Virus record (IMG/VR): IMGVR_UViG_3300042324_001056 | Location: 1-50,706 of that record | DNA length: 50,706 nt | Origin: a virus | Reading direction: 5' to 3' (one strand) | Shown here: piece by piece, positions 1 to 50,706 of the stretch | Numbering within the stretch: the first letter of the stretch is position 1 | How the letters are laid out: each line of letters begins with the position of its first letter | Notes under the pieces: model-generated | Databases searched by the model: none | What the model was told of the DNA's origin: nothing | The model's input: the letters and a program-made list of their open reading frames with translations, nothing else | Made by a program: the position numbers and the translations under genes

Positions 1-495
1 TGATTTAAAAACAGTGTAATCCATATCCATAAGTTTGTCAGCTAATTTAGTAACTGTAGATTCAGTAACTATTGACTCATTGTAATCATCATCTTCCTCT
101 TCTTGGTACCATGATTGATTTGGATCATTTGGAGCTTCTTGTGTAAAATCGTGCTTTTTAAAATTGAAACTCTTTGGATCTTCTATTAAAGCTGGAAAAA
201 TAAGCTTTCCTTTGATTTTTTGTTTGCCAAAGGCTAGATCAATACCATCTTGTCTGCCTGCATTTTCAATACCATTCATTTGAGCTAGTAATTCGTAGTA
301 ATCTTTACCACTGAATTCTCCGTAACCATCGTATTTCTTCTCGGTCCATTTGTTACCTTTGTTGTCAAACATAGTAACTTCAATGGTATTTTGCTTTTCA
401 GAACCAATTTGGTTTCCTGTGTCATGTGTCATCCATGAGAATTGACCTTCTGTAATTAAGGCTTCTCCGACGAATTCTTTAAATGTTGTTTTCAT
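1..495 (-). CDS. Putative internal head protein with capsid-targeting N-terminus (partial, C-terminus outside window)
   Basis: An open frame of 165 codons runs from an ATG at 495 through position 1 without a stop. The protein starts MKTTFKEFVGEALITEG, which resembles the T4 capsid-targeting sequence (MKTYQEFIAE), where the prohead protease cuts after [L/I/V]-x-E. Candidate cuts are FVGE|A (residue 11) and LITE|G (residue 16). A further ESIVTE|S lies near residues 143-148, and the same ESIVTE string occurs in the 914-aa polyprotein at 1919-4663. The middle part is unrecognised. Inference: packaged in the head and processed there. The tag resemblance is visible; processing is not proven. Confidence 0.7.
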   Translation of the reverse strand, partial: MKTTFKEFVGEALITEGQFSWMTHDTGNQIGSEKQNTIEVTMFDNKGNKWTEKKYDGYGEFSGKDYYELLAQMNGIENAGRQDGIDLAFGKQKIKGKLIFPALIEDPKSFNFKKHDFTQEAPNDPNQSWYQEEEDDDYNESIVTESTVTKLADKLMDMDYTVFKS

Positions 496-513
496 ATAGT
501 ATGTATCTTTATT

Positions 514-1185
514 TTAAATCCCTTTGAAGTTAACAAAATCAATAGGACTTTGTGATTGACTTACATAATATTTGTAAGCCTTTGTTTTTTCATTGTTTGA
601 TAGTCCATTGTACATTCTTTCAATCTCTCTTTCGTGTGATTTACCAGCAGTGTAAGCTCTATTGTCATCAGAATACATGTGATACTTATCGAATCTATCA
701 AAATTCATTTGCCAAATCTCATAAGGTGTGTACATCTTATCTGTTAAAATAGCTAAGATTTGATCCCTAGTTAATTTCTTCTTATTTAGATACCATTCCC
801 ATGATCCTCTAAAAGAACCAATTTTATAGGCATGAATAACATCTCCTGTTGTCAATTTAATCTCAAACTTGATTCCTTTTTTCTCTTGACTTTGATCTTC
901 AAATGATTTAATAAAAGAGTCAGCTTTGTCAAATTTCACTGGAATTAAGTGTTTAACTGAAACTAATACATCAGCTTCTAAATCTTCTGGAGATCCAAAT
1001 GATTTCTTGCTTTTATTGTAATCGTCGTATGTTTGGTAAGCTTCGAATGCCATAAGTCCTAGTGAGTTATCAGATTTGTCTGATTCAGTTAAGTAGTAAG
1101 CTACATATTCTTCTCTGGTCATGCCCATTTTCTGGGCTTGAGGACCAATAAAGTCTATGAAATTGTCAAAAAACAGTATGTTCAT
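514..1185 (-). CDS. Hypothetical protein in the head-protein cluster
   Basis: 223 aa, rich in Lys, Asp and Tyr, no family recognised. The N-terminus MNILFFDNFIDFIG is only vaguely like the tags of its neighbours, but YLTE|S at residues 31-35 would be an acceptable prohead-protease site. It follows a GATATATAAAG promoter-like box at 1204-1214 and the terminator of the glucosaminidase gene, so it starts a transcription unit that continues into the gene at 1-495. A head role is suggested by position only. Confidence 0.6.
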   Translation of the reverse strand: MNILFFDNFIDFIGPQAQKMGMTREEYVAYYLTESDKSDNSLGLMAFEAYQTYDDYNKSKKSFGSPEDLEADVLVSVKHLIPVKFDKADSFIKSFEDQSQEKKGIKFEIKLTTGDVIHAYKIGSFRGSWEWYLNKKKLTRDQILAILTDKMYTPYEIWQMNFDRFDKYHMYSDDNRAYTAGKSHEREIERMYNGLSNNEKTKAYKYYVSQSQSPIDFVNFKGI

Positions 1186-1203
1186 GAGTTTGGTTTATTT
1201 TTG

Positions 1204-1214
1204 CTTTATATATC
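1204..1214 (-). promoter_or_regulatory. GATATATAA-type promoter-like box
   Basis: Minus strand GATATATAAAG, about 20 nt before the ATG at 1185. The same box recurs before head/structural genes and structured RNAs in this window and resembles the T4 late promoter TATAAATA in base content. A match by eye, not a mapped start. Confidence 0.5.
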
Positions 1215-1218
1215 AAAG

Positions 1219-1239
1219 AAAAAGGCCTTACGGCCTTTT
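1219..1239 (-). terminator. Intrinsic terminator after glucosaminidase gene
   Basis: GGCC/GGCC stem with flanking A and T runs, immediately downstream (minus strand) of the stop at 1241. The A/T flanks would let it work in both directions. Confidence 0.75.
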
Positions 1240-1240
1240 A

Positions 1241-1813
1241 TTAATTAAATAGTTGTTTGAGTCCTTCTCGTTCTATTGTAGACTTAAGAACTTGTACGTA
1301 ATTGGATGCTTCGGCGTAGTTTGCACCTAAGTAAGCATAGTACTCATCTTCTGTTTGAATTTGGCCTAAGTACCTACATTGAAAGAATGCATAGTCATAG
1401 ACAGATTCTTGCCAAGAATTGTAATAAGCATGATTTAATTGTGTGCCTTGTGCAGTTGTAATTCTGCGATTGGCTTCTTTCATGCCAAATAGATTGTGAT
1501 TAGTTTTAAAGATTGTGCTTTTAAACTTTCCAGTTTCAATAATAGACTGAGCCATTACAATATGTGGAAACTTTACATTTAGATCCTTTAACATAGTAGC
1601 AAACTTTTCTTTGCTAAAATTAACTCTTGAAGAATCAGATCTAACCATTAAAACTTCTCTTTCGTATGTGGTCAACTTGGTAATTTGTCCCATGCGACCC
1701 ATAAAATAAGAACTTACTATTAATACACCTAAGATGATGCTTGCATAGATTGTTGGTTTGACCAGTTTAACTCTTTTAAACTCTAGTCCGTTTGTACAAT
1801 ACTTGTAAATCAT
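1241..1813 (-). CDS. Membrane-anchored glucosaminidase (GH73/FlgJ-like peptidoglycan hydrolase)
   Basis: 190 aa from the ATG at 1813; an upstream in-frame ATG at 1867 lies inside the promoter region and is rejected. A hydrophobic segment (about residues 22-39, YASIILGVLIVSSYFMG) anchors the protein. The rest resembles the glucosaminidase family (Pfam PF01832): AQSIIETG carries the catalytic Glu (about residue 93), followed by NHNLFGMK, a Gly/Thr turn and a YDYAFF segment. The family hydrolyses the GlcNAc-MurNAc backbone. Inference: lysis or local wall degradation, with the amidase endolysin at 34227-35141 and the holin at 41737-41904. It has its own promoter and terminators on both sides. Confidence 0.8.
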   Translation of the reverse strand: MIYKYCTNGLEFKRVKLVKPTIYASIILGVLIVSSYFMGRMGQITKLTTYEREVLMVRSDSSRVNFSKEKFATMLKDLNVKFPHIVMAQSIIETGKFKSTIFKTNHNLFGMKEANRRITTAQGTQLNHAYYNSWQESVYDYAFFQCRYLGQIQTEDEYYAYLGANYAEASNYVQVLKSTIEREGLKQLFN

Positions 1814-1875
1814 AACTTTAATTTTATTAGTGTATAGTTTATACGAGCTGGTTTTAAAAAGTTTCAAACATAAAA

Positions 1876-1896
1876 AAGGCCAGATATACTGGCCTT
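1876..1896 (-). terminator. Intrinsic terminator after polyprotein gene
   Basis: AAGGCCAG / CTGGCCTT perfect 8-bp stem with loop ATATA, between the polyprotein stop (1919) and the glucosaminidase promoter region. Confidence 0.75.
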
Positions 1897-1918
1897 CTTG
1901 TAATATATTGGTTATTAA

Positions 1919-4663
1919 TTAGTTGATTTCGTTCTTGGGAACACCAACCATAATTAATGATTCGATAAAGTCATTTGCGTATGTTTTAGATTTAAAAGAA
2001 AATACATCTGTAGATTCTTTCTCACCTAATTTTCTATACATGTCATCGAAAATATCATTAGCTTGTACTGCATATCTTAAAGAAACAGTTACCTCGTTCT
2101 TTTCGTTGATTTCTAATGATTCGTATTTAATCATATCTGGACTAAACTTATCAAAGTTTGCTTTTGCCCACTTTACAGCTTCATCGTAAGACTTAAAGTG
2201 CTTAGTGTCCTTTTTAAAGTTTTTGTCTTTGTTTAAGAACTCAATAAAAACTGCTTCATCTTTTTCAGTAAGTAAAGATTCATCAATTCCTAAATCTTTT
2301 TTAGCCATTTCAATAGCTACTTTGTAATATGCTTCAGCTCCTTCGTATGAAGTTGCATTTAACGCATTTGTAAGATCTTTGATTGAATCTTTTCCATCAA
2401 ATTTAAATTTCTGTAGAGAACTAGGTGATACTCTGAAAAAATCTGCTAATCTGCTAATTGCTTCTGATTTTACATCTTTTGCTTCAGTAACTATTGACTC
2501 ATCCATATTTTCTTTAGCATTATCATAGATTGATTTTAACCATGATTCAAATTGACCAGGTTCACCAGCTTTAGATAAGTCATGATGTTCTTTTGTGAAT
2601 GCCTTTACAAATGCTTTAAAGTCCTTTGCTTCTTGGGCCATTATGTCAATATCAGCCATTGCACCTTCGTTGAAAGATTCATTTGCAGCCATGTCTTCAA
2701 TTTGCTTTTTAACATCTTCTGGCATTTTCTTATCGTAATAAGTAATGTTACCGCCGGTTGAAATATGTGCTACTGTTTTGTAATCACCATTTACTTGTTG
2801 TGCTCTGTTCCAAACTGTCGTTCCGTTACCCAATGAACCAAAACCTAAATCATATTTCTTAGCTTCTTCTAGTTCTGTAGATTCTTCTAATTCATGATAA
2901 GATGTGTTAGCTTGATTTAAGAAGTTTTGTGCTTGTGAGATATGATCTTGAATCCAACCTGGAAGATCTTTTTCAGTCTCACCAATCTTTTTCATCAATT
3001 CAGCTGCATTCTTAGCAATATCAAGTAATTGACCATTTGCCATTCCAACTTCATGGTCATTAGCTTCTGTAACTGATTCGTTATATTCAATAGCTCCCAA
3101 TTTCTGATCAAATTTAGCAATAGTATCTTCTACTCTGTCTAGATCGTGTTGAATAGTTTTTAAACCTTTAATCCATTTTTGATCTTTAATGTCCCAACCC
3201 AGCATTGTAATAATCTGATCTTGAAGTTTTGTTAAATCAGTTCCTAGTTCATCAAAGATTAAAGTTTCATCTTCATTAACTTTAGCCTCGTCTAATCCCA
3301 TTTTGCTAATAGTTTCCTTTACAAATCTAACAGCATCTTGAATGGAGTAATCAAATTCTTTTGCTATTTTATTTAAGAAAGTCTCAACCATCTTTTGTTC
3401 TTTTGAAAGTGCTTCATTAATTACTGATTCTTTAACTGGCTTCTTTAAACCTTTGATAAAATCTTCAACAGTAGAAGTAGTCGTACCGTATTTCTCACCT
3501 CTTACAGCCATATTTCTTACAGATCCATCATCATAAAGATTATAAGAACCACCATCGAATTCTTCACCATCAACATCTAAGTCAAATGAATCTTCTTCTA
3601 GAGTTTTAACATTAACTGTGCATTTAACACCGTCATTTTTAGAAATTGCTTTAGCAAGAGTTTCAGCTACTTTTTTAGTTTCTGCTTTTGATAAACCTGC
3701 AGGTGCACCATAATTTGAGTTTGCTTCTAAAAGTTCTGGATAATATTCTTCAACAGTTTCTGCATCCATTTCATAGAATTCACTTTGTAAGTATGCAAGA
3801 ATGTCTTTTTTCTTACCAGTCATTTCATAAGTTCCAGGTTGACCATTAGCACCTTTTACTGTAAGTTTATATTTCTTGAAAGCTGCTTTTGCGGCTTTGT
3901 CTTCTTCTTTGTCTGAATCATCCCATGCCATATCAAGTTCAATAGTTTCAACTTCGTTTGGCTTTTTAGATGTAAGGGCTTCTTTAAGCTCAGTATTAGG
4001 ATTCATCGCTTCATTTGCTTTGTGCATTTGATTAATAAAGTTCTTAGCTTTGGCTTCTGAACCACCAAAGTATTTTAAAATACCTTCTGATGCTGTAGCA
4101 GCAAATTTAGAATAAAGCATATCAGCTGTGTGACGACCGATTGGAGCATTTAAAACTAGTAATGCTACTTCTTCAGTGATCTTGAATGCTTTCATTAAAT
4201 CAGCAACAGCATCTGTAAACATTTTCTGTACTTGAGCTTCTTTGTAAACTGTTTCTAAAGAACCATAAAAGCCATAAGCCATATTAACTTGATCTTCAGT
4301 GTATTTGAATTTTTCTTCTACTGCTTCTTCTTCACTAACATCAGCACCGAATACTTCGTATTCTTTACCGTTAAATTCAAAAGTTTTTGCTTTGGCTTCT
4401 CTAGCCTTTGCTAATGCACCTAAAAATGCATTTCTTTCTAGCAATTCTTTTGCTGCTTTAAGAGCAGAAACCATATCAAGTTTGTTTTCTACCAAACTAA
4501 GAATAGTCTTAATGCTATTTCCTTCTTCTGGTAAATTAGCAACTAGAATATTTGCTTTTGCTGTGTTTTTGGTTTCTACCATTAGAATGGCAGTCTTTGC
4601 TTCTTCTCTTGTATAAACGGTCTCGTTTAATGGTTGGAAGTTATTGAAGTTTACGTAATTCAT
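1919..4663 (-). CDS. Putative head polyprotein, tagged and cut at many prohead-protease sites
   Basis: 914 aa from the ATG at 4663 (MNYVNFNNFQPLNE|T). A longer reading starting MKIYNETKIKLK runs through the GATATATAATG promoter box and is rejected. Besides the N-terminal tag there are recurrent E-S-x-E sites: ESVINE|A (412-417), ESVTE|A (529-533), ESTELEE|A (594-600), ESFNE|G (662-666), ESIVTE|A (722-727), ESLLTE|K (795-800), ESLEINE|K (848-854), and weaker PELLE|A (309-313). Cutting would release pieces of about 54-116 aa from the C-terminal half. The pieces are acidic/lysine-rich and mostly helical, as scaffold-core or internal proteins are. No enzyme domain recognised. Known: T4 gp21 cuts after [L/I]-x-E in core proteins. 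Inference: delivers several small packaged proteins in fixed ratio. Confidence 0.7.
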   Translation of the reverse strand: MNYVNFNNFQPLNETVYTREEAKTAILMVETKNTAKANILVANLPEEGNSIKTILSLVENKLDMVSALKAAKELLERNAFLGALAKAREAKAKTFEFNGKEYEVFGADVSEEEAVEEKFKYTEDQVNMAYGFYGSLETVYKEAQVQKMFTDAVADLMKAFKITEEVALLVLNAPIGRHTADMLYSKFAATASEGILKYFGGSEAKAKNFINQMHKANEAMNPNTELKEALTSKKPNEVETIELDMAWDDSDKEEDKAAKAAFKKYKLTVKGANGQPGTYEMTGKKKDILAYLQSEFYEMDAETVEEYYPELLEANSNYGAPAGLSKAETKKVAETLAKAISKNDGVKCTVNVKTLEEDSFDLDVDGEEFDGGSYNLYDDGSVRNMAVRGEKYGTTTSTVEDFIKGLKKPVKESVINEALSKEQKMVETFLNKIAKEFDYSIQDAVRFVKETISKMGLDEAKVNEDETLIFDELGTDLTKLQDQIITMLGWDIKDQKWIKGLKTIQHDLDRVEDTIAKFDQKLGAIEYNESVTEANDHEVGMANGQLLDIAKNAAELMKKIGETEKDLPGWIQDHISQAQNFLNQANTSYHELEESTELEEAKKYDLGFGSLGNGTTVWNRAQQVNGDYKTVAHISTGGNITYYDKKMPEDVKKQIEDMAANESFNEGAMADIDIMAQEAKDFKAFVKAFTKEHHDLSKAGEPGQFESWLKSIYDNAKENMDESIVTEAKDVKSEAISRLADFFRVSPSSLQKFKFDGKDSIKDLTNALNATSYEGAEAYYKVAIEMAKKDLGIDESLLTEKDEAVFIEFLNKDKNFKKDTKHFKSYDEAVKWAKANFDKFSPDMIKYESLEINEKNEVTVSLRYAVQANDIFDDMYRKLGEKESTDVFSFKSKTYANDFIESLIMVGVPKNEIN

Positions 4664-4683
4664 TTTTAACTTTATTTTTGTTT

Positions 4684-4694
4684 CATTATATATC
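4684..4694 (-). promoter_or_regulatory. GATATATAA-type promoter-like box
   Basis: Minus strand GATATATAATG, about 20 nt before the polyprotein ATG at 4663, followed by an A-rich leader typical of Bacteroidetes translation starts. Confidence 0.5.
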
Positions 4695-4702
4695 TTCATA
4701 AA

Positions 4703-4724
4703 AAAGGAGACTTACGTCTCCTTT
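4703..4724 (-). terminator. Intrinsic terminator
   Basis: AAAGGAGAC / GTCTCCTTT perfect 9-bp stem with a four-base loop, directly after the stop of the gene at 4731-4928 and before the polyprotein promoter. Confidence 0.75.
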
Positions 4725-4730
4725 AATGCT

Positions 4731-4928
4731 TTACGCTGGGCCGCCGACGCCGAACTGGAACCAATAAGCGCAATCATCAGCTACATCTAGTCCTTCGATT
4801 AATTCTGCAAATGGCATGGATCTTAATTTATCCATGATTTTTGCCTCTTTCTTAGAGCCAGTAGTGTTGATCTCTCTTAGGGGATCCATCTCAGAAGCCG
4901 ACGAAGGTTCTGTGATGAAATCGTCCAT
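4731..4928 (-). CDS. Small acidic hypothetical protein
   Basis: 65 aa ending in DCAYWFQFGVGGPA. Not recognised. The N-terminal half is charged and helical, with LREINTTG around residues 18-25; the C-terminus is aromatic and Gly-rich. It is a single-gene unit with a GTATATATAAG box 42 nt upstream and a strong terminator right after its stop, so it is probably expressed at a level different from its neighbours. Confidence 0.55.
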   Translation of the reverse strand: MDDFITEPSSASEMDPLREINTTGSKKEAKIMDKLRSMPFAELIEGLDVADDCAYWFQFGVGGPA

Positions 4929-4969
4929 TTTGCACTAAATATTTTGATCTATGAAGGTGATTCTCCATA

Positions 4970-4980
4970 GCTTATATATA
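4970..4980 (-). promoter_or_regulatory. TATATAA-type promoter-like box
   Basis: Minus strand GTATATATAAG upstream of the ATG at 4928, leaving a leader of about 40 nt. Confidence 0.45.
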
Positions 4981-5000
4981 CGCAAAATCTTTTGTTTCTT

Positions 5001-5591
5001 TTAAAAAGAGATGTTTTTGTTGGCTTTGATCGTGGAAATTGTAATATCGTATTCAACTTCAAGAGTTTTAACCAAATCTAAATTGTTTTGGTCATCATCA
5101 AAGAATTGAAAGCTATGAAAACCTTGTTTAGCCAATTCGACAAAAGCTTCTTTCTTACGTTCACTGATAGAACCTTTAAAACGGTGAATAGGATCGTTAA
5201 CGGCATAGATTAAATCTCTGTCAATTCTAAATCCAACATGTTCTCTCATCCATTTGTAAATCATGTCTCTATCGTCACGAGCTGTAACAATACCAATGGC
5301 TATTCCAGACTTATAGGCTTGAGCCAATATCTTTAAGTAATACATTATCAGCTTACCAGCTTTCATTACCTCTAGGCTCTTGAAATCACTGAAATCTAGA
5401 ACATGATTAGGATTCTTTTCATATTCATTGAATTCCTCTGGTGTCAATTCAAAGCATTTACCAGTTAATTTATCACAAACCCTAATTTTAGCTTGTGTAA
5501 TTACCAAGGTGTCATCAAGATCAAAGACCATGATTTTACCCAATCGGTATGGTTTAGCTTCGTTTAATTCATTATAGTTTTTAATATCCAT
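5001..5591 (-). CDS. HAD-superfamily phosphatase with head-targeting N-terminus
   Basis: 196 aa. HAD motif I is FDLDDT (residues 23-28, nucleophile Asp24, acid/base Asp26), motif II is in GIVTARDD and motif IV is FFDDDQNN near the C-terminus. The arrangement resembles the phosphatase domain of polynucleotide kinase/phosphatases and related phage HAD enzymes; the substrate is unknown. The N-terminus MDIKNYNELNE|AKPY matches the short packaging tag of its downstream neighbours, so the enzyme may be packaged and trimmed to start at Ala12. It is first in the run of tagged genes 8146-5001. Confidence 0.75.
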   Translation of the reverse strand: MDIKNYNELNEAKPYRLGKIMVFDLDDTLVITQAKIRVCDKLTGKCFELTPEEFNEYEKNPNHVLDFSDFKSLEVMKAGKLIMYYLKILAQAYKSGIAIGIVTARDDRDMIYKWMREHVGFRIDRDLIYAVNDPIHRFKGSISERKKEAFVELAKQGFHSFQFFDDDQNNLDLVKTLEVEYDITISTIKANKNISF

Positions 5592-5602
5592 TATCTAATG
5601 CA

Positions 5603-6010
5603 TTACTTAGTCTCTTTCTTTGGTTCCTCTTTTTTAGGTTCCTCCGGTTTGGCTTTTTCAGCTGCAATTTGCTTTTTGATGTCTAATTCTTTGGCTTTTA
5701 ACTGTAACTTTTGAGCATCAAGATTAGTCATCTTAAGTTGTACTGCTGCTAAATTTTTATCTAAGCCTATTTCTTCTGCTGGCTTTTTTGATTTGGCTGC
5801 AGCTTGAGCTTTCTTTGCAATTTTAGCTGCTTTTTCTTTGTTCTTTTTAACTTGAGTCATAAGGTTCTTGACTTTATCCAAACCTACAGCTTTAAGAAGA
5901 GCATTACCAGCTTTTTTAGCACCAGTTTTGACAACATCACCAACGCCTTCTTCTACATTTTGTAGATTTTTCTCAGCTAAGAACTCTTCGTATAGTTTGA
6001 TCTTCTTCAT
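5603..6010 (-). CDS. Lysine-rich internal head/core protein with packaging tag
   Basis: 135 aa starting MKKIKLYEEFLAE|K, with a second possible cut at NVEE|G (about residue 21). The mature part is an extended Lys/Ala/Glu-rich helix ending in Lys-Pro-Glu repeats, like T4 internal proteins or scaffold-core proteins that contact packaged DNA. No enzymatic motif. It lies 11 nt from the phosphatase gene and 5 nt from the next tagged gene. Confidence 0.7.
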   Translation of the reverse strand: MKKIKLYEEFLAEKNLQNVEEGVGDVVKTGAKKAGNALLKAVGLDKVKNLMTQVKKNKEKAAKIAKKAQAAAKSKKPAEEIGLDKNLAAVQLKMTNLDAQKLQLKAKELDIKKQIAAEKAKPEEPKKEEPKKETK

Positions 6011-6015
6011 TACTT

Positions 6016-6231
6016 TTAATAAGTAGAATCCATGATTAATTGCTTAATCTCTTCTGTGATTGCCTTCTTATTTGCATTTGAAGGCATAATTAGATTATCA
6101 TCAAGGTATTTTACAATTAACATGGCAAGAACTTGAGCACCAGATGGTTTGTTTTTACCAGCAACTTGTACCATGGCCTCGTCGATGTTTTCTTCGTTTA
6201 CAAATTCTTGATATAGTTTTACGTTTTTCAT
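6016..6231 (-). CDS. Small internal head protein with packaging tag
   Basis: 71 aa starting MKNVKLYQEFVNE|E, with a second site NIDE|A at about residues 16-19. The remaining 52 residues form a small helical domain (AQVLAMLIVKYLDDNL...) of unknown function. Tight spacing to both neighbours indicates one operon of tagged genes. Confidence 0.65.
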   Translation of the reverse strand: MKNVKLYQEFVNEENIDEAMVQVAGKNKPSGAQVLAMLIVKYLDDNLIMPSNANKKAITEEIKQLIMDSTY

Positions 6232-6243
6232 AATTTTATATTT

Positions 6244-6798
6244 TTATTTTGGCCATAACATTACTGTTCCTGGATCTGCAAATTGACCATACCAGCCACA
6301 TTTGTCAAGAAACTTAGCAAGATCTTTATGAATACCTTGAGGATATTTAGATCCACCATGATAGTAGTTAAACATCTCATCTTTGGCATTTGGCATTAAA
6401 AGATCATCACTACCACCTAACCAGATACCACCTTCTTCACCGTCGAATTCTTCAGTTGTTTTTACAAAATCAAGACCATACTTTGTACGCATAGTACTCA
6501 TCATTTCGTCTCTTGTTAAAGTCTTAGCTTCATTAACAACTGATTCAAATATGGTTTTAACATCTTTTAGTTTAAAACCATTTGTTTTAAAATATGAAAT
6601 AGCCCATTGCATTAAATCTGATTTATCTAAATCATTTTTAACATCATGCCATTCATTATCATCTGTGTAAAAATCATTACACATATCAAATAGTGCATCT
6701 TCATCCACATATTTGTCTAAATAATTTTCTATTTGATTGATTTCAGATTTTGATAGACCCTCATTTACGAAGTCTTCGAATAGTTTTACGTTTTTCAT
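6244..6798 (-). CDS. Two-part internal head protein with packaging tag and internal cut site
   Basis: 184 aa starting MKNVKLFEDFVNE|G. A second site ESVVNE|A occurs near residues 86-91 and divides the product into an acidic helical part (about 14-91) and a C-terminal domain (92-184) with GGIWLGGSDDLLMP and CGWYGQFADPGTVMLWPK. Neither domain is recognised. It looks like a smaller version of the modular polyprotein at 1919-4663. Confidence 0.65.
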   Translation of the reverse strand: MKNVKLFEDFVNEGLSKSEINQIENYLDKYVDEDALFDMCNDFYTDDNEWHDVKNDLDKSDLMQWAISYFKTNGFKLKDVKTIFESVVNEAKTLTRDEMMSTMRTKYGLDFVKTTEEFDGEEGGIWLGGSDDLLMPNAKDEMFNYYHGGSKYPQGIHKDLAKFLDKCGWYGQFADPGTVMLWPK

Positions 6799-6808
6799 TA
6801 TTATGTCT

Positions 6809-7255
6809 TTATTTTATTCCTAATTCTTTGTGTAATACTTCCATGAATGGTGCAAAGTTATGTGTACCATATTCATCTTTAAGTACTTTAGCTACGGCTA
6901 ATGCAAAATCTTTGTATGACAATGAGTCATCAATTTTGACGATTGCTTTGTCAATTTCTTTGGCTAATATATCTGATTCTTTAGATTCATTAATGATAGC
7001 TTCAGTTACTACTAAGCCATATTCTCTAGCCTCGTCTCTTAATTCATCCCAATCTCGTAAATCATTAGATTTAATATAACCTACTAAATCTTTAAAACTA
7101 TTAAAGCCCATCTTTTTTAAGACATCTGCATTAGTGTACATTGCTCTTAAAAAAGATTTAACACCAGCAGAGCTCATAGCTATTTCATTGATTGGTTCGA
7201 TTTCATTTAAGAAGGATTCATCTAAGAAGTCTTCAAATAGTTTTACGTGCTTCAT
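6809..7255 (-). CDS. Internal head protein with packaging tag
   Basis: 148 aa starting MKHVKLFEDFLDE|S, followed by more Glu-ending sites (FLNE|I, PINE|I) and an internal AIINE|S near residue 90, which would leave two helical parts. Function unknown. Placed between two other tagged genes with 1-10 nt spacing. Confidence 0.65.
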   Translation of the reverse strand: MKHVKLFEDFLDESFLNEIEPINEIAMSSAGVKSFLRAMYTNADVLKKMGFNSFKDLVGYIKSNDLRDWDELRDEAREYGLVVTEAIINESKESDILAKEIDKAIVKIDDSLSYKDFALAVAKVLKDEYGTHNFAPFMEVLHKELGIK

Positions 7256-7256
7256 A

Positions 7257-7724
7257 TTAATATTTACGTTTTAATTTTAATGGCTTCTTGTGAGATACAC
7301 CCATTATTTCATTAGCAGCAAAAGATTCAAATCCAAGTTCTTTAATAGCATCAAGGATTCCGTTTTCTCTGGTGATCCAAGATTCTAGTGCGTCAAACAT
7401 GTCTTCTTTTTCTGCCTTTGTGGTATTAGCATCAATGCCTCTAGATGATAAATTGCTATCGCAAACACCTTGCCATTGTGCTAATAAACTATCAAAATAT
7501 TGTTGGTGATAATCAGTATAAGCTCCTTGAAATCCAGGATTCATGATGATTGCAATCTTTTCTTCTCTGGTTTTTGCATTTGTAACTGGAAATCTTTTAC
7601 CAACATTATATCTGATCTTAGTCAACCAGTCATGAATATCTTTAGTTTTGATTTTATCATCATCTAAAGTTTTATATTGTACAGCTTCATTTACGAACTG
7701 TTCAAATAGTTTTACGTGTTTCAT
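7257..7724 (-). CDS. Internal head protein with packaging tag
   Basis: 155 aa starting MKHVKLFEQFVNE|A, the closest fit to the window's tag consensus. The mature part is a mixed helical domain with Trp residues and a basic tail KKPLKLKRKY, which could bind DNA. Its start overlaps the stop of the upstream gene by one base, indicating coupled translation. No family recognised. Confidence 0.65.
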   Translation of the reverse strand: MKHVKLFEQFVNEAVQYKTLDDDKIKTKDIHDWLTKIRYNVGKRFPVTNAKTREEKIAIIMNPGFQGAYTDYHQQYFDSLLAQWQGVCDSNLSSRGIDANTTKAEKEDMFDALESWITRENGILDAIKELGFESFAANEIMGVSHKKPLKLKRKY

Positions 7725-8146
7725 TATTTACCCATTTCTTTTTTAATGTCATTGATAAATTTAACTAATCTATCAGACGCATCTTTCATAGATTTGGCAG
7801 TTGACTTTCTAAATTTAATCTTTAAACGAGATTCGTAACTTACAGCAACATTAGGATAGTAAAGACTTTGTACAAATGTTTCCATTTTACCATCTTTATA
7901 AATAGCCATTCTAAAGTAGTTAGAGTTTTCAACATAACCATTAGACCATTCTGCTTTAGGATCCAAAGAAACCAATATCATAATAGTATCGTTACCAAAT
8001 ACACCTTTGCTAAGAGAATAATAGCCTGGATTTTCTTTTTCTAATCGATCCTTTAATATATCGATGGCTGATTGTATGTCTACTGCGTCATTGTCAAAAA
8101 TGGCAGCTTCATTCAAGAATTGTTCAAATAACTGTACGTTCTTCAT
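7724..8146 (-). CDS. Internal head protein with packaging tag
   Basis: 140 aa starting MKNVQLFEQFLNE|A. The mature part appears alpha/beta (IMILVSLDP, YFRMAIYKDGKMETFV) with a basic helical tail; no family recognised. It begins the run of tagged genes that ends with the phosphatase at 5001, and follows the small untagged gene at 8148 by one base. Confidence 0.65.
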   Translation of the reverse strand: MKNVQLFEQFLNEAAIFDNDAVDIQSAIDILKDRLEKENPGYYSLSKGVFGNDTIMILVSLDPKAEWSNGYVENSNYFRMAIYKDGKMETFVQSLYYPNVAVSYESRLKIKFRKSTAKSMKDASDRLVKFINDIKKEMGK

Positions 8147-8147
8147 C

Positions 8148-8459
8148 TTATTTATTTTTAATTTGTTTTTCTATATATTCAATAAAATCTACAGCAGAAA
8201 CTTTACCTCCGACATTCCATTGGTTTAAACTCTCTGTGCTATAGCGGACATTGTAAGTTTTCCAATCATAGATGGTAAAATAATTACCTCCAAATTCTAC
8301 AACCCAATCAAAATTGACTTTTTCGTCACCAGATTGACCATAAGCTGGCTGACCCAATAAAGAGATTAGATCTGCGTATTTACAAGCTATGTAACCTTTA
8401 AGGCTAGAGCCATTTGTTTTGCCTGAGGCTTGTTCTGCGTTTAATGCTGTTATTTTCAT
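8148..8459 (-). CDS. Conserved-looking phage hypothetical protein
   Basis: 103 aa, no packaging tag. The pattern of a KYADLISLLGQP helix, FDWVVEFGGNYFTIYDWKT strands and a C-terminal helix is one I associate with small phage proteins of unknown function. It is promoter-proximal, just after the gene at 8462-8779, so the tagged genes downstream may be co-transcribed with it. Confidence 0.6.
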   Translation of the reverse strand: MKITALNAEQASGKTNGSSLKGYIACKYADLISLLGQPAYGQSGDEKVNFDWVVEFGGNYFTIYDWKTYNVRYSTESLNQWNVGGKVSAVDFIEYIEKQIKNK

Positions 8460-8461
8460 AA

Positions 8462-8779
8462 TTATTGAGAGATTTTAATTTTGTTATAGGCTTTATCGTA
8501 TCTTGCTAATTTTGCAGTAGCTGTATGGATCTGCAAAGGATGAAAATCTTCTGGATTATCAACAACACATTCATCGTGTGAACTTATATACCATGAGATC
8601 AAACATTCAGCCTCTGTTGGAGTGTACATTTGAGTACGCTTGTTGATTAATGCAGCAGCTTCAGTCAATCCTCGTTCATTAGCTTCATCAGTACTAAGCA
8701 TATCTAAATAGTCTTTGATCTGCTGCTTGATAGCGTTCTTGTAAATTCCGAGGTCATTGTAAATGTGTAACTTTGTCAT
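8462..8779 (-). CDS. Hypothetical protein, first gene of an operon
   Basis: 105 aa, mostly helical, with a Cys-containing central segment (ECLISWYISSHDECVV). Not recognised. It is the first gene behind the TGTCAAA/TATATTTAC promoter at 8800-8832, with a leader of about 20-30 nt. Confidence 0.6.
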   Translation of the reverse strand: MTKLHIYNDLGIYKNAIKQQIKDYLDMLSTDEANERGLTEAAALINKRTQMYTPTEAECLISWYISSHDECVVDNPEDFHPLQIHTATAKLARYDKAYNKIKISQ

Positions 8780-8799
8780 CTTTGTCTAGTTTAAATTTG

Positions 8800-8832
8800 T
8801 TATATGTAAATATACTAATAATATTTGACATA
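8800..8832 (-). promoter_or_regulatory. Class A promoter (TGTCAAA / GTATATTTAC)
   Basis: On the minus strand TGTCAAAT, a spacer of about 10 nt, GTATATTTAC, then ATATAA. Twelve copies of this arrangement occur between genes here. It fits the Bacteroidetes -33 TTG / -7 TAnnTTTG type apart from the last base. Reads into 8462-8779. Confidence 0.65.
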
Positions 8833-8837
8833 AAAAA

Positions 8838-8865
8838 ATCCGGATGAAAATAAATTCACCCGGAT
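8838..8865 (-). terminator. Terminator hairpin of the CCGG/CCGG type
   Basis: ATCCGG pairs with CCGGAT around a loop that is nearly identical in three other copies (25659, 29439, 33267), followed by a T run that merges into the next promoter. The stem bases covary between copies. Confidence 0.8.
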
Positions 8866-8870
8866 CTTAA

Positions 8871-8886
8871 AAAGTTACGAACAATT
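8871..8886 (-). promoter_or_regulatory. UUCG 3'-end element (TTGTTCGTAACTTT)
   Basis: Directly at the TAA stop of 8885-9148. In RNA it can fold UUG-UUCG-UAA. One of nine copies, each at the stop codon before a class A promoter. Confidence 0.6.
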
Positions 8887-9148
8887 ACTCTACTTCTTCC
8901 TCAAATCTTGAAGGATCCTTAAAGTAATCAAGCATCTCTTGAGTTGCCTCGCCAAGTTCAAAGTCAATGCCTTGTAAACCAAAGTCTTCTGAACTAGCAA
9001 GTTCTGTCTTAAGAGCTACGTAATCATCTTCTGTTGGTTCTTGAAAGTACCCACAAAAGTGTAAAATAACGATTTGTTCTGGATTTTCTTCATCTTTTAC
9101 AAATGCTACCAGTCCATGTGTAATGTTTTCGATTGTTTCTTCTGCCAT
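8885..9148 (-). CDS. Acidic hypothetical protein
   Basis: 87 aa, strongly acidic (ENPEQIVIL..., EEVE C-terminus), predicted alpha/beta. Not recognised. It is the last gene of the long minus-strand run from 12000 and is followed by the UUCG element and a terminator. Acidic small phage proteins can be inhibitors or DNA mimics, but nothing here is specific enough to say so. Confidence 0.55.
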   Translation of the reverse strand: MAEETIENITHGLVAFVKDEENPEQIVILHFCGYFQEPTEDDYVALKTELASSEDFGLQGIDFELGEATQEMLDYFKDPSRFEEEVE

Positions 9149-9150
9149 GA

Positions 9151-9429
9151 TTAAAATATTAGTTCGTATGTTGAGTTTTCTGTTTTAAATTTAATGCTAA
9201 TTGCTGATTCTACTAGGATCTCAGTCACTTTGGTTGTTAACCAATAGTCTTGATCTGAATAGCTTCTTGCTGTCACAGATCCTACTAATAAAGAACATCC
9301 AACAGTTGGTTTATTTGCCACTATTTTGTCAAAGTTGCCATTTTCTGTCCATGCAATAGCTTCTATTCTTGCACCTTGTTCCTTAAATTCTGCTGATCCA
9401 TCACTATGGATTTTGTATAATCTCGCCAT
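9151..9429 (-). CDS. Hypothetical protein
   Basis: 92 aa, beta-rich (SAEFKEQGARIEAIAWTENGNF, VGCSLLVGSVTARSYS). Not recognised. Its start lies inside the 3' end of the gene at 9404-9613, suggesting translational coupling. Confidence 0.55.
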   Translation of the reverse strand: MARLYKIHSDGSAEFKEQGARIEAIAWTENGNFDKIVANKPTVGCSLLVGSVTARSYSDQDYWLTTKVTEILVESAISIKFKTENSTYELIF

Positions 9430-9613
9430 CTTCTTGTATTTCTAGGTTAGGGTTTTCGATAATCATAATAAGAGTATCAATCTTACTTGATTTAATAACA
9501 TTTTTGTAGTTTCTGTTTCCACTAAAGAATTCATTGTACTGATCTCTTGGAATTGCATACCATATCTGTTCGTAAGAATTGTGCCAGAATACGTAATTGT
9601 AAATTTGATCCAT
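9404..9613 (-). CDS. Hypothetical protein
   Basis: 69 aa, rich in Tyr, Trp, Asn and Ile. Not recognised. It overlaps the next gene by 26 nt and lies 6 nt after the Zn-finger gene. Chosen over a competing frame at 9463-9675 because it fits the operon spacing. Confidence 0.5.
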   Translation of the reverse strand: MDQIYNYVFWHNSYEQIWYAIPRDQYNEFFSGNRNYKNVIKSSKIDTLIMIIENPNLEIQEDGEIIQNP

Positions 9614-9619
9614 TTTGTT

Positions 9620-10042
9620 TTATGTGTTTTTAGTCCAGAACATAATAAAATCTTTAGGTTCTGATTTGTTTTCAAATATTTTTATTGCGCACGATTGGCA
9701 ACATGTTGTAATCCAACCTTTCGTCTTTCCTATTTCTTCTTTAGTTCCACAGCCTTCACATGTCTCGTATGATTCTGATTCAGCTTGTTGGATTCTTTTA
9801 TGGATCTCATCAGAGCCTTCATTAATATAGAATCTAAGACCTCCAAATTTCTCTTTGATCTGGCAAACTTCTTTGTTCCAACCTAATTTAATTAGATCTT
9901 CAATAAGATGTTTCTCTAATTCATACCAACCAGCATCATGTTGCATAAAGTAACTATCTGTAATTGGCGGTGCTTGAGTCTTCCATCCATTTACTAAGCC
10001 ATCAATGCTTTCAAGGTATGTATTAAACTCTTCTCGTGTCAT
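9620..10042 (-). CDS. Phage protein with C-terminal zinc-binding cysteine cluster
   Basis: 140 aa. The N-terminal half has HDAGWYELEKHLIEDLIKLGW and KEKFGGLRFYI, a combination I associate with a family of uncharacterised phage/prophage proteins. The C-terminal half has CEGCG followed by CCQSC about 20 residues later, a likely four-Cys zinc site. Function unknown. It sits one base from the gene at 10044. Confidence 0.65.
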   Translation of the reverse strand: MTREEFNTYLESIDGLVNGWKTQAPPITDSYFMQHDAGWYELEKHLIEDLIKLGWNKEVCQIKEKFGGLRFYINEGSDEIHKRIQQAESESYETCEGCGTKEEIGKTKGWITTCCQSCAIKIFENKSEPKDFIMFWTKNT

Positions 10043-10043
10043 T

Positions 10044-10544
10044 TTAACTAAAACTATCTGATGAGCTAAATCTTAAACCATCTATAACAGTATCATGAGC
10101 ACTTGGTCCCCAATAATGATAGTTTGGATTTTCTTGAGCAGCTTTTTCTTCATGAGCCTGATCAAATATTAGGCCATCAGGGCACCAATTTAAGGCCATT
10201 TCAATAAACTCTTCACATGGAATTTCAGTTCCATATTCGTCTACTACTCTACCACTTCTAATATAAGCTAATAGCTCTTCTTTGTTGGTATAATACAAAT
10301 TAGTATTTAGGTTCCAACAAAACTGCCAGCCACCGCTTCTTTTACCAAGATGTGTACAAATACCAGCATTAAATTCATCCCATGGATCTGCATTTTCCCA
10401 GTCATTAGCTGTAATCTGCACCGTTCTAAATCCATTAGCTACCATTGGTGCATCTAACGTTAGCTTAGCTATTCTTTCTTCTAGCTTTTGCTTTCTCTCA
10501 ATCATTTCGGCCTCAGTTGGCACTCTAACGTAATTAGTTCCCAT
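10044..10544 (-). CDS. Conserved-looking phage hypothetical protein
   Basis: 166 aa with HLGKRSGGWQFCWN in the middle and an N-terminal helix KQKLEERIAKL. The GKRSGGWQF motif is one I have seen in uncharacterised phage proteins; no activity is known to me. Part of the tight run 12000-8885. Confidence 0.6.
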   Translation of the reverse strand: MGTNYVRVPTEAEMIERKQKLEERIAKLTLDAPMVANGFRTVQITANDWENADPWDEFNAGICTHLGKRSGGWQFCWNLNTNLYYTNKEELLAYIRSGRVVDEYGTEIPCEEFIEMALNWCPDGLIFDQAHEEKAAQENPNYHYWGPSAHDTVIDGLRFSSSDSFS

Positions 10545-10549
10545 AGTTA

Positions 10550-10786
10550 TTATATGTTTGACTCGTCTTTTGTTTCTGGATATTGACCAATTTCTTGATA
10601 AGCTTCAGCTAATAGCATTAAAGCTGCATCTAATTTGTCACTAACAGATTTATTTATTTTAACCCAAGGATGCTGTAGTAAATGATCTTCTAATATCGAT
10701 GCAACCATGTGAGTACGATCTAAAGCCTCGTGTATATAAAATGGATCATTTCTGACTTGATCCAAGCCGTTGTTATCTTCTACCAT
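10550..10786 (-). CDS. Hypothetical protein
   Basis: 78 aa, mostly helical (HMVASILEDHLLQHPWVKI, LDAALMLLAEAYQEIGQY). Not recognised. Overlaps the preceding gene's stop by 7 nt. Confidence 0.5.
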   Translation of the reverse strand: MVEDNNGLDQVRNDPFYIHEALDRTHMVASILEDHLLQHPWVKINKSVSDKLDAALMLLAEAYQEIGQYPETKDESNI

Positions 10787-10974
10787 GTGTCAATATCTGT
10801 TAAGTCTAATTTAGTTTTAGTTAGGTCACTCCAAACCTCAACTCCATCACCAATTCCTGTTGGAGTAAATGAATAAGTGTAGTTTCCATATTCACCAAAA
10901 AGATCTTTGATCTTTTCTTGCCATTCTTTAAGCTTGACCATCTGGGCCTCAGTTATTTCAAATTTCATTGCCAT
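10780..10974 (-). CDS. Hypothetical protein
   Basis: 64 aa: an N-terminal helix (EAQMVKLKEWQEKIKDLFGE) followed by strands. Not recognised. Start and stop overlap neighbouring genes by one and seven bases. Confidence 0.5.
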   Translation of the reverse strand: MAMKFEITEAQMVKLKEWQEKIKDLFGEYGNYTYSFTPTGIGDGVEVWSDLTKTKLDLTDIDTW

Positions 10975-11651
10975 TATTTAACGTATTGCTTTCTTAATAA
11001 CATTACAACATCAAGTGCATCCTCTACTGCATTATGGGTCACGACGTTTGATAAACCTGCACGCTCTTTGCACAGGCTCAAACCTGGTGTAGCGTTATCG
11101 TTAGCCCAATCAACAAAAAGTATTGCAGGATCCAAAACACGACCTCTAATCTTAAAAACCTGTTTCCAACGTGGAAGTCTTTCCAAGAATTTTTGGTCAA
11201 ATGATGCAAAGTTTTTACCAGCGGCATTAAAATACCACGGCTTCATATTAGAAGTCAAAGCTGGATAACTTTTACCATTTACTATTTCTCTCATGTCTCC
11301 AAAGGTATAATCACCTTCAATTGCATTATTATCATACATAAAATGAAAGATACGTTTCACTACATCTTCTTCATTTAAGTATTCACGACTAGTTTCAGCC
11401 TCAATTTGCTTACGTTCTTCGTCTGTTTTTGCCAACTTATAACGTAAGATGTCTGAGATCAAATCTCGGTTCATGTTCAGTGCAAAGATTTCTCCATCGA
11501 GTCTTTCGCGAATGATAGCTACTTCTAATTTTGGCAGCTCATTAATTGGCTTGATGTCATTACAGTCCTCTAGAACAATACCAATTGATAATGTTTGAGA
11601 TCTTTCGTTGTCAATTCCTGTTGTTTCTATGTCTATAGATGCGTATTTCAT
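10974..11651 (-). CDS. DEDDh 3'-5' exonuclease (DnaQ-like)
   Basis: 225 aa. Exo I is DIETTG (Asp7, Glu9); the second Asp region is in the NFASFDQKFL segment; Exo III is HNAVEDALD with the DEDDh His and Asp near the C-terminus. The fold matches RNase T/DnaQ exonucleases that remove 3' nucleotides with two metal ions. There is no polymerase domain, so this is a free-standing nuclease. Whether it acts on RNA or DNA cannot be read from the sequence. Tight operon with unknown genes on both sides. Confidence 0.8.
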   Translation of the reverse strand: MKYASIDIETTGIDNERSQTLSIGIVLEDCNDIKPINELPKLEVAIIRERLDGEIFALNMNRDLISDILRYKLAKTDEERKQIEAETSREYLNEEDVVKRIFHFMYDNNAIEGDYTFGDMREIVNGKSYPALTSNMKPWYFNAAGKNFASFDQKFLERLPRWKQVFKIRGRVLDPAILFVDWANDNATPGLSLCKERAGLSNVVTHNAVEDALDVVMLLRKQYVK

Positions 11652-11652
11652 A

Positions 11653-12000
11653 TTATATCTTGTTAAATGTGACGAATTCAGTTGCCTTTACTAATTCATA
11701 AAATTGTTTTGAAGCAGATTTAAATGACATTGCTCTGCCACTTGGCGTTTGCATGTGAGTAAATCCTCCATTTGCAAAATCATCAGTATTACACCATAGC
11801 AAATAATATTGTTTAGCAACCGATCCTTTAGCAGTGTATTTGTAAGACCTATTCCATCTCCAACTATCACTATCTTCTCTAAGAACCGTATTAGTTTCAG
11901 CTAATGCAATATACTTATGTGCGGGTTGTCCTTCAAAGAATCTTTCAAATTCTATGTGGATCTTAATACGACCCAAACTTCTGTGTTCTATTGTTTTCAT
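11653..12000 (-). CDS. Hypothetical protein, first gene of an operon
   Basis: 115 aa, beta-rich with many aromatic and basic residues (DSWRWNRSYKYTAKGS). Not recognised. Directly behind the class A promoter at 12010-12043, one base before the exonuclease gene. Confidence 0.55.
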   Translation of the reverse strand: MKTIEHRSLGRIKIHIEFERFFEGQPAHKYIALAETNTVLREDSDSWRWNRSYKYTAKGSVAKQYYLLWCNTDDFANGGFTHMQTPSGRAMSFKSASKQFYELVKATEFVTFNKI

Positions 12001-12009
12001 TTTAATTTT

Positions 12010-12043
12010 ATTACTTTGTAAATATACTAAATTCTTTTGACAT
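12010..12043 (-). promoter_or_regulatory. Class A promoter
   Basis: TGTCAAAAGAAT, then GTATATTTAC on the minus strand, reading into 11653-12000. No UUCG element and no strong hairpin precede this copy. Confidence 0.65.
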
Positions 12044-12061
12044 AAAAAAATTTATTTTCAA

Positions 12062-12667
12062 TTAAATTTCAGATGCTTCAAAAGCTTTATAAGCCTTATA
12101 AGAAAGCTTTTTGTAGTTCATGTTAAACTTCTCTGGCATAGCATCTAAAATGACATTGTTTCTATAAGGACTGTTCTTTGGCGTTGACCAGCGCCTTGAA
12201 TAGTACATCCAGTTATAGAATTGCACATAGGCATTGGCTTTCTTAGTGTATTCTTTGGTATCGATTGGTAAGTTAAACTTTTTAATTAAAGCCACTGATC
12301 GTTTCTCATTATCAAGTTCTAAATCTCTTGACAAAGCCAACCATTTTTTAATGTTTTTAACTTCGTAACCGGCCAACCACCATTCCACATAGCCTAATGA
12401 TTCTTCAGCTGCATTCCAAACTGGAATATCTTCATCCCATTGAGTAAAGTGACCATATTCATGAACTAGTACATCCAAAGCTAGTGAATTTTTAGCAGCA
12501 ACGACAAGTGCCATGTTCTCACTATCAAACCAACCTGAACACTGCATTGATTCTGATAATTTAACATATTTTGAAGGTCTTAGATCAAACTTAATCCCCT
12601 TTTTTCTACACTCTTTTTTCACATGATCGACAAAAGTCTTGATTTTAGGGTTAGTTAGATCTATCAT
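12062..12667 (-). CDS. HExxH zinc metallopeptidase-like protein
   Basis: 201 aa. VLVHEYGHFTQWDE near residue 90 gives the HExxH zinc site, and the following acidic helix (AAEESLGYVEWW) could give the third ligand. No signal peptide or capsid tag, so it probably acts in the cell. Substrate unknown; similar small HExxH proteins occur in phages. It follows the metallophosphoesterase gene by 3 nt. Confidence 0.65.
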   Translation of the reverse strand: MIDLTNPKIKTFVDHVKKECRKKGIKFDLRPSKYVKLSESMQCSGWFDSENMALVVAAKNSLALDVLVHEYGHFTQWDEDIPVWNAAEESLGYVEWWLAGYEVKNIKKWLALSRDLELDNEKRSVALIKKFNLPIDTKEYTKKANAYVQFYNWMYYSRRWSTPKNSPYRNNVILDAMPEKFNMNYKKLSYKAYKAFEASEI

Positions 12668-12670
12668 AAT

Positions 12671-13387
12671 TTATATAAATTGTATTTCGTTTGTTTCTGG
12701 GTTCCAATCAAATGTTACTGGCTTATTAACATATTCATATTGCTCATTTAAAATAGAAGCGTTAAAATAATGTGTTTGACCATCGAACTCATAGCCATAA
12801 CCACCATGAATATGACCACATACATGAATCTTTGGTCTAGAAACTGTATCAATATGATGTCTTAATAATGAACAGCCTAAGTTAGGTTCATTATATGGAG
12901 GTCCACTCGCATCTAAATGTCCTTGAACTGGGCCATGAGTTATTAAAATATCAGTATCTGTTGGAATTGCGGCCCATTTAGCTTCTAGTTCTTTGCCACC
13001 TTTTGGCAAATTAAATGCCCAATTGTAAAATTCAGGTTGCCATGGGCTACCATAGATTTTAGCAGTTTTTACATTTGCATCATGTGCATCTGCATCTCCA
13101 ACTATAATCCAATCATCTTGTAAATAATCAATCCACTTGTACGAATTGACAATTTCTATTGCCTTTTCTGGCAGATTTTCAAACATTCGATCATGATTTC
13201 CGGCAATAAAAACCTTATGGTCATATTGTTCTAAGCCATCAAACCATTTACAGAAATCTGTGATGTCGGTTGGTCTATAACCAGAGTTCATAATATCTCC
13301 AGCATGAATTAATAAATCACCTCCTGGCAAATCGCCATTTAAGTAATTGTGTTTTGTGTGCGTATCGCTGATTAGTGTAATCCTCAT
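12671..13387 (-). CDS. Calcineurin-like metallophosphoesterase
   Basis: 238 aa with the family's metal motifs in order: DTH (Asp8-His10), HAGDI, GNHDRMF, THGP and GHIHGGYG. The family includes phosphodiesterases, nucleases and nucleotidases, so the substrate is open. A second, less similar member is at 27514-28152. The upstream leader contains TATAGAGTATAAAC and the A-rich stretch usual here. Possible roles are 2',3'-cyclic phosphate removal or nucleotide metabolism (inference). Confidence 0.85.
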   Translation of the reverse strand: MRITLISDTHTKHNYLNGDLPGGDLLIHAGDIMNSGYRPTDITDFCKWFDGLEQYDHKVFIAGNHDRMFENLPEKAIEIVNSYKWIDYLQDDWIIVGDADAHDANVKTAKIYGSPWQPEFYNWAFNLPKGGKELEAKWAAIPTDTDILITHGPVQGHLDASGPPYNEPNLGCSLLRHHIDTVSRPKIHVCGHIHGGYGYEFDGQTHYFNASILNEQYEYVNKPVTFDWNPETNEIQFI

Positions 13388-13437
13388 AATATTATCTATA
13401 GTAGTTTATACTCTATAATTTAAAGTTGTTTCATAAA

Positions 13438-13459
13438 AAAAGCCACCGAAGTGGCTTTT
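13438..13459 (-). terminator. UUCG-capped intrinsic terminator of the Ro-adjacent RNA region
   Basis: AAAAGCCAC-TTCG-GTGGCTTTT on the minus strand with a T run, ending the non-coding transcript that begins near 13787. Confidence 0.85.
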
Positions 13460-13722
13460 AATGTTTAACGGGATCGCTGTTCGTGATTTTCTTCTCGGCA
13501 GAATAACCCTGTTTAACGTCTTCGGCTTTGATTTTCGCGAGAGTCTACTATCTTCAACTTCATCCTACTAGTCACCTATTGGGGTGGTTTGACGTGTAAC
13601 CTATTTTCCAGTGTTAGTCTTCACCTTGTCTAGCCGCTTCAAAACTAAGGACGAATCATTAGCTCCACGTTTATCCCAGACTCTGTCATAGTTTGTGTGT
13701 ACTTTTTGCTGTATCGATCCAC
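13460..13722 (-). ncRNA. Candidate Y-type RNA B (long form)
   Basis: The closing helix GGATCG (13715-13720) pairs with CGATCC (13471-13476). One base after the 5' strand is TACAGCAA (13706-13713), as in four other RNAs here. The roughly 235 nt inside hold local hairpins such as CACC-CCAATA-GGTG, GGTT...AACC and TTCT-GCCG-AGAA, but no tRNA-like arm that I can see. It lies directly downstream of the Ro60-like gene. The only open frame here, 60 codons with a TTG start, spans units A and B and shows no protein features. Family unknown. Confidence 0.55.
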
Positions 13723-13786
13723 CTGGTTCCTTGTTTTCCGTTTCTATAAGTATATGGTTGTATAAGTTGCTGTACGGAACCAATTT
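13720..13786 (-). ncRNA. Candidate Y-type RNA A (short form)
   Basis: TGGTTCC (13776-13782) pairs with GGAACCA (13724-13730). One base later comes TACAGCAA (13767-13774). A competing helix TTCCGT/ACGGAA uses part of the same 5' strand, so two folds are possible. The 5' strand begins only a few bases after the promoter box at 13788-13798, so the RNA's 5' end probably is the transcription start. Position next to the Ro60-like gene is typical of Y RNAs. Confidence 0.55.
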
Positions 13787-13787
13787 T

Positions 13788-13798
13788 CTTTATATATC
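13788..13798 (-). promoter_or_regulatory. GATATATAA-type promoter for the Ro-adjacent RNAs
   Basis: Minus strand GATATATAAAG directly after the stop of the Ro60-like gene (13799), placing transcription start at about the 5' strand of RNA A. Confidence 0.55.
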
Positions 13799-15229
13799 TT
13801 AAACGATTGGTGAGTACCTTTCGCTCAAGATTGTTTTATCCATTATTTGTTGTGGAGATTCAATATCTCCTCCAAGTAAACTTTTCATAATTGCTGGTGA
13901 GAATCCGCTTACCAATGCAGTGCCTTGAGTATCAAAGGCTACTGGTACACCACCATTTCTAGATTGAATGTTCCAATAAACAATCTGAGGCATTGTGTAA
14001 CCTGCTGCATCGTACATCTTCTCGATCATTTGTTGTGCAGTTGGATTCCATTTTCCATCTTCGTTTCTCCAACCTCCACCTCCAGTTGCCGCATTAAATT
14101 CCATATCTGATAAGATAAGAATCTTATTTGGCATTTCGTCTTGAGACAAATTATGCTTAGTGGCTTGATCTAAGATCAATTTAAAAGTCGCCTCGAGATT
14201 TGTTGACATTCCCCAATTTGAAGATGACATCTGTGCGTAGCGATCTTTTAGTGAACCACTTAATACTTGTAGTTGTGGAGTGTCTGAGAATGTGATGAAT
14301 GCATCTTTGAAAGGACCTTCATTTCGTTCAGAAATATAAAGACCTAATGAAACAGCAACATCCATACAAGTTACTGATTTGCTACCTCCTGCTGGGCAAG
14401 ACATAGAACCTGATGTATCCACAACTGGTAAAATCATATCGTTTGCTCCTTCTAAATAATTAGGAAGGGCTTTCCATTGTTCGTTAGCAACTGTTGCATT
14501 ACCTTGTTTTAATGACTTGGTAATGTCATAAGGGTAAACTGCACCTGCATTGATTTTAGCTTCACCTTTTACTAATGATTGGATATAAGCTGAATAACTT
14601 TCGTATGCATTTTTACCAAAGGCTTTTTGGTATCTGGCTGAGGCCACTGATGGTAATTTACCAAATTCAATGGTGTCCCATTCTTTAGCACACATTTTAG
14701 TCTCAACAACACTAGTCAATCCAACTAAAGATTTACGATATTGTTTTGGTGACATGCCTGTAAATTTACGTAACTTTTCAGCAATTGGACCTTTACGTGG
14801 CATCCATTTAGCACATAAACCATTTTCAGCTACGATAGCATTTGAAATTAAGGTAAATGCTTCTTTTTCAAGACGTGTTCCTGCAAGAACTAATAAATCA
14901 TCCCATCGGCCGTATTCAGCAATCAAATGCAAGTTTGGTTTTAAAGTCAAATCATGGTCTTCTGCTAAGTAAATGATAATGTCTTTGAAAACTTGACGTT
15001 CTCCAGCACCACCTCTGACATCACGTGCCCAGAATAAAAGTTTCATCGCACGTTTAGGATCTTCATTAAAGGCTTTCGAGAATGTAGCGATCAAACGTTG
15101 TTTGTCTTGGCCTCTCATGGCACCGATGTTAAAGAATAAATCAACACAAGCATTCAATGAACTTGAGTTGGTTGCCATACCATTTTCGGTTAGCATGTCT
15201 TCTTGTCTTAAAGCGTCTACGAATTTCAT
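13799..15229 (-). CDS. Ro60-like RNA-binding protein (TROVE/DUF2828 with vWA domain)
   Basis: 476 aa. The N-terminal helical-repeat part carries RDVRGGAGERQVF (69-81) and EYGRWDDLL (105-113), characteristic of the TROVE-related DUF2828 family. The C-terminal von Willebrand A-like domain starts PVVDTSGSM with the MIDAS DxSxS at 271-275, a MIDAS-type Thr at about 343, and ILSDMEF (372-378). Ro60 proteins are rings that hold the ends of misfolded RNAs and bind Y RNAs; in Deinococcus a Y RNA tethers Ro to polynucleotide phosphorylase. Two candidate Y RNAs follow the gene and three more lie at 41.6-42.2 kb. Inference: phage-made RNP for RNA quality control or RNA/tRNA remodelling. Confidence 0.85.
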   Translation of the reverse strand: MKFVDALRQEDMLTENGMATNSSSLNACVDLFFNIGAMRGQDKQRLIATFSKAFNEDPKRAMKLLFWARDVRGGAGERQVFKDIIIYLAEDHDLTLKPNLHLIAEYGRWDDLLVLAGTRLEKEAFTLISNAIVAENGLCAKWMPRKGPIAEKLRKFTGMSPKQYRKSLVGLTSVVETKMCAKEWDTIEFGKLPSVASARYQKAFGKNAYESYSAYIQSLVKGEAKINAGAVYPYDITKSLKQGNATVANEQWKALPNYLEGANDMILPVVDTSGSMSCPAGGSKSVTCMDVAVSLGLYISERNEGPFKDAFITFSDTPQLQVLSGSLKDRYAQMSSSNWGMSTNLEATFKLILDQATKHNLSQDEMPNKILILSDMEFNAATGGGGWRNEDGKWNPTAQQMIEKMYDAAGYTMPQIVYWNIQSRNGGVPVAFDTQGTALVSGFSPAIMKSLLGGDIESPQQIMDKTILSERYSPIV

Positions 15230-15257
15230 AATTTATTTGATTTGATAGTTATATTGC

Positions 15258-16379
15258 TTAGTTTTCGATTGTTTCAAACTTATTTAAAAAAGGTTTACTA
15301 TATTCTGGCTTAACCATTTTCCAGGCCTTTTCGCTCACATCTTTGCCATTTGCAATTCCAAAAATGATACCATGATTAACATCGCTCAAAGCTAAAACTT
15401 GTTCAGCAAATTCTTTTTGAGTCAACATACCATCTCTTAAGATCGAAGAGCAAACTGCTAAATGATAGTGCATTACTTGTTTAAAATCTGCCATGATTTT
15501 AGTTTGAGTTGCATGAACCCAATCATAAAACTCATCTGGTACATCATTAAGCATTTGCTCTGGCAATTTACCAAATTTCATTAAGTTTTCCCAAATATCG
15601 TATGAAGAAACATTAGTTAAGATTCGGTGCAAAGTACAGTAATCTTCAAACTTGATTTTAACCCTTAAGTTAGAAGGAAAGAAACGTAAGACATAACCTT
15701 CTTCGTTGGCTTTGTTCAAAGCTTTTAAAGTTGAATATAATTCTGGACCCAAATCAAAGACTTGAGTAGTTTTAACAATATCAGACTTTTTAACACCTGA
15801 CATTTTAAAATAGGCCTGTGCTGTAGTCCAATGTAATTCATCGTCTCCACCTTCTTTCCAATTCCAAGATCGATTAAGGGCCGCACCTAAAAATGTAATC
15901 TTTTCTTTGCCATAATCAACCACAATTCTATTTTCTGGGTAAATAATCTCACATAAATAGGCAACAGAAGGTTCAAAAGCATCTAAGATGTATTTGGCCT
16001 TTAAGATCTCTAAGCCTCGAATGGCCTGATCTGATGTAAAAGATCCACGAGTTGATAAGATCCACTCATTCTTATAGTTAAATAAAATACCCAAGGATCC
16101 ATCCATTTTTTCTTGAACATAAACATAGTCAGAATTTGACCATGGAATCATAGTCGCTGGCAATTCTTCGTAGTTAAAAAACTTTGGAAATGGCTTAATG
16201 ATAATATTACCAGTTTCATCATCGGTAATAACTCCACGACAAGACAAAGTAACATCGTCCCAATACTTCTCATACTGTGTGGATTGAGAGTAATTGTAGA
16301 TTGACAATGGCAAAGTAGGGTGTGACTGACGAATCAACCAACCTGCTTCTACATACTTATCTAATATTGCTTTGTTCAT
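15258..16379 (-). CDS. RNA ligase, T4 Rnl1 family
   Basis: 373 aa, the usual Rnl1 size. Nucleotidyl motif I is EKMDGSLG with Lys91 as the AMP acceptor; motif III region YLCEIIYPE (Glu144); motif IV EGYVLRF (227-233); motif V VKIKF (240-244). The N-terminal FPKFFNYEE segment is typical of T4 RnlA. Rnl1 joins 5'-phosphate to 3'-OH RNA ends and, in T4, repairs tRNA anticodon-loop breaks together with Pnkp. Here it lies 28 nt upstream of the Ro60-like gene, so the two may be co-expressed. Confidence 0.88.
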   Translation of the reverse strand: MNKAILDKYVEAGWLIRQSHPTLPLSIYNYSQSTQYEKYWDDVTLSCRGVITDDETGNIIIKPFPKFFNYEELPATMIPWSNSDYVYVQEKMDGSLGILFNYKNEWILSTRGSFTSDQAIRGLEILKAKYILDAFEPSVAYLCEIIYPENRIVVDYGKEKITFLGAALNRSWNWKEGGDDELHWTTAQAYFKMSGVKKSDIVKTTQVFDLGPELYSTLKALNKANEEGYVLRFFPSNLRVKIKFEDYCTLHRILTNVSSYDIWENLMKFGKLPEQMLNDVPDEFYDWVHATQTKIMADFKQVMHYHLAVCSSILRDGMLTQKEFAEQVLALSDVNHGIIFGIANGKDVSEKAWKMVKPEYSKPFLNKFETIEN

Positions 16380-16381
16380 TT

Positions 16382-16786
16382 TTATTTAATTTTATCAATA
16401 CTAATTACAGATCCTTGACCGTGCATCACTTGAATAACATAAGATCCTAAACAATACATATCTCCGGTAAACGAGTTAGCATAACTCTCATCAGTACATT
16501 CTTTACCATATTTGGCTGCACATCTAAATAAGACCCAAAGTAAACTTTCACGAGGTTCAAATCCCATTCGGTATTCTCGATCTCTGTACTTGTCAGATTC
16601 ATACCAATTGCACACGTGTTCGATAGCACCATCGATGTCATCTTTGATTCTGTTCCACATGCGATCAGTCCATCGAGATTCATGTTCATCTCGTCTTTGT
16701 ATCTTTAGAACAAAGTCTTCGATTGACTTTTTACCTTCTTCGCTTTCTAAAAAAGCTTCAAGCTTTTCTAACATATCATTTGCCAT
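16382..16786 (-). CDS. Hypothetical protein
   Basis: 134 aa, N-terminal helices (MLEKLEAFLESEEGKKSIEDFVLKIQ) and a basic/aromatic centre (RDREYRMGFEPRESLLWVLFRCAAKYG). I have an impression of similarity to uncharacterised phage proteins but no family name. Two bases upstream of the RNA ligase gene, in the same operon. Confidence 0.6.
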   Translation of the reverse strand: MANDMLEKLEAFLESEEGKKSIEDFVLKIQRRDEHESRWTDRMWNRIKDDIDGAIEHVCNWYESDKYRDREYRMGFEPRESLLWVLFRCAAKYGKECTDESYANSFTGDMYCLGSYVIQVMHGQGSVISIDKIK

Positions 16787-16865
16787 CTTTGTGTATTTTA
16801 TAATTAAAGTACATCCCGAAAATGAACATAATCGTTAAACATATTGCTCCTACTATATCTTCCAT
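16776..16865 (-). CDS. 29-aa membrane peptide
   Basis: MEDIVGAICLTIMFIFGMYF followed by NYKIHKDGK: one transmembrane helix with a short basic tail. It overlaps the start of the next gene by 11 nt and follows the previous gene by one base, which supports it as a real small gene. Function unknown. Confidence 0.5.
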   Translation of the reverse strand: MEDIVGAICLTIMFIFGMYFNYKIHKDGK

Positions 16866-16866
16866 C

Positions 16867-17004
16867 TTATTCTTGTATTAAAACGTATTTGATTCCTGAT
16901 TCAGTTTGACAAATCTTTCCAGACTTGATAATTTCTTCTACTCGCGTTGGATCTTGTCGGGCAATTAGCGCCAAGGTTTGTTCCATATAAATAATCTTAC
17001 TCAT
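16867..17004 (-). CDS. 45-aa hypothetical protein
   Basis: MSKIIYMEQTLALIARQDP then a helix ending in KYVLIQE. The PTRVEEIIKSGKIC pattern looks like a small helix-turn-helix or adaptor segment. The start overlaps the upstream gene's 3' end; an internal Met7 is an alternative start. Confidence 0.5.
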   Translation of the reverse strand: MSKIIYMEQTLALIARQDPTRVEEIIKSGKICQTESGIKYVLIQE

Positions 17005-17146
17005 CGTCTTTGTCATTAGATTTTGAAGACCAAGTTGGTGTTAATAAAAGACCCCACATGGGCCACGCTGATTGTGTAAGATAGCATACCGCTCCGATCA
17101 AAGAGAAGAAAGCTATAAAGACTAGTGATACTGCAAAATGTTTCAT
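16997..17146 (-). CDS. 49-aa single-pass membrane protein
   Basis: MKHFAVSLVFIAFFSLIGAV gives a signal-anchor helix, followed by SAWPMWGLLLTPTW and an acidic tail SNDKDDE. Function unknown; one of a run of three very small genes between 16776 and 17146. Confidence 0.55.
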   Translation of the reverse strand: MKHFAVSLVFIAFFSLIGAVCYLTQSAWPMWGLLLTPTWSSKSNDKDDE

Positions 17147-17147
17147 A

Positions 17148-17537
17148 TTATTTATTGATAATTACTGTGAATTTTTTGTCTGAAGATAATATTAGTTCAT
17201 CGACCCATTTTTGAGCTTCTTCGTTTGAGTTAAAGTTGTGTCCAATTCCTTCTTTGTAACTAAAGCGAATATTTACATGCGCTTTATTATAAATCTTCTT
17301 GTTGACTTCGTCAATTCGATACCATTTGTAGCCATCAAAATAGCTAGTAGGTTTTGGCCATTTGCCACCTTCATAGTCAGACCATCCTGCTAGAACAGCT
17401 TCAGTCATACCATATTGAATTCCTAAGAACTTTTTTGGTTTTGCTGGTATTTCATTGAACCATTTATAACTTGATTCTGTTTCGTATGTTAAAGTAATTG
17501 AATGTACTTTGTCTAATTGAAAATAATTCTTTTGCAT
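17148..17537 (-). CDS. Hypothetical protein
   Basis: 129 aa, alternating strands and loops rich in Tyr, Trp and Lys (YGMTEAVLAGWSDYEGGKWPKP). Not recognised. One base from both neighbouring genes in the operon 18124-15258. Confidence 0.55.
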   Translation of the reverse strand: MQKNYFQLDKVHSITLTYETESSYKWFNEIPAKPKKFLGIQYGMTEAVLAGWSDYEGGKWPKPTSYFDGYKWYRIDEVNKKIYNKAHVNIRFSYKEGIGHNFNSNEEAQKWVDELILSSDKKFTVIINK

Positions 17538-17538
17538 A

Positions 17539-17784
17539 TTAATAAGTATTAGTGATTTGACGTGTTAAAATTTCTGAGTCACCTTCTTGTGAAGAAACTC
17601 CTAATGAGATCGAAGTACCATAAGCTTTTACCTTAATTTCATCTGTGGATTCGTCAAAGTAAAATCTGACAAATCCAGCTCCAGTTGCTTTTTCATTGTA
17701 ACCAACCATGTCTTTGTGTTGGATTGCTGGTGAGAAGATGATTGCACAACCATTGACAATCACATATTTTGCAGCGTCTCTCAT
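17539..17784 (-). CDS. Hypothetical protein
   Basis: 81 aa, beta-rich; begins MRDAAKYVIVNGCAIIFSPA. Not recognised. It resembles small phage proteins of unknown role in size and position only. Confidence 0.55.
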   Translation of the reverse strand: MRDAAKYVIVNGCAIIFSPAIQHKDMVGYNEKATGAGFVRFYFDESTDEIKVKAYGTSISLGVSSQEGDSEILTRQITNTY

Positions 17785-17785
17785 A

Positions 17786-18124
17786 TTATTTTACTTCGAT
17801 AATGTTAGGGTATGAACTCATCCAACCGATTCGGTAACCTGCTGTTTTAAACTTATACGTGGAATCTTGTTTTAGTTTCCCATAAACATCACTAGAATAA
17901 AAATTACCTCTAAACATATCATCCTCAAGCTTAAAAGTTCCTTTGTCTGTATAGACCAAATAAAAGGACTCAATCGTATTTCCGACAGATTGGGTGATTC
18001 TTTCTTTACCTTCAACTTTGGCTTCAATTGTGTTTACATTACCATAAGATGAGATCTCAAATGCAATACCTCCAATGATTATTGCTGCTACTAAGACTGT
18101 GATTAATTTAAATGATGTTTTCAT
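17786..18124 (-). CDS. Signal-anchored protein, first gene of the Ro60 operon
   Basis: 112 aa. The N-terminal hydrophobic helix LITVLVAAIIIGGIAFEI (about residues 7-24) anchors a beta-rich exported domain with YLVYTDKGTFKLEDD and a C-terminal SSYPNII. Proteins of this plan occur in many phages with no known role. It lies behind the class A promoter at 18136-18170, which appears to drive everything down to the Ro60-like gene. Confidence 0.6.
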   Translation of the reverse strand: MKTSFKLITVLVAAIIIGGIAFEISSYGNVNTIEAKVEGKERITQSVGNTIESFYLVYTDKGTFKLEDDMFRGNFYSSDVYGKLKQDSTYKFKTAGYRIGWMSSYPNIIEVK

Positions 18125-18135
18125 GTTTTGTTTTT

Positions 18136-18170
18136 AATTATAGAGTAAATATACGTGATTTATTTGACAA
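18136..18170 (-). promoter_or_regulatory. Class A promoter
   Basis: TGTCAAATAAATCACGTATA then TTTACTCTATAATTAAAA on the minus strand: a near-consensus copy, about 12 nt before the first ATG. Shared almost base for base with the copies at 24579 and 24978. Confidence 0.7.
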
Positions 18171-18178
18171 TAAAAAAT

Positions 18179-18195
18179 AAAGTTGCGAACAATTT
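18179..18195 (-). promoter_or_regulatory. UUCG 3'-end element (TTGTTCGCAACTTT)
   Basis: At the stop codon of 18194-18574, with AAATTG-TTCG-CAACTTT able to pair across one mismatch. No separate strong terminator hairpin follows; the T-rich stretch after it merges with the promoter. Confidence 0.6.
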
Positions 18196-18574
18196 AATAA
18201 TCACAGTTACAATTTTCAGGGATCATGTCTACTTCTTCTAACGCACCCACAATCTTGTTAAAAGCCTCGTTCATTTCTTTGGTCCTTGCAATATAATCTT
18301 TTTGCATATAGTCCATAGCTTCGCGGTATGCATATTCCATCAAGACATTTACATATCTTTCAGTGAAACCGAATGTATCTTTGGCATCACGAATTGTATG
18401 CAATTCACTTGCATCCTCTTTGTTGATTTTACCGGACTTGATATCGGCTTCAATCTTTTCCATGGCTGCCATCTTCAAAGTATTAAACTTTGAAAAGTAT
18501 TTTAGGTCTTTAGGTACATCAGCCAAAGTTTTAGCCTTGGTTGTGTATGCTGCTTTTCTTTCTTCCCAATTCAT
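18194..18574 (-). CDS. Helical hypothetical protein
   Basis: 126 aa, almost entirely helical with many Lys/Glu/Ala residues; C-terminus ENCNCDY. Not recognised. Two bases after the gene at 18577-19488, and last in its transcription unit. Confidence 0.55.
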   Translation of the reverse strand: MNWEERKAAYTTKAKTLADVPKDLKYFSKFNTLKMAAMEKIEADIKSGKINKEDASELHTIRDAKDTFGFTERYVNVLMEYAYREAMDYMQKDYIARTKEMNEAFNKIVGALEEVDMIPENCNCDY

Positions 18575-18576
18575 AA

Positions 18577-19488
18577 TTATGCTAATTGTTTATAAGTTTC
18601 GATTAATTCATTTAATTTACCATTAAGAGCTCTTTGAGAACTATAATCCTTTTGCTTAACTTCAAGACCAGAAACTCGGCCTTTCAGAACTAACAATTCT
18701 TTTAACAATTCTCCAACTGTGCCTTTGTCCAATACTTTTTGTGAACGTTTAGCCAAATGCATGCTAACTAAATCCTCTAACTTCTTACGATTAGCATTCA
18801 TTTTAGTGATACAAACTTCGTAAGTATCAATAGTTGTTGAACTTGAAGTCTTTTCAAATTCTTCAGCTCCAGTCAAATAGCTATCATCTATTTTAACAAA
18901 ACGTAAACCTGAATGAGTTGGAATGTCAATGCGACTTTTATCAATACCATATTGAGCACAAACTTCAAAGAAAAGATCAAGGTTGTTTGGTACATATTTA
19001 CATTTAGTTTCGAAAACATTGGCAGCATCCAAAGAATACATTGGAATAATGCATTTATGAGCACTTACTGGATACTCAATCATCTCGATCGGTAAACTAA
19101 CAATCTCTTCGATGTTTTCATAGATAGCCTTGTGACTTCTATGGAATCTCAAAGCAAAAACCTCATCTTCTAGAGTATTATAAGTAAATTCTTCAGAATC
19201 CTCATCATATTCTCTAGTTAATGCAATTTTGGCATCGATTTCTTTGTATTGATTGATCGAAAGAGTAGTTTGATCTTCGATGTTATCATAACCGATTAAT
19301 CTACGATTGCTGGTTTTATATGTGATTGATTCTGGTTTTTCAGCTAAGACGATAAGTTCACCGCTTCTAAACCCACGCAAAGGATCTACAATAGATTTGC
19401 CATTTACTTCCATTGAAGCATTAAAACCAACTTTAAAGGTGTAAAAACCTGTTTGAGAATCGTAGCCTACTTTGATTGAATTTTCCAT
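18577..19488 (-). CDS. Hypothetical protein with C-terminal coiled coil
   Basis: 303 aa. The first 220 residues look alpha/beta (RGFRSGELIVLAEKPESITY, EYPVSAHKCIIPMYSLDAANVF); the last 80 are a Leu/Lys-rich coiled coil (TVGELLKELLVLKGRVSGLE). No family recognised. First gene behind the class A promoter at 19501-19536. Confidence 0.6.
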   Translation of the reverse strand: MENSIKVGYDSQTGFYTFKVGFNASMEVNGKSIVDPLRGFRSGELIVLAEKPESITYKTSNRRLIGYDNIEDQTTLSINQYKEIDAKIALTREYDEDSEEFTYNTLEDEVFALRFHRSHKAIYENIEEIVSLPIEMIEYPVSAHKCIIPMYSLDAANVFETKCKYVPNNLDLFFEVCAQYGIDKSRIDIPTHSGLRFVKIDDSYLTGAEEFEKTSSSTTIDTYEVCITKMNANRKKLEDLVSMHLAKRSQKVLDKGTVGELLKELLVLKGRVSGLEVKQKDYSSQRALNGKLNELIETYKQLA

Positions 19489-19500
19489 TTTGTTTTTCTT

Positions 19501-19536
19501 TTAATTATACAGTAAATATACTAATAAAACTTGACA
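19501..19536 (-). promoter_or_regulatory. Class A promoter
   Basis: TGTCAAGTTTTATTAGTATA then TTTACTGTATAATTAAAA on the minus strand. No UUCG element precedes this copy. Confidence 0.65.
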
Positions 19537-19545
19537 CTAAAAAAT

Positions 19546-20169
19546 TTATTGCGCTTTTTTTTCGCAAAAAGATCTAAAAGTTGTTAACAATTCATTACGC
19601 GTTGGTTGCCAATACTCTTTTAATTCATCCCAAGTCCATTCTCTTGAACTTAACTTGGTCCAAATAAAGTTGCTTGATGTATAGTCAATTGCTTGGTTCT
19701 CAGCAAATTCGATCCCAAACTTGGCAATTCTCAATGAATGAAATAAACTTTTGATGCCAATGTAGTAGTCGCCTTGTTCCAACTTCTTTTTGGCCTTGAC
19801 CCATGAATTAGAAACAGTATGCGATATGTTGTGTCTGAAACTTTCAGGCTTGTAAACAAATGTGCAGTCAAATGGTTTGATCTGAGCCCAGTCAGGTGCA
19901 AATAAGCATTCAATTGCTCTAATGTGATTGTCTTTGACGTCCTTTCTAAATTTATCAGGAACGATAATATGAATATTGAATTTGTCTGATTTGTATTCTA
20001 CTTCAGGTGATGGTGCATTGGCAATTAAGATAATATCCCAATCTGACTCTTCATTAGCAGTACCATAGACTCTAGAGCCAAACACATAGCAGCCATGCAC
20101 CATTTTTGGGTGCTTATTAACTACTTGACAAATCTCAGCTAAAGTTGGTATTACAAATCCTTCTTCCAT
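19546..20169 (-). CDS. Predicted nucleotidyltransferase (RlaP-like)
   Basis: 207 aa. The polymerase-beta-type signature GSRVYGTANEESDWDI (GS..YG.....SDxDxxx) sits near residues 31-46, and a helical C-terminal domain follows. This pattern is typical of the uncharacterised RlaP family, predicted to add nucleotides to an RNA or other acceptor and sometimes linked with RNA ligases. The substrate is not known. It overlaps the small gene upstream by 19 nt. Confidence 0.75.
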   Translation of the reverse strand: MEEGFVIPTLAEICQVVNKHPKMVHGCYVFGSRVYGTANEESDWDIILIANAPSPEVEYKSDKFNIHIIVPDKFRKDVKDNHIRAIECLFAPDWAQIKPFDCTFVYKPESFRHNISHTVSNSWVKAKKKLEQGDYYIGIKSLFHSLRIAKFGIEFAENQAIDYTSSNFIWTKLSSREWTWDELKEYWQPTRNELLTTFRSFCEKKAQ

Positions 20170-20306
20170 GATTTGTCTTTACGAGAGTACTTGTTCATGT
20201 CTCCATGATCTTTTGTAATCATCATACGGCGAACTATACTAACTACATGTCGAAAGCTTAACCCATTCAAGTTTTCATTTGGCTTATTTTTCTTCTTGTT
20301 TTTCAT
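20151..20306 (-). CDS. 51-aa basic protein
   Basis: Starts MKNKKKNKPNENLNGLSF; very Lys/Arg-rich (RHVVSIVRRMMITKDHGD). Possibly nucleic-acid binding. The TATATTAG promoter box ends about four bases before its ATG, so its mRNA would have almost no leader. Overlaps the nucleotidyltransferase start, suggesting coupling. Confidence 0.5.
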   Translation of the reverse strand: MKNKKKNKPNENLNGLSFRHVVSIVRRMMITKDHGDMNKYSRKDKSWKKDL

Positions 20307-20335
20307 ACTGCTAATATACTAAAAATATTTGACAT
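20307..20335 (-). promoter_or_regulatory. Class A promoter, very close to the start codon
   Basis: TGTCAAATATTTTTAGTATA then TTAGCAGTATG on the minus strand; the ATG of 20151-20306 is only a few bases from the expected transcription start. Confidence 0.6.
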
Positions 20336-20367
20336 AAAAAAATGCAGGCTGAATTATTTTACAAGAA

Positions 20368-21348
20368 TTATAATCCGTATCTTGATTTTAGGGCATTAAA
20401 GTTTTGTAGGATTTCCGCAGCAGACAATGCTCGATTATAAATTTGAGTTGAAGATATTCGACCCTCAAATGTATAGGCATTACCAGGTTCACCACCAATA
20501 TTAACATTTGAATTAGTATGTGTAATATTACCGGTTGCGTTCTGAGAAGAAACTTCATTCCCATTTAAATAAATTTTAATAGTTGAACCATTATAAACAA
20601 GCATTATATAATTCCAAGCATTAAGTGACCAAGGAGTGCTTATTATAACACCAGTTTGGCCAACAACACCATTTAATGCTCGATATATTTGAATTTGGCT
20701 ATTAAGATATAACCACATCCCGTATTGTCTGCTAAGTCCAGTATTTTTGGCAATAATATGGAGGAAATTACCAGTAGTAGTTGGATAACACCAACCACCA
20801 AATGAAATCGTATTAGTTATAATGTCAATACTTGATGTTTCGGGAACACTAACATAACCACTAATACCATTAAATAAAAAGACACCACCATTAATTGAAT
20901 TATATGTCACACCACTCGATAATGTCCCGTTGTTGTTGTAACTACTTAAATCATTAAATGTTGTCCCTGTTTTTGGATAAGATGGAACATAAGCGGTATC
21001 ATTCATTAATGTTAAACCACTTGTAACAATTGATGGATAATTTATATTAGTAACCACATAATTAGGTTGCCCATTAAAATAACTTAAAGCATCATAAACA
21101 GTATTAATGTTTGTTCCTCCATATTGTTTAGCAATACTAATTAAATCATTATCGTTTATCGCAGTAAAAACTCCAGTAGGACTATATAAAGCGTAACCCC
21201 CGTCTGGAATATTAGCTCCGTTGTAAAAACCAGTTAATGAACTTGGTCCACCACCTGTATTATTTGGGGTTGTGTCAATGGCCCAATTGCCTTTAAAAAT
21301 AGAGTCAGCTTCAGATCCTGTCTTATTATATTTGAATTTATTTGGCAT
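20368..21348 (-). CDS. LamG/concanavalin-like phage adhesin or tail-fibre protein
   Basis: 326 aa. Residues from about 110 onward form a LamG-type jelly roll: DLSSYNNNGTLSSGVTY, GVFLFNGISGYVSVP, SFGGWCYPTTTGN, WNYIMLVYNGSTIKIYLNGN and RISSTQIYNRALSAAEI, the order seen in carbohydrate-binding LamG modules. The N-terminal half (YALYSPTGVFTAINDNDLIS) resembles segments found in Bacteroidetes phage structural proteins. Probably a surface-binding virion protein. It has its own GGTAATATATAC promoter-like box and is Asn/Thr/Gly-rich, unlike its neighbours. Confidence 0.75.
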   Translation of the reverse strand: MPNKFKYNKTGSEADSIFKGNWAIDTTPNNTGGGPSSLTGFYNGANIPDGGYALYSPTGVFTAINDNDLISIAKQYGGTNINTVYDALSYFNGQPNYVVTNINYPSIVTSGLTLMNDTAYVPSYPKTGTTFNDLSSYNNNGTLSSGVTYNSINGGVFLFNGISGYVSVPETSSIDIITNTISFGGWCYPTTTGNFLHIIAKNTGLSRQYGMWLYLNSQIQIYRALNGVVGQTGVIISTPWSLNAWNYIMLVYNGSTIKIYLNGNEVSSQNATGNITHTNSNVNIGGEPGNAYTFEGRISSTQIYNRALSAAEILQNFNALKSRYGL

Positions 21349-21364
21349 TATAATCAGATTTTTT

Positions 21365-21378
21365 CTGTATATATTACC
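21365..21378 (-). promoter_or_regulatory. ATATATA promoter-like box before the LamG gene
   Basis: Minus strand GGTAATATATACAG, about 17 nt before the ATG at 21348; consistent with a structural-class promoter. Confidence 0.4.
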
Positions 21379-21395
21379 TTTTTTATTACAAAAAA

Positions 21396-21421
21396 ATCCC
21401 CGTGTAAAAATACACAGGGAT
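21396..21421 (-). terminator. Intrinsic terminator after SPFH gene
   Basis: ATCCC / GGGAT and GTGTA / TACAC arms with a T run on the minus strand, between the SPFH stop (21445) and the LamG promoter. Confidence 0.75.
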
Positions 21422-21444
21422 CTTAAAATGTTAGTTATTTAAAT

Positions 21445-22290
21445 TTATTTAATACCAAACATAGTGTTTGATTTGTCACCTAACATTGTACTAGGTAATT
21501 GGCCGTTCCATTTGTTGATCCACTCAAGTTGTAATAATAGTGGAGTCAAAGTTACTTGCTTCATTCGGTTAGCTTCAGCTTCGGCTTTTGCGGCAGTTAA
21601 CATAGCTTCTGCATTACCAGTTGCTGTTGCCACTTTGATTTTTGCTTGAGCTTCAGCAGTCTTAACTTGGTTTTCAGCAGTTAATGCTGTTTGGACTGCA
21701 TTGTTCTTGGCCTCAATTGCACGTTTAAATGTTTCAGGATAGATTAAGTTTGAAGTCAATTGACTGATAACAAAACCTTCTTTTAATAAATTAGCGTCCA
21801 ATGTAGATCTTACTTTTGTTTCAAAGATTTGACGATTTGAGATTAGTTCTTCGGCTGTGTAAGCATTGGCTGTCATTCTAAAAGCATCATAAATAGTTGT
21901 CTTTAAGAATCCTTCTTCAATATCACCTAATTCTCTACGATATTTTGAAAAGATAAAAGGTACTTTCTCGCGTTCAACTGAATAGTTAATAATTGGCGAA
22001 ACATGAAACTCAGATCCATCTTTAGAGTTTACAATAAATGAGTTGTCAATTTCTTCAAATTTCTTGTACTCTTTGTGTTGCATGAAAGTTGGAAACTCAT
22101 AAATCTTTGTTGTCAATGGATTATAAAAGACCCATCCTGTACATTCTGTTACATCACCGACACCTTTGCCAGATCCATACATGTTAACTTTTACACCTAC
22201 ATGTCCTGCGTCAATACGCTCACATGAATTAATTAAGAAGATTGATCCAAAGATCAATGCTGATAATACTACGATTGCTTTAATTTTCAT
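21445..22290 (-). CDS. SPFH/band-7 (prohibitin-like) lipoprotein
   Basis: 281 aa. An N-terminal hydrophobic segment ends in LINSC, a plausible lipobox with Cys23. It is followed by the band-7 core (AGHVGVKVNMYGSG..., PTFMQHKEYKKF, DGSEFHVSPIINYSV) and an Ala/Glu-rich coiled coil (AEAQAKIKVATATGNAEAML) as in prohibitin/HflK-type proteins. SPFH proteins form membrane rings that influence proteases and membrane order. In a phage this may protect membrane complexes or exclude other phages (inference). Its start overlaps the gene at 22280 by 11 nt. Confidence 0.8.
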   Translation of the reverse strand: MKIKAIVVLSALIFGSIFLINSCERIDAGHVGVKVNMYGSGKGVGDVTECTGWVFYNPLTTKIYEFPTFMQHKEYKKFEEIDNSFIVNSKDGSEFHVSPIINYSVEREKVPFIFSKYRRELGDIEEGFLKTTIYDAFRMTANAYTAEELISNRQIFETKVRSTLDANLLKEGFVISQLTSNLIYPETFKRAIEAKNNAVQTALTAENQVKTAEAQAKIKVATATGNAEAMLTAAKAEAEANRMKQVTLTPLLLQLEWINKWNGQLPSTMLGDKSNTMFGIK

Positions 22291-22513
22291 TTTTATTTTT
22301 ATTTTGATTGTTTGTGATTACTGTGTAAATTGAGTATCCTATCGCACCGATACAAGTTGTGTAAATAAAGAGTCCAGCGAAGAATGCAATATCGTTTGGA
22401 TATGTCATTAAAAAATTTGCTAGATCTAATGCGAACAGTGTCGCGACACCCATACCAAACCATAGTATGTACGTGTTAAAAAAGTTAAGGAATCCTTTTA
22501 GTTTTTCTTTCAT
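22280..22513 (-). CDS. Two-helix membrane protein
   Basis: 77 aa with two transmembrane helices (YILWFGMGVATLFALDLANF and IAFFAGLFIYTTCIGAIGYS) and a Lys/Asn tail. Overlaps the SPFH lipoprotein start, so the two may form one membrane unit. Function unknown. Confidence 0.6.
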   Translation of the reverse strand: MKEKLKGFLNFFNTYILWFGMGVATLFALDLANFLMTYPNDIAFFAGLFIYTTCIGAIGYSIYTVITNNQNKNKNEN

Positions 22514-22524
22514 GTTAGTTATAT

Positions 22525-23820
22525 TTAAAAATTACGTTCTGTTTCATAAACAGCCTTTACTGTTGGGAATCTTAAGCTAATGCCACCATGCTGATTAAAA
22601 GATTCTTCAAAGTATTGAACTGTGATTTGTTTACCAAGAATAGCATTTGGATTTGCTTTATAAAGTCTACGTTGTTCAAGACTAAATCCAGATCCAACGT
22701 CAACTCGATAACCTTTGTGCTCGATAACTACGTGACGCATTACATCTTCTTCGACTTCTTTGCCATCAACAATAACTCTGAATGGACCATTTTGAATATC
22801 AACAACTGTGTATTCTGCATCATGGAATTGTTTAACTTTAAGAATATCAGCACTACGTTTACCTCGGTAGAAAGTATCTTTGCGAAGCATAATACCTTCC
22901 CAACCTTCTTTAGTTCCTTCAGCAATAAATGAATTCATTTGTTCTTCGTTCTCGATTCTGATCTGCTCAAGTTTCTCTGTCAAAAATAATTCTGAATTGT
23001 AGTTTTCAAACCAACCTTCAAGATATTCTTGACGAGCAGAGAATTTACGACCTGACATTTTCTCAATAAATTCAGTGTGAGTCAATGCATCAAAGACCAA
23101 GAATTTAGGACGTTTGATCGTGTGATTTTTGCGTTTGATCTCTTTGATAATACCTTGGAAATCTTCTTTGCCATTCTCATCAACCATACAGATTTCACCA
23201 TCAAGAACGATGTCTTGGGCCAAACGAGTAAGTTCTAGTTTAAGATTGCCAAGAGTTTCAAATTCATTACCAACTCGAGAATAAAAGTTAACATCTCCGT
23301 TCTTTCTTAAGATGGCGATACAACGTACACCATCTAATTTACGGCTCATGTACCAACCATCTTTAAAGTTAACCTTTTTGGCTGTTTTTTCGTCGTAAGC
23401 TTGTGCTAATGCAACATCAAAGGTTGGAATAAGCGAAGGAATGGCAGTGTTAATCATAGATGCAGTAGATCTTGTCTTAAGATTACGATCTAAGATGTTC
23501 CAGATTAGGTCCTCGGATTCACGATGTGCGCCAACAAACGCATTGACTGCTTGAATAGCGGAGTGGCCAGTGAGATTACGATCACTGAGATCATCCAAAA
23601 GCCCAAAAAGGCTGCTATACATATTTTCTGGAGCAACCAAGTCGCTGCGGTTTTGACAGTTTTTAGAAGTAACATAATATTGCTTAAAAGTATTATATGT
23701 ATACTCGAGTATTTTACAGATTTCTGCATCATGTGCATATTTTTTCAGCACGTTCAACTTATCTGTGTTTGAGTTTGACGAGTTTGACTCGTTAACAAAG
23801 TTTTGTAGGTTCTTAAGCAT
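22525..23820 (-). CDS. ATP-dependent DNA ligase with head-packaging tag
   Basis: 431 aa from the ATG at 23820. Motif I is SRKLDGVR (Lys161 as the AMP acceptor), with FYSRVGNEF, LDGEICMVD (III), FLVFDAL (IIIa), EGIMLRK (IV) and ILKVKQF (V), then an OB-type C-terminal part: a phage/viral-type DNA ligase of T4 gp30 size class. The N-terminus MLKNLQNFVNE|S matches the packaging tag of the head proteins, an unusual addition for a ligase. An alternative start at 23826 adds two residues. The gene overlaps the end of the gene at 23813. Inference: some ligase is carried in the virion, perhaps to seal incoming DNA. Confidence 0.85.
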   Translation of the reverse strand: MLKNLQNFVNESNSSNSNTDKLNVLKKYAHDAEICKILEYTYNTFKQYYVTSKNCQNRSDLVAPENMYSSLFGLLDDLSDRNLTGHSAIQAVNAFVGAHRESEDLIWNILDRNLKTRSTASMINTAIPSLIPTFDVALAQAYDEKTAKKVNFKDGWYMSRKLDGVRCIAILRKNGDVNFYSRVGNEFETLGNLKLELTRLAQDIVLDGEICMVDENGKEDFQGIIKEIKRKNHTIKRPKFLVFDALTHTEFIEKMSGRKFSARQEYLEGWFENYNSELFLTEKLEQIRIENEEQMNSFIAEGTKEGWEGIMLRKDTFYRGKRSADILKVKQFHDAEYTVVDIQNGPFRVIVDGKEVEEDVMRHVVIEHKGYRVDVGSGFSLEQRRLYKANPNAILGKQITVQYFEESFNQHGGISLRFPTVKAVYETERNF

Positions 23821-24157
23821 TTGCATATTTTTTAAGAGTTTGACGGTAATTAACTGCTGCACGACAGATCAGATCTAAACGATCTTCATGAGATGGAACC
23901 AAGATTCTTTCAGTTTGAAAGTATTCACAACCTGACCAATCAGAAACTCTTTTTGCTTGACGAGTTTTATTGACTTGATAAATGGTCGTGATTAGATGTC
24001 CTCGCCAATTTCTGGTTTGGTATGCTCGACGAACATAACCAGATTCGTAACTCATGTAAATACATTTAGCGATTGGATCGAAATAACAAACTGTACCATT
24101 GTCAGCTTGACGTTGACTAGTAATTTCTACTAACTTAAGGGCTTGTGTCTTTGTCAT
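23813..24157 (-). CDS. Hypothetical protein
   Basis: 114 aa, basic, with many Tyr and Arg residues (SGYVRRAYQTRNWRGHL). Not recognised. Its last codons overlap the ligase start, implying coupled expression, so a role near DNA or RNA is possible. Confidence 0.55.
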   Translation of the reverse strand: MTKTQALKLVEITSQRQADNGTVCYFDPIAKCIYMSYESGYVRRAYQTRNWRGHLITTIYQVNKTRQAKRVSDWSGCEYFQTERILVPSHEDRLDLICRAAVNYRQTLKKYANA

Positions 24158-24162
24158 ATTAA

Positions 24163-24564
24163 TTATTTTACTTGATTTAAAGATGAAAATTTAATCATAC
24201 TTGCCGTAACTCGGTAAGATTTACCATTGCGAGTAACAATAACTGGATTCTTTTGAGCTCTTGTTTTCCAACCAGCGATAACATATTCGTTACCTTGAAT
24301 AGAAACTGTATCACCAATCTTAACACCTGGTAAAAGAGTCGATGCGTATCGAGCAAAATCACTAGCTTCTTTGGTCATTACTACACCATTAGAGGCTTTA
24401 ACTGCTGCTTGAACTTTAAAAGTTACATTAGATCCAGTGAAGGAAGCATTACCAGTTGAGATTTCAATACCATACTTTTTAGAAAGTGCAGCTAAAGCCA
24501 TGTCAATTTCAGAGCGAAGAGATTTAACAGTGGCACGGTCGAAGGTTTTAATTTGATTTTTCAT
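24163..24564 (-). CDS. Hypothetical protein with SH3-like C-terminus
   Basis: 133 aa. An N-terminal helix (TVKSLRSEIDMALAALSKKYG) precedes strands (FTGSNVTFKVQAAV) and a C-terminal small beta barrel (IGDTVSIQGNEYVIAGWKTR, PVIVTRNGKSYRVTASMI). Resembles common phage proteins of unknown role. First gene of the ligase operon. Confidence 0.6.
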   Translation of the reverse strand: MKNQIKTFDRATVKSLRSEIDMALAALSKKYGIEISTGNASFTGSNVTFKVQAAVKASNGVVMTKEASDFARYASTLLPGVKIGDTVSIQGNEYVIAGWKTRAQKNPVIVTRNGKSYRVTASMIKFSSLNQVK

Positions 24565-24578
24565 GTTGTTTATCTGAT

Positions 24579-24613
24579 TAATTATATGTAAATATACGTG
24601 ATTTATTTGACAG
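24579..24613 (-). promoter_or_regulatory. Class A promoter
   Basis: TGTCAAATAAATCACGTATA then TTTACATATAATTAAT on the minus strand, driving the gene at 24163 and the ligase operon. Confidence 0.7.
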
Positions 24614-24631
24614 TAAAAAATTTATTTTACT

Positions 24632-24649
24632 AAAGTTGCGAACATTTTA
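24632..24649 (-). promoter_or_regulatory. UUCG 3'-end element
   Basis: At the stop of 24647-24964. CTAAA and TTTAG flank ATG-TTCG-CAAC, so the hairpin here has a five-base-pair outer stem of different sequence from the other copies. Confidence 0.6.
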
Positions 24650-24964
24650 GTTGATATAAGCTGGACCGTAAGGACCATAAGATGCTGTACCTTCTAAGAT
24701 GTTACCACGACTGTGTTTAGCTGGTGCTCTCCAAGATGCTGGTTTAAGTAAGTCACCTGCTATTTCAGCTTTTTCAGGAGTATTGTATAATGCTATAAAA
24801 GCCCAAATAGTAGTACCGTTCCAAACTTGAGCATATTTTACGCCAAACTTGACAGTAAGTCTAGGAACATTTAAACTAGATAAATGAGCAGCATAATAGC
24901 TGTTGATTGTAGCTTGAGCTTCGTTAGCTACCCATGATTCGATTTGTGATTTGATGTTTTGCAT
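24647..24964 (-). CDS. Hypothetical protein
   Basis: 105 aa: N-terminal helix (QIESWVANEAQATINSYYAAH), central strands (LTVKFGVKYAQVWNGTTIWAF), Gly/Pro/Tyr-rich C-terminus (SYGPYGPAYIN). Not recognised. A single-gene unit between two class A promoter cassettes. Confidence 0.55.
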   Translation of the reverse strand: MQNIKSQIESWVANEAQATINSYYAAHLSSLNVPRLTVKFGVKYAQVWNGTTIWAFIALYNTPEKAEIAGDLLKPASWRAPAKHSRGNILEGTASYGPYGPAYIN

Positions 24965-24977
24965 GTTGTTTTGCTTT

Positions 24978-25013
24978 TAATTATAGAGTAAATATACGTG
25001 ATTTATTTGACAA
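24978..25013 (-). promoter_or_regulatory. Class A promoter
   Basis: TGTCAAATAAATCACGTATA then TTTACTCTATAATTAAAA on the minus strand, before the ATG at 24964. Nearly identical to the 18136 copy. Confidence 0.7.
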
Positions 25014-25021
25014 CCCAAAAT

Positions 25022-25384
25022 TTATTTTTCAGAAGTTGCGAACAATTCTGCTTTTTTAGCCTTAATGTGCTTACAGTCACCTCGATGAAAACTATTTGAT
25101 GGACATGTGCAGCTCCAAGAGCCATTATTATCTGAAACAGTGTAAGTTACACCAGCTTTAGATCCATTTACTGTCCATTCTTGCTTAGGTTTGGACTCTT
25201 TAGGAGCTGATGGTGCTACTTGTTTTTTAGACGTATTATCTGCTTCGAAGAACCTGATCTGATCCCTAGTAGTCCCATCGGGCACTGGGTGCCAATCTGG
25301 ACATACATAAGTACCTGATAAAGTTTTGACTATGGCAAAAACATCACCATAAAACCGACTACGTGGGAATGTATAGATCTCCAT
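25022..25384 (-). CDS. SWIM zinc-finger protein
   Basis: 120 aa. Near the C-terminus WSCTCPSNSFHRGDCKHIKA gives the SWIM pattern CxC...CxH, a zinc finger for nucleic-acid or protein binding; a Lys/Pro-rich linker precedes it. The N-terminal 45 residues (IYTFPRSRFYGDVFAIV) are unassigned. The coding 3' end contains the UUCG element, so this motif is conserved even inside codons. Confidence 0.7.
   Translation of the reverse strand: MEIYTFPRSRFYGDVFAIVKTLSGTYVCPDWHPVPDGTTRDQIRFFEADNTSKKQVAPSAPKESKPKQEWTVNGSKAGVTYTVSDNNGSWSCTCPSNSFHRGDCKHIKAKKAELFATSEK
25030..25050 (-). promoter_or_regulatory. UUCG 3'-end element inside coding sequence
   Basis: CAGAA and TTCTG flank TTG-TTCG-CAA with one unpaired C: the best-paired hairpin of the nine copies. 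It lies in the last codons (ELFATSEK) of the SWIM gene. Confidence 0.65.
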
Positions 25385-25387
25385 GGC

Positions 25388-25606
25388 TTATCGTTCTAAG
25401 ATTACAAATTCACCAAATTCACGATCGAATACTTGTAAGAGATGTTCATAATCTCCTGACATCATTTCTCCAATGATCTTATCTTTGTTAAGTTTAAGTT
25501 GGCTTGCGAATTTAGCTGCCATTCCCATAAGGACAAATGCATTACCTTCTGGTCCTGTAAGATCGATAATGATCGGTCCTGATTTTTCTTCTTTATTTCT
25601 TATCAT
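25388..25606 (-). CDS. Hypothetical protein
   Basis: 72 aa from the ATG at 25606 (MIRNKEEKSG). A longer reading is only translation through the upstream terminator and promoter. Contains GPIIIDLTGPEGNAFVLMGMA and helices after it. I have an impression of similar small phage proteins but no function. Three bases upstream of the SWIM gene. Confidence 0.6.
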   Translation of the reverse strand: MIRNKEEKSGPIIIDLTGPEGNAFVLMGMAAKFASQLKLNKDKIIGEMMSGDYEHLLQVFDREFGEFVILER

Positions 25607-25612
25607 CTTTCT

Positions 25613-25650
25613 TTTAATTATAGAGTAAATATACGACAAATATTTGACAT
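25613..25650 (-). promoter_or_regulatory. Class A promoter
   Basis: TGTCAAATATTTGTCGTATA then TTTACTCTATAATTAAAAG on the minus strand, seven bases before the ATG at 25606. Confidence 0.7.
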
Positions 25651-25658
25651 AAAAAAAT

Positions 25659-25684
25659 CTGGATGAAAATAAATTCACCCAGAC
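25659..25684 (-). terminator. Terminator hairpin of the CTGG/CCAG type
   Basis: Same loop as at 8838 and 33267, but the stem reads TCTGG with CCAGA: a compensatory change that keeps pairing. Confidence 0.8.
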
Positions 25685-25689
25685 CTAAA

Positions 25690-25705
25690 AAAGTTACGAA
25701 CATTT
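25690..25705 (-). promoter_or_regulatory. UUCG 3'-end element
   Basis: ATGTTCGTAACTTTTTT directly after the stop of 25705-26049, before the terminator. Confidence 0.6.
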
Positions 25706-26049
25706 TATTTTTTCTTGTAAGTCTCGCCGACTTTCTTGCCCTTTTCTGTTAAAAAGATCATTTGATCACCATTCTCGTCTTCAATCCAATCCATTAAACC
25801 CTCTTCCTTTAATTTAAGAGTAATAGAGTAGGCTAAACCTCGATTGATGGCATTGTCAATCTCATCTTCTGACCACCACATATCTGTGCCAGCTACGAAC
25901 TTAGGAAATGCTATTTCTGCAAGTGCTTCATAGAACCAATCTTCTAGCAATTCTGGTTCTTCTTCAAATAAACCCTCGGCCTTAAAGGCCATTACAGCTA
26001 AATTAGTTAATTCAACTACTGGTTCTGGCCAATCTGTTTTTTCTATCAT
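25705..26049 (-). CDS. Acidic hypothetical protein
   Basis: 114 aa, helical, acidic N-terminus with paired Glu/Leu runs (GLFEEEPELLEDWFYEALAE) and a C-terminal winged-helix-like segment (LKLKEEGLMDWIEDENGDQMIFLTEKG). Not recognised; a small regulator is possible but unsupported by a clear motif. Confidence 0.55.
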   Translation of the reverse strand: MIEKTDWPEPVVELTNLAVMAFKAEGLFEEEPELLEDWFYEALAEIAFPKFVAGTDMWWSEDEIDNAINRGLAYSITLKLKEEGLMDWIEDENGDQMIFLTEKGKKVGETYKKK

Positions 26050-26053
26050 GATT

Positions 26054-26467
26054 TTAGTCTTCTGTTTGTGTTATCTCGTAATGCAATAATGAATGCCATA
26101 AGTTCTGTATCTGATGAACAAATACTATGTCAAATGAGATCGGATATTTCTTACCATCATCATTTGAGTCAGGACTATCAGTGAACTCTTGATAAAAAGC
26201 CCAGTTTTTAGCCCAGTCTCGGTATCTAAAGCAAAACTTGTAATCGTATATGCCTTTGCACCAATACTCACCGTCTTTATGGAATCCCCACTGTTCAAAC
26301 CACTCATCAGTTAAGACAAGACCTTTTACTCTTTCGTAGTCTTCCATTGTGTCTTGAGTTTCTTCTAAGTCCACAACTACGCATGATAAATGACCGATCT
26401 CAATAATCTTGGCAATCCTATTGCCCAGATCTATAATGTTTCCAATTCTTAAGTCTGTTGATTTCAT
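26054..26467 (-). CDS. Bacteroidetes phage-type hypothetical protein
   Basis: 137 aa starting MKSTDLRIGNIIDLGNRI, a pattern I recognise from uncharacterised proteins of Bacteroidetes phages and prophages (RIGN followed by a strand and a C-terminal HQIQNLWHSL helix). Supports the host assignment. Overlaps the next gene's stop by four bases. Confidence 0.65.
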   Translation of the reverse strand: MKSTDLRIGNIIDLGNRIAKIIEIGHLSCVVVDLEETQDTMEDYERVKGLVLTDEWFEQWGFHKDGEYWCKGIYDYKFCFRYRDWAKNWAFYQEFTDSPDSNDDGKKYPISFDIVFVHQIQNLWHSLLHYEITQTED

Positions 26468-26727
26468 ATTACTTGTTTGTTAAATATATGTCGGCAATCA
26501 GTATATGCACATCTGTAATCGCCATCGTTTGATATAGAATATTCATTTACTCCTTCACATTTTGGGCATATAACATCTTCTTCGATATGTTGAAGTTTTA
26601 TGTCAAATGAAGCATAGATCTTTCTAGCAGCAATTTCATGCCAATCAGGAATACTATGTTCATGTTTCTTTTGCTCATCTTTAATGCGCAGCGCAATTGC
26701 TTTTATGATTATTTCTTTGTCGTCCAT
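26464..26727 (-). CDS. Zinc-ribbon protein
   Basis: 87 aa from the ATG at 26727 (MDDKEIIIKA); an upstream ATG at 26745 adds six residues and overlaps the kinase gene. The C-terminus has CPKC and CAYTDCRH, a probable zinc ribbon. Function unknown; a nucleic-acid contact is likely by fold only. Confidence 0.6.
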   Translation of the reverse strand: MDDKEIIIKAIALRIKDEQKKHEHSIPDWHEIAARKIYASFDIKLQHIEEDVICPKCEGVNEYSISNDGDYRCAYTDCRHIFNKQVI

Positions 26728-26731
26728 ATTT

Positions 26732-27145
26732 TTATAATTTAACATTAAAACGATCTTTCATTCTTTGAATTGCCTCAGCTGGTACACCATGTTGGTTTTC
26801 TCCACCATGACGGTTTTCAACAATAATGCTAAAGACCATATAGCCATATTGTTTAGCTAAATCAAAATAAGGTTGCATTTCCCATTCTTGTGTGAATGTG
26901 TTTGAAACTGCAATTTCTCGATAGAATTGGTCATTCACTAATGAATCTTTCATATATGTTTCAACCAAAGTTCGACAAGATTCATGAGCCTCTTTTAATT
27001 TAGAGCCATCAAACTTATATTCTCCGTCGACCATAAAATACTTATCAGCTTCACAAACTAAAAAGTCTGAGCCAACTAAGTTTAATGCAAATGTTGATTT
27101 GCCAGATCCTGGTATTCCGCGTACGATGTATAATTTTTTAGTCAT
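26732..27145 (-). CDS. P-loop kinase, polynucleotide-kinase-like (AAA_33)
   Basis: 137 aa. Walker A GIPGSGKS at residues 10-17, EADKYF as the phosphate-acceptor/Mg segment, and VSNTFTQEWEMQPYFDLAKQYGY with ENRHGGENQHGVPAE, the lid region typical of N4BP2/T4 Pnk-related kinases. T4 Pnkp phosphorylates 5'-OH RNA/DNA ends. Here there is no fused phosphatase; the HAD enzyme at 5001-5591 could supply that step. Fits with the two RNA ligases. Overlaps the gene at 27138 by eight bases. Confidence 0.75.
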   Translation of the reverse strand: MTKKLYIVRGIPGSGKSTFALNLVGSDFLVCEADKYFMVDGEYKFDGSKLKEAHESCRTLVETYMKDSLVNDQFYREIAVSNTFTQEWEMQPYFDLAKQYGYMVFSIIVENRHGGENQHGVPAEAIQRMKDRFNVKL

Positions 27146-27524
27146 TTTTAAAGTGTTTTTTGTAAATTTTTTGATTAGCTAATTTGTAAACTTCAAAGAA
27201 ATCTTTTTGTTCATCTTCAGTTAAGTCTAAAAGACGAGAACCTACGCTTTCTAAATTAATATCTGGTTCTCGTCTATTTAAACGTAATGATGCAATCATA
27301 AAACAAGATTCCTTGTGAATAAAGAGTGACTTTTGAATTGAATGGCCTCCAGTTGGAATTTGTAAGTACTCTCCACCGAAACTATCAACATATCCCGCAT
27401 CTCGATACTCTTGTTCTTTACCAAAGTGTGGATTTGGCTGCCACTTAATTATCTCGTAAAATATTTCATCTACTTTGGTAGTTGTGTATTTTTTACACTC
27501 TATGTTATTGATTCTAATTTTCAT
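27138..27524 (-). CDS. Hypothetical protein
   Basis: 128 aa, alpha/beta with YVDSFGGEYLQIPTGGHSI and a C-terminal helix. Not recognised. Overlaps both the kinase and the phosphoesterase genes, so it belongs to the end-processing operon. Confidence 0.55.
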   Translation of the reverse strand: MKIRINNIECKKYTTTKVDEIFYEIIKWQPNPHFGKEQEYRDAGYVDSFGGEYLQIPTGGHSIQKSLFIHKESCFMIASLRLNRREPDINLESVGSRLLDLTEDEQKDFFEVYKLANQKIYKKHFKND

Positions 27525-28152
27525 GATGATCTTTTGGTAAGGTTAATGCCAATTTTGGTCTGTCTTTTAAAAGATTTAAAACTTCTTCTAAACTGTTTGG
27601 GTTTAAATCATTTCCATCTACACCCACATCCATTGCTCGACCTTTAGCAATCCTAGAGTGTTCAGGCAAATGGACGTGGCCGTGTAAATGCATAACGCCA
27701 TCACCCATTCCATTCCAACTTGCAATAGGAAAGTGACACAAAACAAAACGATGTTTGATGTGCTTGTTATCAGTTGGCTGAACCAAAGTCAAAAACAAAT
27801 AGTGGTTAACAGATGCAAATAATGATCTGATGCCTTCTTTGTCATTTTCAATATGGTGGTCATGGTTACCCAAAATCAAGTGAACGTTCTTACAGTTAAG
27901 TTGGTTTCTAAATTCTGCAATAGAATCAAAACCACCAAAAGACCAATCACCTAAGTGAAATAAAATATCATCTTCACGAACTATTTGATTGATGCTATCG
28001 ATCAAGACAGCATTCATGTGGTACAATGAATTATAGTCGCGCACACTTGAACTATCTGGCCACTGTGAAGTAGCTTTACAGATGTTAGCGTGATTATAAT
28101 GAGTATCGCTAGTAAAGAAAACTCTTTGTCCTTTTTCTAAAGTTATTTTCAT
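27514..28152 (-). CDS. Calcineurin-like metallophosphoesterase
   Basis: 212 aa with SDTHYNHANI, FHLGDWSFG, LGNHDHHI, CHFPIASW and LHGHVHLP in family order. The DTHxxH start and WSFG/HFP motifs resemble the small phage/bacterial phosphoesterase group. Substrate unknown. Co-transcribed with the kinase at 26732, so processing of polynucleotide ends is a reasonable guess. Confidence 0.85.
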   Translation of the reverse strand: MKITLEKGQRVFFTSDTHYNHANICKATSQWPDSSSVRDYNSLYHMNAVLIDSINQIVREDDILFHLGDWSFGGFDSIAEFRNQLNCKNVHLILGNHDHHIENDKEGIRSLFASVNHYLFLTLVQPTDNKHIKHRFVLCHFPIASWNGMGDGVMHLHGHVHLPEHSRIAKGRAMDVGVDGNDLNPNSLEEVLNLLKDRPKLALTLPKDHHEN

Positions 28153-28153
28153 C

Positions 28154-28357
28154 TTAAACTATTTTAATATTGTCAATGTGTGTTAAACTTACTCTCTTCC
28201 ACGTCCATTTTTTTGTAAATTGGAATAATTTATCCCATGCTGATTTCTCATCAACTGCATCAACTTCGCAATCATCAAAGTCAAAATCGTCATATCCTGG
28301 TACCCATCTAATTCCTTGGAAGTAGTATTTTTTGGTTTGTTCTAATGTATTTTCCAT
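28154..28357 (-). CDS. Hypothetical protein
   Basis: 67 aa: YYFQGIRWVPGYDDFDFDDCEVDAVDEKSA..., acidic middle and basic C-terminus. Not recognised. First gene behind the class A promoter at 28369-28406. Confidence 0.55.
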   Translation of the reverse strand: MENTLEQTKKYYFQGIRWVPGYDDFDFDDCEVDAVDEKSAWDKLFQFTKKWTWKRVSLTHIDNIKIV

Positions 28358-28368
28358 ATCTTTATCTT

Positions 28369-28406
28369 TTAATTATAGAGCTAATATACTAATAACTTTT
28401 GACATA
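28369..28406 (-). promoter_or_regulatory. Class A promoter
   Basis: TGTCAAAAGTTATTAGTATA then TTAGCTCTATAATTAAAAG on the minus strand, driving the phosphoesterase-kinase operon. Confidence 0.65.
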
Positions 28407-28413
28407 AAAAAAT

Positions 28414-28605
28414 TTACTTGCGAACATTTTTAGCTTTTTTTGCTAACCTTCTGGCCTTCAATCGTTTAAAAAACCCAAGTTTTTTCTTGGGCTTCTTTGT
28501 TTCTTTGATGCTTGTTTCAGTTGCTATTTGCTTTGGTACAATAATCTGATCCTTTTCGCAACTAGTAAACGCCAATATTAACAAAAGCATTAATGTCTTC
28601 TTCAT
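28414..28605 (-). CDS. Small lipoprotein with basic tail
   Basis: 63 aa. Signal peptide MKKTLMLLLILAFTSC with lipobox Cys16, then a Lys-rich tail (KPKKKLGFFKRLKARRLAKK). Its 5' end overlaps the previous gene by 44 nt, a large but not exceptional overlap. A two-component spanin outer subunit is possible but not shown. Confidence 0.55.
   Translation of the reverse strand: MKKTLMLLLILAFTSCEKDQIIVPKQIATETSIKETKKPKKKLGFFKRLKARRLAKKAKNVRK
28417..28430 (-). promoter_or_regulatory. UUCG 3'-end element inside coding sequence
   Basis: ATGTTCGCAAG immediately before the TAA of the lipoprotein gene; a divergent copy that lacks the final CTTT. Confidence 0.5.
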
Positions 28606-29206
28606 AGTCTAAACTGTTTGGGTAATATAATAGGGTTGGATTCTTCTTTTGGATGTCAATCTCTGGATACTTTTCACTAAAAGTCTTAACATCAAAGCGT
28701 TCAGTGATTAAATGAACCCCATTTTTAGTTGGAATATTAGCAATAATCTTCATTCCAAATGGCAGACACTGAGTATTAATGAATAATTGAATTTCTCTAT
28801 CAAACGACTCATCTTTGGTATCAATGTCAACAATCCAACGTTTTTCTTGAGTCTTGATCTGACCAACAACTGAATCAAACAAACCTTTTTGATTTGTGTT
28901 ACCATCTTGAATTCTCTGAGCAAGTGCAACCATCATGTTTAAACTAACATCAAAGTGATTTTGTTTCTGTATATGAATATAAGCACGAGCTTTAAACATC
29001 TCACACAATTGCTTGATCTCATCCCATCTACGTTCTAAGTGATCAATACTTTCAATACAATAAGTCTTAATAGTTCTTACTGATTGGTGATTGTCTCGTT
29101 CGGCTTCAGGTTGGTCCTTTTTACGCTTGAAAACATAAAGCATGTAAAAGTCACCCTTCTTTTCGAAGTTCAATAATGGTTTGATTATGTCTAAGTTGTT
29201 TATCAT
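28562..29206 (-). CDS. Hypothetical protein, possibly primase-fold related
   Basis: 214 aa. Contains RWIVDIDTKDESF, a DxD on a strand, and later NGVHLITERFD, which loosely recalls archaeo-eukaryotic primase folds (DxD ... His). The match is weak and size is small, so I leave the function open. Its stop overlaps the lipoprotein start, and its start overlaps the stop of 29206-29385. Confidence 0.55.
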   Translation of the reverse strand: MINNLDIIKPLLNFEKKGDFYMLYVFKRKKDQPEAERDNHQSVRTIKTYCIESIDHLERRWDEIKQLCEMFKARAYIHIQKQNHFDVSLNMMVALAQRIQDGNTNQKGLFDSVVGQIKTQEKRWIVDIDTKDESFDREIQLFINTQCLPFGMKIIANIPTKNGVHLITERFDVKTFSEKYPEIDIQKKNPTLLYYPNSLDYEEDINAFVNIGVY

Positions 29207-29385
29207 TATGCTTCTCTTTCTAGTTCTAACATATCATTATGAGCTAAATCACATTCATGCGATTCTGATCCACCTTCTTCAATCTCTGAAAGGGCTAACG
29301 AATACAAATCTTGTATTTCTGATTTAAGTTCAGGTTTTGCTTTGATAATTCTGATTGCTTCTGCTTTTAATTCTTCTTTATACAT
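29206..29385 (-). CDS. Small acidic helical protein
   Basis: 59 aa from the ATG at 29385 (MYKEELKAEAIRII); a longer reading is translation of the upstream terminator-promoter. Helical, ending in LELEREA. Not recognised. Confidence 0.5.
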   Translation of the reverse strand: MYKEELKAEAIRIIKAKPELKSEIQDLYSLALSEIEEGGSESHECDLAHNDMLELEREA

Positions 29386-29396
29386 GTTGTTTGTTT

Positions 29397-29433
29397 TGAT
29401 TATACTGTAAATATACAAAAAGTTTTCGACATA
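29397..29433 (-). promoter_or_regulatory. Class A promoter
   Basis: TGTCGAAAACTTTTTGTATA then TTTACAGTATAATCAAAAC on the minus strand; TGTCGAAA is the most divergent upstream box of the set. Confidence 0.65.
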
Positions 29434-29438
29434 AAAAA

Positions 29439-29466
29439 ATCCAGATGAAAATAAATTCACCTGGAT
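29439..29466 (-). terminator. Terminator hairpin of the CCAG/CTGG type
   Basis: ATCCAG pairs with CTGGAT around the shared loop; the stem has changed on both sides relative to the 8838 copy. Confidence 0.8.
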
Positions 29467-29471
29467 CTAAT

Positions 29472-29488
29472 AAAGTTGCGAACAATTT
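29472..29488 (-). promoter_or_regulatory. UUCG 3'-end element
   Basis: AAATTGTTCGCAACTTTA three bases after the stop of 29492-30094. Confidence 0.6.
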
Positions 29489-29491
29489 GAA

Positions 29492-30094
29492 TTAATCCAT
29501 TCTGGCTTTGTCGGGTGGCAAAAGCGTATCAATTGCAATTTGAGTCTTAGTATTATCTGGCTCACTAAAAATGATATGATTAGGATAAACCTCATGCTCT
29601 TCGTTTTTAAATGCCATTGTATATTTGTCTCCCATTCCTGGTTTTAAGTATGCTACTGTCATGTGAGGATGATAATCTGGGAAATCACTCTTATACGGTA
29701 ACTTAGTCAATTCTTCGTTACAATCATGCAAGAATGAAGACTTTTTATCAGTATAACCAACATCAAACTTTAAAACATCGTATTTACCATTTTCAAATAG
29801 GGACATATTGTAAAGTCTAAGTTTACCAAATTTGATACCCTTAACTATTTGTTCGATTTGATCTGGAGTAACTGTGTCTTCTAAACCATAAAGTAATGTA
29901 CAGTGTGGTTCATCTTCTAAACCAAATGTTCTGTCCTCTTCTTCGGTGTAAAGATCTTCTTCGTCTATTTTAGAATGAATTTCTGCAAGTTGCGGAAAGT
30001 CAAAGTACAACATAGCACAACTTGAATTGTATGTGTCGCCTTTTTTCTCGACTAGATCCTTAACGAATTGTTCGAATAGTCTAATATTTTTCAT
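29492..30094 (-). CDS. 2H phosphoesterase-like protein with packaging-type N-terminus
   Basis: 200 aa from the ATG at 30094. Two HxT motifs, EPHCTLLYG and YHPHMTVAY, define the 2H (LigT/cyclic phosphodiesterase) fold, whose members open 2',3'-cyclic phosphates in RNA or nucleotides. The N-terminus MKNIRLFEQFVKDLVEKKG clearly resembles the head tag, but NE|A is replaced; LVE|K (residues 14-16) may be the cut. Likely partner of the RNA ligases in RNA repair, possibly virion-borne. Confidence 0.75.
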   Translation of the reverse strand: MKNIRLFEQFVKDLVEKKGDTYNSSCAMLYFDFPQLAEIHSKIDEEDLYTEEEDRTFGLEDEPHCTLLYGLEDTVTPDQIEQIVKGIKFGKLRLYNMSLFENGKYDVLKFDVGYTDKKSSFLHDCNEELTKLPYKSDFPDYHPHMTVAYLKPGMGDKYTMAFKNEEHEVYPNHIIFSEPDNTKTQIAIDTLLPPDKARMD

Positions 30095-30114
30095 GAATTT
30101 GTTTTTATAATTTT

Positions 30115-30720
30115 TTATTTCCAAAGTATATTGGAATAACTAGAGTACATGTATTTATCAATCATGGCGTTCTCTAATTTCTTAAATTTAGCAGATTGAT
30201 CTTTTTTACCAAGATATGGATCACCTTCGGTTTGTAATTTTATTTGATGTGTTAATTCATGCAAAATAGCATATTCAACATCGTGCATTTTACTAACATC
30301 AAAAGAAATGTAAAGTGCTTTGTTTGTTTTTGGATTATATGTAGTTGATGCACCGCCGAATTTAACTGATTCAAATCTCAATGGAATTTCATCTACACTT
30401 TCAGCTTTACAGATTGCAGAATAATATTGTTTGATTTTATCAGATGTTATTGCAGCTTCGTTTACCGACTCTTTTAATTTTCTTTTTTGTTGAATTATTT
30501 GTTGGATCTGTGAAAATATAGATTGTATATCCTTCTCTAATTCTTTCTCATCAGCACTCATCGGCGATTCAATATCTATATTAGAATAAAGTTTTTTCTT
30601 TTTAGCAATTAATACATCTACTTTTTTAATCAAGTCATGTCTTACTTTATCCAAATCTTTTATAATTTCAGATGGAGTTGCTTCATTTAAAAAATCTTCA
30701 AATAATTTAATATGTTTCAT
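30115..30720 (-). CDS. Head-tagged HExxH metallopeptidase
   Basis: 201 aa starting MKHIKLFEDFLNE|A. A Lys/Gln-rich coiled coil follows to about residue 88, then a second site KESVNE|A, then a compact domain with ILHELTHQIK (HExxH, SprT/minigluzincin-like) and KALYISFD strands. Cutting at both sites would free a metallopeptidase of about 110 aa inside the head. T4 has no such protein; role unknown, perhaps acting on host proteins after injection (inference). GATATATAA promoter just upstream. Confidence 0.7.
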   Translation of the reverse strand: MKHIKLFEDFLNEATPSEIIKDLDKVRHDLIKKVDVLIAKKKKLYSNIDIESPMSADEKELEKDIQSIFSQIQQIIQQKRKLKESVNEAAITSDKIKQYYSAICKAESVDEIPLRFESVKFGGASTTYNPKTNKALYISFDVSKMHDVEYAILHELTHQIKLQTEGDPYLGKKDQSAKFKKLENAMIDKYMYSSYSNILWK

Positions 30721-30737
30721 GAATTTAACTTATTTTA

Positions 30738-30748
30738 AGTTATATATC
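30738..30748 (-). promoter_or_regulatory. GATATATAA-type promoter-like box
   Basis: Minus strand GATATATAACT overlapping the stop of the RNA ligase gene (30747), 18 nt before the tagged peptidase ATG. Confidence 0.5.
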
Positions 30749-31880
30749 ACTTTTCGTTCATTAAAAACTTATTTGAAATAGCTTTAAAACTAATCTTACG
30801 ATCTAAACTTCTAATAACCACACCTTCTCTATCAAAATTAGGATTTAAAACTGATTTTGCATCAGCATAAGCTAATAACTCATCAATGGTCTCTGGCAAC
30901 TTCATTGTCAAATTTGTCAACATTGGTACAGTTTCTAATTTTAATCCATGTTGCATAGTTGCCAAGAACATTGGTAAGCCATAGTACTCTTGTGTATCAA
31001 TGTCGAATACGTTAAAGAATCTAACAGTTTGTCCTTTGATTTTGTAAGGATTGCCTTGGATACCCTCACCAATCAACTCACCTTGAATAGAGATATTTCG
31101 ACCGTAAGCTTCTAGCTTTTCTTTAAGTCCTAATTCTTGAGCTACTTTCCAGAATGAATTTTGTTGACGTGGTCTTTCGATACCATCATCACACATCACC
31201 ATTCCTGCAACAAACTCTTCAGGTTCTGCTAGTTCTAAGTTTCTTGAACATACACCAAAGACACCATCTTTATAGTAATAAGTAGCTGAAGATCCATCTA
31301 ACTTTTCAGTCACATAGAAGTCTAGATCTTGTTCTTTCCACTGTGCATATTCTTTAACCAAGTTTTGAACTCGTTCTTCGTCGGTTTTGCGAATAAATGA
31401 TGGAAAGTAACCTTTGACTTTACCAGACAATTCAGCTGGAATTGGTGGTTCATATTTCTCTACACCTAACAATTCAGTTACATCTACACCCTCTTCGATT
31501 ACTAAAGCGTTATCATAAGGTCCTAATTGTAATTGATCTCCGTGTGGTTGTTGAGAGATTCCAATAATGTAATCACCATTTAGGATTCCAATAGGTACCA
31601 CTAAACCTTGAGAAACTTGGCCTCTTAGTCTAATAGTCTTTAAACGAAATCCTTCTTGGTCACCCATCTTTTTAAATGAGCTTTTACGTAAGAATTCAAA
31701 CTCTTCTCTGATCGGTAAGAATGAATCAATTTCAAAGTAAACACAAAGTTCTCCTACTTTAAATTCATTTTTCTTAACAACAACATCCCAGTTGTTGATT
31801 CTTGCTACTTCGATAGCATCAGCACCCTCAATTGGTCTAATGCTAGCGATTCTCTGTACGGATGCTAGTTTTCTTTCCAT
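30747..31880 (-). CDS. RNA ligase of the Rnl5 (Deinococcus DraRnl-like) type
   Basis: 377 aa. An N-terminal OB-like module (RKLASVQRIASIRPIEGADAI..., residues 1-140) precedes the adenylyltransferase domain: motif I TEKLDGSSATYY with Lys193, SIQGELIGEG (III), REGVVIRS (IV) and ISFKAISNKFL (V). An N-terminal OB module is the mark of DraRnl, which seals 3'-OH/5'-phosphate nicks in duplexes with the 3' strand RNA. It is a different family from the Rnl1 at 15258, so this phage carries two RNA ligases. Confidence 0.85.
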   Translation of the reverse strand: MERKLASVQRIASIRPIEGADAIEVARINNWDVVVKKNEFKVGELCVYFEIDSFLPIREEFEFLRKSSFKKMGDQEGFRLKTIRLRGQVSQGLVVPIGILNGDYIIGISQQPHGDQLQLGPYDNALVIEEGVDVTELLGVEKYEPPIPAELSGKVKGYFPSFIRKTDEERVQNLVKEYAQWKEQDLDFYVTEKLDGSSATYYYKDGVFGVCSRNLELAEPEEFVAGMVMCDDGIERPRQQNSFWKVAQELGLKEKLEAYGRNISIQGELIGEGIQGNPYKIKGQTVRFFNVFDIDTQEYYGLPMFLATMQHGLKLETVPMLTNLTMKLPETIDELLAYADAKSVLNPNFDREGVVIRSLDRKISFKAISNKFLMNEK

Positions 31881-31894
31881 TATGTTTTATTTGA

Positions 31895-32431
31895 TTATAC
31901 TTTTGGGATTGCTAAAATAGCTTGTCTTAGTGTTGCTATTATATCGATCAAAGCCACTACAGCATCTGGCACTGTTAATTCAATTTTGATTGCTGCTCCT
32001 AATAAGCCAACAAATTGATTAACTAAGTTATTTAAGATAGCCAACATTTGATTAACTTTTGCGCTGGCTTCTTGTAATGTACTTAAAGGATTTGGTAATG
32101 AAGGTCCGCCCGCATTTGGTAAAACCGAAGGAATAGCAGCACTCGCAATAGTAGCTTTAATAGTATCTTGTACTTGTGTTATACCAGCTTTTATATTAGC
32201 AAAAGTTGATTTGACTATATAAATTTGCATTTTAACTTCTTGTTCTACCACTTTGTATGTGTCATCAATAAACTGCTGTCTTTCGGCTGCTGTATCAAAT
32301 TGTTCATACTCAGGGTATTTCTTTTTGATATAATTTTCAATAATAGTTTTTACTGAAGGCATACCTGGAAACTTCTCACCATCTGCGGTTAATTTATCAA
32401 GTGCTGCCATTAATTCTGCTGTAGTTGCCAT
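31895..32431 (-). CDS. Hydrophobic helical protein, probably structural
   Basis: 178 aa. Long amphipathic helices with Ala/Ile/Leu-rich stretches (LAILNNLVNQFVGLLGAAIK, AVVALIDIIATLRQAILAI) and a Pro-rich hinge (SVLPNAGGPSLPNPL). No tag and no recognised family. Could be a virion baseplate/tail or membrane-active protein. A CATATAATTAAAT stretch at 32448-32460 may be its promoter. Confidence 0.55.
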   Translation of the reverse strand: MATTAELMAALDKLTADGEKFPGMPSVKTIIENYIKKKYPEYEQFDTAAERQQFIDDTYKVVEQEVKMQIYIVKSTFANIKAGITQVQDTIKATIASAAIPSVLPNAGGPSLPNPLSTLQEASAKVNQMLAILNNLVNQFVGLLGAAIKIELTVPDAVVALIDIIATLRQAILAIPKV

Positions 32432-32469
32432 ATAATACTTATTTTTATTTAATTATATGACAACTTAGC

Positions 32470-33213
32470 TTATTGTTTCTTTTCAAAAGTTGGTTTCAAC
32501 CACATGCCTCGATCAAAGACCAAGTCTAAAAAGCCTGGGATTGATTGAGCATCCACTAAATGTAGTAATTTGATAGTTGCAACAGTATCATGTTTTAGCA
32601 TCTTGAAAATCTCTTCGCGAATTCTTTCAGCACTAACTGTCGTTCTTAGTTTTTCCAAGATTTCAGGTTGCATCATTGCGATCCAAATATCATCATGAAT
32701 GCTAAATCCTTTGGTGATTTTAAACCTCAAAGCCCTCATAATTCTCAATGGATCATCCATCATAGTCATTTTTGCAGGCAATGGTGTTCTAAGCAAACCT
32801 CGTTTTAGGTCCTCTTGGCCACCAAAAAGATCAATAATGTTTCCATCAATGTCTTCAGCTAAGGCATTGACTGTAAAATCTCGACGAAGTAAATCATCGG
32901 CCAGAGTTCCAAGTTCTAGAATTGGCTGACGAGTTCCTTCTAAGTAACCAACTTCTTTACGAGCCATTACAAAGTCAGCCACTAGGCCGCTAAATTGGTG
33001 ATCTTTAGGAAACTTAGCCCTAATAGTAAAACAGTCTGGAGTGCTCAAGAACACTTCAAAACCTTCTTGTTTAAGATGATCTTCCATTGTTGCGAAACCT
33101 TCTTGGACTGATCCGGATAAGTCATCCAATACAAATGTAAAGTCTATGTCTTTGGATTCTAGTCCAAGAAACTTGTCCCTTACACATCCTCCTACTTTAA
33201 ATATCTGTGGCAT
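32470..33213 (-). CDS. cca: CCA-adding/poly(A)-polymerase-type nucleotidyltransferase
   Basis: 247 aa from the ATG at 33213. Head domain signatures: VGGCVRDKFLG (GG..RD), KDIDFTF (Asp22/Asp24 metal ligands), RRDFTVNALA and DPLRIMRALRFK, the order found in class II CCA enzymes. It lacks the long C-terminal body/tail of bacterial enzymes (usually near 400 aa), like some phage members. At least three tRNAs here (Thr, Leu, Asn) lack an encoded CCA, giving it a job. A longer reading runs through the terminator-promoter and is rejected. Confidence 0.8.
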   Translation of the reverse strand: MPQIFKVGGCVRDKFLGLESKDIDFTFVLDDLSGSVQEGFATMEDHLKQEGFEVFLSTPDCFTIRAKFPKDHQFSGLVADFVMARKEVGYLEGTRQPILELGTLADDLLRRDFTVNALAEDIDGNIIDLFGGQEDLKRGLLRTPLPAKMTMMDDPLRIMRALRFKITKGFSIHDDIWIAMMQPEILEKLRTTVSAERIREEIFKMLKHDTVATIKLLHLVDAQSIPGFLDLVFDRGMWLKPTFEKKQ

Positions 33214-33220
33214 CTTCTTT

Positions 33221-33260
33221 CTTTTAATTATACTGTAAATATACACAAAACATTTGACAT
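33221..33260 (-). promoter_or_regulatory. Class A promoter
   Basis: TGTCAAATGTTTTGTGTATA then TTTACAGTATAATTAAAAG on the minus strand, seven bases before the CCA-enzyme ATG. Confidence 0.7.
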
Positions 33261-33266
33261 AAAAAA

Positions 33267-33294
33267 ATCCGGATGAAAATAAATTCACCCGGAT
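33267..33294 (-). terminator. Terminator hairpin of the CCGG/CCGG type
   Basis: Same stem and loop as the copy at 8838, 24 kb away, followed by the T run and promoter. Confidence 0.8.
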
Positions 33295-33299
33295 CTTAA

Positions 33300-33314
33300 A
33301 AAGTTACGAACAAT
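33300..33314 (-). promoter_or_regulatory. UUCG 3'-end element
   Basis: TTGTTCGTAACTTTTT begins at the stop codon of 33314-34132. Confidence 0.6.
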
Positions 33315-34132
33315 TAGATTGAAGCAGTTATTACTTCTAATTTGCCTCTAAGCTTGATAACATCTTTTTCCAAAGATTTCAATCTGGTGGTAGGCCATTG
33401 AACGTTTTGTGTTTTCCAGAATTCAATACCACCAGCTTTATTTTTTGCTATACTTGCATTGTATTCTTCTTCAGAGTTATTATAGTTTTTAGCAGCATCT
33501 CTTTTGATCAATTCGTCCCATGTTGGATTGTCTTTATAAGCCCAATATTGAGTATCGATTAGCTCTTGTTCAATTTGAGCATCAGTCATTGGACTGTTTT
33601 TAGCTAGTTTTTCTTTAACTCGTGTAATGTCTCTTTCCAAATTCTCAATCTCGAAATTTAGCTTTTCAGCTTTGGTCATTTTCTTGATCTTTTCAGTGTA
33701 TTCTTTACTGATTTCTGATCTGCCAGTTCTTGGCAATTTTGTGCTTGTTATGTAACGATAATGAGCTCGTTGTATATTATAACCACCGGCAATAATAGCT
33801 TCTGTCTTCAAACTATATGTTTCAGTTCCTCTTTGAATTTGAGCAGAGATTTCAATGTTACCTTTACGAGATGTAGACGGTGTGATTGAAAGCAATGTAT
33901 CTGTAGGTTCTGTGTAGTATTCAATTGATTTAACTAGGTCAGCTATAACTTGAAGATGAGTCATTTCTCTATCAAAATCAGAAAAAGGACGTTCAAACTT
34001 CTTAACGAACCAAGCTTCAACTTCATTAACCATAGTTAAGACAGTTGGTTCTAATGCATCTAAGATGGCATAAATTAAACCAGTACTTTTTGACTCATTT
34101 AAAAATTGCTGATAGGATTTTATTGCTTTCAT
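33314..34132 (-). CDS. Putative head protein with packaging tag and coiled coil
   Basis: 272 aa starting MKAIKSYQQFLNE|S, a tag even closer to T4 MKTYQEFIAE. The body has helical segments, a Thr/Ser-rich strand region (LLSITPSTSRKGNIEISAQI) and a coiled coil (FEIENLERDITRVKEKLAK) to the end. No enzyme motif. Unlike other tagged genes it is behind a class A-like promoter, so its timing may differ. Confidence 0.65.
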   Translation of the reverse strand: MKAIKSYQQFLNESKSTGLIYAILDALEPTVLTMVNEVEAWFVKKFERPFSDFDREMTHLQVIADLVKSIEYYTEPTDTLLSITPSTSRKGNIEISAQIQRGTETYSLKTEAIIAGGYNIQRAHYRYITSTKLPRTGRSEISKEYTEKIKKMTKAEKLNFEIENLERDITRVKEKLAKNSPMTDAQIEQELIDTQYWAYKDNPTWDELIKRDAAKNYNNSEEEYNASIAKNKAGGIEFWKTQNVQWPTTRLKSLEKDVIKLRGKLEVITASI

Positions 34133-34144
34133 AAGTTATTTATC

Positions 34145-34170
34145 TTTTAATTATACTGTAAATATACATA
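34145..34170 (-). promoter_or_regulatory. Class A promoter lacking the TGTCAAA box
   Basis: GTATATTTACAGTATAATTA is intact on the minus strand, but the terminator's T run replaces TGTCAAA, so an upstream activator or weak activity is implied. Confidence 0.5.
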
Positions 34171-34174
34171 AAAA

Positions 34175-34198
34175 AGCCCAAACTAAAAAATTTGGGCT
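34175..34198 (-). terminator. Intrinsic terminator after endolysin gene
   Basis: AGCCCAAA / TTTGGGCT stem with A/T-rich loop and T run on the minus strand; unrelated in sequence to the CCGG family but in the same place within the cassette. Confidence 0.8.
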
Positions 34199-34212
34199 GA
34201 ATTATTTTCTAA

Positions 34213-34229
34213 AAAGTTACGAACAATTA
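34213..34229 (-). promoter_or_regulatory. UUCG 3'-end element
   Basis: TAATTGTTCGTAACTTTTT overlaps the stop codon of the endolysin gene. Confidence 0.6.
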
Positions 34230-35141
34230 CAAGTTTCTAAGCATTGCAATAAGCCTTGGACAAGGATAAACATCCATTTTGTCTTTTCTAACATTAGTAT
34301 GACTTAGGATTCCTTTAACATTGCCATTTGAGATATTAATATCGTATTCAAATGCATCATCCTCTTCCATGTCTTCTAATCTTTCTAAAAGACCTTTTTT
34401 CATGTCGATTCCATGCATCTTTGCGATATGTCTAAGTAACTTTTTAAGATTAGCTAATTGTGCGTCTGAGTATTTGTGCCAGTATCTATAACCTCTAAAC
34501 TCATAGCCTAAATCAGTAACTTGATCTTCATCTACGATTTGACCAGTATAAGTAATATAACCTGCACCAGATGGCTTTAAGAACCCAAAGTTACAGATTT
34601 CAATGCCAACTGAGTGAGTGTGCATATAATGAGAGTTAACTGCACCTAAATGACCAGCGTATGCTTTGTCATCAAAGCATTCTACTACCGTACCATCAAA
34701 TGTTAAATCCCCGTTCTTAACATTTGGTCCACCAATAACATATTGCGTTCCTACTCTACCGCGATCATCTTTTTCCCAGTCTGTGATGGTTTTATAAGGA
34801 TCATTCCAACCGGCTGTGTGATGTATGAAAATATATTCTTTTTTAGTTGGACCTGGCATATACTCATTAGCACTTAGTCTAAACTTATTAATAACGAGTC
34901 CATCTGTTGTTTTATAAAACTTTTCAGATTGATCTGTTGTTAATAACGTATCTTTTAAACCCATTGCTGCCCATGTTTTAGGACCAACAATACCATCATC
35001 AAGCAAACCTTTTTTCTTTTGCCATTCTTTAACAGCCTTTTCAGTATTTGGGCCAAAATCACCATCCACCTTAAGCTTTAAAAAGCTTTGTAAGTGTCTA
35101 ACGTTTTCACCAGTAGAATCAAGTTTAAGTGTAGTAAACAT
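34227..35141 (-). CDS. Endolysin: N-acetylmuramoyl-L-alanine amidase with peptidoglycan-binding domain
   Basis: 304 aa. Residues 5-62 are a PG_binding_1 domain (VRHLQSFLKLKVDGDFG..., DDGIVGPKTWAAMGL). From about residue 95 is an Amidase_2/PGRP domain with the zinc-ligand His in IFIHHTAGW (His107/108), HSVGIEICNFG, and a later WHKYSDAQLANLKKLL helix. It cleaves the lactoyl-L-Ala amide bond of peptidoglycan. No signal peptide, so it needs a holin, for which 41737-41904 is the candidate. Confidence 0.88.
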   Translation of the reverse strand: MFTTLKLDSTGENVRHLQSFLKLKVDGDFGPNTEKAVKEWQKKKGLLDDGIVGPKTWAAMGLKDTLLTTDQSEKFYKTTDGLVINKFRLSANEYMPGPTKKEYIFIHHTAGWNDPYKTITDWEKDDRGRVGTQYVIGGPNVKNGDLTFDGTVVECFDDKAYAGHLGAVNSHYMHTHSVGIEICNFGFLKPSGAGYITYTGQIVDEDQVTDLGYEFRGYRYWHKYSDAQLANLKKLLRHIAKMHGIDMKKGLLERLEDMEEDDAFEYDINISNGNVKGILSHTNVRKDKMDVYPCPRLIAMLRNL

Positions 35142-35228
35142 TTTTAATGTTTTAATTTTTAGAAGATCTTCTCTTCTACATATCTATCGTAACAGTCTAT
35201 ACAAATATGGTACTTTCGTAAAATAAAA

Positions 35229-35252
35229 AAGGTGAGTATTAATACTCACCTT
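35229..35252 (-). terminator. Perfect 24-bp palindrome overlapping a stop codon
   Basis: AAGGTGAGTATT and its exact reverse complement with no loop bases. It contains the last codons (EY) and TAA of the gene at 35239 and is followed by a T run on the minus strand. Probably a terminator; could also be an operator. Confidence 0.7.
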
Positions 35253-35544
35253 GATCAATTTGGTTAATTTGTTCTTTAAGTTCAAATATTCTCCATTCAA
35301 AGTCTATAAGTTCTTCTTTGGTAACCTTACCGGTTTTAAACATTTTTCTTGCGAGAGAATAATCTTCTTGTGCTCTTTTCAAAGCTTTTTCAAGATCTTT
35401 TTTAATCTTTACATTATTTCTTTCAATTTCTAGAGCCTCTTTTTCAAAATTAGGAATAGAGTGTCCATCTCTGTATGTAACCGTTAAATCAAAATCCTTG
35501 AATAGAGATAAAAATATGTCTATTTTTGATGCGCTTTGTTCCAT
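35239..35544 (-). CDS. Coiled-coil hypothetical protein
   Basis: 101 aa, almost all charged coiled coil (IERNNVKIKKDLEKALKRAQ, DFEWRIFELKEQINQIDQ). Not recognised. Last gene of a 4-kb run of helical/membrane genes, with its stop inside a palindromic terminator. Confidence 0.55.
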   Translation of the reverse strand: MEQSASKIDIFLSLFKDFDLTVTYRDGHSIPNFEKEALEIERNNVKIKKDLEKALKRAQEDYSLARKMFKTGKVTKEELIDFEWRIFELKEQINQIDQGEY

Positions 35545-35607
35545 AATCTAAAAATTATTTTTGACTTACTATATGTATCTAGTAAGCTTAGAAAAAGTGA
35601 AGTATTT

Positions 35608-35835
35608 TTACTTTTCTATTGATTCAGCTTGTTCTGGTTCAGCTTGTAAACCTTCATTAGCTTTAAAGATAAAATCAAAATGCTCAACTGCTTTGTTTAA
35701 AAGAGCTGCATCGTTTAATGTGTAGATTCCACCTTTAGATTGAGCTGCTTTAACTCCTTGGATCAATAAGTGAATTGCTTGACCATCAGTCATTACAGCT
35801 ACTGGTGCTTCTTGTGTTGTTTGTTCTTGTGACAT
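35608..35835 (-). CDS. Small acidic hypothetical protein
   Basis: 75 aa, acidic, with an Ala/Glu/Gln-rich C-terminus (ANEGLQAEPEQAESIEK) and a helical core (AIHLLIQGVKAAQSKGG). I associate this pattern with small phage proteins of unknown role that sit among structural genes. Not further assignable. Confidence 0.55.
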   Translation of the reverse strand: MSQEQTTQEAPVAVMTDGQAIHLLIQGVKAAQSKGGIYTLNDAALLNKAVEHFDFIFKANEGLQAEPEQAESIEK

Positions 35836-35867
35836 ATTATATAGTTTAAATGTATTATTTTATATGA

Positions 35868-36371
35868 TTAACTTTGAATTTGTTTCGGGATAAAATCTAA
35901 ATGTTTGCCTGAATTTAAGTATTCTAATAGTGAATTGATCTTTCGAGTGATTAAAACCGGATTGCTAGATTCATAAGTAGTTGTAAAATAGGTTTGATTA
36001 ACATCAAATCCTTTGCCTTCTATTCTAACTTTAATTTTGTATTTAGGTCCTCTGGTTAATAACTTCTTTGTAAAATAAACTCTTTGTGCTTGGTATCTTG
36101 CTTGACCGATATATGCTGTTTCAGTGTTAATAGTAGCTTCAAAGAAATACGGTAATTCACCATCATAGATTATGATCTGTTGTCTGGTTTTTATATCATT
36201 TGCGATGTGATATAAATTATCTGCAACAAATCTACTACTTTCTCTGACTATTTCTAAAAAAGCACTCTTTTCTAATTGATTAGAAATATAAAGGCTTTGC
36301 AGAACAAAATCATCTGGAATAACAAATGTATTAGTACATTCCAACTGTTCCACTACTAGGTCTTCTTGCAC
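35868..36371 (-). CDS. Hypothetical protein
   Basis: 167 aa, predicted alpha/beta, with basic strands (YKIKVRIEGKGFDVNQTYF). No family recognised. Its 5' end overlaps the 3' end of the membrane-protein gene by 41 nt, so translation is probably coupled and the products may interact. Confidence 0.55.
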   Translation of the reverse strand: MQEDLVVEQLECTNTFVIPDDFVLQSLYISNQLEKSAFLEIVRESSRFVADNLYHIANDIKTRQQIIIYDGELPYFFEATINTETAYIGQARYQAQRVYFTKKLLTRGPKYKIKVRIEGKGFDVNQTYFTTTYESSNPVLITRKINSLLEYLNSGKHLDFIPKQIQS

Positions 36372-37311
36372 CTGTTGAACTTATTTTATTAGTTCTTATT
36401 TCTCTTTCTGATTGTGATTCTTCTATGATAGATTCTTCTTTGGCAATTGGATCCTCAATCTTAGATTTTCTAGCATTAAGAATAGCATTTGCTCTGGCTG
36501 TTTTATTAATAGCATCTTGATAGATTTGTTTACCAAAGATGTAATCGTTAGTCATATCTTCAGTTACTTCTTCGATCTTAGATTCTAATGATTCTTCTCT
36601 TTCTAAAATCTCGTCAATTCTTTCTTCTAAAACTTCTTCAGTTGCTGATTCTGTTTCAATCATTTCTTCGATCTCAGCTTTTTCTTCTTCGATCTCTGTT
36701 TTTTCTTCAACAAGATCTTGTAAATCTGTCAATGTAGATTCTTCCCACTCATCAACAAAATCTGTCAATGAAGCTTCTTCCCAATCTTTCATTTCTTCAG
36801 CTAAATCATCATAAGCTTTAACTAACTCTCTCATTGATTCTACATTCTCTTCTATAGCAATTGCAGGTTTTTCTTCACTAGGTTTGATATAATCAACCAA
36901 TGACTTAATAAATCCTAAAGCAACTAAAGGTAAGATAGCGCCAGATACAAATGATAAGATTCTTTTTTGGTATAAAGGATCCTCATCAACTAAGTTAAAT
37001 AATTCTACCCATGATTGGTAGTTATTAAGATTCTTAAATGCGTAGTACATGTTTCCTTGCATTTGCATCAAAGTAATGGCAATGAATAAAGCCCAGATCA
37101 AACCTTTGTTCATTTTATCTAATACTACTAACGAAGCTAATGATGCAGCTGCACCAATTTCAAATGCGATAGCTAGTGTTACTGCTAACCAATATGGATT
37201 TGACATCTCGAAGAAGTCAATAACGTGAATGGTTGAGATGGTAGAAACCAACAGGTATAAGGTAACAAAAGTACCTATTACAAATCTATTTACTAATTTA
37301 CTTTGATTCAT
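36331..37311 (-). CDS. Four-helix membrane protein with long acidic coiled coil
   Basis: 326 aa. Four hydrophobic helices in the first 140 residues (e.g. FVIGTFVTLYLLVSTISTI, WLAVTLAIAFEIGAAASLA), then about 130 residues of Glu-rich coiled coil (EEKAEIEEMIETESATEEVL) and a basic tail. No known family. The architecture suggests a membrane platform in infected cells or a membrane-contacting tail component. Starts inside the ATGA overlap with the gene at 37308. Confidence 0.6.
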   Translation of the reverse strand: MNQSKLVNRFVIGTFVTLYLLVSTISTIHVIDFFEMSNPYWLAVTLAIAFEIGAAASLASLVVLDKMNKGLIWALFIAITLMQMQGNMYYAFKNLNNYQSWVELFNLVDEDPLYQKRILSFVSGAILPLVALGFIKSLVDYIKPSEEKPAIAIEENVESMRELVKAYDDLAEEMKDWEEASLTDFVDEWEESTLTDLQDLVEEKTEIEEEKAEIEEMIETESATEEVLEERIDEILEREESLESKIEEVTEDMTNDYIFGKQIYQDAINKTARANAILNARKSKIEDPIAKEESIIEESQSEREIRTNKISSTGARRPSSGTVGMY

Positions 37312-37487
37312 TTTTTCTTTGTCTTTTTTGGAAACAACTTATTTAAATTGTCTTGTCTGCCATTGCAGCCGCAATCATCAGCTCCAGCTAACTTTGCTAA
37401 TTTTTCAGCCAACTTATCAATTCCAGTTGCTGATGTAAATTTAGCAATATCGTCGCCCAAACCTCTTGATTTGACTACTTTAGCCAT
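37308..37487 (-). CDS. 59-aa protein with DCGC motif
   Basis: Contains GADDCGCNGRQDNLNKLFP, a short Cys motif I recognise from small uncharacterised phage proteins, and a Lys-rich C-terminus. Could bind a metal. ATGA overlap with the following membrane-protein gene. Confidence 0.6.
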   Translation of the reverse strand: MAKVVKSRGLGDDIAKFTSATGIDKLAEKLAKLAGADDCGCNGRQDNLNKLFPKKTKKK

Positions 37488-37489
37488 TA

Positions 37490-37798
37490 TTACTTAGACT
37501 TCTCTAATTTTTCTATTTCAGTATCAATAACGCTTTGTCTAGTTACATCTAACATTTTTCTGTCAGTTGACTGAATCATTCTCTTTTCAGCTTTTAGGCC
37601 TTCGATCATTAAATCAGTTGTGGTTGCTCTAGCATCGATCTTGTTTTCAAGAACTTCAACTTCTTCAGTCAAAGCATCAATACGTTTGTTTAAACCTTTA
37701 GTTCCTCCGTCTCCGCAAGATCTAAAGAATAATACTACTAACATAATTACTACAATCTTAGTAAAATGTTTTGTTACGAAATCGTTTAATTTATTCAT
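37490..37798 (-). CDS. Signal-anchored coiled-coil protein
   Basis: 102 aa: transmembrane segment IVVIMLVVLFF near residues 15-25, then a coiled coil (LNKRIDALTEEVEVLENKID...). Not recognised; spanin-like topology (N-in anchor plus periplasmic coiled coil) is possible. Two bases upstream of the DCGC gene; ATATATAG box upstream. Confidence 0.55.
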   Translation of the reverse strand: MNKLNDFVTKHFTKIVVIMLVVLFFRSCGDGGTKGLNKRIDALTEEVEVLENKIDARATTTDLMIEGLKAEKRMIQSTDRKMLDVTRQSVIDTEIEKLEKSK

Positions 37799-37817
37799 AA
37801 TTTATGGTTTTGTTTTT

Positions 37818-37827
37818 CTATATATTC
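37818..37827 (-). promoter_or_regulatory. ATATATA promoter-like box
   Basis: Minus strand GAATATATAG about 20 nt before the ATG at 37798; overlaps the end of the exonuclease gene. Confidence 0.4.
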
Positions 37828-38579
37828 GTACCACGTTGAAAGTGGAATTGTTTTAGTCGTTTGACAAATTCTTTAAAATAAAACTTAACATCAGAGTCAT
37901 CTAAAGAAAATACTTGGGGTATAGCATCCTCTTCGTTTGCTATCCAAATTTCAACCCCATTTGGTTTAATTCCAGTCCTGTCCCAATAAGCAATGTAATA
38001 TGCTGATCCTTGCATGAAGTAATCTTGGATCCATTGCTCTTCTTTTGGTCTACGACTATTTTTATAATCAATAATCAAAACACCTTTGTCAAATGTCTTG
38101 GAAACATTATCAACTGTACCAGCATAACCACCCATTCTAGCAGTCCATAAGAATTCTTCGGCTGTTAAGACCTCTTCGACTCTGGATAGAGTTCTAGATG
38201 AATTATACCAAAACTTCATAAAGAATTTCCAACCTTCGGACAAAAACAATTCACCAGATTCATGATCTTTGAATTGATTGACCTCATGATCAGTTGCTGC
38301 TAATATTTTAAGATCTGCTAGTTTTTCCTGTTGAGTACCCGGAATTGGTTTATAAAGTTCAAGTAAGCGATGCATTACTGTTCCTCTATTCATAGACAGA
38401 GTCGAAATTCGATTGGCTTCAGATTCACCAACTCTTTTCTTCCATTTATCTAAACCAGATTGGTCTTTTGTTTGACCTAATACAGTTGTGATAGATGGAA
38501 ATAAGCCAATGATTTTATTGTCGTCTGAGACTTCATAAAACCTTAAGCCACCAATTTCTCTTCTGTTAATTGTTTGCAT
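37818..38579 (-). CDS. PD-(D/E)XK exonuclease (RecB/MGME1-like)
   Basis: 253 aa. GYAGTVDNV supplies the Asp, LIIDYKNSRR the D/ExK core, and WIQDYFMQGSAYYIAYW the QxxxY helix of the RecB-type nuclease family; the N-terminal SITTVLG segment matches phage MGME1-like exonucleases. The family degrades single-stranded DNA ends. Likely in DNA recombination or recycling of host DNA. One-base overlap with the gene at 38579. Confidence 0.82.
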   Translation of the reverse strand: MQTINRREIGGLRFYEVSDDNKIIGLFPSITTVLGQTKDQSGLDKWKKRVGESEANRISTLSMNRGTVMHRLLELYKPIPGTQQEKLADLKILAATDHEVNQFKDHESGELFLSEGWKFFMKFWYNSSRTLSRVEEVLTAEEFLWTARMGGYAGTVDNVSKTFDKGVLIIDYKNSRRPKEEQWIQDYFMQGSAYYIAYWDRTGIKPNGVEIWIANEEDAIPQVFSLDDSDVKFYFKEFVKRLKQFHFQRGTNI

Positions 38580-39034
38580 TAAAAAATGTAATTCCAGGCG
38601 TTAGAACACATTTGACTAATAGCTTCCCAATGATTTGCAGCTAAGTTAAATCCTAATTTTGCAAGGATGATGATAACCGTAGTCAAAACAGTGTGACCTA
38701 GAATAGACCAAAAAGAAAGTCTATCGAATTCTGGCCATAAGACAACTAAAAAGCCATCAGTGCCTTCTATTTTTTCCATAGAAGGAAAGGCTGCTTCAGC
38801 AATACCCATTTCCATTAAAACTTTGGTCATTTTTGGAAGTTGTTGAAATACCCAACCTTCTTGAGCTATTTCAGGAGAAGCCAAAACTTCTGGTGGCATA
38901 TTAAGAACGGTGTAGATCCTACCGATCCAATCAACTCGCAAATTGTTATCAGCTAAGAATTCTTCGTTAGCTTTGGCTACTTTGCGGAAAATATACCACA
39001 ATCTTATTTCTTTATACAGTTTATACCAATACAT
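38579..39034 (-). CDS. Hypothetical protein with C-terminal membrane helix
   Basis: 151 aa. A hydrophobic segment near residues 112-130 (HTVLTTVIIILAKLGFNLAA) and an N-terminal basic amphipathic stretch. Not recognised. The first coding gene after the structured RNA at 39045-39340 and possibly read through from it. Confidence 0.55.
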   Translation of the reverse strand: MYWYKLYKEIRLWYIFRKVAKANEEFLADNNLRVDWIGRIYTVLNMPPEVLASPEIAQEGWVFQQLPKMTKVLMEMGIAEAAFPSMEKIEGTDGFLVVLWPEFDRLSFWSILGHTVLTTVIIILAKLGFNLAANHWEAISQMCSNAWNYIF

Positions 39035-39044
39035 ATTATTTTCG

Positions 39045-39340
39045 TTTAATGTTCTTTAAAATAAAAAAGTTTGAAGCTCAGCACTTACCCATTATAAAGC
39101 ATCTCTTCACAGCATGATGCACGGTGATAGTGGTGTACAGATGGACTAAGCCTGTAGAGGTCGACTAAATTACCTTTACTCTATCATTACCGCGGCCATA
39201 TCTGAGTCGCTAAACTCAGGTTGCTCCAAACTTGTAGGCAAGGTATAACTTTGTGTGACTGCGTATTCAACTCTGTTATTATACTTTATATCGGTGCAGC
39301 GTATACCTTGGGTCCAATATCTTTAAGAACGTTTTCTTTG
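39045..39340 (-). ncRNA. Candidate structured non-coding RNA of unknown family
   Basis: About 295 nt with no plausible reading frame and higher GC than its surroundings, right behind a GATATATAA box. An eight-base-pair helix joins AAGGTATA (39302-39309) with TATACCTT (39240-39247); a hairpin CTGAGT-loop-ACTCAG lies at 39202-39219. The 3' end runs into a T6 tract. It lacks the TACWGCAA motif of the Y-type RNAs and I cannot match it to tmRNA, RNase P, 6S or GOLLD/ROOL. Confidence 0.55.
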
Positions 39341-39353
39341 ATATTTATATATC
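39340..39353 (-). promoter_or_regulatory. GATATATAA-type promoter for the 39-kb RNA
   Basis: Minus strand GATATATAAATATC overlapping the stop codon of the thioesterase gene (39345). Confidence 0.5.
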
Positions 39354-39755
39354 ATTCTTTGCTTTTGTTTCATTAAACTGCTTTTTTACTTTGTCACTGA
39401 TTGGAATTGGATTGCCATCTTCATCTATACGAACAAATGTAATACTGGTTTCAAGAATCACCTCTTCAGCATGAGTGTAAACATTAAATGATCTGGCTTC
39501 CATGTAAAGTTCACAACTTGTGGTACCAATCTTTTCTATTTGGCCATAGATCTTTAATAAACTGCCTTCTTTTGCTGGTTTTTTAAAGATGCATTCATCG
39601 ATTCTAACAGTAACCATTCTTCTATTGTGACAATATTCCATGGCATAAGAAGCTGCAGCTGAATCAATCCAGCTCATTAGTTTACCACCAAATAAATTGC
39701 CATGAAAGCCCAAATCGGACTTCTTAATAGGGTGTGTGTTTAATAATTGCATCAT
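39345..39755 (-). CDS. Hot-dog acyl-CoA thioesterase (YciA/ACOT-like)
   Basis: 136 aa. GFHGNLFGGKLMSWID with the following AAASYA helix is the hot-dog core of acyl-CoA hydrolases, and VTVRIDECIFKKPAKEGSLL and SCELYMEA follow in the usual order. Members hydrolyse acyl-CoA to free acid and CoA. Rare in phages; probably a host-derived metabolic gene affecting membrane lipid or CoA pools during infection (inference). Adjacent to a glycosyltransferase-like gene with one-base spacing. Confidence 0.82.
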   Translation of the reverse strand: MMQLLNTHPIKKSDLGFHGNLFGGKLMSWIDSAAASYAMEYCHNRRMVTVRIDECIFKKPAKEGSLLKIYGQIEKIGTTSCELYMEARSFNVYTHAEEVILETSITFVRIDEDGNPIPISDKVKKQFNETKAKNDI

Positions 39756-40379
39756 TTATAAATAATTATAGTATGATAGAATCTTGTCTATGAATAAAAA
39801 TCTATCTGGGTTGTTTTCGTACAGTCTCTCTATAAATCGACCATCTGCATCATATCTAGCTTCAAACTCAAAATTATTAAAGACAGTTCTGTGTAAAATA
39901 AATTGAGCTAGATCAATTTTAGTAACTCGCATATTCTCTGGTTTTGCAAACCTAACATCAAGATCTGTCCAGTCTTTATATGAAACGTCTTGATTAAAAA
40001 TCATTGCAAATAAGTTTGATTGTTCACAAAAATCTAAATTTGATTTAAAATTGTCAAATAGCTCTTGGTGTAAAATATTGTCATCATCTAAAGAATATAC
40101 CCAACCATCTTTGATATTATCAATAATGACATTATTCATTCTTGTGTAAAGATAATCGTTTTGAGAATATTCGAAGTATAATTTAGCATTATAATCTCGT
40201 TGTAATGTACTAAGAATATCAGTACTAACATCTTTTAAGACGTTTGCATCAAAGATAATATGCCATTGTATTCCATCATCTTTTACTGGAATAGATTGAC
40301 CAACTGTTATGATATTGTTTATTCTACTGCATCGAGTTACAATATGTAGTACTCGATTTTGGTTTGTATTTGATTGCAT
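39756..40379 (-). CDS. Glycosyltransferase-A-like protein
   Basis: 207 aa. The strand-loop WVYSLDDDN carries a DxD-type acid cluster used by GT-A enzymes to bind the nucleotide-sugar metal; an N-terminal VLHIVTRCSR strand and a C-terminal DGRFIERLYENN segment fit the fold. Acceptor unknown: phage DNA, virion protein or host surface are options. Confidence 0.65.
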   Translation of the reverse strand: MQSNTNQNRVLHIVTRCSRINNIITVGQSIPVKDDGIQWHIIFDANVLKDVSTDILSTLQRDYNAKLYFEYSQNDYLYTRMNNVIIDNIKDGWVYSLDDDNILHQELFDNFKSNLDFCEQSNLFAMIFNQDVSYKDWTDLDVRFAKPENMRVTKIDLAQFILHRTVFNNFEFEARYDADGRFIERLYENNPDRFLFIDKILSYYNYL

Positions 40380-40972
40380 TATTTACAGCAATTAGTTTGA
40401 TATAACATGAAATCTGATTTTGTAGGAGTTACGTTTAGAAAGTAAAATTCATAAACCTTTCCGTCTGCTTCTATCATTTTCCAAAAGCCTGTTGGGATTG
40501 TGGCTCCTGTGGATAATTTCTTTGCATTGGCAAAATCAACTTTAATAGTAACTTTTACCTTTATGCCACGTGAAGCTAAATTTCTTTCGAAAACTTCTAA
40601 GTTTTTCCAAACACCTCTGTTTAAATCTTGGTGTTGCAGAGCACAATTGATATAAGTAAATGTTTTGGCTATTGTAAACCTATCACAAGCAAAATCGGCA
40701 GCTGGTGCCATGTGACCTTTGTCGTAAACATTATTTACGTAATCTGAATCATCAGATGTTTTAACTTTGGGATAAGATCTAAATTCTAAGCCAGATCTTG
40801 GGGCTGTTCCATCTGGACATTCAACGTAATATTGAATCCATCTTGGTTGTTCTAAAACTTCTGAATAAACTACTTCAAAAATATCAGTCTTAATTCTAAC
40901 TGAGTCTCTTCTGTGTTGTGCGTATGTTAAATTTGTAATTAATAGCAATGCTATCAATAATAGTTTCTTCAT
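40379..40972 (-). CDS. Secreted DNA/RNA non-specific endonuclease (NUC1 type)
   Basis: 197 aa. Signal peptide MKKLLLIALLLITNLTYAQ, then YDKGHMAPAADF, a DRGH-type site with Lys in place of Arg and His as general base, and NCALQHQDLNRGVW with the Mg-ligand Asn. Family members cut DNA and RNA outside the cytoplasm. In a phage it may degrade DNA in the periplasm or medium, for example from competing phages (inference). A C-terminal CC could form disulfides. Confidence 0.82.
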   Translation of the reverse strand: MKKLLLIALLLITNLTYAQHRRDSVRIKTDIFEVVYSEVLEQPRWIQYYVECPDGTAPRSGLEFRSYPKVKTSDDSDYVNNVYDKGHMAPAADFACDRFTIAKTFTYINCALQHQDLNRGVWKNLEVFERNLASRGIKVKVTIKVDFANAKKLSTGATIPTGFWKMIEADGKVYEFYFLNVTPTKSDFMLYQTNCCK

Positions 40973-40975
40973 GAC

Positions 40976-41101
40976 TTATTTATTTCTCTCTCGTTCTGCT
41001 TTTCTTTTGGCTTTTCTTTTTGCTCGTCTCCATGTTGGGTATTCTGTTATAAATACCATTGCTCCGAAAACTACACAAAACATTAAAATTATCTTATACA
41101 T
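40976..41101 (-). CDS. 41-aa membrane peptide with basic tail
   Basis: MYKIILMFCVVFGAMVFI is a transmembrane helix; the tail is RRAKRKAKRKAERERNK. Small basic membrane peptide of unknown role, three bases before the nuclease gene and overlapping the upstream gene by eight. Confidence 0.55.
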   Translation of the reverse strand: MYKIILMFCVVFGAMVFITEYPTWRRAKRKAKRKAERERNK

Positions 41102-41423
41102 TTCTGTATTTATGTAAATGCCTTTGAATCTTTTCTTTTAAAGGCTCATCTGACACGTGATCCAAAACTTCAGTTAAAATATTCTTAATTACTTTTTGAC
41201 TTTTGGTTCTGGCATGAGATCTATTAGTATGCTCAACCATGTAAAGATAATAAGCTGTCTCATCAACTGATTTTAACTTATCTAAGTATTTACCGATTCT
41301 GGCATCAATACCTCTGTTGCCATGTAAGTCTAAGACATTTGGCAGTGCTTTGTAGTAAAGTTCATCTAAGCGTCCTGTTAGATATTGAATCTCACCGAAT
41401 TTGAAAATTTCGTTTTCAGTCAT
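41094..41423 (-). CDS. Hypothetical protein
   Basis: 109 aa from the ATG at 41423 (MTENEIFKFGEIQYLTGRLD). A longer reading runs through the tRNA-Gly and RNA region and is rejected. Mostly helical with a basic C-terminus (EKIQRHLHKYRNV). I have an impression of similar uncharacterised phage proteins near tRNA genes. Starts 17 nt after the tRNA-Gly. Confidence 0.6.
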   Translation of the reverse strand: MTENEIFKFGEIQYLTGRLDELYYKALPNVLDLHGNRGIDARIGKYLDKLKSVDETAYYLYMVEHTNRSHARTKSQKVIKNILTEVLDHVSDEPLKEKIQRHLHKYRNV

Positions 41424-41440
41424 TTGTTTTGAATTAAAAG

Positions 41441-41516
41441 TGGAGCGAAAGACGGGATTCGAACCCGCGACCTCCAGTTTGGTAAACTGGAGCTCTACCA
41501 GCTGAGCTACTTTCGC
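41441..41516 (-). tRNA. tRNA-Gly (anticodon ACC), CCA encoded
   Basis: Acceptor GCGAAAG/CTTTCGC, D arm GCTC-GAGC with GG, anticodon stem CCAGT/ACTGG with loop TTACCAA, T arm GCGGG-TTCGAAT-CCCGT, discriminator T and encoded CCA. U73 fits glycine. Anticodon ACC (A34) for GGU is unusual, since bacteria normally use GCC. Confidence 0.85.
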
Positions 41517-41604
41517 AATTTGGGTTGGATCAGAGGCCTTCTGCCAACCGAGACCTCGTCGTTGAACTTCCGAAAAAATCAGAGCGTACCGAGACACTAT
41601 AAAA
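41517..41604 (-). other. Structured spacer between Y-type RNA and tRNA-Gly
   Basis: No gene. GGTTGG-CAGA pairs with TCTG-AT-CCAACC near 41524-41550, and GTCTCGGT occurs twice (minus strand) in an imperfect direct repeat. Could be a processing region or a further small RNA. Confidence 0.4.
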
Positions 41605-41734
41605 AATTCAGGATGGCTTTTTGTACGTGCTCTACCAGCTGAGCTAACTGCCTCGAAAGACAGTATGGGATTCGAACCCATGACCACGAGGTTAATAGCC
41701 TAGTTTTTACTTTTTGCAGTAACCATCCTTTAAG
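41605..41734 (-). ncRNA. tRNA-mimicking Y-type RNA 1 (YrlA-like, permuted tRNA fold)
   Basis: Ends close by GGATGG (41723-41728) with CCATCC (41611-41616), then T and TACTGCAA (41714-41721). Inside is a tRNA in permuted order: T arm ATGGG-TTCGAAT-CCCAT (41665-41681), acceptor strand ACTGTCT, loop TTCG (41654-41657), acceptor strand AGGCAGT, TA, then D arm GCTC-AGCTGGTA-GAGC (41629-41644). The seven-base-pair acceptor is fully paired and sealed by a UUCG tetraloop, so no 3' CCA end can exist. A local hairpin CTAGG-CTATTAA-CCTCG sits at the anticodon-arm place. This is the topology reported for bacterial Y RNAs (YrlA), which bind Ro60. Confidence 0.8.
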
Positions 41735-41736
41735 TT

Positions 41737-41904
41737 TTATGCTGTTTTCTTAGAAGCTACTGACCAAATAAAACCTACAAGTGCAGTAATAATACCTGCG
41801 CCTTCAGCTAGCATTGAATCATCCATATAACCTCTTGTTACTAATACACCACCTAATACAGTTAAAGTGTGACGTAAAAATCCTAAAAATTGATCTTTGT
41901 TCAT
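41737..41904 (-). CDS. Small holin-like membrane protein
   Basis: 55 aa: FLRHTLTVLGGVLVTRGYMD then MLAEGAGIITALVGFIWSVA and a basic end SKKTA. Two hydrophobic segments with a short polar turn and this exact pattern (LRHxLTxxGG...G.....GxxxxLxGxxWS) are typical of a common small phage holin family. It would release the endolysin 34227-35141. Lies between Y-type RNA 1 and tRNA-Thr, apparently on the same RNA transcript. Confidence 0.75.
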   Translation of the reverse strand: MNKDQFLGFLRHTLTVLGGVLVTRGYMDDSMLAEGAGIITALVGFIWSVASKKTA

Positions 41905-41929
41905 AATAATTAAATTGTTAAATTGTTAG

Positions 41930-42003
41930 AGCCTCTTGACGGATTCGAACCGCCGACCCCCTCATTACAAGTGAGGTGCTCTGGCCAACTGAGCTAAAGA
42001 GGC
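41930..42003 (-). tRNA. tRNA-Thr (anticodon TGT)
   Basis: Acceptor GCCTCTT/AAGAGGC, D arm GCTC-GAGC with GG, anticodon arm CCTCA-CTTGTAA-TGAGG, T arm with TTCGAAT. CCA is not encoded, so it depends on a CCA enzyme. Confidence 0.9.
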
Positions 42004-42009
42004 AAAATA

Positions 42010-42071
42010 ACGGGATACGATTTGGTTTCAGTTGTTGTAGAATTGAAAGTTATTTGCTGTATGTATCCCAA
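42010..42071 (-). ncRNA. Candidate Y-type RNA C (short form)
   Basis: GGGATAC (42063-42069) pairs with GTATCCC (42012-42018); one base after the 5' strand is TACAGCAA (42054-42061). An inner TTTCA/TGAAA stem is possible. No tRNA-like arms. It separates Y-type RNA 2 from tRNA-Thr by a few bases each side. Confidence 0.5.
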
Positions 42072-42074
42072 TAA

Positions 42075-42205
42075 GGTCAGGTTTCTGTTTTTGCTTACCA
42101 GCGCGTTTACCAATTTCGCCACAATTATCTTTCGATAAGAGGTAGGACTCGAACCTACAATGTACCGGTTCCAGATGCTGTTTTATTGCTGTAAGAAACC
42201 TTTAA
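42075..42205 (-). ncRNA. tRNA-mimicking Y-type RNA 2 (YrlA-like, permuted class II tRNA fold)
   Basis: Ends close by AGGTTTCT (42194-42201) with AGAAACCT (42079-42086), followed by TACAGCAA (42186-42193). Inside, in permuted order: ACCGG (42065+100..., i.e. 42165-42169), T arm GTAGG-TTCGAGT-CCTAC (42142-42158), acceptor strand CTCTTATC, loop GAAA (42130-42133), GATAATTG, TG, a leucine-type D arm GCG-AAATTGGTAAAC-GCG, then CTGGT (42097-42101) pairing with ACCGG as the anticodon-type stem. The acceptor has two mismatches but is capped by a GNRA tetraloop. Shares flanking TTAAAGG...TTAC-GCAA and CAAAAA...CCTGA with RNA 1, so the two are paralogues. Confidence 0.8.
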
Positions 42206-42211
42206 TGCGTT

Positions 42212-42388
42212 TTACGCTTCTTTGTTCTTTTCAGAAACTTGTGTGCGTACTGCTTGTGCTAATGCTTTAACATCTTGCATTGCTTTACGAACACGTGTGC
42301 CAGCTGCTTTATTTCCTTTTTCAAAGAATTTTTCTGCATCTACTCTAGCTTCTTCTAGAACTGCGATGATTTTGTTGTAGTTTTCCAT
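42212..42388 (-). CDS. Hc1 histone H1-like DNA-binding protein
   Basis: 58 aa. FFEKGNKAAGTRVRKAMQD followed by VKALAQAVRTQV is the core of the small Hc1 family common in Bacteroidetes. Basic and helical; known members bind DNA and condense nucleoids. A phage copy may organise phage DNA or modify the host nucleoid. Directly before Y-type RNA 2 in transcription order. Confidence 0.85.
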   Translation of the reverse strand: MENYNKIIAVLEEARVDAEKFFEKGNKAAGTRVRKAMQDVKALAQAVRTQVSEKNKEA

Positions 42389-42400
42389 AATTGTTAATTG

Positions 42401-42415
42401 TATAGTTTATATATT
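42401..42415 (-). promoter_or_regulatory. ATATATAA promoter-like box before the Hc1 gene and RNA cluster
   Basis: Minus strand AATATATAAACTATA, 13 nt before the Hc1 ATG; the only clear promoter-like box between here and tRNA-Gly, so it may serve the RNA cluster. Confidence 0.5.
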
Positions 42416-42437
42416 TGTTTTCTTTTTTGTTTCAAAA

Positions 42438-42698
42438 TTATTGTGCAGTGTCTGTTTTTATTTCACAGTGTTGTTTACGACATGGAATTTTAATTGTAAC
42501 TGTGTCATGAACATAAACGTTTACTGGCACTTTTACTTCTTTGATCTCAATTGCTACTGAATCTTTCTTTTCTTTAGTTGGTGGCCACGGTTTATTGTTA
42601 TCTTTGGTAAGAAATGCCCAAATAATCATGCCACAAAAGCCAACAATTAATAATATGGTAAATGCGCCTCCTAGGAATAGCAGTTTAGATTGCTTCAT
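42438..42698 (-). CDS. Signal-anchored protein
   Basis: 86 aa: transmembrane FTILLIVGFCGMIIWAFL near residues 13-30, then a Lys-rich and beta region ending in CRKQHC. No family; spanin or other membrane role possible. Overlaps the gene at 42685 by 14 nt. Confidence 0.55.
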   Translation of the reverse strand: MKQSKLLFLGGAFTILLIVGFCGMIIWAFLTKDNNKPWPPTKEKKDSVAIEIKEVKVPVNVYVHDTVTIKIPCRKQHCEIKTDTAQ

Positions 42699-43104
42699 TT
42701 GAAAGTGTTTGAAAAATGGTTTTTAATGAATGCTTTACATTTGATCTGATCTCATCTTCCATTTCTTGGCGACGAGATTCTACTTCCATATCAAAGGCTT
42801 TAACCAAACGCTGATAAGCCTTTAAAGTAATTTTGACATTATAAGAATAAGTGTGATTAATAATATCAACCATGCCGTCTTGAATAATAAAGTAGATTTG
42901 TGAATCTGAATTTTTGATAAATCTTTTACCAGATAATGGTGAAATTAACAATTCTGAATTAGATCTATTAATTAGTGATCTGCAAATTGCTAGAGTTTCA
43001 AATTCAAACTCTGTTGGCTGAGTGTGCTGTGCAGGATCCATAGCTTTGTGCATTCTAATTGCCAACTTCTGTGATAATCTCTTAAATGTGTGGTAAACGG
43101 TCAT
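42685..43104 (-). CDS. Hypothetical protein
   Basis: 139 aa, helical N-terminus with basic residues (FKRLSQKLAIRMHKAM), central strands (QIYFIIQDGMVDIINHTYSY) and a helical C-terminus. Not recognised. Confidence 0.55.
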   Translation of the reverse strand: MTVYHTFKRLSQKLAIRMHKAMDPAQHTQPTEFEFETLAICRSLINRSNSELLISPLSGKRFIKNSDSQIYFIIQDGMVDIINHTYSYNVKITLKAYQRLVKAFDMEVESRRQEMEDEIRSNVKHSLKTIFQTLSNEAI

Positions 43105-43153
43105 ACTTTATTTTTTAAGTTACAAATTTTATACGAAGCTGTTTAAAATTGTT

Positions 43154-43336
43154 TCATTTGATAGTTCTGATCGTATAAACATGACCTGAATCGCTATTTT
43201 CTTGTAGCATTTGTCTGGTATCTTCAGCTTTTTCTAAATCGTCAAATTCTAATATTTCAGAGTGACCATCTAGAATTAGGACTGGAAGTGTGCCAGTTTC
43301 AGTTGTGATGTTTTTTACAATAATGTAGGTTTCCAT
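43154..43336 (-). CDS. 60-aa hypothetical protein
   Basis: Small ferredoxin-like alternation: TYIIVKNITT strand, PVLILDGHSEILEF, helix ADTRQMLQENS, strand HVYTIRTI. Not recognised. One-base overlap with the aminopeptidase gene. Confidence 0.55.
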   Translation of the reverse strand: METYIIVKNITTETGTLPVLILDGHSEILEFDDLEKAEDTRQMLQENSDSGHVYTIRTIK

Positions 43337-44430
43337 TAGATTCTAGGATTTTTTATAGATTCGATTTCGTAAACCGATAAGTTTAATAGTGTATTGACAA
43401 ATAGTATAATAGCGTTTTCAACATCATCTTTGTGTGCCATTTCAACAGTCGTGTGCATGTATTTCAATGGTGTTGCTAAAATTGCAGTTGGCGTATTTTC
43501 TAAAAAGAAAGAAACTGTATCATTTCCATAAGATCCAACTGTTAATTGAATTGGTATCTCAAGTTCATGCGCTGTGTCGCGATAAAGTTTGATCAGTTTG
43601 CGGTGATTTTGTGCTGTAAACTCAACACAAGGTCCTTTTCCACCTTCGATGTCACCATCTTTGGCTTTATTCATCATTGGGTGATTTGTGTTGTGACAAA
43701 CATCATGTACTAATGCAATATCAGCTTTGATAGTTTGAGCAATCAAACGAGCTCCAAATAAGCCAACCTCTTCCTGGACTGAGTTAACTACATATAAGTC
43801 AAATGGTAAACGATGATTCATTTTTGAAATGCGTAAAAGAGCTTCAGCGATGATATAACCACCAATCTTATTATCCAATGAACGACCAACATAATAGTCA
43901 CCTAACTCACTAAACTGATCGTCAAAAGTAACCATACAGCCAACTTCAACTCCAAGTTCTTTTACTTTGTCAGCTGAATCAACTCCAAAATCCAACCATA
44001 ATTCATGCTGATCTGGTCCCATTTCGGTGTATTTTTCTCTAACATGAACTGCTGGAGAACCAAAGAATGCTTTAACTTTTTGACCTTTATGAGTATGTAC
44101 GATCACAGATTTTGAAGCTGCGATCATATTATCAGATCCACCAGCTCTTTTAACTCGAACGTAACCGTCTTTTTCGATTTGAGTAATGATCCATGCAATT
44201 TCATCACAATGTGCTTCTAAAACTACTCGATATGGCTCAGCGTATCTGTGCGATAAATCTTGGTCAGCTGTGCTGCCTTTTAAGATGCCATAAGCAGTAC
44301 CATAAGCATCGACTTTTACTTGATCGGCAAATGGTCTAATATAATCTGCCCAAATTTTCTGTCCTTCGGTCTCTTGACCAACTGGTGAAAATGCGTTTAG
44401 ATAATTGTAAAGAAATTCTTTTGAGTCCAT
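43336..44430 (-). CDS. M42-family metallo-aminopeptidase
   Basis: 364 aa, full length for the family. Metal and catalytic residues all present: LEAHCDEIA (His74, Asp76), SLDNKIGG (Asp186, bridging), QEEVG (Glu220/Glu221), VHDVCHN (Asp243) and YMHTTVE (His326). Members form dodecameric TET particles that trim peptides. Very unusual in a phage; may recycle peptides for amino acids or trim phage/host proteins during infection. No signal or tag, so cytoplasmic. Confidence 0.88.
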   Translation of the reverse strand: MDSKEFLYNYLNAFSPVGQETEGQKIWADYIRPFADQVKVDAYGTAYGILKGSTADQDLSHRYAEPYRVVLEAHCDEIAWIITQIEKDGYVRVKRAGGSDNMIAASKSVIVHTHKGQKVKAFFGSPAVHVREKYTEMGPDQHELWLDFGVDSADKVKELGVEVGCMVTFDDQFSELGDYYVGRSLDNKIGGYIIAEALLRISKMNHRLPFDLYVVNSVQEEVGLFGARLIAQTIKADIALVHDVCHNTNHPMMNKAKDGDIEGGKGPCVEFTAQNHRKLIKLYRDTAHELEIPIQLTVGSYGNDTVSFFLENTPTAILATPLKYMHTTVEMAHKDDVENAIILFVNTLLNLSVYEIESIKNPRI

Positions 44431-44476
44431 ATAATTTTATTTTAGAGTTATACTCCCTAATAAAATAATGTTTCAT

Positions 44477-45520
44477 TTAGGCTTCAGCTTTGTCGTGACC
44501 TTCTTCATCGCCATCTTTTTTAGCGATAAGCGCTTCAACAATACCAACAACGGCTAATGCCATTGCAACGTTAGATATAATAGAAGCCATTAAACCTAAT
44601 CCAGGAACAGCGTGTAAAACTGCATGTTTTGCAATACCTTTAAACTGTACTTCGGCTATAATACCAATAATAGCAGCCAGAGCAACAAATTTAAATGGGC
44701 CTGGAGCACCTGCTAATTCAGTTGCATAATATGAAAGTTTATTTAAAACTCCAGCTGCAACTTTTTCAGCTCCTTGTTTTACTTTGTCTAGTAGATTAAA
44801 TGGAGGAATATGGTGCATTTTATGTGCAATAGCACTAACAAAAGGAATTCCAGCACTGTGACCATCGGATTCTAAAAGATCTGTAAAGTCCAATTCACCT
44901 GATAAAACAGCCTCATTAATAGATTCTAAAATTACCAATTCAAATGATTCTTTAACATCTTCTTTAGCAGCTTCAGCCGCAGCTTTAGTTGCATCTTTAG
45001 AAAATCCACTCATTACCCATGAAGCAGTAGAAGATGTAACTGTTTTTAGATGTCCTATTTCTTTAATCATTAAATTCTTTGTATCATCGCTTGCTTTACT
45101 AACCATATCCTTAATATCGGATGATTTAGCTTGAGCTGCTTTGGCATAAAAACCTTTAGCAGCCGTAAATGCAGCTGAAATCCATTCTTTTAATTTGCCA
45201 ATCATTAATTTAATGACACTACCAATACTTCCACCTAATTGAATGATTTTTTGCTGGGCTCCAGTTAAAGCTTCTTTACCTTTTTCTTTTGCAACCGCAA
45301 CAGCTTGAGCTAATTTATCTTTCATTTTAGCCATAATGCTTTCTTCGTTGATTTCTCCTTCGAAAGCCTCGTCTAAAGATCCAAGTTCTACGATAGCAAT
45401 AGCCTCGTTCATAATCGGCTTAATATCTTCAAATTGATTAAAGATGTTTATTAGTAGTTGTCTTCTAGATTCAACGATCTTAGAACTGTTTGTAAATGAT
45501 TCGTAAGTTAATAATTCCAC
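44477..45520 (-). CDS. Membrane-segment head protein with multiple prohead-protease sites
   Basis: 347 aa using GTG at 45520 (MELLTYESFTNSSKIVE|S), chosen because upstream ATGs lie in the promoter. Further sites: PIMNE|A, SLDE|A, GEINE|E, and ILESINE|A. Between them are a Lys/Ala coiled coil (MAKMKDKLAQAVAVAKEKGK) and, after the last site, a C-terminal part with two or three hydrophobic helices (FVALAAIIGIIAEV, GLMASIISNVAMALAVVGIV). A processed head protein whose freed C-terminal part could enter membranes during DNA entry (inference). Confidence 0.65.
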   Translation of the reverse strand: MELLTYESFTNSSKIVESRRQLLINIFNQFEDIKPIMNEAIAIVELGSLDEAFEGEINEESIMAKMKDKLAQAVAVAKEKGKEALTGAQQKIIQLGGSIGSVIKLMIGKLKEWISAAFTAAKGFYAKAAQAKSSDIKDMVSKASDDTKNLMIKEIGHLKTVTSSTASWVMSGFSKDATKAAAEAAKEDVKESFELVILESINEAVLSGELDFTDLLESDGHSAGIPFVSAIAHKMHHIPPFNLLDKVKQGAEKVAAGVLNKLSYYATELAGAPGPFKFVALAAIIGIIAEVQFKGIAKHAVLHAVPGLGLMASIISNVAMALAVVGIVEALIAKKDGDEEGHDKAEA

Positions 45521-45540
45521 GGTAGATGTACTTTGTTTTT

Positions 45541-45550
45541 CTATATATCT
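45541..45550 (-). promoter_or_regulatory. GATATATA promoter-like box, minus-strand side of divergent pair
   Basis: Minus strand AGATATATAG, about 20 nt before the proposed GTG at 45520. Confidence 0.45.
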
Positions 45551-45553
45551 TAT

Positions 45554-45564
45554 GAATATATACA
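45554..45564 (+). promoter_or_regulatory. ATATATA promoter-like box, plus-strand side of divergent pair
   Basis: GAATATATACA about 19 nt before the ATG at 45583 with an A-rich leader; back to back with the minus-strand box. Confidence 0.45.
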
Positions 45565-45582
45565 TAAAAATAATCATATTAA

Positions 45583-47904
45583 ATGGCACAATTTAGACCC
45601 TTTGCAATCAAAACTGGATCGACAGTTCCTGCTGGAACAACTCAATATCAAAATATCTTAGTTGGTGTAGATCAACAAAATTATAATACTTTAGAATATG
45701 ATTGGGTTGCAGGACCTGATGAAGAATTAGGACATATTATTGCATTTCATGATGCAGATGGAGATACTTTTAGAGGTGCTCGTATAGGTATCACAAATTG
45801 TTTTATTGGATTTTTAAGATCTAAACTTTTAACTGATGGTTCATTCTTAGAACTGGTTAATTATATGAGAGCTAAAGCATCTTTAGGTACAGTTAGTACA
45901 ACAACTGCAGCTAAAACTTGGTTAGTCGATAATGGTTATTGGACTAGTTTTGGTGAAACTTCATGGGAATATGGTTATCAAGAAGGAACTGTTTTCGTTA
46001 CAGGAATCCAAACTTATTCTATTCTTTGTAGATTACCAGCTGATACATCAGAATGGGGACTTGTTAATCTGGATTATACAAATAATACTTCAACCGTAAG
46101 AGCTTTAGGTTTATCAAGAAATGATTGGGCTCGTGAGGATTTTTATCCACTAAATGAATCTGGATATATGCTTGCATTTAGTAATAATGAGTCAGGTGAT
46201 CATAAAATATTATTTCTAGATGCTGCAGGTAATACTGTCCAAACTGTAGATATTTCTGGAGCCGTTAATTATGATGTTTATGGAGGTAAAATGATAGCTG
46301 TGAGATATGAAGGTGGTGTTTGGTATTTCGATGGTTTAAATGTTTATCAATATACGTATGATGCAACAGACTTAAATTATGCTGAAGTTATGTGGGACGA
46401 GGATGGAACTTCATCTAATGGTACATTCATGTTTAAAGTTGTTTACAATAATGGCGATGTAGTTATTAAAAAGTTACATAATGGAACAGCTACAACTATC
46501 GTGCAGTATTCTATTTCTAATGAAGATTATGAGATTAAACTTTATGATCAAGCTGATTATTATGTGATAATTAAAAAATTAACAAGCGGTGTCTATCAAG
46601 ATTTTAAAATTAGAAAAATCTCTGATAATACTCAATTGCATTCAGTTGATTTAACAGTATTCGATAAAATCGACGAGACGTCGATGGATTATAAGCATGT
46701 TGATTTTAGAAATTATAGTATTAACAAATTTGTTATGATTATACATAATTACGATGATTTAGATGTAGACTATAGAATTTATACATATAACGGTACAACT
46801 GATGATCTTAATTCTACTTCACATATAAAAGGTACTAATTACCCTAATTTTAATGTAATCTCAAATGAGGGCGCTACACTACATACTACTGGTATAGATT
46901 CTGTTCTTATGTCTTTTTCTAGTAATTCTTCATGGAACGGCACAATATATACTTATGCTTACTTTGATATTGTTTATCAAATGTCATGGCAAACTAGTTT
47001 AACTACATACGTATTTACCGATGCTGGAGTTGGAAATGAAACAGCTATAAATTTCAGTTATGATGGTTTCACAAATAACTATTATGCGATCTGTACTACA
47101 AATAACACAGATCTTCAAGTATTGTCTATTACTGAAGCTGATGGACTTGAACTTATAACACTAGGTCTATTAACAGATTTTTACGATCCTAGGATTGAAA
47201 GTTTTGGAAATAAATCTTGTCTTAGATCTTATTTTCCAGAAAATAATGTGATAGGTGATCCAGCAGGTTTTGGAATGATCCTTAAGTATTTTGGAAATAC
47301 AGGTGGAGTTATAGATGATTTAACAGTTGCTGGTACTACACAGTTTAACATAAACACATATATTGGCTGGAATATTTTTGGTATAAAGCACGATGGTGTC
47401 TTATATCAAATTAATACTACAACTGACGAAATTGTTACTATCGGTCCTTGGTATGGCAATAATAGTTATAGCGCTGATGCTTACTATGAAGCTACATCAT
47501 CAGCAAGACAAGAAGATCTTGTACGTATATTATTTGACACAACGACACATGATATTCGTATTTTAAAACCAACAACATGCACATCTGGTACTTTACCTGA
47601 CCAAAGTGATTTCAATCTCAATGTTGGTAAAAATAGATTTATGTATATTTTTGAAAATCCAAATGACGGTGCGATACAAATTAATCTATATGATTTTAAC
47701 TTGACATTAATAAATTCTATCGTAACTGATAAAACTAATTTTAATTTTAGTACAAGAGCACTTAAAGATAAATTTAATGCAAGACATAATGATAGTATCG
47801 GTACGTATACGTGGTTTATGATTACAGATACATTTGATAGTGCAATCATGACATCAGCTAGTAATACTACAAGAGTCGAAAATGATTGGATTAGCTGGAA
47901 CTAA
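45583..47904 (+). CDS. Large beta-rich structural protein (tail/adhesin type), MAQFRPFAI family
   Basis: 773 aa. Residues 1-60 (MAQFRPFAI...GVDQQNYN...DWVAGPDEELGHIIAFHD) form a domain shared with the next gene. Then FLRSKL...FLELVNYMRAK and NGYWTSFGETSWEYG (about 85-146), also shared. The remaining 620 residues are repeating beta blades (e.g. YEGGVWYFDGLNVYQYTYD), rich in Asn/Tyr/Thr/Asp, perhaps a propeller or fibre. One of only two plus-strand genes. Likely a virion surface or receptor-binding protein. Confidence 0.65.
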   Translation: MAQFRPFAIKTGSTVPAGTTQYQNILVGVDQQNYNTLEYDWVAGPDEELGHIIAFHDADGDTFRGARIGITNCFIGFLRSKLLTDGSFLELVNYMRAKASLGTVSTTTAAKTWLVDNGYWTSFGETSWEYGYQEGTVFVTGIQTYSILCRLPADTSEWGLVNLDYTNNTSTVRALGLSRNDWAREDFYPLNESGYMLAFSNNESGDHKILFLDAAGNTVQTVDISGAVNYDVYGGKMIAVRYEGGVWYFDGLNVYQYTYDATDLNYAEVMWDEDGTSSNGTFMFKVVYNNGDVVIKKLHNGTATTIVQYSISNEDYEIKLYDQADYYVIIKKLTSGVYQDFKIRKISDNTQLHSVDLTVFDKIDETSMDYKHVDFRNYSINKFVMIIHNYDDLDVDYRIYTYNGTTDDLNSTSHIKGTNYPNFNVISNEGATLHTTGIDSVLMSFSSNSSWNGTIYTYAYFDIVYQMSWQTSLTTYVFTDAGVGNETAINFSYDGFTNNYYAICTTNNTDLQVLSITEADGLELITLGLLTDFYDPRIESFGNKSCLRSYFPENNVIGDPAGFGMILKYFGNTGGVIDDLTVAGTTQFNINTYIGWNIFGIKHDGVLYQINTTTDEIVTIGPWYGNNSYSADAYYEATSSARQEDLVRILFDTTTHDIRILKPTTCTSGTLPDQSDFNLNVGKNRFMYIFENPNDGAIQINLYDFNLTLINSIVTDKTNFNFSTRALKDKFNARHNDSIGTYTWFMITDTFDSAIMTSASNTTRVENDWISWN

Positions 47905-47932
47905 TTAAAAATAAAAATAAAAACAAATTTAT

Positions 47933-48895
47933 ATGGCACAATTTAGACCATTTGCAATCACACAAAATCCTGGAAGTCCTCCTATTGGAACATCCGTAGT
48001 GGGAAATATCGTTATCGGTGTGGATAATCAAAATTACGATGGCTTAGGTGGATTAGATTGGTATGCTGGTCCAGATGAAGTTCCAGGATATATCATTGCT
48101 GTATATAATACCAATAATAATCAACCTACTCAATTTCCAGTCGATAATCTTTATTTAGATCCAAATCTAAAGGGTAGTAATATTACATTAAGTAATTCTG
48201 ATACAACCGCTTTTCAACCATTTGCAACAATTCAATCAGTGCTTACATTAAGCCCACTTGATGGACCATCAATAATGTTTAGTGTCAAATGTACTTCCGG
48301 AACTGGATTGTCTTATATTGGTATTGGTAACGATGGAACAAAAACTACTAATCCTTTGGGAAATAATACCGCTAGTATTGGATTTTCTAGTGATGGAAAC
48401 TTTTGGTATGCCAACGCAATTCAATTCGCGGGCCTAGGCACGTCGTCAGGTACTCCAACTTGGGTAAATGGAGATATTATTGATATGGCAATATCACCTG
48501 GAAGTGATATGTGTTGGATTAGAGTAAATGGTGGCAATTGGAATAATTCACCAACTGCAAATCCAGAAATAGGTGAAGGTGGTTTAAGCTTATTTGGCTT
48601 ATGTGGAGATGTATACCTACCAGCTTATCCGGGTTTATCGCCAGCTCAAAGCGGTGTTATGACTATTGAAAGTAATTCAAAATACAGTGTTCCAAATGGC
48701 TTTAACTTTCTTGGTAACAAGAATGCGAGTATCAAGTTTTTAAGATGTGCAAAGAATGATACAGCTTTTTTACAATTAGCACAAACTCTAGTAGAAGTTA
48801 TTCCGGCAACAGCAGCCAATGCGGCTATAGCGTTAAATGATAATGAGTATTGGACTTCTTATGGTAAATCTTATTGGGCTTTTGGCTTACAATAA
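47933..48895 (+). CDS. Structural protein, paralogue with inserted jelly-roll domain
   Basis: 320 aa. The N-terminus (MAQFRPFAI...GVDNQNYDG...DWYAGPDEVPGYIIA) and the last about 70 residues (FLRCAKNDTAFLQLAQ... NEYWTSYGKSYWAFG) match the first 146 residues of the upstream gene. Between them lies about 190 aa of beta structure (LSNSDTTAFQPFATIQSVLT..., GNDGTKTTNPLGNNTASIGF) resembling a SPRY/lectin-like insertion. Thus the same frame carries different payload domains. Its 3' end overlaps the convergent phosphatase gene by nine bases. Confidence 0.65.
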   Translation: MAQFRPFAITQNPGSPPIGTSVVGNIVIGVDNQNYDGLGGLDWYAGPDEVPGYIIAVYNTNNNQPTQFPVDNLYLDPNLKGSNITLSNSDTTAFQPFATIQSVLTLSPLDGPSIMFSVKCTSGTGLSYIGIGNDGTKTTNPLGNNTASIGFSSDGNFWYANAIQFAGLGTSSGTPTWVNGDIIDMAISPGSDMCWIRVNGGNWNNSPTANPEIGEGGLSLFGLCGDVYLPAYPGLSPAQSGVMTIESNSKYSVPNGFNFLGNKNASIKFLRCAKNDTAFLQLAQTLVEVIPATAANAAIALNDNEYWTSYGKSYWAFGLQ

Positions 48896-49585
48896 AAAAT
48901 AATCCAAGGTTATTGTCTGTGATTCTACTAATTTATCAAAGATGATTTTAGAAAAATCAGCATCAGATCTGTAGTGTACACCAGCCTGAATTCTGGTAAA
49001 AGCTACTTCTTCACAAAAAGTTGAAATTTGATCAGCTAATTCAGGATATTTTTGACCAATGATCCAACCACATGTATATGAATCAAGAGCATGTCCACTT
49101 GGATAAGCTGCACTTGAGGCATTAGTAGGAATTACAGGATACAATTCTAAATCTAATGCTCTTGCTAATTGAGCAGGTCTTGGTCTATTATAAAAATGTT
49201 TTAACTTATAAAGCAAAGGATCTGTAAATGCAGTTACTGCTTGTAGAAGAAGCATCTCATCAGTTCCGCCTAGTTCAATTAATCTTTCATTGATTAAAAG
49301 TAACATGTCAGTTTCAGCTCTTTTAATAAACTCAATTTCTGAATCGCTTAATTCTTTTTGCAAAGATATATTTTCTTCTATTTCAGAAAGAGTTTCTTGA
49401 CTTGAATTTCTTGGATTTTGAAAGTGTAAGAACTGTTCATAGACACCATTTTCTTTGGTCATCTTAATGATAACTGGTTCTTCTTTGGAATATGTTAAGC
49501 GATGTTTCTTAGCTTCGTTACCGTAACCAAGAGCATCGACTTCTTTAAATCCAGCGAATTCAGAAAATGATTTTAACTTTGACAT
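48887..49585 (-). CDS. PAP2-type acid phosphatase (vanadium-haloperoxidase fold)
   Basis: 232 aa with all three phosphatase motifs: KHFYNRPRP (129-137), YPSGHA (161-166, His base) and RIQAGVHYRSD (198-208, nucleophile His204). Family substrates are phospholipid phosphates or nucleotides; here there is no transmembrane helix, so a soluble enzyme. The N-terminus MSKLKSFSEFAGFKEVDALG with YGNE|A at 21-24 loosely resembles the packaging tag. GATATATAAG promoter upstream. Confidence 0.8.
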   Translation of the reverse strand: MSKLKSFSEFAGFKEVDALGYGNEAKKHRLTYSKEEPVIIKMTKENGVYEQFLHFQNPRNSSQETLSEIEENISLQKELSDSEIEFIKRAETDMLLLINERLIELGGTDEMLLLQAVTAFTDPLLYKLKHFYNRPRPAQLARALDLELYPVIPTNASSAAYPSGHALDSYTCGWIIGQKYPELADQISTFCEEVAFTRIQAGVHYRSDADFSKIIFDKLVESQTITLDYFLL

Positions 49586-49590
49586 ATTGG

Positions 49591-49600
49591 CTTATATATC
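49591..49600 (-). promoter_or_regulatory. GATATATAA-type promoter-like box
   Basis: Minus strand GATATATAAG, only about five bases before the phosphatase ATG at 49585, so little leader is present. Confidence 0.45.
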
Positions 49601-49611
49601 TATTATTTTTG

Positions 49612-49693
49612 TACCCAAGGTCGGACTCGAACCGACACGCCTTTCGGCACCAGATCCTAAATCTGGCGTGACTACCAATTCCACCACTCAGGC
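49612..49693 (-). tRNA. tRNA-Leu (anticodon TAG)
   Basis: Class II tRNA: acceptor GCCTGAG/CTTGGGT (with G-U pairs), D arm with GAATTGGTAGTC, anticodon arm CCAGA-TTTAGGA-TCTGG, variable arm TGCCGAAAGGCG, T loop TTCGAGT. CCA not encoded. Confidence 0.9.
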
Positions 49694-49697
49694 ATTT

Positions 49698-50330
49698 TTA
49701 TAAATTCTTTGGATTATTTGATTCAATAAATCCAGCAGGTGGTACATTAATATCAAAATGCATTAATGAAAAGAAAGTATCTTTATCCATAAATGGAACA
49801 TCTTTGACTTTTTTCATAACACACCATAATGTATTTCCTTGATCTGACCATAAATGATCATCGAGTTCTACTATCTTATAGCCATATTTTTCAAAAGCTT
49901 TAAAGAATTTTCTACTCGTATGGTATCTACAATGTCCAGGCCAACTTCCAACTTCAGGAAGTTCATGAATCATAATACCTCCTACGTTTAACCATGAATG
50001 CATATTCATCCAGCAATTAAATTGTCCATCTTCTAATTCAACATGTTCTGTTGTACCTATATTGGTAATAATATCGCACTTAAATAGATCTGGCTTATAG
50101 TCTGATAAATCAGTTGGGATTATATCATCTCCTTTTAAATCTAATGTATGGTATTCTTTAAAATAGTTGTACATTATATTTTTAATTCGATACTTGTCGA
50201 TATTCTGAGAATTTACAAGTTCATTAAATGCATTTTGGTCTCCAAGTTCAATTAAAATTGAAGTCTTTGGATCGACGTAGTTGTTGGTTGCTAGCATTAC
50301 CTTTCGTAATGTTCTTGTTATAAATCCCAT
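49698..50330 (-). CDS. SAM-dependent methyltransferase-like protein
   Basis: 210 aa. CDIITNIGTTEHVE is the post-I/IV-type strand and loop of class I methyltransferases, followed by WLNVGGIMIHELP and a FKAFEKYGYKIVELD strand. The glycine-rich motif I is modified (ILIELGDQNAF). Such proteins are common next to glycosylation genes; substrate open. Placed between two tRNA genes with four-base spacing to tRNA-Leu. Confidence 0.65.
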   Translation of the reverse strand: MGFITRTLRKVMLATNNYVDPKTSILIELGDQNAFNELVNSQNIDKYRIKNIMYNYFKEYHTLDLKGDDIIPTDLSDYKPDLFKCDIITNIGTTEHVELEDGQFNCWMNMHSWLNVGGIMIHELPEVGSWPGHCRYHTSRKFFKAFEKYGYKIVELDDHLWSDQGNTLWCVMKKVKDVPFMDKDTFFSLMHFDINVPPAGFIESNNPKNL

Positions 50331-50355
50331 AGTTTATTATTTATCTTATTAAATT

Positions 50356-50431
50356 TGGAGCGAATACTCAGAATCGAACTGAGATCTCCAACTTGGAAGG
50401 CTGGAGTAATAAGCCATTATACGATATTCGC
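50356..50431 (-). tRNA. tRNA-Gly (anticodon TCC), CCA encoded
   Basis: Acceptor GCGAATA/TATTCGC, anticodon arm CCAGC-CTTCCAA-GTTGG, T arm CTCAG-TTCGATT-CTGAG, discriminator T then CCA. With tRNA-Gly(ACC) the phage covers GGA/GGG and GGU. Confidence 0.9.
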
Positions 50432-50554
50432 AATTAGAAGGTCACCGATGCCACCTTCTGTGATGGATATTTAATGACGTTTTGTCTAATTACTTATTAC
50501 TAAGTCATAGTCGCAGGATCCATTTTACGTCGAACCCGAATCGGTTTTGAGGTG
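50432..50554 (-). other. Structured spacer between tRNA-Asn and tRNA-Gly
   Basis: No gene. Stems seen: AGAAGGT/ACCTTCT, ATGGAT/ATCCAT, and ACTTA-GTAA-TAAGT with a GNRA loop. It lacks TACWGCAA, so I do not class it with the Y-type RNAs. Confidence 0.35.
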
Positions 50555-50626
50555 CTCCCCGGGTAGGATTTGAACCTACGACCACACGATTAACAGTCGC
50601 GTGCTCTACCACTGAGCTACCGAGGA
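50555..50626 (-). tRNA. tRNA-Asn (anticodon GTT)
   Basis: Acceptor TCCTCGG/CCGGGGA, D arm GCTC-GAGC, anticodon arm CGCGA-CTGTTAA-TCGTG, T arm GTAGG-TTCAAAT-CCTAC, discriminator G; followed by CAC, so CCA is added later. Beyond it, 50627-50706 shows no feature I can name. Confidence 0.9.
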
Positions 50627-50706
50627 ATTTATTGATGAGTCGACCATTTTTCTTACCATTGCGGGATAAAGAGAGCTATTGGTATGTACTCTTCATACTC
50701 GATTAC

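What the first reader, a model, noticed from the sequence alone, without database searches (positions are those of the whole stretch)
13460..15229. Phage Ro60-like protein with its own candidate Y RNAs, spread over two loci
A DUF2828/TROVE-type Ro60 homologue is followed directly by two structured RNAs, and three further RNAs with the same end structure lie in the tRNA cluster 28 kb away. Known: likely Y RNAs are encoded near Ro60 in many bacteria and some phages, at least one per species mimics tRNA, and Ro plus Y RNA can direct polynucleotide phosphorylase. Five candidates in one phage, interleaved with real tRNAs and two RNA ligases, would be an unusually elaborate Ro RNP. It may redirect host RNA decay or shelter phage RNAs.
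Basis: partly seen in the sequence, partly recalled or inferred. Interest (0 to 1): 0.92.

Follow-up and report, generated by a model that had tools for sequence, protein, structure and literature searches.

The report
Phage Ro protein with Y RNAs
A large bacterial virus carries a relative of the human Ro60 protein with at least five small RNA partners, two beside the gene and three among its tRNA genes, and comparison with other phages shows that such RNA sets are widespread and share one sequence-and-structure signature.

Summary
ORF 13799-15229(-) is a DUF2828/DUF7788 protein whose predicted structure matches Ro60 structures best (Z 13.8-18). Two RNAs follow it; three lie in the tRNA cluster 26 kb away. 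All five share a closing helix and, 1-3 nt inside it, C(A/U)GCAA. The helix covaries (short class: 6 of 7 pairs change on both sides). Of 80 related viral loci, 70 have CAGCAA plus helix within about 1 kb of Ro (55 permuted hexamers: mean 3.2, maximum 21). Four of eight relatives examined carry six such RNAs. Of 18 isolates, 14 have candidates, 9-11 in Erwinia phage Kaldavass, about 200 kb from Ro. Five Ro-less phages have no model hit at E<0.1. RNA3 and RNA5 contain permuted tRNA T and D arms. RNA2 belongs to a 183-260 nt class without Rfam match. Bacteroidota cellular Ro60 loci have tRNA-like Y RNAs but no match to the phage short-RNA model.

Ro and Y RNAs in phages are already known: a new variant of a known kind. 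The two-locus arrangement is common. New, as far as I could check: the shared signature, arrays far from Ro, the long class. Binding and function are inferred.

The parts
13799..15229 (-). Ro60-fold protein, DUF2828/DUF7788 branch (helical ring region plus vWA domain)
13790..13798 (-). GATATATAA, promoter-like motif just upstream of RNA1 (inferred; 6 sites on the - strand of the window, none on +)
13723..13783 (-). RNA1, short class, closing helix UUGGUUCC/GGAACCAG plus CAGCAA
13470..13721 (-). RNA2, long class (252 nt), closing helix GGAUCG/CGAUCC plus CAGCAA, covarying inner helices
   Evidence: no Rfam match above chance
13435..13459 (-). intrinsic-terminator-like hairpin after RNA2 (read from sequence)
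42079..42201 (-). RNA3, tRNA-like class: closing helix GGUUUCU/AGAAACC, CAGCAA, T-arm before D-arm
42011..42070 (-). RNA4, short class, closing helix GGGAUAC/GUAUCCC, CAGCAA
41610..41729 (-). RNA5, tRNA-like class, CUGCAA variant; Rfam YrlA 41.6 bits; cleanly absent from a close relative (segment 41605-41736)
41929..42003 (-). tRNA-Thr(tgt), between RNA4 and RNA5
41441..41516 (-). tRNA-Gly(acc), downstream of RNA5
15258..16379 (-). T4 Rnl1-type RNA ligase beside Ro (context; neighbourhood not conserved)
30747..31880 (-). second RNA ligase (PF09414, PHA02142 OB-fold); context
32470..33288 (-). poly(A) polymerase / CCA-adding head domain; context

Best explanation
The locus encodes a phage Ro ribonucleoprotein: a Ro60-fold ring protein and a set of Y RNAs (five in this fragment, six in four of eight relatives examined). 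Each RNA is a module clamped by a covarying helix with C(A/U)GCAA beside it, which I infer is the Ro-binding site. What lies between the ends differs: nearly nothing (RNA1, RNA4), a permuted tRNA elbow (RNA3, RNA5), or a roughly 200-nt fold (RNA2). Most likely mechanism: the ring holds damaged or misfolded small RNAs, tRNAs above all, while exchangeable Y RNAs gate the ring or tether a partner (host PNPase, tRNA-processing enzymes, or the phage ligases), so that phage and host tRNAs are repaired or cleared during infection. Shown here: predicted fold, RNA signature, covariation, distribution. Inferred: binding, tethering, tRNA quality control. My confidence is about 0.85 for identity as a Ro RNP and about 0.35 for tRNA surveillance or repair as its job; the figure below is for the whole statement.
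For: Ro fold: rows 1-9 of the structural alignment are all Ro60/TROVE/Rsr entries, Z 13.8-18 over 372-399 residues; four Foldseek matches at E<=0.001, all Ro. D271, S273, S275, T343, D375 (DxSxS...T...D of a vWA metal site, assignment recalled) invariant in 30 sequences. Closing helix of the short class: 99.2% of cells paired, 6 of 7 pairs with changes on both sides, 23 such cells against 4.4 in shuffles. Three helices of the long class: 98.2%, 43 cells against 12.7. RNA4 and sixth-type RNAs: 100%, 13 cells against 4.1. Near Ro: 70 of 80 viral loci and 8 of 13 isolates, permuted hexamers mean 3.2 and 0.6. Clusters of hits unmatched by any of 55 permuted hexamers in 5 of 6 Ro+ records. R1 hits at E<=0.05 in 29 of 37 Ro+ records, none at E<0.1 in 5 Ro-less phages. 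tRNA-like arms: 6 of 9 predicted pairs with two-sided changes. RNA5 is cleanly missing from a close relative. Context: two RNA ligases, a CCA-type domain and tRNA genes.
Against: No expression or binding data for this phage. Over whole genomes, stem plus CAGCAA is barely above permuted hexamers (Kaldavass 40 against 28.9 expected, XaC1 27 against 22.5), so single remote hits mean little and only clusters and orthologues count. KVP40 shows no significant cluster. Four of 18 isolates gave no clear candidate. Sequences of A2, A4 and A6 were picked with the help of the helix, which inflates percent paired; the number of further pair types does not exceed shuffles in A2 (396 of 500 reach it) or A6 (500 of 500), nor clearly in A4 (38 of 500), and the number of pairs with two-sided change in A6 is reached by 114 of 500. 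A ligase like the window's is not a steady neighbour of Ro. PNPase and the ring's substrates are untested.
Confidence: 0.6

Rival explanations
1. The RNAs are Y RNAs, but the particle serves general RNA turnover: Y RNA tethers the Ro ring to host PNPase (a RYPER-like machine) to degrade structured host RNA or rRNA rather than to mind tRNAs.
For: This is the role described for Deinococcus (passages of PMC4726728, and PMC7790460). The authors of the Listeria CKA15 study offer it for their phage.
Against: The repeated placing of the RNAs inside tRNA clusters and the tRNA elbows point to tRNA; no PNPase contact could be tested.
Confidence: 0.3
2. Decoy model: the tRNA-like Y RNAs compete for host anticodon nucleases or tRNA-modifying enzymes and the Ro protein merely stabilises them.
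For: RNA3 and RNA5 keep T and D arms in permuted order. A competitive-inhibitor role of YrlA has been proposed (PMC7790460 passage).
Against: RNA1, RNA2, RNA4 and the sixth type have no evident tRNA-like part, and no anticodon arm is evident in RNA3 or RNA5.
Confidence: 0.2
3. RNA1 and RNA2 are only processed 3'UTR structure of the Ro message, and the tRNA-cluster elements are tRNA-derived remnants or processing signals.
For: RNA1 and RNA2 lie directly after the Ro stop codon and before a terminator-like hairpin. A scan for single elements over whole genomes is weak.
Against: In relatives a further gene lies between Ro and both RNAs and they persist (L004, L010, L015, L016). Helices covary. 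RNA3, RNA4 and RNA5 counterparts are kept in the tRNA regions of relatives.
Confidence: 0.08
4. The RNAs hijack the host's own Ro60 instead of serving the phage protein.
For: 15 of 296 sampled Bacteroidota genomes have TROVE; that the host is a Bacteroidota is itself a weak inference.
Against: R1 has no convincing match in 15 Bacteroidota TROVE loci (best E 0.27), and six of eight Y-RNA regions printed show GUGCCGU...UUGCC ends instead. The phage brings its own Ro.
Confidence: 0.05

Closest known systems
Deinococcus radiodurans Rsr - Y RNA - PNPase (RYPER)
   Same: Ro-fold ring protein (2nvo, Z 14.0) with a Y RNA partner; per reviews the RNA gates the ring and tethers PNPase (passages)
   Different: Sequence too distant for the Pfam TROVE model; many RNAs here, some far from Ro. 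PNPase not shown here.
Salmonella rsr-yrlBA-rtcBA operon and Rfam YrlA RF02553
   Same: Permuted T/D-arm module; RNA5 scores 41.6 bits; RNA ligase genes in the same genome
   Different: Below the gathering score of 69. The 5' part of the YrlA consensus reads AUGCUU (alignment), not CAGCAA. The ligases found in the window are of Rnl type, not RtcB.
Mycobacteriophage Ro-like proteins and Y RNAs (Chen et al. 2014: abstract recalled, paper not held)
   Same: DUF2828-type Ro homologue; Faith1 has three and OhShagHennessy three CAGCAA RNAs just downstream, one of each tRNA-like
   Different: All near Ro; no long form found near Ro in the isolates tested
Listeria phage CKA15 noncoding RNAs and CKA15_055 (PMC12282133)
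   Same: Ro-like protein; very abundant noncoding RNAs within 2 kb upstream, which the authors suggest may be Y RNAs; R1 finds two RNAs just upstream of the gene
   Different: The one region whose coordinates I saw (26,236-26,727) is not where my candidates lie (about 25,216-25,610), so identity with their other two regions is open
Thermus phage phiLo Ro60 (9l5y) and the TROVE-domain protein 9kop (source not shown in my calls)
   Same: Best structural matches to the predicted model (9kop Z 18.0, 9l5y Z 16.4)
   Different: 16% identity; their Y RNAs were not examined here

Membership tests
Ro60 fold family | helical ring plus vWA domain in Ro60 order | tested here: met
   AlphaFold2 model, mean pLDDT 76.3; Ro60/TROVE/Rsr entries fill ranks 1-9, Z 13.8-18
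Ro60 fold family | vWA metal-site residues DxSxS...T...D | tested here: met
   D271, S273, S275, T343, D375 invariant in 30 sequences; assignment of these residues to the site is recalled knowledge
Pfam TROVE (PF05731) | match to the TROVE sequence model | tested here: not met
   No TROVE among hits at E<=0.01; so filed as Ro60-fold, DUF2828 branch, not as Pfam TROVE
Ro60 fold family | binds Y RNA and misfolded RNA | not testable with these tools
   needs pull-down or gel shift
bacterial Y RNA | encoded beside Ro | tested here: inconclusive
   met by RNA1 and RNA2; RNA3-5 lie about 26 kb away, as do counterparts in relatives
bacterial Y RNA | 5' and 3' ends pair into a conserved helix | tested here: met
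bacterial Y RNA | at least one member carries a tRNA-like domain | tested here: met
   RNA3, RNA5: T-arm and D-arm in permuted order
bacterial Y RNA | bound by Ro in the cell | not testable with these tools
   no binding data
Rfam YrlA RF02553 | score at or above the gathering threshold (69 bits) | tested here: not met
   RNA5 41.6 bits; RNA3 no YrlA match at E<=1; 0 of 43 records over the cut-off, and E<=0.01 hits also occur in 9 of 14 control genomes
RYPER (Ro-Y RNA-PNPase) | Y RNA tethers PNPase | not testable with these tools
   needs protein-RNA experiments

The most novel reading that the evidence does not exclude
Phages run their own branch of Ro biology, with a binding code (helix plus CAGCAA) distinct from that of the cellular Ro60 compared here, and with arrays of one to about eleven interchangeable Y RNAs, many stored in their tRNA operons. 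The different inserts (bare, tRNA elbow, 200-nt fold) act as exchangeable adaptors that send cleaved or faulty tRNAs to different fates, and the particle may even travel in the virion, since the Listeria CKA15 homologue was found there.
Probability: 0.25. Interest if true: 0.82.

Novelty: new variant of a known kind. Interest (0 to 1): 0.62.

Why it matters
Relatives of this Ro protein occur in 682 of 50,697 phage records searched, including phages of laboratory hosts, yet I found no demonstrated job for a phage Ro particle. A common signature lets Y RNAs be found far from Ro, gives a candidate binding site that can be mutated, and shows how many partners one Ro may have. It also suggests an identity for some unannotated gaps in phage tRNA clusters, and points to a long structured RNA class not in Rfam.

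Tried and rejected
Rejected: chance motif; plain YrlA membership for all five RNAs (only RNA5 matches, below threshold); T4 and T5 stable RNAs of unknown function as Y RNAs of this type (the printed T4 rnaC and rnaD and the seven T5 RNAs contain neither CAGCAA nor CUGCAA). A conserved Ro-ligase operon: a tblastn of the window's own ligase (E<=1e-6) hit 6 of 93 loci; it cannot see ligases of other types, some of which are annotated near Ro in LP-124, Kaldavass and XaC1.

Led nowhere or weak: a whole-genome scan for stem plus CAGCAA, barely above permuted hexamers; the cluster test was run on 6 of the 7 Ro+ records tiled (Baudelaire left out). The counts used a looser stem rule (CAGCAA 66 of 128 near Ro, all 59 other permutations together 489 of 2083) and were replaced. 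A structure search by sequence profile gave only weak hits, two of them TROVE proteins at E 0.51. Literature on phiLo gave nothing on its Ro60. MAFFT alignment A3 misplaced the 3' helix and was not used for counts; in A5 row L098 is doubtful but was kept in the counts; in A6 one row (L422 2143-2201) has its 3' helix misplaced. The ROOL idea for the abundant CKA15 RNA failed there. In Bacteroidota TROVE loci the simple stem scan gave scattered hits without a consistent place, one of them strong and on the opposite strand beyond L154's gene.

Isolate tally (18): candidates by motif scan and/or R1 in KVP40, AYO145A, F336, LP-124, Baudelaire, Faith1, Ci1 (R1 only, E 0.0018), Kaldavass, TJE1, FADO, XaC1, 6ec, Mordin, OhShagHennessy; none clear in AsFcp_4 (one CUGCAA candidate with a 9-bp helix far from Ro, L102), Ah1, PG-2021_15, Lak-B2 (for the last three only 6-8 kb either side of Ro was read). 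R1 alone at E<=0.05 hit 9 of the first 13 and 2 of the later 5.

Relatives examined for the full set (8): six RNAs in G002, G010, G011, G020; five in G001 (no RNA5); fewer found in G018 and G019; in G014 RNA1 and RNA2 only, none in the 10-kb tRNA stretch read. Apart from G011, only stretches of these records were read.

Full report
What was checked. The window is a 50,706-base virus record, 34% G+C. The ORF at 13799-15229(-) has 476 aa and matches Pfam DUF7788 and DUF2828, not TROVE. An AlphaFold2 model from 30 related viral sequences (pLDDT 76.3, pTM 0.72) was compared with the PDB. Foldseek's four matches at E<=0.001 are all Ro proteins. VIA-align ranks Ro60-type entries 1-9 (TROVE-domain protein 9kop 18.0, Thermus phage phiLo Ro60 9l5y 16.4, Xenopus Ro 16.2-16.0, D. 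radiodurans Rsr 14.0), above the vWA-only entries at 11.6 and less. So it is a Ro60-fold protein; the residues D271, S273, S275, T343 and D375 are invariant in 30 sequences.

The RNAs. Reading the minus strand gives five elements with the same ends: a 6-9 bp closing helix, 1-3 nt, then C(A/U)GCAA. RNA1 (61 nt) and RNA2 (252 nt) follow the Ro stop codon and end before a terminator-like hairpin. RNA3 (123 nt), RNA4 (60 nt) and RNA5 (120 nt) lie in the tRNA cluster, with tRNA-Thr between RNA4 and RNA5 and tRNA-Gly after RNA5. RNA5 matches Rfam YrlA (41.6 bits, E 1.4e-7, gathering 69). RNA3 and RNA5 carry T-arm, a short acceptor-like hairpin and D-arm in that order, that is, a circularly permuted tRNA elbow. 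By folding energy alone only RNA5 stands out (z -3.45; RNA4 -2.05, RNA1 -1.33, RNA3 -0.90).

Support from relatives. 276 stretches in viral contigs encode relatives and 80 were kept. CAGCAA with a closing helix (score 14 or more) lies within -700 to +1100 nt of Ro in 70 of 80; 55 permuted hexamers give a mean of 3.2 and a maximum of 21. Among the first 13 isolates it is 8 of 13 against 0.6 (maximum 4), and two or more hits in 6 of 13 against a maximum of 1. These loci are related, so the counts are not independent events. In alignment A4 (19 short RNAs from viral contigs, mycobacteriophages and a staphylococcal phage) CAGCAA is invariant and 6 of 7 helix pairs change on both sides. Model R1 from A4 found RNA4, which was not in its training set, at E 6.9e-6, and hits in 29 of 37 Ro-bearing records at E<=0.05. 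Five phages without this Ro (T4, T5, phiKZ, SPO1, RaK2) have no hit at E<0.1.

Two loci recur in this group. Of eight relatives examined, G002, G010, G011 and G020 each have RNA1 and RNA2 beside Ro and RNA3, RNA4, RNA5 and a sixth short RNA (GGAUGC...GCAUCC) in the tRNA region; G001 has five, and fewer were found in G014, G018 and G019. RNA4 and sixth-type RNAs covary (A6: 100% of cells paired, 3 of 7 pairs with two-sided changes, though 114 of 500 shuffles reach that number of pairs). In G001, 93-97% identical to the window in the flanking segments, RNA5 is cleanly missing (segment 41605-41736) while RNA3 and RNA4 are kept, and the sixth RNA lies at 13468-13522 beside a tRNA-Ile, beyond what would be the window's edge. 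So at least one Y RNA has been gained or lost as a unit.

Wider picture. 682 of 50,697 phage records have a relative of the protein. Of 18 sampled isolates 14 have candidates (listed in Tried and rejected). Xanthomonas phage XaC1 has five at 328.6-329.8 kb, Ro being at 128 kb; Erwinia phage Kaldavass has nine under the strict rule (eleven under the looser one) at 72-78 kb, Ro being at 279 kb. Those clusters are not equalled by any of 55 permuted hexamers; this holds for 5 of 6 Ro+ records tested and fails for KVP40; among 5 Ro-less records none exceeds its permuted hexamers (T5 has 2 in 6 kb, equalled by one of 55). Over whole genomes the simple scan is barely enriched, so isolated hits must not be counted.

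The long class. A long form (170-275 nt) lies near Ro in 50 of 80 viral loci (maximum for a permuted hexamer 15) and in none of the first 13 isolates. In A2 (26 sequences) three helices keep 98.2% of cells paired with 43 two-sided changes against 12.7 in shuffles; the number of pair types does not exceed shuffles. No Rfam family reached its threshold for the window's copy or that of L050.

Cellular comparison. 15 of 296 Bacteroidota genomes have TROVE. In 7-kb stretches around them R1 found nothing better than E 0.27. In the 9 of 15 given to Rfam, 8 show a YrlA match at E<=0.01; such weak matches can also be tRNA-like chance. Of the eight printed, six read GUGCCGU...UUGCC near their ends and two (L157, L160) a variant of it, none CAGCAA. 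So the tRNA elbow is shared, but the ends differ between phage and these cellular Y RNAs. Only this phylum was compared.

Literature. Jumbo-phage survey PMC7824862 (two passages) notes a TROVE protein in a small subset. [quoted passage not shown] Chen et al. 2014, which by my recollection of its abstract reports likely Y RNAs near Ro60 in more than 250 bacterial and phage species, is not held; PMC12282133 (outline, passages and section 8) cites it for mycobacteriophages. That paper reports for Listeria phage CKA15 three very abundant noncoding regions within 2 kb upstream of a Ro-like gene, suggests Y RNAs as one explanation, and finds the protein in purified particles (20 peptides, 57% coverage). 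R1 finds two RNAs just upstream of that gene at L302 5060-5115 and 5149-5204; the paper's one region with coordinates that I saw (26,236-26,727) is elsewhere, so the link is consistent, not proven. In the listings and the passages read I saw no description of the CAGCAA signature or of Y-RNA arrays far from Ro, but most subscription papers are not in that library.

How it probably works. By analogy with Ro60 (PMC4726728 and PMC7790460 passages), the helix plus CAGCAA would dock on the ring and the insert would gate or tether. The RNAs' home in tRNA clusters, the tRNA elbows, and the ligases and CCA-type domain in the same genome favour tRNA surveillance or repair. That is inference: the window's type of ligase is not a steady neighbour of Ro, and no partner was tested.

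Verdict. Five RNAs are ordinary for this phage group. New variant of a known kind; interest 0.62.

Noticed in passing
Listeria phage LP-124, L086 4465-5016; CKA15 L302 about 3885-4376: Rfam ROOL matches LP-124 at 87.4 bits (gathering 99.1) between a tRNA and a small gene. The equivalent place in CKA15 is the phage's most abundant noncoding RNA (paper), but no ROOL match was found there at E<=0.01.
   Followed up: partly
Listeria phage CKA15_055 (PMC12282133, Table 1): The Ro-like protein was detected in purified virions (20 peptides, 57% coverage), so phage Ro may be packaged.
   Followed up: no
window - strand 1214, 4694, 13798, 30748, 39353, 49600: GATATATAA occurs six times on the coding strand and never on the other, mostly near gene boundaries; possibly a phage promoter.
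   Followed up: partly
L152-L160 (Bacteroidota TROVE loci): Six of eight printed cellular Y-RNA regions share GUGCCGU near the 5' end and UUGCC near the 3' end, a signature different from the phage one.
   Followed up: partly
window 41520-41606: G+C-rich stretch between RNA5 and tRNA-Gly, partly kept in a close relative, with no significant fold (z -0.37) and no assigned role.
   Followed up: no
window 43336-44430: Phage-encoded M42-type aminopeptidase (Pfam E 1.1e-64).
   Followed up: no
T5 record 30284-33949 (L128), T4 record 70908-71171 (L127): Old stable RNAs of unknown function in tRNA clusters; they lack the CAGCAA element and the phages lack this Ro.
   Followed up: yes

Follow-up and report, generated by a model that had tools for sequence, protein, structure and literature searches.

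Permuted, sealed tRNA-like RNAs in a phage tRNA array and a Ro60-like DUF2828 protein as their probable partner

The two permuted tRNA-like RNAs described here, RNA1 and RNA2, are probably Y-RNA-like non-coding RNAs of a Ro60-type ribonucleoprotein, in which they would present a sealed tRNA mimic together with a protein of the DUF2828 family. Both are encoded on the minus strand of a 50,706-bp IMG/VR virus record (IMGVR_UViG_3300042324_001056), a genome fragment that is called the window below. The proposal builds on the structure and family of the RNAs, their association with DUF2828 genes, the predicted Ro60-like fold of the protein and the position of the RNAs in a tRNA array. RNA1 and RNA2 belong to a family with more than 100 phage members that share one plan: an outer helix, the motif UACAGCAA just inside it, and a tRNA with its ends in the anticodon stem. 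A preliminary description had placed two permuted tRNA-like RNAs, with UUCG and GAAA as their closing loops, at 41605-41734 and 42075-42205; both are present at these places on the minus strand, with bounds that differ by 1–2 bases.

From 5' to 3', both RNAs run through the 5' strand of the outer helix, the motif, the 3' half of the tRNA, the closed acceptor hairpin, the 5' half of the tRNA with the D arm, an A-rich stretch and the 3' strand of the outer helix. RNA1 (41604-41733, minus strand, as are all parts of both RNAs) carries a complete class I tRNA permuted at anticodon-stem positions 28/29. Its outer helix AGGAUGGUU/AGCCAUCCU spans 41610-41729 (5' strand 41729-41721, 3' strand 41618-41610), and the motif UACUGCAA, the RNA1 counterpart of UACAGCAA, lies at 41721-41714. 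The core (41629-41681) consists of the T arm (41681-41665), the 3' acceptor strand ACUGUCU (41664-41658), the closing loop UUCG (41657-41654), the 5' acceptor strand AGGCAGU (41653-41647) and the D arm (41644-41629). The anticodon arm (41626-41701) is split: AGG-CUAUUAA-CCUCG (41701-41687) precedes the variable loop, while A26 and the CG of positions 27-28 (41627-41626) come after the D arm, and the tRNA ends sit within the 5' strand of the anticodon stem. Once joined, CGAGG-CUAUUAA-CCUCG forms a stem of five base pairs without a mismatch, and its 7-base loop has U33, A37 and the anticodon AUU. With this full canonical arm, RNA1 at least is a whole tRNA and not T, acceptor and D modules alone. 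In RNA2 (42073-42205), the outer helix AGGUUUCU/AGAAACCU (42201-42194 / 42086-42079) and the motif UACAGCAA (42193-42186) enclose a leucine-type permuted tRNA. Its core (42103-42158) is formed by the T arm (42158-42142), the acceptor strands CUCUUAUC (42141-42134) and GAUAAUUG (42129-42122) with two mismatches in the stem, the closing loop GAAA (42133-42130) and a leucine-type D arm (42119-42103). CUGGU after the D arm and AUCUGGA-ACCGG upstream could form a 5-bp arm with a 7-nt loop, which is less certain than the arm of RNA1. The earlier account of T arm, acceptor and D arm modules, and of a class I and a leucine-type body with the same permutation and closed acceptor end, holds; it had overlooked the outer domain (helix and motif) of each RNA and the anticodon arm that takes RNA1 beyond these modules. 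ARAGORN called neither RNA in the window. Five ordinary tRNAs were found there by ARAGORN and Rfam; RNA1 scores only marginally, with 31 bits from the Rfam tRNA model.

A covariance model, R2, was trained on 30 other RNAs and on no sequence from the window; it recovers RNA1 with 109.2 bits (E=1.2e-20) and RNA2 with 60.8 bits (E=1.7e-10). A pattern search of IMG/VR for UACAGCAA with T and D arms returned at least 120 stretches, most of which are permuted tRNA-like RNAs; this motif set and the training set of a further model, R1, were partly selected. Among 35 relatives aligned over 29 pairs, 94.1% of cells were paired, compared with 62.9% in shuffled and about 40% in slid controls, and changes on both sides were seen in all eight pairs of the outer helix. 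Because pairing had guided the choice of some of these relatives, controls with swapped partners weigh more. An outer helix of at least 7 bp was present in 111 of 119 RNAs, against 30–38 of 119 when partners were swapped, and the anticodon arm was completed across the two ends in 66 of 120 motif relatives, against about 22 of 120 when ends were swapped among RNAs. The full canonical arm, split at 28/29 or 29/30, occurs in 59 of 132 motif relatives. Several such RNAs are found per phage (at most seven at E<=1e-4), and the D arms of one phage's RNAs match different tRNA types. The compensatory changes among relatives bear out the earlier argument that these RNAs are not products of decay. The exchange of tRNA parts, which had been suggested from the two RNAs, was seen between orthologous loci. 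In L259 and L268, with flanks 98–100% identical, the entire acceptor hairpin has been swapped for another that still pairs, along with two bases of the T loop, and the rest of the RNA is unchanged; in L266 and L333, the T arm, acceptor and D loop have been replaced. RNA2 itself is kept in three related records (L126, L201 and L209). Nucleotide searches with the RNAs for named relatives returned just ordinary tRNAs and weak matches, apart from an RNA without annotation that lies next to the TROVE gene in Caulobacter phage CcrColossus.

Permuted tRNA genes that yield working tRNAs are an unlikely alternative; the outer domain would be removed, the 28/29 ends joined and the acceptor loop opened by RNase P and 3' processing. 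The preliminary description had named ordinary tRNAs put together from the two halves as evidence against a mimic; none were seen, yet the joined halves read as tRNA, and this explanation was therefore kept. ARAGORN calls the joined halves as tRNAs in 128 of 132 cases, which is weak evidence, since the best join was picked by its pairing and the count is thereby partly built in. The anticodon arms are canonical, with U33 and a purine at 37, in RNA1 clearly and in RNA2 more weakly, and the window encodes a pair of RNA ligases besides a PolyA_pol-type nucleotidyltransferase. The earlier statement that no CCA end is possible applies to RNA1 and RNA2, whose UUCG and GAAA loops contain no CCA, but not across the family: CCA stands at the right place of the loop in 26 of 132 motif relatives (control trinucleotides, 4 and 10), which speaks for some tie to tRNA ends. 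Against working tRNAs, the closing loop is only 3–5 nt long in 84 of 132, and the ordinary tRNA sets of carrier phages are nearly complete and often include the same anticodon (for example Gly-GCC, Phe-GAA, Trp-CCA, Lys-UUU). For the same reason, the idea that the RNAs fill gaps in the ordinary set was rejected. Anticodons with A34 other than ACG occur in 9 of 59 RNAs compared with 67 of 3544 ordinary tRNAs (p=2.7e-6), and anticodons for Ser, Leu or Tyr sit on bodies with a short variable loop in 9 of 59, a count with an imperfect linear control. Whole acceptor stems have been exchanged between orthologs, and just two bases separate RNA2 from its relative in the 95%-identical L126, each of them in what would be the anticodon (CUG versus AUA, region 42186-42180). 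A decoding role for RNA1 and RNA2 is thus unlikely. Permuted, two-piece tmRNA likewise comes from a permuted gene of a tRNA-like RNA, but its loop is excised and its two pieces bear an end that is charged, whereas the window RNAs have a short closed loop. A match to Rfam permuted tmRNA (RF04321, 64.3 bits) was recorded in L110 (6477-6635, minus strand), a phage record in which TROVE and an RNA of the permuted tRNA-like type are encoded as well. The permuted tRNA genes of algae and Thermofilum also place the 3' half before the 5' half, and their intervening sequence can be very short, but they rejoin through a BHB motif into working tRNAs (PMC3978253); the BHB splicing-endonuclease motif was not recognised by eye in the aligned junctions of the present family. 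A review of permuted tRNA genes lists none from bacteria or phages (PMC3978253).

The proposed protein partner is a product of 476 amino acids encoded at 13799-15229 on the minus strand, with matches to PHROG_850 (E=2.4e-157) and to Pfam DUF2828 (1.9e-35) and the vWA family DUF7788 (6.6e-54). AlphaFold, run with 17 homologs, predicted a helical N-terminal half followed by a vWA domain (pLDDT 81), the helical-repeat ring and vWA order of Ro60/TROVE proteins. Compared with the PDB, the model gave E<0.001 only for the TROVE entry 9kop, for 9l5y, the Ro60 of Thermus phage phiLo, and for 2nvo, Deinococcus radiodurans Rsr. The structural match to TROVE/Ro60/Rsr is full-length but modest (TM ~0.5, 18% identity), and in a profile search of PDB sequences TROVE ranked first at E=0.015. 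Pfam TROVE has no match in the window. To conclude from this that the phage lacks a Ro-like protein would be wrong, since Pfam TROVE misses the DUF2828 type, which the window encodes. Directly 3' of the gene lies a UACAGCAA stem-loop, E4 (13718-13786, minus strand), detected by R2 at E=0.016 and seen in sequence and fold. A possible long member, E5 (13471-13720, minus strand; GGAUCG AUACAGCAA ... CGAUCC CGUU), was read from the sequence; the 366-nt region after the gene folds with an energy no better than that of shuffles, so that only motif and helix suggest E5. A hairpin resembling an intrinsic terminator (13434-13458, minus strand), read from the sequence and formed in the fold, appears to close the unit. 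An Rnl1-type RNA ligase (15258-16379, minus strand; RNA_lig_T4_1, E=1.3e-16) is encoded 29 bp upstream; an RNA ligase as a constant neighbour of DUF2828 was rejected, as the arrangement was seen only in the window and a few other records. A second RNA ligase (30747-31880), an AAA_33 kinase-like protein (26732-27145), a PolyA_pol-type nucleotidyltransferase (32470-33288) and a Polbeta nucleotidyltransferase (19546-20169) make up an RNA end-processing set elsewhere in the window.

Association of the RNAs with DUF2828 was assessed at loci that had been fetched by RNA pattern alone, disregarding proteins. DUF2828/PHROG_850 was found in 34 of 46 motif-set records and in 6 of 41 control phage records, and five of these six control records carry strong R1 matches (E 1e-12 to 1e-16). 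Some of the motif-set negatives are added comparison records or short fragments (W01, W02, W04, G001-G003 and G030); DUF2828 was also absent from two motif records of more than 100 kb (G034 and G035). In 45 of 82 cases, no more than 300 bp separate the DUF2828 gene from the nearest ACAGCAA element, 44 times on the same strand; for other long ORFs the share is 7.8%. Within the window, the tRNA-bearing RNAs are 26 kb away from the Ro60-like gene. UACAGCAA occurs in 54 of 68 RNAs of DUF2828 loci, an inflated figure because most of these loci were found by the motif. A scan of bacterial and archaeal genomes by RNA pattern gave DUF2828 in 18 of 64 loci; among loci with an R2 match it was present in 16 of 26, and among the others in 3 of 38. 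These DUF2828 loci include Treponema, Akkermansia, Roseburia and a Methanobrevibacter assembly, for which contamination of metagenome assemblies is possible. In Mycobacterium phage Tourach (L320), the RNA lies 100 bp after the gene of an annotated Ro-like RNA-binding protein, in a stretch without any annotated RNA feature. The mycobacteriophage proteins of this name (Tourach gp54, LeBron gp53) are of the same family, PHROG_850, as the window protein, and overproduction of LeBron gp53 is toxic (PMC13148394). TROVE was rejected as the partner of the window RNAs, since it was found neither in the window, itself a fragment, nor in more than a few motif phages. Pfam TROVE matched in 2 of 39 IMG/VR motif-set records, the RNAs of one of which (G030) are without the motif, and DUF2828 was absent from all nine TROVE-positive records tested.

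YrlA has a basal stem formed from its two ends, a T arm, an acceptor hairpin closed by a short loop and a D arm, and its gene is sometimes near those of a Ro-type protein and RNA repair enzymes (PMC8394870, PMC7790460). RNA1 and RNA2 share this layout with YrlA (RF02553, which goes with Rsr/Ro60), including the tRNA-like module of T arm, closed acceptor hairpin and D arm, as the preliminary description had recognised. Unlike YrlA, the window family has UACAGCAA and another outer helix, DUF2828 in place of TROVE, many members with a complete anticodon arm, and leucine-type and other D arms. Further marks of YrlA are dihydrouridine and pseudouridine, binding to Rsr and a tether to PNPase. Rfam YrlA gave RNA1 41.6 bits (E=1.3e-7), below the gathering score of 69, and did not list RNA2. 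The RNAs work like YrlA in our reading but are not filed as YrlA, because they miss the Rfam cut-off and differ in stem type and probable protein partner. In some phages (CcrColossus, L244 and L246), Y-type RNAs next to a TROVE gene show the same permutation, several of them with full anticodon arms such as CUUGUAA. Unlike the two window RNAs, TROVE-linked RNAs are without UACAGCAA (0 of 16), and many share, as judged by eye, a UACUUC-like element at the same place. The permuted tRNA-like RNAs beside the TROVE-like gene of CcrColossus are unannotated (L401 1501-1588; JX100810.1 108831-109451). A role as competitive nuclease inhibitor has been proposed for YrlA (PMC7790460), which lends some weight to the quite improbable alternative that the RNAs act unbound, outside any Ro-like particle, as decoys for anticodon nucleases or other defences that attack tRNAs; complete anticodon arms, changeable anticodons and fast exchange of parts point the same way. 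A free decoy would, however, have no use for DUF2828, which the RNA genes track, or for a conserved outer domain that also exists without a tRNA, mostly beside tRNA genes. Decoy activity also fits the Ro60-type particle and may be its function.

Ordinary tRNA genes lie near the two RNAs. RNA3 (42012-42069, minus strand), an outer domain without tRNA (GGGAUAC-AU-ACAGCAA ... GUAUCCC), lies between RNA2 and a tRNA-Thr(UGU) that follows just after it (41929-42003, minus strand); its counterpart in the 95%-identical L126 retains helix and motif but has a diverged loop. RNA1 is followed by a tRNA-Gly(ACC) (41441-41516, minus strand), with a possible further structured RNA (GGUUGG ... CCAACC) in between at 41517-41604 on the same strand. 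Of 204 ACAGCAA stem-loops, 96 are without and 108 with a tRNA, and for 93 an ordinary tRNA is no more than 30 nt away; all counted neighbours share the strand of the stem-loop, typically 1–5 nt upstream or 6–10 nt downstream. RNA1 (stretch 41604-41737 in this comparison) is missing from L126, L201 and L209 (94–98% identical), which are otherwise collinear across the site. In these three records, translation judged by eye revealed a GIY-YIG-like ORF elsewhere between the same genes. That the elements are array spacers or processing signals with tRNA pieces caught by recombination would account for the constant strand and spacing of a few bases and for the absence of RNA1 from close relatives without other change, but it is quite improbable, since compensatory changes preserve the tRNA arms, acceptor hairpin and outer helix and members stand alone beside DUF2828 genes outside arrays. 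The closest phage relatives of an M42 peptidase in the window (43336-44430) are in uncultured phages of 462–735 kb, and the window may therefore be part of a huge phage. A ROOL RNA (323 bits) was recorded in L084 (3148-3722), which also carries DUF2828 and UACAGCAA-type RNAs.

In the Ro60-type particle that we favour, the RNAs would be transcribed and bound by the DUF2828 protein, which has the Ro60 layout of helical half and vWA domain and would hold the outer helix and the unpaired UACAGCAA, the presumed binding site. The opposite end of the RNA would present the tRNA. With its ends moved into the anticodon stem and its acceptor end closed by a short loop, the tRNA could not be charged but would stay visible to tRNA-binding enzymes. 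In Deinococcus, Rsr and a Y RNA tether a nuclease. The phage particle may similarly tether or divert nucleases, modification or repair enzymes, or tRNA-cutting defence enzymes. It is possible, though at present tentative, that DUF2828 and the UACAGCAA RNAs, with their whole sealed tRNAs, form a second Ro/Y particle apart from TROVE/YrlA, with a range that takes in huge phages, bacteria and one or more archaeal assemblies, and that it supplies phages with exchangeable decoys against tRNA-cutting defences. No report of the UACAGCAA/DUF2828 RNA family was found in the literature searched; key papers on YrlA and RNA repair lay beyond its scope, and an earlier description is possible.

Ro60 and Y RNAs occur from bacteria to humans, and it is a standing question why some Y RNAs imitate tRNAs. 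The present family offers a large set of natural variants in which the tRNA is whole and its parts can be exchanged, and whose probable partner protein is from a different family. Since some of these variants are in phages that grow on Mycobacterium smegmatis, the set makes the question of tRNA copying directly testable. If the proposal is true, it would give DUF2828 a function, account for many of the gaps left without annotation in phage tRNA arrays, and tie tRNA mimicry to the conflict between phages and tRNA-cutting defences.
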